Positions 1 to 20,491 of a stretch of DNA of 20,491 nt are shown piece by piece. Made by a program: the position numbers and the translations under genes. Source of the stretch: Candidatus Hydrogenedentota bacterium (GTDB lineage: Bacteria; UBA8481; J006). The DNA is taken from NCBI GenBank assembly GCA_003697085.1, contig RFFU01000046.1, forward strand, positions 1-20,491, written 5' to 3'. How positions within the stretch are numbered: the stretch's first letter is position 1; each line of letters begins with the position of its first letter. The notes below the pieces were generated by a model. That model saw only the letters and a list, made by a program, of their open reading frames with translations, had not been told where the DNA came from and searched no databases.

Positions 1-317
1 AGGCTCTTTACCATCCTTCCTTCCTCGAAGACCTTCCTTGAATCCCGGATCTTCCGAATGGCTTTTCGGATATGCGCCCGAAGCACCTGATCTTGATCTT
101 TTTCCTTCTTCTCCGCGGACGGAACGTTGTTTGCGACGAAGGCCAATCGCGTCTCGGCCTCCTGAAGCGCGACGAGATAGGCCGCTCGATCCAGATAGAA
201 TGTGAGATCCCGCCCTTCCTCCGCCCGCGCCCCGACTCCGATGCCGACAACAAGCAACATGGCCGCAAGAAGGACCGGGCCGAAACGCCGTTGGAAGAAA
301 AGCGTAATTTGAGTCAA
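1..317 (-). CDS. Secreted helical protein, 3' end outside window (partial)
   Basis: This frame stays open from a TTG at 317-315 to the left edge, giving about 105 visible residues. The start is chosen because a strong ribosome-binding site (GAGGAGGGG) ends 7 bases before the TTG. An in-frame ATG at 260 would begin inside the hydrophobic segment. Residues 1-32 form a signal peptide: charged and aromatic start, hydrophobic core LLAAMLLVVGIGVG, then an ARA cleavage site. The mature part is charged and mostly predicted helical (LVALQEAETRLAF, then a lysine/glutamate-rich stretch), possibly a coiled coil. I do not recognise a family. The gene has its own candidate promoter at 439-465, so it is probably not an extension of the operon on its right. 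Confidence that it is a gene is good; its function is unknown. Confidence 0.7.
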   Translation of the reverse strand, partial: MTQITLFFQRRFGPVLLAAMLLVVGIGVGARAEEGRDLTFYLDRAAYLVALQEAETRLAFVANNVPSAEKKEKDQDQVLRAHIRKAIRKIRDSRKVFEEGRMVKS

Positions 318-438
318 AACTCTACCCCTCCTCGGATACCGCGCGGCACTTCGTGTCTTATCGCGAGCATCCCTGATAATCGAAACCCCTCCCGCCTTCC
401 GCCTCGTTCGCAAAAGAGGAACGTTCTTTACTTATTCT

Positions 439-465
439 ATTCTACCCCCCCCCCGCGCGTGTCAA
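439..465 (-). promoter_or_regulatory. Candidate promoter with G10 homopolymer spacer
   Basis: On the minus strand a perfect -35 hexamer TTGACA (465-460) is followed by a 15-base spacer (CGCGC plus ten G, at 459-445) and a -10 hexamer TAGAAT (444-439). It points toward the left-edge secreted gene starting at 317, giving a leader of roughly 115 bases. The spacer is two bases shorter than the sigma-70 optimum of 17. A second TAGAAT at 439-434 would give a spacer of 20. Confidence 0.5.
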
Positions 466-484
466 CTTCCGGAGGAGTTTTTTT

Positions 485-503
485 GCGGGCGGGATGCCTG
501 CGC
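485..503. repeat. GCAGGC-type palindromic repeat, divergent copy
   Basis: This is an imperfect copy of the 17-base palindrome found at 559-575 and 738-754: GCGGGC, then GGGAT, then GCCTGCGC. It lies in the 639-base gap between the left-edge gene and the TPR gene. A related half (CAGGCAGGCCCGCGCTCCCA) follows at 510-529. Confidence 0.6.
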
Positions 504-558
504 TGCCGTCAGGCAGGCCCGCGCTCCCAGGGATTGCGTTTTTTGGTGGGCCAACAGA

Positions 559-575
559 GCAGGCAGGATGCCTGC
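559..575. repeat. GCAGGC-type palindromic repeat, copy A
   Basis: GCAGGCA / GGA / TGCCTGC is a perfect 7-base inverted repeat around a 3-base centre. The identical 17-mer recurs at 738-754. Translation of such repeats gives strings like AGILPAL, which explains the spurious ORFs across this gap. Confidence 0.75.
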
Positions 576-602
576 GCCACGGGGGACGGCCCGCTCCGTG
601 TC

Positions 603-635
603 ATTCCGAAAATCGCCGCAAGGCGATTGAGGAAT
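603..635. repeat. Intergenic hairpin with GCAA loop (ATTCC...GGAAT type)
   Basis: An inner perfect stem AATCGCC/GGCGATT closes a GCAA (GNRA-class) tetraloop at 618-621. An outer stem ATTCC/GGAAT flanks a small asymmetric GA-rich internal loop (GAA versus GA). It resembles the CATTCC...GGAATC intergenic repeats seen in many environmental genomes. No function can be assigned. It could be an RNA element or a repeat remnant. Confidence 0.55.
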
Positions 636-737
636 CCCCGCCGCACGGTATCCCGCACAGGGGGGCGGTCGCACCAACACGGTGGGCCTACCCCGGCGGA
701 ATTCGTTGTCGGGGCGTGCCTGCCTTCGTTCATCGCT

Positions 738-754
738 GCAGGCAGGATGCCTGC
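738..754. repeat. GCAGGC-type palindromic repeat, copy B
   Basis: This is the same 17-base palindrome as at 559-575, here followed by GCTCCCAG as in the half copy near 522-530. The shared flank suggests a repeat family larger than the palindrome core. Confidence 0.75.
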
Positions 755-773
755 GCTCCCAGATTCCCCTCCT

Positions 774-796
774 CCCCTTTTCCCTTTTGCCTTTCT
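774..796 (-). repeat. Purine-tract repeat (AGAAAGGCAAA family)
   Basis: Read on the minus strand this is AGAAAGGCAAAAGG followed by GAAAAGGGG. The same core occurs at 8205-8231 and 18261-18290 on the plus strand and, degenerate, at 901-945 on the minus strand. It lies 3' of the TPR gene in the same sense. Confidence 0.55.
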
Positions 797-840
797 CCTG
801 CCCCTGCCGTTGTCCTTGCCCTTGCGCTTGCCCTCCCTCT

Positions 841-870
841 TTCCGTGTCTTCCGTGTGTTCCGTGGTTTA
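841..870 (-). repeat. CACGGA tandem-like repeat
   Basis: On the minus strand the sequence reads AAACCACGGAACACACGGAA followed by GACACGGAA: three CACGGA units about 10 bases apart. It is the same family as the longer array at 8074-8204, which lies on the opposite strand. Both arrays are downstream of a gene and in its sense orientation. Confidence 0.65.
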
Positions 871-876
871 ACTCTT

Positions 877-896
877 CGCAGACAAGAGTGTCTGCG
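877..896. repeat. GCAGACA palindromic hairpin
   Basis: CGCAGACA / AGAG / TGTCTGCG is a perfect 8-base stem with a 4-base loop. It lies about 60 bases 3' of the TPR gene stop on the minus strand. It has no U-tract after it, so it looks more like another repeat class than a classical terminator. Confidence 0.6.
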
Positions 897-900
897 CTCC

Positions 901-945
901 ACCTTTTCCTTTTTCCTTTTGCCTTTTGCTTTTCCCCTCCCCTCT
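901..945 (-). repeat. Purine tract immediately 3' of the TPR gene
   Basis: On the minus strand this begins 12 bases after the TPR gene stop codon and is almost purely purine, with AAGCAAAAGGCAAAAGGAAA at its centre. It is a degenerate member of the AGAAAGGCAAA tract family. Confidence 0.45.
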
Positions 946-956
946 TCCCTGTCGCG

Positions 957-1628
957 CTATTCCAACACCAGAAGAAGGGAATCGGCATCGACGGCAAGCG
1001 GATGGTCGGGGTAGTCGCGGACAAGTTCGTTGATCAGTGTGCGAGCGGCGTCCTTTTCACCGCGGGCGGCCAGCACGATCGCCAACGGCATTCCGGCGGC
1101 AAATCGAAGCGCCGGATCGGTCGCCCGTGCCAATACCCGCTTCAGAACGGGTTCCGCTTTCTCGAATTCCCCCCTCCGGAAGGCTTCCACCGCCAAACCG
1201 ATCCGGGCCCGCAGCAGTTCGCGACCGCGCGCGCCCGCCAACACCGCCTCGCCGTACAAACGCTCCGCCGCATCGTATTTCCCTTCTTCCTCCGCTTTCC
1301 CGGCCCTCTCGAGAAGTCCGGCGATGTCCGGCCGCCCCTTCCAGTAGAGTTCCTCCGGCCGCGCCCGCGCGCCCCGCACGCCCGCAACCGCCACCGGCTC
1401 CGAAAGAAGCATCACATTTCGCTTCCGTATATACTTCAGCGCTTTAAGGCTCCACTTCGGTGCCGCAATCATAGTCGGTTTTTTCCGAGGCACCTCCTTT
1501 GCAAGAACGGACGGCGCCGATGCTCCGCCGAGCAGGCTTGCCGCCAAAATCACCGCCGCCCAACCCCAGCCTCTTCGAAAAAGTTCCCTGCGAAAGGTAT
1601 TCCCCCTTCCTGCCTCCGAGCATCCCAT
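957..1628 (-). CDS. Small secreted TPR-repeat protein
   Basis: A 223-residue exported protein. A signal peptide with hydrophobic core WGWAAVILAASLLGGASA ends near a VLA cleavage site at about residue 43. The mature part carries helix-turn-helix repeats typical of TPRs: AEEEGKYDAAERLYGEAVLA, FRRGEFEKAEPVLKRVLA, and ARGEKDAARTLINELVRDYP with the usual aspartate/proline ending. The start is the ATG at 1628, whose A is the last base of the upstream stop codon (TGATG), with GGAGG 7 bases before it. A GTG at 1631 is possible but is only 4 bases from the Shine-Dalgarno. Tight coupling to the giant NHL/TPR gene suggests the two proteins act together in the cell envelope, perhaps as a scaffold. The exact role is unknown. 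Confidence 0.82.
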   Translation of the reverse strand: MGCSEAGRGNTFRRELFRRGWGWAAVILAASLLGGASAPSVLAKEVPRKKPTMIAAPKWSLKALKYIRKRNVMLLSEPVAVAGVRGARARPEELYWKGRPDIAGLLERAGKAEEEGKYDAAERLYGEAVLAGARGRELLRARIGLAVEAFRRGEFEKAEPVLKRVLARATDPALRFAAGMPLAIVLAARGEKDAARTLINELVRDYPDHPLAVDADSLLLVLE

Positions 1629-4600
1629 CACTTCGCCTCCTCCAGCATCTTCCTCGCGTGCTCGATGTTTCTTCGAATTCCGGCATCCTCCGGATCAAGA
1701 GCCGCCGCCTTCTCGTAGTCCTTCAGCGCCTCTTCCCACCGCTCTTCGATCGCGGCAATGTTCCCGAGATTGTTCCAGGCCGCCGCGTCCTCCGGAGCCT
1801 TCCGGAACCATTCCTTCGCTTCCTTCCATAACTGCGCATCGGCGTAGATCAGTCCCACCCGGTTCGCGTATCCCGGTTCTCCCACCTTCCGTTCCATCGC
1901 ACGCAACAAGGCATTGACCCTTTTCCAGCGAAGACTCTCCCATTCTCCCCGTGTTCCCGCCGGCAAAGGAGGTACTTCCGGTCTCCATGCCTCGGATGGA
2001 GTCGTCACCGGAGGATAATCTTCCCAGGCACGATCCAACGGAAGGATCCGAGCCTGCTCCCCGCTCTCCCGCAGCCTCCTGGCTCCTTCCTCTATCGCCT
2101 TCTCCAAGGGAGCCCGCGTTAACGTCGCTTCGATGGGAATCCAAAGCGTTCCCTCGTACTCGTAACACTTCTCCGAAAGCCCCAGCCGCGCCGCCGCTTG
2201 CGGCGGCAGTTCCGAATCCACAAGCAGCAGAAGATGCTGGGGAAGATCGACAACGGCCGTGCGGACACCGATGTTTTCGAGCAACGCCGCCATCAAAACG
2301 ACGAGATCGTCGCAATCTCCGGACCTGTTCCGCAGCGTCTCGCGCGGCAATTGCACGTGGTCGACCCGCTCACTCTCCGACACGACGGCATACGGCGTCA
2401 CGGGGTCGGGAAGATAGGAGAGGCCGGCGGCGGCAAGTTCTTCACGGAGAACCAATACCGCCCGCAACGGATACTCCAGGACCTCGGGGAGTTTCGCGGC
2501 ATTGGCCAGTGCACCGCGGGCAAAAGCCGCGACCGCCGGATCACGCACGGTAACGAAGGAGGCGACACGACGAGGATCCGACCAGACGATCGCGTTCCGC
2601 GCATAGAGTCGAACGGCAAACGACCGGCGGATTGATACCGGTTCTCCCGAGCGATAATACGTCACCCGCATCTCGGCCTGCTTCGTATCATCTTCCGTGT
2701 TCTCGAGAACCTCGTTCGCCAAGACGATCGAAAGCGCTCGAACCGTGGTCTCCCCCGGCTTCAATTCCTCGATGAGAGCATCCGACGGGAAATCCATCGC
2801 CTCCCGAATAAAGAGGCTGACGCGAACCCTGTGCAACGTCTGATCCCCCGTATTCCGGATCGTGACCGTTCCGATCGTATCGCTCATATTCTTCTTGTAG
2901 AGCGCCGGAAAGATCGGCTGAAGCCTCGCGGAAAGTATCTCGACACGCGGCCGATTCCGGCCGTATTCCTCCCGTTTCCGGCGGGCATCCTCGAGCGCTT
3001 CGCGGTTCCGGGAGATCGGTGCCCGGGCGACCGCCTCGGTCAAGAGCGCCACGGCGGTGTCATACCGGTGTCGCGCCAGTGCCGTCATTCCCGAGAGATA
3101 AAAGTATTCCGGATCGTCGGCCGCCGACGCCTTCAAATCCTCTACCAGTTCCTCCGCCTTGTCCCAGTCCTCGCGAACCACCGCCAGGCGAGCCAGCCCC
3201 AGAAGCGCCATCGTTTCTCCGGAATCCAGTTCCCGCACCTTCTCGTACGCTCGCTCCGCTTCCGCGAATCGTTCCAGCCGTTCGCTCACCTCCCCCAGCC
3301 ATCTCCAGGCGAAGAGCGACCGCGGGTTCTCGCGCGTGGCCTGATAGAGTTTGAGCGACGCCGTCGGATAATCACCGCTGATCATCGCAACCCGCCCCGC
3401 CGCGGCCTTGTTCTCAACCGCTTCCGAGGCCGCCCCGACTTTCCCGTCATCGGACACCGAACGTATCCGAAAGAAGATATCCGTGCCCAACGGCAATCTC
3501 ACCGGGCCGACCGCCGAACGCGCAACCTCGTGGTACTCCCGACCGTCGCTCGATCCCTCGATGAGATACTCCGCCACGTACGTTCGTCCGCTCGGCTCCC
3601 ACGTAATTTCGATCTCTCTTCCGTTCTTCGAAAGTCTGGTCTTCAGTTTCCGCGGAGGCGAAAGGTCCAACGGCGCCGTTCGGAAGACGATCTCCGGTCC
3701 CGCCGGGCCGGGCCGGCCAAAGGAATTGAGTGTTCGAATTCGAACGGCGTACTCGGTCTCTTCCTTCAATCCCTTCACGACCGCGCTTTCCGCCGCCACC
3801 GTCAACGCAATCTCCTTTCCCTCGATCCGATACCCATAAAAAGGCATTCGCGTCGGGCGCGTCCAACAAATCGCAGCGGAACGGGCCCGCGCCTCGACCG
3901 TTGCCGTCTCGGGCGGAGCCAGAGGGAGATCGAGCCGGAAGGACGAAAGGCCGGCTTGAGCCGAGACGAAAAGGCGGTCTCCCACAATCGCCAATCCGTT
4001 CGCCTTCCGAAGTTCCTTCATCCTCCATCGTCCCACCCCCAACGCCCCGATCTGATTCACATTCGCATTGAGAAAGATCACCTGGGGGCCCTCTTCGTCG
4101 AGCACGTAAAGCCGTCCCTCTTCATCCCCCGTCATTCCGATCGGCCGAAGGAAAGCCCGAAGTTGTTCGGTATAATTGCCGGAAGCATTGTAGATCCCCA
4201 CGCGCTCGAACTTCCGATCCGCCACGGCAAGATACCCATTCGGCTCAAAATGAATCCCCACCGGGCGCACGATCGCTCCGGGCGCTTCGTCATCCTCCGG
4301 ACCGACGCGCCCCAGGAAAGCCCCGTCCGGACCGAAGAGTTCGACCTTGTCCGCGTCCGCGATCGCAATCACGCCTTTGGAGGAGATCGCGATCCCCACG
4401 GGACTCTTCAATTTTCCCGTTCCTCCCCGGAAGAAGAGGATCCGGTTCCCCTTCCCAAAATCGAAGAGTTTTCGCCCAGCGCGGTCATAAGCCCGCACAA
4501 CTCCGGCGGACCGATCCACGACGTATATCTTTCCTTCCGGAGACACCGCCGCGGCGACCGGATTTTTCATTTCGGGGTCGTTGATGCGAAGCACGTCCCG

Positions 4601-5674
4601 CCCTGTCGCCGCTTGGCGCAGAACCACCGTTTTTTTATCGGCCAATACGAGAAGGCCTTTTCCTCCTCCCAAGACCCGCGCCTTCTCGGGTACCGTTTTT
4701 TCTTTGTAAACCGAGACGGCCGGCTGAACGATCTGCTCGGAAATTTCGCCCGGCGGCCAATCGAGGAGGTGAAAGGACCGGTTCTTTCGGTCTACGACAG
4801 CGATCCTTCCTTCCGGTCCCACGGCAATTCCCGAAAGACCTCGAAACTGCCCGCGCGCCCGTCCCTTGTTACCGAACATTCCCTTCCCCGCTCCGGTCGC
4901 CGTGAATCGTTGAATCCTGTTCTCTCCCGCTTCGGCCAGGTACACTAACCCGTAACGATCCACGGCCAACCCGACCGGACGGCGAAACGGTCCGATCTCC
5001 CGCTTGAAGAATCGGTTCCTTCGATAGACAGCCACTCGATCGTGCCCTGCATCGAGTATGAAGATGTTGCCGAAACGATCCACCGCCACGTCAGTCGGAT
5101 TCTTCAGTTTGGCAATCTCCGGTTCCTCACGCCCGATCGTTCCCATCGGAGTCCCATCCGGGCTGATCACGAACACGAGATCGCGACCGGCGTCGGCCAC
5201 ATAGAGATTTCCGACATCGTCGAAACCCAGACCGCGGATCGAGCCGAACGGAACCCGATCCCCGTCCGCCACAACCCGCTCCAGTTTTCCCTCCTCGGTA
5301 AAACGCAGGATCCGCTCGTCCTCGGCGACGACGATCTTCATTTTCCACGCGGCAATAGCCCGGGGCTTGCAGGCGATCCTGATCCGCCGTCCGTCCGGAC
5401 GCCGAATCACCACCCGATCCTTCGCCCGATCCATCAACACGAGCGAACCGTCCTCCAAAATCGCCACGCCGTCGGGCCGCTTCACCAAAGGCGCGCCGCT
5501 CGTGCCATCGAAAACCTCGTAATCGACGATCTTGACCGCCTCGAAACCGTTCGCCGGCACCAGGAATAAGAAAAACGCCGCGGTAATTCCGAACCATAAG
5601 GCGCACCCGCGGTAGGCTCTCCTCCAACGGAACGAACCCGCGAAACCTTTCTCCCGACGGCTCTCTCTCTCCAT
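1628..5674 (-). CDS. Giant secreted NHL / FN3 / TPR / CARDB-like / transglutaminase-like protein
   Basis: A 1348-residue envelope protein. Domains seen, numbered from the ATG at 5674: basic N-terminus and hydrophobic export segment at about 24-40; NHL-type beta-propeller repeats at about 60-585 (recurrent patterns such as NPTDVAVDRFGNIFILDAGH and RPVGLAVDRYGLVYLAEAGE); two fibronectin-III-like domains at about 587-755; TPR-like helices at about 758-890; a CARDB-like beta domain at about 908-1025 (VTIRNTGDQTLHRVRVSLF); a transglutaminase-like domain at about 1045-1185 with GDCDD (Cys1121), QHLLLLVD (His1147) and LWIPIEAT (Glu1182), a plausible Cys-His-acid triad; and C-terminal TPRs at about 1250-1345. 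An upstream TTG at 5704 is in frame, but the ATG is preceded by GGGAGAGGGAGG at short spacing. Known families suggest protein binding plus a cysteine peptidase or transglutaminase-like activity. The substrate is unknown. It is coupled to the small TPR gene downstream. Confidence 0.88.
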   Translation of the reverse strand: MERESRREKGFAGSFRWRRAYRGCALWFGITAAFFLFLVPANGFEAVKIVDYEVFDGTSGAPLVKRPDGVAILEDGSLVLMDRAKDRVVIRRPDGRRIRIACKPRAIAAWKMKIVVAEDERILRFTEEGKLERVVADGDRVPFGSIRGLGFDDVGNLYVADAGRDLVFVISPDGTPMGTIGREEPEIAKLKNPTDVAVDRFGNIFILDAGHDRVAVYRRNRFFKREIGPFRRPVGLAVDRYGLVYLAEAGENRIQRFTATGAGKGMFGNKGRARGQFRGLSGIAVGPEGRIAVVDRKNRSFHLLDWPPGEISEQIVQPAVSVYKEKTVPEKARVLGGGKGLLVLADKKTVVLRQAATGRDVLRINDPEMKNPVAAAVSPEGKIYVVDRSAGVVRAYDRAGRKLFDFGKGNRILFFRGGTGKLKSPVGIAISSKGVIAIADADKVELFGPDGAFLGRVGPEDDEAPGAIVRPVGIHFEPNGYLAVADRKFERVGIYNASGNYTEQLRAFLRPIGMTGDEEGRLYVLDEEGPQVIFLNANVNQIGALGVGRWRMKELRKANGLAIVGDRLFVSAQAGLSSFRLDLPLAPPETATVEARARSAAICWTRPTRMPFYGYRIEGKEIALTVAAESAVVKGLKEETEYAVRIRTLNSFGRPGPAGPEIVFRTAPLDLSPPRKLKTRLSKNGREIEITWEPSGRTYVAEYLIEGSSDGREYHEVARSAVGPVRLPLGTDIFFRIRSVSDDGKVGAASEAVENKAAAGRVAMISGDYPTASLKLYQATRENPRSLFAWRWLGEVSERLERFAEAERAYEKVRELDSGETMALLGLARLAVVREDWDKAEELVEDLKASAADDPEYFYLSGMTALARHRYDTAVALLTEAVARAPISRNREALEDARRKREEYGRNRPRVEILSARLQPIFPALYKKNMSDTIGTVTIRNTGDQTLHRVRVSLFIREAMDFPSDALIEELKPGETTVRALSIVLANEVLENTEDDTKQAEMRVTYYRSGEPVSIRRSFAVRLYARNAIVWSDPRRVASFVTVRDPAVAAFARGALANAAKLPEVLEYPLRAVLVLREELAAAGLSYLPDPVTPYAVVSESERVDHVQLPRETLRNRSGDCDDLVVLMAALLENIGVRTAVVDLPQHLLLLVDSELPPQAAARLGLSEKCYEYEGTLWIPIEATLTRAPLEKAIEEGARRLRESGEQARILPLDRAWEDYPPVTTPSEAWRPEVPPLPAGTRGEWESLRWKRVNALLRAMERKVGEPGYANRVGLIYADAQLWKEAKEWFRKAPEDAAAWNNLGNIAAIEERWEEALKDYEKAAALDPEDAGIRRNIEHARKMLEEAK

Positions 5675-5719
5675 CCGCCTCCCTCTCCCTTTTCGCCTTC
5701 TCAAAGCCTGCTTGTCACC

Positions 5720-5729
5720 ATAACGTTAT
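5720..5729. promoter_or_regulatory. Palindrome ATAACGTTAT in divergent promoter region
   Basis: A perfect 10-base palindrome lies in the 59-base gap between the giant minus-strand gene (start 5674) and the HPr-kinase-like gene (start 5734). On each strand it contains TAACGT, a TANNNT-type -10 hexamer; on the plus strand it ends 7 bases before the ATG. It could be a symmetric bidirectional -10 element or a small operator. No convincing -35 is visible on the plus strand. Confidence 0.4.
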
Positions 5730-5733
5730 TCTT

Positions 5734-6594
5734 ATGAGAAGATTTTCCTTCGGCAATATCGAGATTTCCCTTCACTTTCCGCCCGACGTCCGTACCGATT
5801 CTCTTCCCCTCTTTATTCAGTCTTTCTCCGCACCGTACCTTCCTTCGCACGAAATCTCAATCGCTTTCCGCCAAATCTCCCCCTGCTCCGAGCGCCTTCC
5901 CCCCGTTCCAAAACACTTCGGACTCCACGGTTTTTATGAACGCGAAGGAGACCGATGGACCGTCCATTGCCGGCTTCCCATCGGACCGCAACGCCCGGAC
6001 GCGTTGCCGGTCCTCGTCGTCACGCCGACGCTCTTCTTCGTTCTGGCTCATTATGGAATCGCCTCGCTTCACGCCGCTGCGGTTCTGCTTTCGCCGCCGA
6101 CTCGGTCCATCTCCCTTCCGGAAGCACTCGTCTTCGTCGGCCCGAGCGGATGTGGAAAGACGACGGCCTCGAAAGCGATGCTTTCGCGCGGGGCGGCGTT
6201 TCTCGCCGATGACCGCCTTCTTCTCCATCAAAGCGGCAAAACGCTCCTTCTCTGCCCCTCTTTCGAACGACCGAATCCCTTTCGTCTCTGGAACCGCCGT
6301 GACCCCCTCCACGATCCCCCCCCTGAGGAACCTCCCGAGCCATCCTACGGTCTCTTCGCCGTTCCAAGAGTCCTGCTTTTCCCCGCGGTCTCTCCCGGCG
6401 AACCTTCCCGGCAGGAAATCCTCTCCCCGGGGGCGACAATGGCGCGCCTCCAGATCTCCTCCCGAGGCCTTTCCGACTTGCCAGAAACGCCTTTGCCCCC
6501 CCGCGTCTTGACCCTCGGAAAAAAGGCGGATAGGCTCTTCGACACGTTGGCCGAAGAATTCGGATTGGAAACGAGGAATTATCGAGCACCTTGA
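5734..6594 (+). CDS. HPr kinase/phosphorylase-like P-loop protein
   Basis: A 286-residue cytoplasmic protein with the hallmarks of the HPr-kinase/PEP-carboxykinase-like fold: LHAAAV at about 112-117, Walker A GPSGCGKTT at 136-144, and the following LSRGAAFLADDRLLL with paired aspartates at 159-160. The family phosphorylates serine on a protein partner or acts in peptide-modification clusters. No HPr, PTS or PqqD-like gene is in the window, so the partner is unknown. The N-terminal 110 residues lack an obvious HprK domain, as in the HprK-related kinases. There is no Shine-Dalgarno; a TAACGT hexamer ends 7 bases before the ATG, so the mRNA may be leaderless. It is divergent from the giant secreted gene. 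Family assignment is fairly sure, substrate not. Confidence 0.8.
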   Translation: MRRFSFGNIEISLHFPPDVRTDSLPLFIQSFSAPYLPSHEISIAFRQISPCSERLPPVPKHFGLHGFYEREGDRWTVHCRLPIGPQRPDALPVLVVTPTLFFVLAHYGIASLHAAAVLLSPPTRSISLPEALVFVGPSGCGKTTASKAMLSRGAAFLADDRLLLHQSGKTLLLCPSFERPNPFRLWNRRDPLHDPPPEEPPEPSYGLFAVPRVLLFPAVSPGEPSRQEILSPGATMARLQISSRGLSDLPETPLPPRVLTLGKKADRLFDTLAEEFGLETRNYRAP

Positions 6595-6697
6595 TTCGGT
6601 GGCTCTTCCGGAAAGGCAAGTACTTCTCCGATGAAACATCCTTGACGAATTCCCTCGGCGCTCCGCAACCAAATCTCGTTTGCGAGGTGGACGGTTT

Positions 6698-7741
6698 TTG
6701 ACTAGGGAAACGAATCTGGAAGGGGTAAATCTCGTTGTCGCCGGGGTGACCGGCGCGGTCGGTCAAGAGTTCCTGAGAGTATTGGAGGAACGGAACTTCC
6801 CCATCAGGCGACTGGCTCTGCTCGCCTCTCCCCGCTCCGCCGGGAAGATCATCCCCTTTCGCGGAAAAGAATACACCGTCGAGACGCTCGAGAACTTCGA
6901 TCCTTCCGGTTACGACATCGCGCTTTTCTCCGCCGGCGGCGGCGTTTCCAAAGCGCAGGCTCCGCGTTTCGCCGACGCCGGAGTCGTCGTGGTGGACAAT
7001 TCCAGCGCGTTCCGGATGGAGCCGGACGTCCCGCTGGTCATTCCTGAGGTGAATCCCGAATCGGTAAACAAACGGAAACGGAATATCATCGCCAATCCCA
7101 ATTGCTCAACGATCATCGCACTCGTCCCGTTGTGGCCGCTCCACCGACATTTCGGGTTGAAACGTGTCGTAATCGCGACCTACCAAGCCGTCTCCGGAGC
7201 CGGAGCCCGTGCGTTGGAGGAACTTCGCCGGCAGACGGAGCGCGTCCTGCGCGGCGAGGATGCGCGGCCCGAGGTCTTTCCTCATCCGATCGCTTTCAAT
7301 CTCTTTTCCCATAATTCCGAGATCGACGATGAGGGTTTCAATCTTGAAGAGCGCAAAATGATCCGGGAAACACACAAGATCTTCGAGGATGAAACGATCG
7401 GCGTCTGTGCGACCTGCATCCGCGTTCCCACCTTCCGTTCCCATGCCGAAGCCATCAATACAGAATTCGCGGAACCGGTCGATCTCGAGGAAGTCCGCTT
7501 TCTGTTGGGAAAGGCTCCCGGGGTCCGCATCGTTGACGATCGAGCCTCGAACCATTTCCCGATGCCGCTCGAGGCCTCCGATCAGGATGATATCTTGGTC
7601 GGGAGAATCCGGCGGGACCCCTCGGCACCGCGACCGGAAAACGCTTTGGCTTTCTTCGTCGCAGGAGACCAGTTGCGCAAGGGCGCGGCCACAAACGCGG
7701 TTCAAATCGCGGAACTCATTCTCCAAGAAAGGAGTCGTTGA
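6698..7741 (+). CDS. asd: Aspartate-semialdehyde dehydrogenase
   Basis: A 347-residue cytoplasmic enzyme that reduces aspartyl-4-phosphate to aspartate-4-semialdehyde with NADPH, feeding lysine/diaminopimelate, threonine and methionine synthesis. Visible motifs: Rossmann loop GVTGAVGQE at 16-24, DNSSAFRM near 100, catalytic cysteine in ANPNCSTII (Cys136), QAVSGAGARALEEL at about 163-176, and the substrate-binding region RVPTFRSHAEA with His249. Length and motifs match a complete enzyme. The start is the TTG at 6698, because GAGGTGG lies 7 bases upstream; an in-frame TTG at 6680 has no ribosome-binding site. The stop lies 2 bases before trxA, so the two are cotranscribed. It may also be cotranscribed with the upstream HPr-kinase-like gene, 103 bases away. 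Confidence 0.96.
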   Translation: MTRETNLEGVNLVVAGVTGAVGQEFLRVLEERNFPIRRLALLASPRSAGKIIPFRGKEYTVETLENFDPSGYDIALFSAGGGVSKAQAPRFADAGVVVVDNSSAFRMEPDVPLVIPEVNPESVNKRKRNIIANPNCSTIIALVPLWPLHRHFGLKRVVIATYQAVSGAGARALEELRRQTERVLRGEDARPEVFPHPIAFNLFSHNSEIDDEGFNLEERKMIRETHKIFEDETIGVCATCIRVPTFRSHAEAINTEFAEPVDLEEVRFLLGKAPGVRIVDDRASNHFPMPLEASDQDDILVGRIRRDPSAPRPENALAFFVAGDQLRKGAATNAVQIAELILQERSR

Positions 7742-7743
7742 CT

Positions 7744-8073
7744 ATGTCTGATTCGATCGTTCAACTGAATGACGAGAACTTCGAAAGCGAGGTTCTCCAG
7801 TCGAAAATTCCCGTTCTTGTCGATTTTTGGGCGCCGTGGTGCGGCCCCTGCCGTATGATCGCCCCGACGCTCGAAGAACTCTCTTCCGAATACGCCGGAA
7901 AGATCAAGATCGCCAAGTACAATGTGGACGACTACAACAAATACGCCGTCGAACACGGTATCCGCAGTATCCCGGCATTGCTCATCTTCAAAGGAGGGCA
8001 GGTCGCCGAGAGCCTCGTCGGGGCCCTCCCCAAATCGGCCATCGCCCAGAAGATCGACGCCGTCGTCGGGTGA
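7744..8073 (+). CDS. trxA: Thioredoxin
   Basis: A 109-residue classical thioredoxin, the usual length of the family. It contains the active site WCGPC (Cys33 and Cys36), the preceding VLVDFWAP strand, and the cis-proline in SIPALLIF (Pro77). It reduces protein disulfides in the cytoplasm, normally recharged by thioredoxin reductase (not in the window). The ATG at 7744 is chosen because AAGGAG lies 9 bases upstream; the in-frame TTG at 7738 is too close to that site. It follows asd by 2 bases. The stop codon is directly followed by a CACGGA repeat array in the sense orientation, with no clear terminator hairpin. Confidence 0.97.
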   Translation: MSDSIVQLNDENFESEVLQSKIPVLVDFWAPWCGPCRMIAPTLEELSSEYAGKIKIAKYNVDDYNKYAVEHGIRSIPALLIFKGGQVAESLVGALPKSAIAQKIDAVVG

Positions 8074-8204
8074 CCACGAAGGACACGGAAGAAAAAACCA
8101 CGGAAGACTCGGAATGACGCGGAAGAAAGAAGGAACCACGGAACACGCAGAATAACACGGAAGAATGAACGAACCACGGAACACGCGGAAGGACACGGAA
8201 CAGA
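8074..8204 (+). repeat. CACGGA repeat array 3' of trxA
   Basis: From the first base after the trxA stop there is a run of about ten degenerate units based on CACGGAA, with variants CACGAAGG, CTCGGAATGACGCGGAAG and CACGCGGAAG, often preceded by AACC. Unit spacing is irregular at about 9-15 bases, which rules out CRISPR. The same family in the opposite orientation lies at 841-870. Open frames across it are low-complexity and not credible genes. Confidence 0.75.
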
Positions 8205-8231
8205 AGAAAGGCAAAAGAAAAAAGGGAAGGG
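8205..8231 (+). repeat. Purine-tract repeat (AGAAAGGCAAA family)
   Basis: AGAAAGGCAAAAG, then an A6 run and GGGAAGGG, directly continues the CACGGA array. The core is shared with 774-796 (minus) and 18261-18290 (plus), in each case on the coding strand of the gene just upstream. Confidence 0.55.
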
Positions 8232-8310
8232 CGGACCAAAAAAACCCAGATTAGAGAGTTCACGCTCCATTGCAGTGCCGTGAATTTCTACCAGCAGGCA
8301 GATTGCCCGC

Positions 8311-8388
8311 TCGCCCGTGCCGCCCCCTTCCTCCTCCCCCCTGCTTTCCCCCCGTTTTTTTCTTTTTCCTTCTCCCTTTCCTTCCTCC
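8311..8388 (+). repeat. Long pyrimidine tract
   Basis: Roughly 78 bases are almost all C and T on the plus strand, with a T7 run near 8355. It ends directly in the GGCTCACCA element. Translated frames here are proline/phenylalanine-rich and are not signs of a gene. Confidence 0.5.
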
Positions 8389-8407
8389 AGCCGGCTCACC
8401 AGTTCCC
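8385..8407 (+). promoter_or_regulatory. GGCTCACCA upstream element, copy 1 (divergent)
   Basis: CTCCAGCCGGCTCACCAG at the end of a pyrimidine tract matches two near-identical elements at 17183-17205 and 18374-18396 (shared CCAG, then GGCTCACCA). It ends 90 bases before the PPC-domain gene start. Function unknown; possibly a repeat end or a regulatory site. Confidence 0.45.
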
Positions 8408-8497
8408 CTTGCATTCCCAAAAACCGCCTTTTCGACTTCAAATCTTCCTCCGGATTCCATACCATTATGTTTCGTGGGTTCGTTTTCTCGAAAACCA

Positions 8498-10246
8498 ATG
8501 CGTTCTCGAACGGTCTTTTCCGCTCTCGTTCTTGCGGTCCTTGTTCTTCCGGGGATCATTGCTCCGCCGGTCCGTGCCGAAAAACCGCTCACGATCGACA
8601 GCATCGATCTCAACGGCCAGTACGACCGCACCATCGTCGTCCGTCCGGGTCAACTCATCGAGGGAACCGTCGTCGTGACGACCAGTTCGGGTTCATGGTT
8701 CAACGAACACACGGGCGTATGGTTGCCTTCCTGGCACAAGGTCGAGTCGGAGTTGCGGGTTTTTCTCTTCTCCCTGATGGGCGGCAACACGACGACGGAG
8801 GTGCCGATCGAGATTCGAGCGCCGGCGACTCCGGGAACCTACTACCTTCTCTTCTGCTTCGACAAGAAGTTGAAGAATGAAATGATAAACGAGATGTCGA
8901 TGCGCACGGACGAACAGGTCTTCGCCAACGGACGTGCCATCAGAGTCATCGTCGATCCCGTCCGGCCGATTCCCGAACAACCTACCAGCAGGGAGAACGC
9001 CGTCGCTCTCGTGATCGACGGCCCGACGATGCGCGGCCATGTCTCCAACGGCCGCTCCTATTGGTTCCGCGTCTTCGTCCCGCGCAGCTGGGATCAGAAC
9101 AACAACGCCCTCGTCTTCTATCTCGAGGGCGCCGATCCGACCTCGGACATCGATATGGAGGTGCTCGATGAATCCGGAAAACGGCGCGGGTTCTCCGGCA
9201 AGGAAGGCAGTCGCCGGGAACGATCCGCCGTTCACGCCTTTCCCGGAGAAATCCTTTTCGTCCGCGTCTATCCCTTCAAGAGAGAGACGAAAAACAATTT
9301 TTCTCTCACCGCCTTCACCCGCCCCCTTTTGATGGAGACACGTGATCCCTCCTCGGGTCGGGCCCGGAGGGTCGGCCTTCCGTACCACGGCGCCGCCGCC
9401 GCGGGCCAAGGAGTCGAGGGGTCTGCGTGGTACCGTATCGTCCTCCCGCAGCGAGGTTCCCTCGCCGTCGGAATCGAGGGGAAAAACCCGGCGAATGACA
9501 TCGACATCTGGATCTATGACGCCTTCGGAAACGTGCGCGCGCGAAGCCGCGCCGACGGGAGTCGCCGGGAGACCTCTCTGCTCGAAAACGCCGAGGCGGG
9601 TGATTACTTCGTCCGCGTCGGAGCCTTCCGAACCGCCACCCCCTATCCCGTCTCTGTTTCCATCTCGACGAAAACGACGGATCTCTTTCCCTCTTCGCAA
9701 CCCACCGATGCGAATACCAACGGCGCGCCGCCTCCTTCCGCCGCCCCCTCCGATACAGGACGAAAACCTCCGGTCCCCTTCGACGTCTGGAAGGGACACA
9801 AATTCGAGGCCTGGTTCCGCGTAGCGAAGGAATCCGGCTTTCTGCTCGAGGTTTATACCGGCTGGGGCGATGCGGGAAAACTCGATGCTTTACGTCTCGA
9901 AGATCCCAAAGGGAAGATCATCTGGAATGTGGTCCCGGAAGGGCGGGGCTGGGAAGCCCGGCGTTTCTCTTCCCCCACTCCGGGATGGTATCACCTCACC
10001 GTGGAATACAACGGCGAGATTCGGCGCCATGGCCGAGTGAATATCGAAGGGCTCGACGAGAATCTCCTTTATTTCACGCCTCCCGGGTCTTCCGGACTCG
10101 GTACCGGCGGAAAAGGACTCGATCCCGCCGAACGCGCCGTACTGAGAAAACTCTATGAAATGTTCCGCATCCGTGCTACAAACGGAATCGATACCGAAGA
10201 GCAACGGCGTCTCGAGGATCTCGAGAAGTATTTCGAGGAAAACTAG
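8498..10246 (+). CDS. Secreted protein with PPC-like beta domains
   Basis: A 582-residue exported protein, numbered from the ATG at 8498. Signal peptide 1-27 (core FSALVLAVLVLPGII, cleavage after VRA). Residues 30-152 form an all-beta domain. Two modules at about 170-272 and 295-392 look like bacterial pre-peptidase C-terminal (PPC) domains, with YWFRVFVP / DIDMEVLD / GEILFVRVYP and WYRIVLPQ / DIDIWIYD / GDYFVRVG. A Pro/Ser/Asn linker (397-430) leads to a third PPC-like module (432-520) and a helical tail (540-582). No peptidase domain is present, so the binding domains stand alone, unlike their usual role as protease appendages. The frame extends upstream to 8270, but that part is low-complexity repeat sequence. 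The true start is set by the signal peptide; no Shine-Dalgarno is visible. It is probably cotranscribed with the lipoprotein 31 bases downstream. Confidence 0.85.
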   Translation: MRSRTVFSALVLAVLVLPGIIAPPVRAEKPLTIDSIDLNGQYDRTIVVRPGQLIEGTVVVTTSSGSWFNEHTGVWLPSWHKVESELRVFLFSLMGGNTTTEVPIEIRAPATPGTYYLLFCFDKKLKNEMINEMSMRTDEQVFANGRAIRVIVDPVRPIPEQPTSRENAVALVIDGPTMRGHVSNGRSYWFRVFVPRSWDQNNNALVFYLEGADPTSDIDMEVLDESGKRRGFSGKEGSRRERSAVHAFPGEILFVRVYPFKRETKNNFSLTAFTRPLLMETRDPSSGRARRVGLPYHGAAAAGQGVEGSAWYRIVLPQRGSLAVGIEGKNPANDIDIWIYDAFGNVRARSRADGSRRETSLLENAEAGDYFVRVGAFRTATPYPVSVSISTKTTDLFPSSQPTDANTNGAPPPSAAPSDTGRKPPVPFDVWKGHKFEAWFRVAKESGFLLEVYTGWGDAGKLDALRLEDPKGKIIWNVVPEGRGWEARRFSSPTPGWYHLTVEYNGEIRRHGRVNIEGLDENLLYFTPPGSSGLGTGGKGLDPAERAVLRKLYEMFRIRATNGIDTEEQRRLEDLEKYFEEN

Positions 10247-10277
10247 AAGAGAAAAAAAGAGGGAGGACATCCGAAAA

Positions 10278-10925
10278 ATGAAACCATTTCATCCGCTCCG
10301 CGTCCTATCCGCGGGAGTAATCGCCCTTTCGGTAATCGGTTGCCAGACGTTTCCGGCCGCGTACACGGTCGAATCGCATCCGCGGGTCTCGGCCTCCGCT
10401 CCGACCGTTCTGGTCAAGACCCTCCGTGACGAACGACCGGAAGAAGAGAAGACGGGAGAAGGGGCCGGATTCCTGAACCGCTCGACCAAGGACTCCCTTT
10501 ACTCCGAACCCGTGGCGGACGGATTGACCCGGGCTCTGATTGAGGAATTGCGTGCGCGAAACATCAACGCCGTCACCGACGGATCCGCTCCCTACGTTCT
10601 CGAAGGATCCGTCAAATCCTACCGCGCCATGCTCGTTCCTCCGCGGACCGCCTTCATTCCCTACATCAGTTACGTCACCTGGATGTGGACCCACGATATC
10701 ATCTCCGCCGGCGTCACGGTCGATCTCAAACTTTCCGGTCCGGAAGGAACGCTCATCGACGACACCTACGCCCTCAATAAGGACACAACCACCTGGGTGG
10801 GGTTGGCCGGGTTGTCCTCGAGCGCGCGGCGGATGGATCGCACGGAATTGGTGAAATTCCTCCACGCGGGAGCAAAGGACGTTCTCGGACGCGCCGCCGA
10901 CGACATCGCCGCTCGGGTAAAGTAA
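10278..10925 (+). CDS. Outer-membrane lipoprotein, YajG/LptE-like in outline
   Basis: A 215-residue lipoprotein. A short signal peptide ends in a lipobox LSVIGC, with the lipidated cysteine at 22. The mature domain alternates beta strands and helices: TVLVKTLRDERP, VADGLTRALIEELRARNINAV, YVLEGSVKSYRAML, SAGVTVDLKLSGPEGTLIDD and a C-terminal helix with FLHAGAKDVLGRAADDI. This pattern (metal- or ligand-like 'function of paralogous subunits' with an ADYVLEG-like strand) resembles the YajG class of uncharacterised lipoproteins, but I would not assign it firmly. The ATG at 10278 is preceded by GGGAGGA at a 10-base spacing. It follows the PPC-domain secreted protein by 31 bases, which suggests a shared role at the cell surface. 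Confidence 0.85.
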   Translation: MKPFHPLRVLSAGVIALSVIGCQTFPAAYTVESHPRVSASAPTVLVKTLRDERPEEEKTGEGAGFLNRSTKDSLYSEPVADGLTRALIEELRARNINAVTDGSAPYVLEGSVKSYRAMLVPPRTAFIPYISYVTWMWTHDIISAGVTVDLKLSGPEGTLIDDTYALNKDTTTWVGLAGLSSSARRMDRTELVKFLHAGAKDVLGRAADDIAARVK

Positions 10926-11083
10926 CGACTCGAAAGGTTCCCTTCGCATTGTAGAAAAAAATTCTCGGCGGCGAGCAGGATATCTTTGTCTAAAAAAAAA
11001 GGCCATTCCTCAAAACGATTCTTCCCGGCCGGAAGATGATCAAACTCTCTCTTGAAGATGACAGAACAGGAATCTGCCAAAGC

Positions 11084-11104
11084 GAGGAAGGGTTCTTCTT
11101 CCTC
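11084..11104. terminator. Weak hairpin between converging genes
   Basis: GAGGAAG / GGTTCTT / CTTCCTC is a 7-base perfect stem with a 7-base loop. It lies 20 bases 3' of the phoU stop (minus) and 160 bases 3' of the lipoprotein stop (plus), so it could end either transcript. A run of nine A at 10994-11002 reads as T9 for the phoU transcript, but no strong stem precedes it. Confidence 0.3.
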
Positions 11105-11123
11105 CCGTTATTCCTCCCCTCCG

Positions 11124-11786
11124 TTACTCCTCCCAGCGGTGATGCCGGATAATCTCCCCCTCGACCATAAAGACAACGTCCTCGGCGATATTCGTCGCCA
11201 GATCACCGATTCGTTCCAAATGCCGCGACACACTGAGCGTATGGACGGCACGTTCGACCGTCTCCGGATCGGTCCGCATCAACTGCTGTAAAATATCGTA
11301 CATCTCCCGGTTCCGTTCGTCGATCTCATCGTCACAACGACAGACCTCGCGCGCCAGCACGGCATCCTGGCGGACAAGAGCATCGAGGCTGCGCCTCACT
11401 TGTCCTCGAACCGCCGTCACCATCCCCTCGAAGTCCACGGGGGCATCGAGCGGTTCGCGTTTTGAGAGAAAGGCCGCTCGCTCCGCGATATCCACCGCCA
11501 AATCGCCGATCCTTTCCAGGTCATTGTTCACTTTCATCACGGCAATTATGAAGCGCAGATCCGCCGCAACCGGTTGGTGAAGAGCCAGAACCTTCAGACA
11601 ATCCGACTCGATCTCGACTTCGCTCTCGTCGATCCGCTCATCCCCCACCAGTACTTTCTTGGCAAGTTCCCGGTCCCTCTTGATCACGGCTCGCGTCGCC
11701 TGTTGAAAAGCGTCCTCGACCAACCTCCCCTCGGCAAGAATCGCCTTTTTGAGTTCCTCGAGATCCCGTTGAAAATGCTTGGTCAT
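11124..11786 (-). CDS. phoU: Phosphate signalling protein PhoU
   Basis: A 220-residue cytoplasmic all-helical protein with the two-fold repeat of the family. The metal-binding-type motifs are NNDLERIGDLAVDIAERA in the first half and SRHLERIGDLATNIAED in the second. The N-terminus MTKHFQRDLEELKKAIL is also typical, and the length is normal. PhoU links PstSCAB phosphate transport to PhoR and keeps PhoR in phosphatase mode when phosphate is plentiful. The ATG at 11786 has AAAGGA 7 bases upstream. It lies 93 bases after phoR on the same strand, so phoB-phoR-phoU probably form one regulatory unit. No pst genes are present in the window. Confidence 0.95.
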   Translation of the reverse strand: MTKHFQRDLEELKKAILAEGRLVEDAFQQATRAVIKRDRELAKKVLVGDERIDESEVEIESDCLKVLALHQPVAADLRFIIAVMKVNNDLERIGDLAVDIAERAAFLSKREPLDAPVDFEGMVTAVRGQVRRSLDALVRQDAVLAREVCRCDDEIDERNREMYDILQQLMRTDPETVERAVHTLSVSRHLERIGDLATNIAEDVVFMVEGEIIRHHRWEE

Positions 11787-11879
11787 TCCTCCATCCTTTC
11801 TGCCGTTCTTCTCCTCGGACTCGCGAATACTCTTCCTCGATTCCCCACGGAATCTTAAGCCAAATCCCTTAAACTTTCG

Positions 11880-13730
11880 TTAAAGATCCGATGAAATTTC
11901 CATCGGGATGCGAATACGAAAGAGCGCCCCGCCCGTGCTCCCGCGGTGGACCGAAATCGTCCCCCGATGGCGCAGAACGATATCCTTGACTATGGAAAGC
12001 CCGAGGCCGCTGCCGCCTTCCTCCCGCGTTCGGCTCCGCTCGATCCGATAAAACCGTTCGAAAATCCGCTCCCGCTCCTCCTCCGGTATCCCCGGCCCGT
12101 CATCCTCCACCTCGATCTCGGCCTCGCCGTCTCGTTCGCGAATCCTCACCCGAATCCACTCTCCTCCAGCCGCATGGCGCACGGCATTCTCGAGAAGATT
12201 CCGTAAGGCCCGTTCCAACAACCGCCGCGCCGCCGTCACCGGTACGGGAGCCCCGGACGTTTCGATCTCGAGCCGCGGACCTTCCGAAGAAGACGCCGCC
12301 TCGAACTCCTTCCCAACCTCCGACAATTCGCGAAGATCGAACCCTTCTCTCTCTCCGGCGGTCGCATCCGCATCCAACCGAGAAAGCGTCAACACATCCT
12401 CGACGATCTCCTCGAGTCGCGACCCGTGGCGGTGGGCCATTTCGAGGAACGGCTTTCCGTCTTCGCCGACGAATTCCTGCAGCGTCTCGAGCGCACCGCG
12501 GATCGCGGTCACGGGGGTCCGCAACTCGTGAGATGCATTCGCGACGAATTTCCTTCGCATTTCCTCGTTCCTCCGTCGCTCCGTTACATCCTCGATCACC
12601 ATCACGGCTCCCATCACTCGTCCCTCCTCCGAACGAATCGGATTCGCCGAATAGCGGACGTAGGATTCGCCGGAGGGGAGTTCCACCTGTCCTTCGCCGC
12701 GAACCGTTCTTCCTTCTTGAAGAGCCGTTCGAAAGGCGTTGCAAAATCGTGGATTTCGAATCTCCTCCCAATACTTTTTTCCATGGAAGGGCTCGACGAG
12801 GTCGAGCAGCCGCCGGGCCGCGGCGTTTCCGAAAAGAATCCGCTCCTGCTCGTCCACCGCCACAACCCCCTCGTTCATCTCGCGAAAGATCGTTTCGAGC
12901 CGTTCGCGGCCATCTCTTTCCTTCTTCCAGTTCTCCTCGAACCGGTCGGTCAGTTCATTGAGCGAATTTCCGAGTCTTCCCAACTCGTCCTCGTCAAGCA
13001 CCACCCACCTCCGTTCGGCTCTCCCCTCCGCCATCTCCTCCGCAAGCTTCGTCAACGCTCGCAAGGGGCGAATCATTCGCCGAGCGGTTCGAAAGGAGAC
13101 AAGAGCCAGAAGAAACTCGGCCAGAAGAAAAACTAGCCCGCACCGTTTCAGATCGCCTCTGATATCGTTCCACGGAAAAGCCGGCCTCCAGGAGTGGAAA
13201 ATCACTTCTTGCTCTCTCATACGACCGAACGGGATCGCGAAGAAAAGCGCATCCTGCTTGAGGGCCGGGTCCCAGCGGCGCGCCCGCCCGATTCGTCCCG
13301 CCAGCGCCTGCTGGACCTCCGGTGGATAGGGACCACGCGAAACCGTTTTCCGAATATTCCCTTCTTCTCCAAGATTGTTGGAAGACCGCCCCCTCGCCGT
13401 TTCCTTTGCCTCCTCCCTTGATGGCGAAACCACAAGTTCAAAATACCAGTCCCGAAATTCCTCCTTCCCGGCGAGTTCGGAGAGAAATTTCTCCCGATTC
13501 GCCGTGCTCGCGGTGGCCGCCGCTTCGAGAACGGCAATGATCCGATTCGTTTCCTTTCGGTGGAACGCGATGCGGGAATCGACGGACAGACCTCCCAGAG
13601 CGAGAATAACCAGCAGCAACGCCGTCGTTCCGGAAAGAAAAAGTTGGCGAAAACGCCGTCGAAAAAGTGGAGATTCCCAATCTCTCTTCAAGAGGCGGGT
13701 TGATCGACTTTCATCGTGATTTTCCTTCAT
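11880..13730 (-). CDS. phoR: Sensor histidine kinase, PhoR type
   Basis: A 616-residue membrane kinase. In order: TM1 at about 34-50, an extracytoplasmic sensor of about 140 residues, TM2 at about 196-213, HAMP at about 214-266, a PAS domain at about 274-385 (ETIFREMNEGVVAVDEQERILFGN), HisKA with the phospho-acceptor in FVANASHELRTPV (His401), and an ATPase domain with N-box LLENAVRHA, G1 DDGPGIP and G2 GGSGLGLSI. The large periplasmic sensor resembles the Bacillus-type PhoR more than the short E. coli form. The ATG at 13730 is chosen because GAGGAG lies 5 bases upstream; a GTG at 13748 is in frame. It overlaps phoB by 20 bases. The pairing with phoB and phoU supports phosphate sensing; the motifs alone would fit other OmpR-class sensors. 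Confidence 0.93.
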   Translation of the reverse strand: MKENHDESRSTRLLKRDWESPLFRRRFRQLFLSGTTALLLVILALGGLSVDSRIAFHRKETNRIIAVLEAAATASTANREKFLSELAGKEEFRDWYFELVVSPSREEAKETARGRSSNNLGEEGNIRKTVSRGPYPPEVQQALAGRIGRARRWDPALKQDALFFAIPFGRMREQEVIFHSWRPAFPWNDIRGDLKRCGLVFLLAEFLLALVSFRTARRMIRPLRALTKLAEEMAEGRAERRWVVLDEDELGRLGNSLNELTDRFEENWKKERDGRERLETIFREMNEGVVAVDEQERILFGNAAARRLLDLVEPFHGKKYWEEIRNPRFCNAFRTALQEGRTVRGEGQVELPSGESYVRYSANPIRSEEGRVMGAVMVIEDVTERRRNEEMRRKFVANASHELRTPVTAIRGALETLQEFVGEDGKPFLEMAHRHGSRLEEIVEDVLTLSRLDADATAGEREGFDLRELSEVGKEFEAASSSEGPRLEIETSGAPVPVTAARRLLERALRNLLENAVRHAAGGEWIRVRIRERDGEAEIEVEDDGPGIPEEERERIFERFYRIERSRTREEGGSGLGLSIVKDIVLRHRGTISVHRGSTGGALFRIRIPMEISSDL

Positions 13731-14442
13731 TGCGACTCCTCGAGGCACGGAACCGATACCCGATTCCGCGAACCGTTTCTACCACGCCGGCTCGATCCCC
13801 GAGTTTCTTTCGAATCGAGCGGATATGAACATCGACGTTTCGTTCGACCACCGCGGTTCCCGCCGCGGCGCAGCGCGAGAGAATCTCCCTGCGAGTCATC
13901 ACCGCCCCGTCCCTTTCCATCAGGTTCTCCAGGATATTCCATTCGGTAACCGTAAGGGAAATCTCTCGTCCGTTCACACTGGCGCGATGGGAATTTCTGT
14001 CGAGGCGGACGCCGGCCCTTTCGAGGCATCCTCCCTTTTTTTCCTCGAGCCGTTTACGCTCCGAACGCCGGAGAAGCGCCTTGACGCGAGCCACGAGTTC
14101 CTTCGTTCCGAACGGCTTTCTCACGTAATCGTCGGCGCCCAACGCCAACCCCACGACCACATCGGTCTCCTCCGTCTTGGCCGTCAACATCAAGATCGGT
14201 ATCGATTCCGTGAGGGAATCCGCCTTCAGCAAGCGGCAGACCTCGTCTCCGTCAAGCCCGGGAACCATGCGATCGAGGATCAGCAGTTCGATCGGCAGGT
14301 CTCGAGCGAGACGAAGCCCATCCGTTCCCGACCCGGCTTCGATGACACGAAACCCTTCCTTTTCGAGATGGAAACGGATGAGGCTTCGGATATCCTCCTC
14401 ATCCTCCACAACAAGAATGGTGTTATCAACCTGTTCCCGCAT
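13711..14442 (-). CDS. phoB: OmpR/PhoB-family response regulator
   Basis: A 243-residue DNA-binding regulator. The receiver domain has acidic residues VVEDEED (12-18), phospho-acceptor Asp57 in LLILDRMVPG, Thr87 and Lys109 followed by proline. A winged-helix output domain ends in ERNVDVHIRSIRKKLG and VETVRGIGYRF, the PhoB/OmpR signature. Once phosphorylated by PhoR it would switch Pho-regulon promoters. The ATG at 14442 lacks a clear Shine-Dalgarno. A candidate promoter lies at 14460-14489, giving a very short leader. It is followed by phoR with a 20-base overlap. The subfamily name rests on the phoR/phoU neighbours and sequence style. Confidence 0.93.
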   Translation of the reverse strand: MREQVDNTILVVEDEEDIRSLIRFHLEKEGFRVIEAGSGTDGLRLARDLPIELLILDRMVPGLDGDEVCRLLKADSLTESIPILMLTAKTEETDVVVGLALGADDYVRKPFGTKELVARVKALLRRSERKRLEEKKGGCLERAGVRLDRNSHRASVNGREISLTVTEWNILENLMERDGAVMTRREILSRCAAAGTAVVERNVDVHIRSIRKKLGDRAGVVETVRGIGYRFRASRSRNEGKSR

Positions 14443-14459
14443 TTTCGCGTCCGGGGATT

Positions 14460-14489
14460 AATATCGCCGACATCGTCTCCGCTGTCCAA
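14460..14489 (-). promoter_or_regulatory. Candidate phoB promoter
   Basis: On the minus strand TTGGAC (14489-14484), an 18-base spacer and GATATT (14465-14460) resemble a sigma-70 promoter. Transcription would begin about 10 bases before the phoB ATG. No clear tandem CTGTCAT-type Pho box is seen here. Confidence 0.35.
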
Positions 14490-14546
14490 TTGGAAAGATT
14501 CTCGTTCAGCAAAAGCCGCGTTGGAAAAATAAGACTTGCCTCCCAC

Positions 14547-14567
14547 CGAAGTCCGCCGCGGACTTCG
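14547..14567 (-). terminator. Strong hairpin 3' of the FecR-domain gene
   Basis: CGAAGTCCG / three-base loop / CGGACTTCG is a perfect 9-base stem, 78 bases beyond the FecR gene stop. On the minus strand there is no immediate U-run, though TTATTTTT follows about 15 bases later. It probably separates the porin-fecR unit from phoB. Confidence 0.45.
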
Positions 14568-14644
14568 TTTCCTCCAACGCCTCTTACGATCTGGGTCGTT
14601 TCCTCATAACGACTCCTGCCGCCCCGTCCGTTCCCCGATTGCGC

Positions 14645-15748
14645 CTAAAGCGTATTGTTGAAGGCCTGGATTTCCGACCGCGTGAAGTTTTTCCAGCTCA
14701 ACGTACCGCCGTTGATCGGATGGAAACTATCGAGCATGTCGTACGTTACACTTCCCGCGAGGAACGAATCGAGCGAAAAGGGCAGGCTTGGGAAATTCGC
14801 GATCGACGCATTCTTGAGCGTGTCGAGTTTGTTCGTCTGCTCGATTTGCGAGGCTGCGGATTTGATCTTCCCATTCGCTGGGTTCTTGATATTTTGAACC
14901 GTGACGATTTCCTCTCCCGCTTTCTTCTTCGTTTTTTGACTGATCGTCCCTCGTTTAACGTTCGAGCCCTGTTGCGTTCCCGTTCCCGCGGCCCCTCCAC
15001 TGGAAATCGTAATCATCTGTCCTGCGCCGACGTTGATCGCCGTCCCACCCAGCTGGCTCTTCCGCCAAACCTGGATGAGACCGGAAATCACCGCATACCG
15101 GACCAGCCCGTTGAAATCCGAGGACCTGTTAATCACGCTCCGAACGATTTCATCGAGCGCCTGGTGCGCCGCGGACTGCAACGCGAGATCGACCATCAGA
15201 TTCAGTGTGTTTACGGGCATCGGAGAAAAGGGATCGACATTAGAGAAGAATTCCGTTCCGCGAACTGCGGCCACGGAAACGGGAGTGACGACTCGATACT
15301 CGGACCCGTTCCTCATTCCTCGAGCGAAATGCCCCATCTCGCCTTGCAACTGGTAGAGAACGATATCTTTCTTTTCCTGACCCGTCGCGAAGAGTTTTCG
15401 GAATCCCGTCTTCTTTCCCAGGGCCTCAATCGGTTTCGCGCGGGCCGCCAGGATAACGGCCGTCGTCTTCTCGGAAAGAACCGTGTGGTTCCGCTTTCCG
15501 AACCTCAAGATCGCGCTCGCTCCCCGCCCCGTCCGGATCGCGTCTCCTTCCCGAAGCGGCATTCGTTCGTGCGCGATGGTCCAAACCTTTTTTCCGTTGA
15601 GACGGACCTTCACGTCTCCGCTGGTTTTGAGGACCGTAAAGAAGAAGTCCCCCGCCACCGCACTCGAACCACTCGTGAGCGGCAGAACGACCACGAGACT
15701 CAAAAACAGAAACCGACGGCCCACCTTCCCTAATGAAAACCCTTTCAT
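14645..15748 (-). CDS. Exported FecR-domain protein
   Basis: A 367-residue secreted or periplasmic protein. Signal peptide 1-32 (core FLFLSLVVVLPL, cleavage near AVAG). The FecR domain spans about 42-167: GDVKVRLNGKKVW, PLREGDAIRTGRGASAILRF, then GEMGHFARGM and the diagnostic YRVVTPVSVAAVRGTEF. A helical and low-complexity C-terminal half follows, containing SSGGAAGTGTQQGSNV. In classical systems FecR is an inner-membrane anti-sigma regulator, but stand-alone exported FecR domains like this lack a transmembrane helix and a sigma-factor gene. Here it is translationally coupled to the porin (TGATG, 1-base overlap), pointing to a joint envelope function. Its role in that pair is unknown. Confidence 0.88.
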   Translation of the reverse strand: MKGFSLGKVGRRFLFLSLVVVLPLTSGSSAVAGDFFFTVLKTSGDVKVRLNGKKVWTIAHERMPLREGDAIRTGRGASAILRFGKRNHTVLSEKTTAVILAARAKPIEALGKKTGFRKLFATGQEKKDIVLYQLQGEMGHFARGMRNGSEYRVVTPVSVAAVRGTEFFSNVDPFSPMPVNTLNLMVDLALQSAAHQALDEIVRSVINRSSDFNGLVRYAVISGLIQVWRKSQLGGTAINVGAGQMITISSGGAAGTGTQQGSNVKRGTISQKTKKKAGEEIVTVQNIKNPANGKIKSAASQIEQTNKLDTLKNASIANFPSLPFSLDSFLAGSVTYDMLDSFHPINGGTLSWKNFTRSEIQAFNNTL

Positions 15749-16836
15749 CAGAACGCCACCACCGTTTGTAGAATGAACTGGTCGTTCGGTATTCCTTCAT
15801 CCGGAACAGCCAGCGTCGAAATTGTTTCCCTGTTGAACTCATACAACGCCTGAATCTGAATATTCGGAGTGTATTCGTAGGTCCCGCCGAGCTGCCAGCG
15901 CTTTCGCTCCCACGAGGCCTGCAGATTGAACGGCATCACCAGATTGTTGTTTTTCAGACGGTCGTACCCGAGGAGGAACTCCGCTTTCCCCCAGCGATAG
16001 GCTCCCGAGATGTTGTAGGTCGTGAGCCGAAGGTCTCCCTCGACCGCGGAGACATATTCCCCAAAGAGGCGGAACGGCCCGTAGGTATAATCGGCCAGCG
16101 CCGAAGCGACGTGCCGGTTCTTGCTTCCCCGTTCGTTGACGATCCCCATCGCTTTGATCAAATCGCGGTCCGCCCGTGTCATCCTGCCGTATGTGTATTC
16201 GCCTCCCAGAACCAAACTTCCCCATTCGCCTCCCGCGCGCCAACCCAGGTGGCCGTACACATCGAAAGCATTGTCTTGAAGGTTCGCATTCGGATTCGGC
16301 CTCGAAAAAGCGAAGGTGTTGCCGATGACCGTTCCCGCCGCGCTCAAGGGATTGTTGTCGACCACCCCCGCCTCCCACGTCCACGCCCCCCGCTCGAAAT
16401 CCGCCTTGACCCCCTTCCAGGTCGGGGTGTGATAGAGCAGCGCCGGAAAGGTCAGCGTCGCCGTCAGAAGCGGCTCTCCCTGCGGTTTGTAGAATTGACC
16501 GATTGTTAGCGTTCCATCGTACGGAAGTCCATCATAGGCGACCCACGCCTCCGAAATGCTCAGACCGTTTCCAGCCACGTTCACGCGCGTGAAACCGCGG
16601 AAATCGTTCGACCACTGGTCCGAAAACGTCAGTGTCCCCTGAACGAAGCGAATCCGCCCGTGCTCCGTATTGGCGATCAGGCCGTTGGAAACGCTCCCTT
16701 GCGCTTCCGCATACTCGACGATCCCCGCACCTCCTATCTCGACGGCATGAACCCTCGATCCGTGAATCCCCGACAGCGAGAGTAACACAACTCCCGCAAC
16801 CAGACATCCCGCCCGACACTTCCCACCAAAGGTCAT
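15748..16836 (-). CDS. Outer-membrane porin, OprP/OprO-like
   Basis: A 362-residue outer-membrane beta-barrel. Signal peptide 1-31 (core CLVAGVVLLSLSGI, cleavage after VHA). Amphipathic strands with aromatic girdles follow to the end, and the C-terminal residue is phenylalanine (FILQTVVAF), the usual BAM recognition signal. The segment ISEAWVAYDGLPYDGTLTIG, then QFYKPQGEPLLTATLTFPALLYHTP, resembles the phosphate-selective porin O/P family. The frame stays open upstream to 17031, but that extension is compositionally non-coding; the ATG at 16836 gives a proper signal peptide and has GAGAGG 9 bases before it. It lies on the same strand just upstream of the FecR gene and of phoBRU, which makes a phosphate or anion channel plausible but unproven. 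Confidence 0.85.
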   Translation of the reverse strand: MTFGGKCRAGCLVAGVVLLSLSGIHGSRVHAVEIGGAGIVEYAEAQGSVSNGLIANTEHGRIRFVQGTLTFSDQWSNDFRGFTRVNVAGNGLSISEAWVAYDGLPYDGTLTIGQFYKPQGEPLLTATLTFPALLYHTPTWKGVKADFERGAWTWEAGVVDNNPLSAAGTVIGNTFAFSRPNPNANLQDNAFDVYGHLGWRAGGEWGSLVLGGEYTYGRMTRADRDLIKAMGIVNERGSKNRHVASALADYTYGPFRLFGEYVSAVEGDLRLTTYNISGAYRWGKAEFLLGYDRLKNNNLVMPFNLQASWERKRWQLGGTYEYTPNIQIQALYEFNRETISTLAVPDEGIPNDQFILQTVVAF

Positions 16837-16896
16837 AGCACAAAACCTCTCTTCTCCGGATCGCCCCCGGATCGTTTTTTCGAACTTCGCCTTTCC

Positions 16897-16921
16897 CGAA
16901 GCGCACCCGGCGCGCGCTTCG
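16897..16921 (-). other. Hairpin upstream of the porin gene
   Basis: CGAAGCGC / nine-base loop / GCGCTTCG is a perfect 8-base inverted repeat 61 bases before the porin ATG. It could be a leader structure or a binding site. The remaining gap between porin and ispH (16837-17277) holds only pyrimidine-rich sequence, a small CGCGG/GATA/CCGCG hairpin near 17072-17085 and the ispH upstream sites; I see no gene in it. Confidence 0.35.
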
Positions 16922-17182
16922 ACCACTTCTTTCACCCCACCATTCTTTCCTCCCTCCGAAACAACGAGGACGAAAGAGCAACAGCGGGTTCCTTCCCAAC
17001 GAAAAAAAGAAACAGAGAAAGGGATTTTCACCCAAAATCGAAAGGTATGTCAAATTCTTTTTCGGTCCGCGGGATACCGCGAAGAACAGGAGGCCCAAGT
17101 AAATCGAGAAAGCCAATTTTTGGGGGCTCCCGTCGTCTTCCCTCCCCCCGTTTTGTTGCCCCAGCCGTCTCATTCCGTCCCG

Positions 17183-17205
17183 CTCCAGGTGGCTCACCAT
17201 GTACC
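17183..17205 (+). promoter_or_regulatory. GGCTCACCA upstream element, copy 2
   Basis: CTCCAGGTGGCTCACCATG followed by TACC matches the copy at 18374-18396 at 21 of 23 positions and, more loosely, the copy at 8385. It contains the small inverted repeat GGTG/GCT/CACC. It ends 72 bases before the ispH ATG and 35 bases before a candidate -35 box. Confidence 0.5.
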
Positions 17206-17212
17206 TGTACAT
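17199..17212. promoter_or_regulatory. Palindrome ATGTACCTGTACAT, possible operator
   Basis: ATGTAC / CT / GTACAT is a perfect 6-base inverted repeat with a 2-base centre, overlapping the end of the GGCTCACCA element and lying 29 bases upstream of the candidate ispH -35 hexamer. It is absent from the other two copies of the element. Confidence 0.35.
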
Positions 17213-17240
17213 TTCTTTCCGCTCTCTAACCTCGACGTCC

Positions 17241-17269
17241 TTGTCTTTCCGTCCTCTCTGCCATACCCT
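17241..17269 (+). promoter_or_regulatory. Candidate ispH promoter
   Basis: TTGTCT (17241-17246), a 17-base spacer and TACCCT (17264-17269) form a plausible sigma-70 promoter. The ATG follows after 8 bases, so the transcript would start at or next to the start codon. There is no Shine-Dalgarno before this ATG. Confidence 0.45.
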
Positions 17270-17277
17270 TCCGCCCT

Positions 17278-18234
17278 ATGAAACGTACTCTCAAGGTTTA
17301 TGTCTCCGCGCCGCGAGGGTTTTGCGCCGGGGTCGATCGCGCCATCGACGTCGTCGAAAAGTGCCTCGAGCTCTTTCCTCCTCCGATCTACGTCCGGCAC
17401 GAGATCGTTCACAATCGTTTCGTCGTCGAACGCCTCCGCCGAAAAGGCGTCGTGTTCGTTGAGAACCTCGACGATGTCCCTGACGGCGCGGTTCTGATCT
17501 TTTCCGCGCACGGTGTTTCCCGCGCGGTCCGCGAGGAAGCCAAGTCGCGGCCATTGAGGCTCATCGATGCCACATGCCCGCTCGTGACAAAGGTCCATCT
17601 CGAGGTTCATCGACTCGCCAAGGAAGGATACGACATCATTCTGATCGGCCACGCCGGACACGTGGAAGTCGAAGGAACGATGGGGCAACTTCCTCCCGGC
17701 GGCATTACGCTCGTTCAGAAACCCGCGGACGTGGAGCGGCTCGAGGTCGCTCATCCTGAAAAGATCGCTTACGTTACCCAAACGACTCTTTCGATCGACG
17801 AAACCTCCGAGGTGGTGGCCGCCTTGAAGAAACGGTTCCCCGCCATTACCGGCCCCCACAAGAACGACATCTGCTACGCAACTCAAAACCGCCAGAACGC
17901 CGTCAAGGCGCTCCTGGGAAAGATTGATCTCCTTCTCGTCATCGGTTCCCAGAATTCCTCCAACTCGAATCGCCTCGTTGAAGTGGCCCGCGCGGCGGGG
18001 GTCAGCGCGTACCTCTTTGATCATCCGGACGAGATGAAAGCCGAATGGTTCGAAAATGTCGAAAGCGTCGGCTTGACCGCCGGCGCCTCGGCCCCCGAGG
18101 ACATCGTCGAGGCGACAAAGGCGGAATTGGCCGAACGCTTCGATGCCCGGTTCGAGGAATTCCGTTACACGGAAGAATCCATTGAATTCAATCTTCCCAA
18201 GGAATTGGCGCATATCTCCTCACCGGAGTCGTAA
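17278..18234 (+). CDS. ispH: 4-hydroxy-3-methylbut-2-enyl diphosphate reductase
   Basis: A 318-residue cytoplasmic iron-sulfur enzyme, the last step of the MEP isoprenoid pathway, converting HMBPP to IPP and DMAPP. The three cluster-binding cysteines are visible: Cys16 in APRGFCAGVDRA, Cys100 in DATCPLVTKV, and Cys199 in DICYATQNRQ. Substrate-contacting histidines are His41 (RHEIVHN), His78 (SAHGVS) and His125/128 (GHAGHVEVEGT). The SSNSNRLVEVA motif is also intact. Length is typical. The ATG has no ribosome-binding site, only a pyrimidine-rich leader with a promoter-like pair ending 8 bases before it, consistent with leaderless translation. It is a single-gene unit; a purine tract and a hairpin follow its stop. 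Confidence 0.97.
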   Translation: MKRTLKVYVSAPRGFCAGVDRAIDVVEKCLELFPPPIYVRHEIVHNRFVVERLRRKGVVFVENLDDVPDGAVLIFSAHGVSRAVREEAKSRPLRLIDATCPLVTKVHLEVHRLAKEGYDIILIGHAGHVEVEGTMGQLPPGGITLVQKPADVERLEVAHPEKIAYVTQTTLSIDETSEVVAALKKRFPAITGPHKNDICYATQNRQNAVKALLGKIDLLLVIGSQNSSNSNRLVEVARAAGVSAYLFDHPDEMKAEWFENVESVGLTAGASAPEDIVEATKAELAERFDARFEEFRYTEESIEFNLPKELAHISSPES

Positions 18235-18260
18235 AGAAGGATTCGCCTCGGAGATCGCGG

Positions 18261-18318
18261 AGAAAGGCAAAGGGAAAAGAAAGGGAGAAAGAAAAACGGA
18301 AGAAGGAATAGCGGGAAG
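18261..18318 (+). repeat. Purine tract 3' of ispH (AGAAAGGCAAA family)
   Basis: AGAAAGGCAAAGGGAAAAG followed by further G/A-rich sequence begins 27 bases after the ispH stop. It is preceded by CTCGGAGATCGCGG, which resembles degenerate CGGA units of the array at 8074-8204. It is the same purine core as at 774-796 (minus) and 8205-8231 (plus), and it is in sense with the upstream gene. Confidence 0.55.
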
Positions 18319-18319
18319 G

Positions 18320-18354
18320 GGAAAGGGGATTTCAGAACAAAAAGTCCCTTTTCC
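18320..18354 (+). terminator. Purine/pyrimidine hairpin 3' of ispH
   Basis: GGAAAGGGGATTT pairs with AAGTCCCTTTTCC through 13 positions, including two G-U pairs, around a 9-base loop. It lies about 85 bases past the ispH stop. There is no U-run after the stem, so termination is plausible but not certain. Confidence 0.4.
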
Positions 18355-18373
18355 GTCTCCACTTCCTTCCCCC

Positions 18374-18396
18374 TTCCAGGTGGCTCACCATGGACC
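18374..18396 (+). promoter_or_regulatory. GGCTCACCA upstream element, copy 3
   Basis: TTCCAGGTGGCTCACCATG followed by GACC is nearly identical to the copy at 17183-17205. It follows a pyrimidine-rich stretch and ends 66 bases before the rpoZ ATG, 31 bases before a candidate -35 hexamer. Confidence 0.5.
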
Positions 18397-18427
18397 GATG
18401 CCTTCCCACGGTAAAGGAGATTTTTTC

Positions 18428-18455
18428 TTGCAATCGAACAGAAAGGAAATAGACT
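18428..18455 (+). promoter_or_regulatory. Candidate rpoZ promoter
   Basis: TTGCAA (18428-18433), a 16-base spacer and TAGACT (18450-18455) resemble a sigma-70 promoter. The rpoZ ATG lies 7 bases after the -10 hexamer, the geometry of a leaderless transcript. Confidence 0.45.
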
Positions 18456-18462
18456 GTCGGCC

Positions 18463-18714
18463 ATGGAAGTTATTATCGAGAAATTGCTCGAGGCAACCGA
18501 GGGATCGAAGTACGTCTTGGCCGCCGCCGCGTCACTCCGAGCGAAACAGATCAACGCCGGCGGCAAGATCTTCGTCGATGCCCACGGGGAGAAGCCCGAC
18601 GTGATCGCGCTCCAGGAGTTGGCCCAGGGACGAATCCGTGTCCGCCTTCTGACTCCGGAGGAGCGGGCCTTGAAAGCAGGAAAGGAAGCACCAAAGAAGA
18701 AGGAGAAGAAATAG
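18463..18714 (+). CDS. rpoZ: RNA polymerase omega subunit
   Basis: An 83-residue protein with the conserved core of the omega/RPB6 family: KYVLAAAASLRAKQINAG (residues 16-33), then KPDVIALQELAQGRIRVRL (44-62), then a lysine-rich tail. Omega helps beta-prime fold and assemble into RNA polymerase and can contribute to ppGpp sensing. The adjacency rpoZ-coaBC is widespread in bacteria and supports the call. AAAGGA lies 15 bases before the ATG, too far for a usual Shine-Dalgarno (it would fit a CTG at 18454, in frame). With the promoter at 18428-18455, leaderless initiation at the ATG is the simpler reading. Confidence 0.93.
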   Translation: MEVIIEKLLEATEGSKYVLAAAASLRAKQINAGGKIFVDAHGEKPDVIALQELAQGRIRVRLLTPEERALKAGKEAPKKKEKK

Positions 18715-18860
18715 GACGTCCGCCGTCTTCTTGAAATCTCTCTCTTCATTTCTATTTCTTCTTTATTCTATTTTCGCGCTCTTTACGTCCGTACTGTTTT
18801 CGTCGAGGCGGCGGCTGTTCCCGATCGAACCAAGGACGTGACCGGAAAGGGAGGGTGCTC

Positions 18861-20192
18861 GTGATCGAAGAGATATTGAAGGAAACTCCTCCTCGCATCT
18901 CGATGCCCCGGAAAATCCTTCTCGGTGTCTCCGGCTCCATCGCCGCATACAAAGCGGCCGAAATCGCACGGCGGCTGATCGAGGACGGTTTCGACGTTTA
19001 CGCCGCCATGACCCCTGCCGCAACACGCTTTCTCGGCCCGATGACGCTTGAAGCCATCACGGGTCATCCCGTTGCTCGCGATCCGGCCTCGCTTTCGCCC
19101 TGGACAACGGAATCGGACACCGAACGTTCGTCGGAAGCCGATTCGTACGACGATTACGAAAATCGTTCGAACCTATCCCCCCCCATTCCCCACACCGAGC
19201 GAACGCGCGGCGCTTTGGCGCTTCTGGTCGCTCCCGCCTCGGCCGATATTCTGGCGAAACTCGCGCACGGTTTCGCTGATGACAGCGTCTCTCTGGCCGC
19301 CTTGGCTTTGGGACGCTCGGAGAGACTTATTCTCGCCCCGGCCATGAATCCGAGGATGTGGAAACACGCGGCTGTCCGCGCCAACGTGAGCCTCCTAAAG
19401 GAACGCGGCGCGGTCTTCGTCGGTCCCGAGACCGGCTCCACGGCCTGTGGAGAAACGGGAACGGGACGAATGGCCGAGCCGGAGGTGATCGTCGAGAGGG
19501 TGTGGGCTCTGACGGGGCGATGGACAAGGACGGCGCGGGCGCCACGCGCGCTTCTTTTGGCCGGGCCGACGCGGGAACCCATCGACGCCGTCCGATATAT
19601 CAGTAACGGTTCCTCAGGACGCATGGCGCGCGCGTTGGCCCGCGCCGCACTCCGAGCGGGCTGGAATCTCCACGTCATCGCCGGACCCGGTGCCTTCCCT
19701 TCTCCTCTCAACGCCGTTGCTGATTTAGTGGAATACGTGACAACCGCTGAGGAAATGTTGAATGCGGCAAGAAAAGCTCTCGAAGATTCCTTTTTCGATC
19801 TTCTCCTCTCGCCCGCGGCAATCGCCGACTTCCGTCCCACTGCCCCTGTTCCCGACAAACCTCCCAAAACCGAACGTCTCACGCTCGAACTCGAACCCAC
19901 CCCCGATGTCCTTTCGGCCTTGACCTCTTCTCCCCGCCGGCCGCGCCTCGTCGTCGCTTTCGCCGCCGAGGCGGTATCGTTTCGGCGCGCTCCCGTCCTC
20001 GACAAGGGAAGACGAAAAAACGCCGACTGGATCGTCTTCAATCGAATCGAGACGATCGACGCCGAAAACGTCGAGGCCGTTCTCGTCGATTGTCATTCGG
20101 GGAAAAGCGTCTCTCTTCCTTCTCTCTCCAAACAACGCTTCGCCGACCGCCTCGTTGCTTTTCTCGATAAGCAGTTGACCCAGGCTCGATGA
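18861..20192 (+). CDS. coaBC: Bifunctional phosphopantothenoylcysteine decarboxylase / phosphopantothenate-cysteine ligase
   Basis: A 443-residue cytoplasmic enzyme making 4'-phosphopantetheine for coenzyme A. The CoaC half has the FMN-binding start KILLGVSGSIAAYKA, a conserved histidine (His111 in PHTERTRG), APAMNPRMW (substrate loop, about 159-167) and the catalytic cysteine in STACGETGTGRM (Cys196). The CoaB half has LAGPTREPIDAVRYISNGSSG, AAIADFRP (319-326) and KNADWIVFN. An acidic, low-complexity insertion of about 20 residues (roughly 80-105, with DSYDDYENRS) separates GHPV from the histidine; most family members are shorter here. The start is the GTG at 18861, with AGGGAGG 6 bases upstream; an ATG at 18903 and a GTG at 18855 are alternatives. 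It follows rpoZ by 146 bases. Confidence 0.95.
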   Translation: MIEEILKETPPRISMPRKILLGVSGSIAAYKAAEIARRLIEDGFDVYAAMTPAATRFLGPMTLEAITGHPVARDPASLSPWTTESDTERSSEADSYDDYENRSNLSPPIPHTERTRGALALLVAPASADILAKLAHGFADDSVSLAALALGRSERLILAPAMNPRMWKHAAVRANVSLLKERGAVFVGPETGSTACGETGTGRMAEPEVIVERVWALTGRWTRTARAPRALLLAGPTREPIDAVRYISNGSSGRMARALARAALRAGWNLHVIAGPGAFPSPLNAVADLVEYVTTAEEMLNAARKALEDSFFDLLLSPAAIADFRPTAPVPDKPPKTERLTLELEPTPDVLSALTSSPRRPRLVVAFAAEAVSFRRAPVLDKGRRKNADWIVFNRIETIDAENVEAVLVDCHSGKSVSLPSLSKQRFADRLVAFLDKQLTQAR

Positions 20193-20491
20193 TCTTACCA
20201 CGAGTGAAGAGAACATGGAGAAGTCCCCGCCAGATCCGCGCTCGCCTCAAGAACGATCGAGCTCTCATCCGCCGCGCGCGCCGGCTCAAAAAACGCCGCT
20301 CTTCTTCGGACATTTCCCTCTCTCCGAAGCACCCTGTCTCTCTTCTTGCTGTCTCTGTCCTGCTCCTCGCCTCGGCTCGCCTTCTCATCCACCAAACCTT
20401 TCCGCTTACATCTTCCGGTGCCTCGGCCATGGAGCGTCTTCGTGAGAAAAGTGTTTCCCCGGCGAATTCGGCCTGTGCCACAGCCGAATTC
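20189..20491 (+). CDS. Basic single-pass membrane protein, 3' end outside window (partial)
   Basis: A frame opens with an ATG at 20189 overlapping the coaBC stop by 4 bases (ATGA) and remains open to the window edge, giving 101 residues. The first 40 residues are extremely basic (RARLKNDRALIRRARRLKKR), followed by a single hydrophobic segment at about 49-66 (VSLLAVSVLLLASARLLI) and a polar region, as in a type II membrane protein. The 4-base overlap suggests translational coupling to coaBC; only a weak AGG precedes the start. I do not recognise the family, and the visible part is too short to judge. Competing frames over the same bases (for example from an ATG at 20215) are proline/cysteine-rich and less credible. 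Confidence 0.55.
   Translation, partial: MILPRVKRTWRSPRQIRARLKNDRALIRRARRLKKRRSSSDISLSPKHPVSLLAVSVLLLASARLLIHQTFPLTSSGASAMERLREKSVSPANSACATAEF
20464..20491. repeat. Inverted repeat at the right edge
   Basis: GAATTCGG and CCGAATTC form an 8-base inverted repeat, continued inward by CTGTG/CACAG after one unpaired C. The second arm ends on the last base of the window. It lies in the partial membrane-protein frame and may be coincidence, a local hairpin or a contig-end effect. Confidence 0.5.

Follow-up and report, generated by a model that had tools for sequence, protein, structure and literature searches.

A dispersed element at a fixed distance upstream of predicted promoters in a Candidatus Hydrogenedentota genome is a candidate activator-binding site

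A conserved element of ~33 nt recurs upstream of genes in the genome of a Candidatus Hydrogenedentota bacterium (assembly GCA_003697085.1), where, at about half of the sites, it stands at one fixed distance from predicted sigma-70-type promoters. The aligned genome-wide copies give the consensus CTCCAGGTGGCTCACCATGTACCTGTGCATTYCC. We consider it reasonably probable, judging from sequence, that the element is the binding site of a putative and probably general class I-type activator, and that it was disseminated in part by copying. The motif is new and the type of site is familiar; a literature search found no relevant description of the motif (the results concerned eukaryotes).

Three copies occur in the window, the 20,491-nt stretch of contig RFFU01000046.1 that was analysed. 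As the original prediction had it, all are on the plus strand; the sequence CCAGNNGGCTCACCA is found at 8387-8401, 17185-17199 and 18376-18390, and these are the sole window matches with up to two mismatches; dinucleotide shuffles have a mean of 0.22 matches and none reaches 3. The other details given for these copies were also reproduced. Between the 23-mers at 17183 and 18374, 21 of 23 positions are identical, a pyrimidine tract precedes each copy (pyrimidine fraction 1.0, 0.73 and 0.90 over 30 nt), and gaps of 90, 72 and 66 nt lead to the ATGs at 8498, 17278 and 18463. The 23-nt element described at that time is real, and it makes up just the left two thirds of the conserved unit, in which conservation continues through the right half, ...ACCTGTGCATTYCC, to ~33 nt. 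This right half is conserved at least as well as the part described before.

Coordinates for the full element come from R1, a 36-column profile built from sequence only. Copy 1, which is divergent, occupies 8385..8420 on the plus strand (R1 E=3.0e-6, 29.1 bits; PWM 36.5 bits), upstream of the gene for a secreted PPC-domain protein (8498..10246, plus strand; Pfam PF04151, E=1.7e-7). Copy 2 (17183..17218, plus strand; R1 E=5.5e-10, 40.9 bits) lies upstream of ispH (17278..18234, plus strand; Pfam LYTB, E=2.8e-96), for which the best matches in a search of named genomes are in Zetaproteobacteria (62%). Copy 3 (18374..18409, plus strand; R1 E=7.7e-9, 37.3 bits) is upstream of rpoZ, which encodes RNA polymerase omega (18463..18714, plus strand; Pfam RNA_pol_Rpb6, E=2.2e-10).

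Searching the window's genome (3.2 Mb in 145 contigs, 95% complete) with R1 yielded 17 sites at E<1e-4 and 26 at E<=10. One of the weakest R1 sites, C81, was dropped as a 15-nt partial match apparently inside a long ORF. A PWM scan adds one divergent tRNA-Met site, and a promoter-extended profile together with a promoter pattern adds C91, C3 and C143; the promoter pattern recovers the known sites as well as the C143 candidate. The total is ~29 sites, of which the weakest (C129 and C106c) are less certain. The sites are discrete: the genome was searched with the models and a sample of ~400-420 kb was scanned by PWM, and in 420 kb nine sites score 23.7-52.5 bits, everything else scores at most 4.9, and the highest score of the reversed control is 7.2. 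The pattern of the original prediction, allowed one mismatch, has 14 genome-wide matches versus 7 for the reversed-pattern control, and the halves of the longer element, allowed three mismatches, have 13 and 12 versus 0 for the control.

Beyond this genome, one site (E=6.7e-6) was found in G001, the second genome of the phylum that was examined, which belongs to the same order and a different family. The best hit among 58 unrelated genomes has E = 0.0115. A phage link was also looked for, and the viral contigs contain no exact element match. The pyrimidine tract was rejected as a required part of the element, since copies vary in pyrimidine fraction from 0.3 to 1.0 and some element-free tRNAs also have a high fraction upstream.

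Each of the 29 genomic copies points towards a gene downstream of it on its own strand, and these genes are diverse. Four tRNA units are included, namely tRNA-Met (with tRNA-Thr 0.27 kb further), tRNA-Ser, tRNA-Gly/Val and a second tRNA-Met; the other tRNA loci that were read have no element. Besides rpoZ, ispH and the PPC-domain protein gene, the protein-coding genes encode a helix-hairpin-helix protein, MsrAB, pyruvoyl arginine decarboxylase, a flagellar rod/hook protein, a type IV pilin-like protein, a CDGSH protein, transketolase, a sulfatase, a cyclic-nucleotide-binding protein, a PLD-like protein, a PilS-like sensor, and MarR and MerR regulators. RelB and PIN toxin-antitoxin operons also carry the element, as do genes for an AbiEii-like protein, a carbon-nitrogen hydrolase, a DNA methylase, an outer-membrane efflux protein and a radical SAM protein.

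The position of the element relative to promoters was assessed at 26 sites chosen without promoter information, by scoring sigma-70-like promoters (-35, 15-19 nt, -10) at each offset after the element. The mean score peaks at 4.95 at offset 18, compared with a maximum over all offsets of -0.61 in 500 dinucleotide shuffles. The best promoter lies exactly at offset 18 in 14 of the 26 sites, and no more than 5 of 26 fall at any one offset in the shuffles (n=500); a mononucleotide-shuffle version of the test was also run. The peak is present in both strong sites (8/17) and weak sites (6/9), and TTGAAA stands at the same offset in the divergent tRNA-Met site, which was detected with the PWM alone. 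Examples of the -35/-10 pairs are TTGACA/TAGAAT (CDGSH gene), TTGAGA/TACATT (relB), TTGCCC/TATCCT (tRNA-Gly) and TTGCAA/TAGACT (rpoZ). The element averages 1.01 bits of information per column, against 0.07 for the 18-nt spacer and 0.23 for each of the -35 and -10 regions; the spacer is thus not conserved, and its AT content is 56%.

The window sites are uneven in this respect. The candidate promoter of rpoZ (18428..18455, plus strand) consists of TTGCAA (18428-18433) at offset 18, 16 nt, and TAGACT (18450-18455). That of ispH (17241..17269, plus strand), with TTGTCT (17241-17246), 17 nt, and TACCCT (17264-17269), is at offset 22, not 18, and is ambiguous. For the PPC gene the candidate at 8437..8465 (plus strand; TTCAAA at 8437-8442, 17 nt, TACCAT at 8460-8465) is at offset 16 and is likewise ambiguous, with an alternative on the same strand at offset 18 that pairs CAAATC with CATTAT (8463-8468). 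No convincing promoter was identified at the offset in C13, C58 and C106, nor at offset 18 in the single G001 site. The predicted transcription start of rpoZ falls at or beside its ATG (18463) and that of ispH a few bases from its ATG, so both mRNAs are possibly leaderless. At C91 (L211:1-200), which precedes a merR-type gene, the -35 box TTGACT starts 20 nt past the last conserved CC. Here the element is at its usual distance and the 20-bp promoter spacer holds a GTACC/GGTAC inverted repeat, an apparent case of dual control.

The distance that matters is that to the promoter, not to the start codon. The original prediction had proposed a genome-wide check for strand and for distance to the next start codon, with a test for enrichment at -50 to -120 and scattered copies as the outcome that would speak against it. 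Preferences for both orientation and distance are present, and such scatter is absent. The spacing of -50 to -120 to start codons is a by-product of the fixed distance from the element to the -35 hexamer, which replaces start-codon distance as the governing variable. The proposal of an undescribed upstream regulatory site is in turn strengthened by the uniform orientation of the copies and by the single offset that holds the best promoter in about half of them. With the -35 hexamer at -36 to -31, columns 4-34 of the profile span about -87 to -57 relative to the predicted start site, and an offset of 18 therefore places the centre of the site near -72.

A fixed distance to the -35 hexamer across a drifting spacer points to a protein-DNA site that faces RNA polymerase. 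Protein binding, an activating effect and a class I-like contact are what we infer from this arrangement. A candidate sequence-specific protein, or protein pair, would bind the element as double-stranded DNA and, facing the promoter-bound polymerase, could recruit it to weak sigma-70-type promoters, much as class I activators do via alpha-CTD. The contact would be made from about -90 to -55, with the core of the element centred near -72. Because the genes served are diverse, the regulator is probably general rather than pathway-specific. Some copies may have reached new promoters along with adjacent upstream DNA.

Three observations fit a plain operator poorly: one is the lack of a convincing promoter in C13, C58 and C106, and the other two bear on how the copies arose. 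The element contains ~36 bits, versus the ~17.8 bits needed to find ~29 sites in 3.2 Mb, so Rsequence is about twice Rfrequency; this excess suggests either that two readers use the site or that the copies are too young to have decayed. Shared upstream DNA was also detected. C34 and C3 have ~140 nt of upstream sequence plus the element in common, in register (173-nt alignment, 73%), and C29 and the G001 site have ~135 nt plus the element in common (172 nt, 71%), across families. In both pairs the likeness stops at the 3' end of the element and the downstream DNA differs. Because these two pairs share upstream DNA, the copying of a segment that ends at the element probably accounts for the spread of at least a few copies.

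Apart from the element and the pyrimidine tract next to it, most other pairs have little in common. The upstream modules of C29 and C34 returned only themselves in a whole-genome search of limited sensitivity, which missed C3. Upstream of the C29 element (L120) and at L146:620-760 in G001, the sequence conserved across the two families ends exactly at the element and includes a hairpin around CTCGGCC-ACGGCCTCC; it may belong to an insertion sequence or be a terminator.

The main rival to an activator operator is a mobile or copied repeat, in which the element would be the conserved 3' end of an intergenic unit that lands or survives at a fixed promoter distance, with regulation secondary. The original prediction had offered the end of a mobile intergenic repeat as its second option, and this is supported in part, by the two pairs whose common upstream DNA ends where the element does and by the twofold over-conservation; the three copies that lack a convincing promoter also fit. 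Several features nevertheless make it rather unlikely as the whole explanation. Genome scans detected no inverted partner close to any of the copies, unlike in a transposon or MITE, and the left boundary varies among copies, so that there is no common left end; an origin as a transposon or MITE is unsupported on both counts. The flank shared by C63 and C84 belongs to a separate dispersed repeat, which is found without the element as well. Furthermore, ordinary transposition does not predict that unrelated -35 boxes should lie at an offset of exactly 18 nt across a spacer that is not conserved. A variant that unites copying with regulation, which we regard as very unlikely, is a mobile plug-in enhancer: a copied intergenic unit whose conserved end would be set exactly 18 bp from the -35 box through sensing of the promoter or of promoter-bound polymerase, and would then activate unrelated genes including tRNA genes. 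The excess information would in that case reflect two reader proteins, serving transcription and copying respectively.

A bound protein could instead act negatively or structurally, as a repressor that forms a loop, an insulator against read-through or a nucleoid anchor. The diversity of the genes, tRNA genes among them, and the intergenic position of the element suit an architectural role, and a fixed phase may equally serve looping; we judge this decidedly unlikely, however, given that the core stops ~20 bp short of the -35 box, outside the RNA polymerase core footprint, and that the -35 boxes served are mostly weak, as suits an activator. It is barely credible that the element functions within a transcribed leader as an RNA regulatory element. 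The consensus does allow GGTG-GCT-CACC and CAGGT-N12-ACCTG pairing, but neither helix has a single pair changed on both sides and shuffles do equally well, the element precedes the promoters and an Rfam search gave no match. With no covariation in either possible helix and an empty Rfam result, an RNA element was rejected. An operator for an activator, some copies of which spread with neighbouring DNA, is thus the reading that we retain.

Other repeats were noticed near some copies. An array of ~38-nt direct repeats (CCACGGAA-CACGCGGAA-type) occupies 8067-8207 of the window, between a thioredoxin gene and element copy 1, and in C58 and C106 similar short dispersed direct repeats start soon after the element. 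At 484-760 the window has a GC-rich palindromic repeat (GCAGGCAGGATGCCTGCGC type) in three copies, which resembles a REP-like dispersed family; related repeats are found upstream of C8b and C63b. A dispersed intergenic repeat of ~77 nt that contains GACGAGGAATCCCC is present at L248, L237, L235, L252 and L129, both with and without the element.

The element is a concrete and testable upstream promoter element in a barely sampled phylum, of which two genomes were examined. It leads to predictions of start sites, of leaderless rpoZ and ispH mRNAs and of a putative regulator common to tRNA genes and many protein genes. Given the mismatch between information and copy number and the copies with common upstream DNA, it may also exemplify a regulon that arose through the copying of a finished control site.

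Among known systems, the element is like MITEs and other mobile intergenic repeats in having multiple intergenic copies, some with common flanking DNA, and unlike them in that no terminal inverted repeats or common left end were seen, the spacer differs and the phase to the promoter is fixed. Patterns of the known operators of FIS and CRP and LexA-like patterns were considered and are absent from the element sites. UP elements, the contact sites of alpha-CTD, are A+T-rich and located at about -40 to -60. The element is also upstream of the -35 box, but its GC content of 58% and its position at about -90 to -55 set it outside this class. Site I for FIS at Escherichia coli rRNA and tRNA promoters lies near -71. 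The element resembles FIS upstream activating sites in its comparable distance to the start site and in having tRNA genes among its targets; it is, however, GC-rich and far more specific, and the 15-bp FIS consensus is found in 0/30 sites for its core and 1/30 in loose form. The CRP/FNR consensus TGTGA-N6-TCACA has no exact match in 30 element sites, and unlike CRP sites the element is asymmetric, ~33 bp long and used in one orientation only. The class I positions from which CRP activates run from -60.5 to -82.5, a series that includes -71.5 and -72.5 (PMC6301791). As at E. coli class I CRP sites, the element lies upstream of the -35 without overlapping it and at a fixed distance from the promoter (exactly 18 nt for 14 of 26 best promoters), and its centre near -72, counted from predicted start sites, falls within the CRP series.
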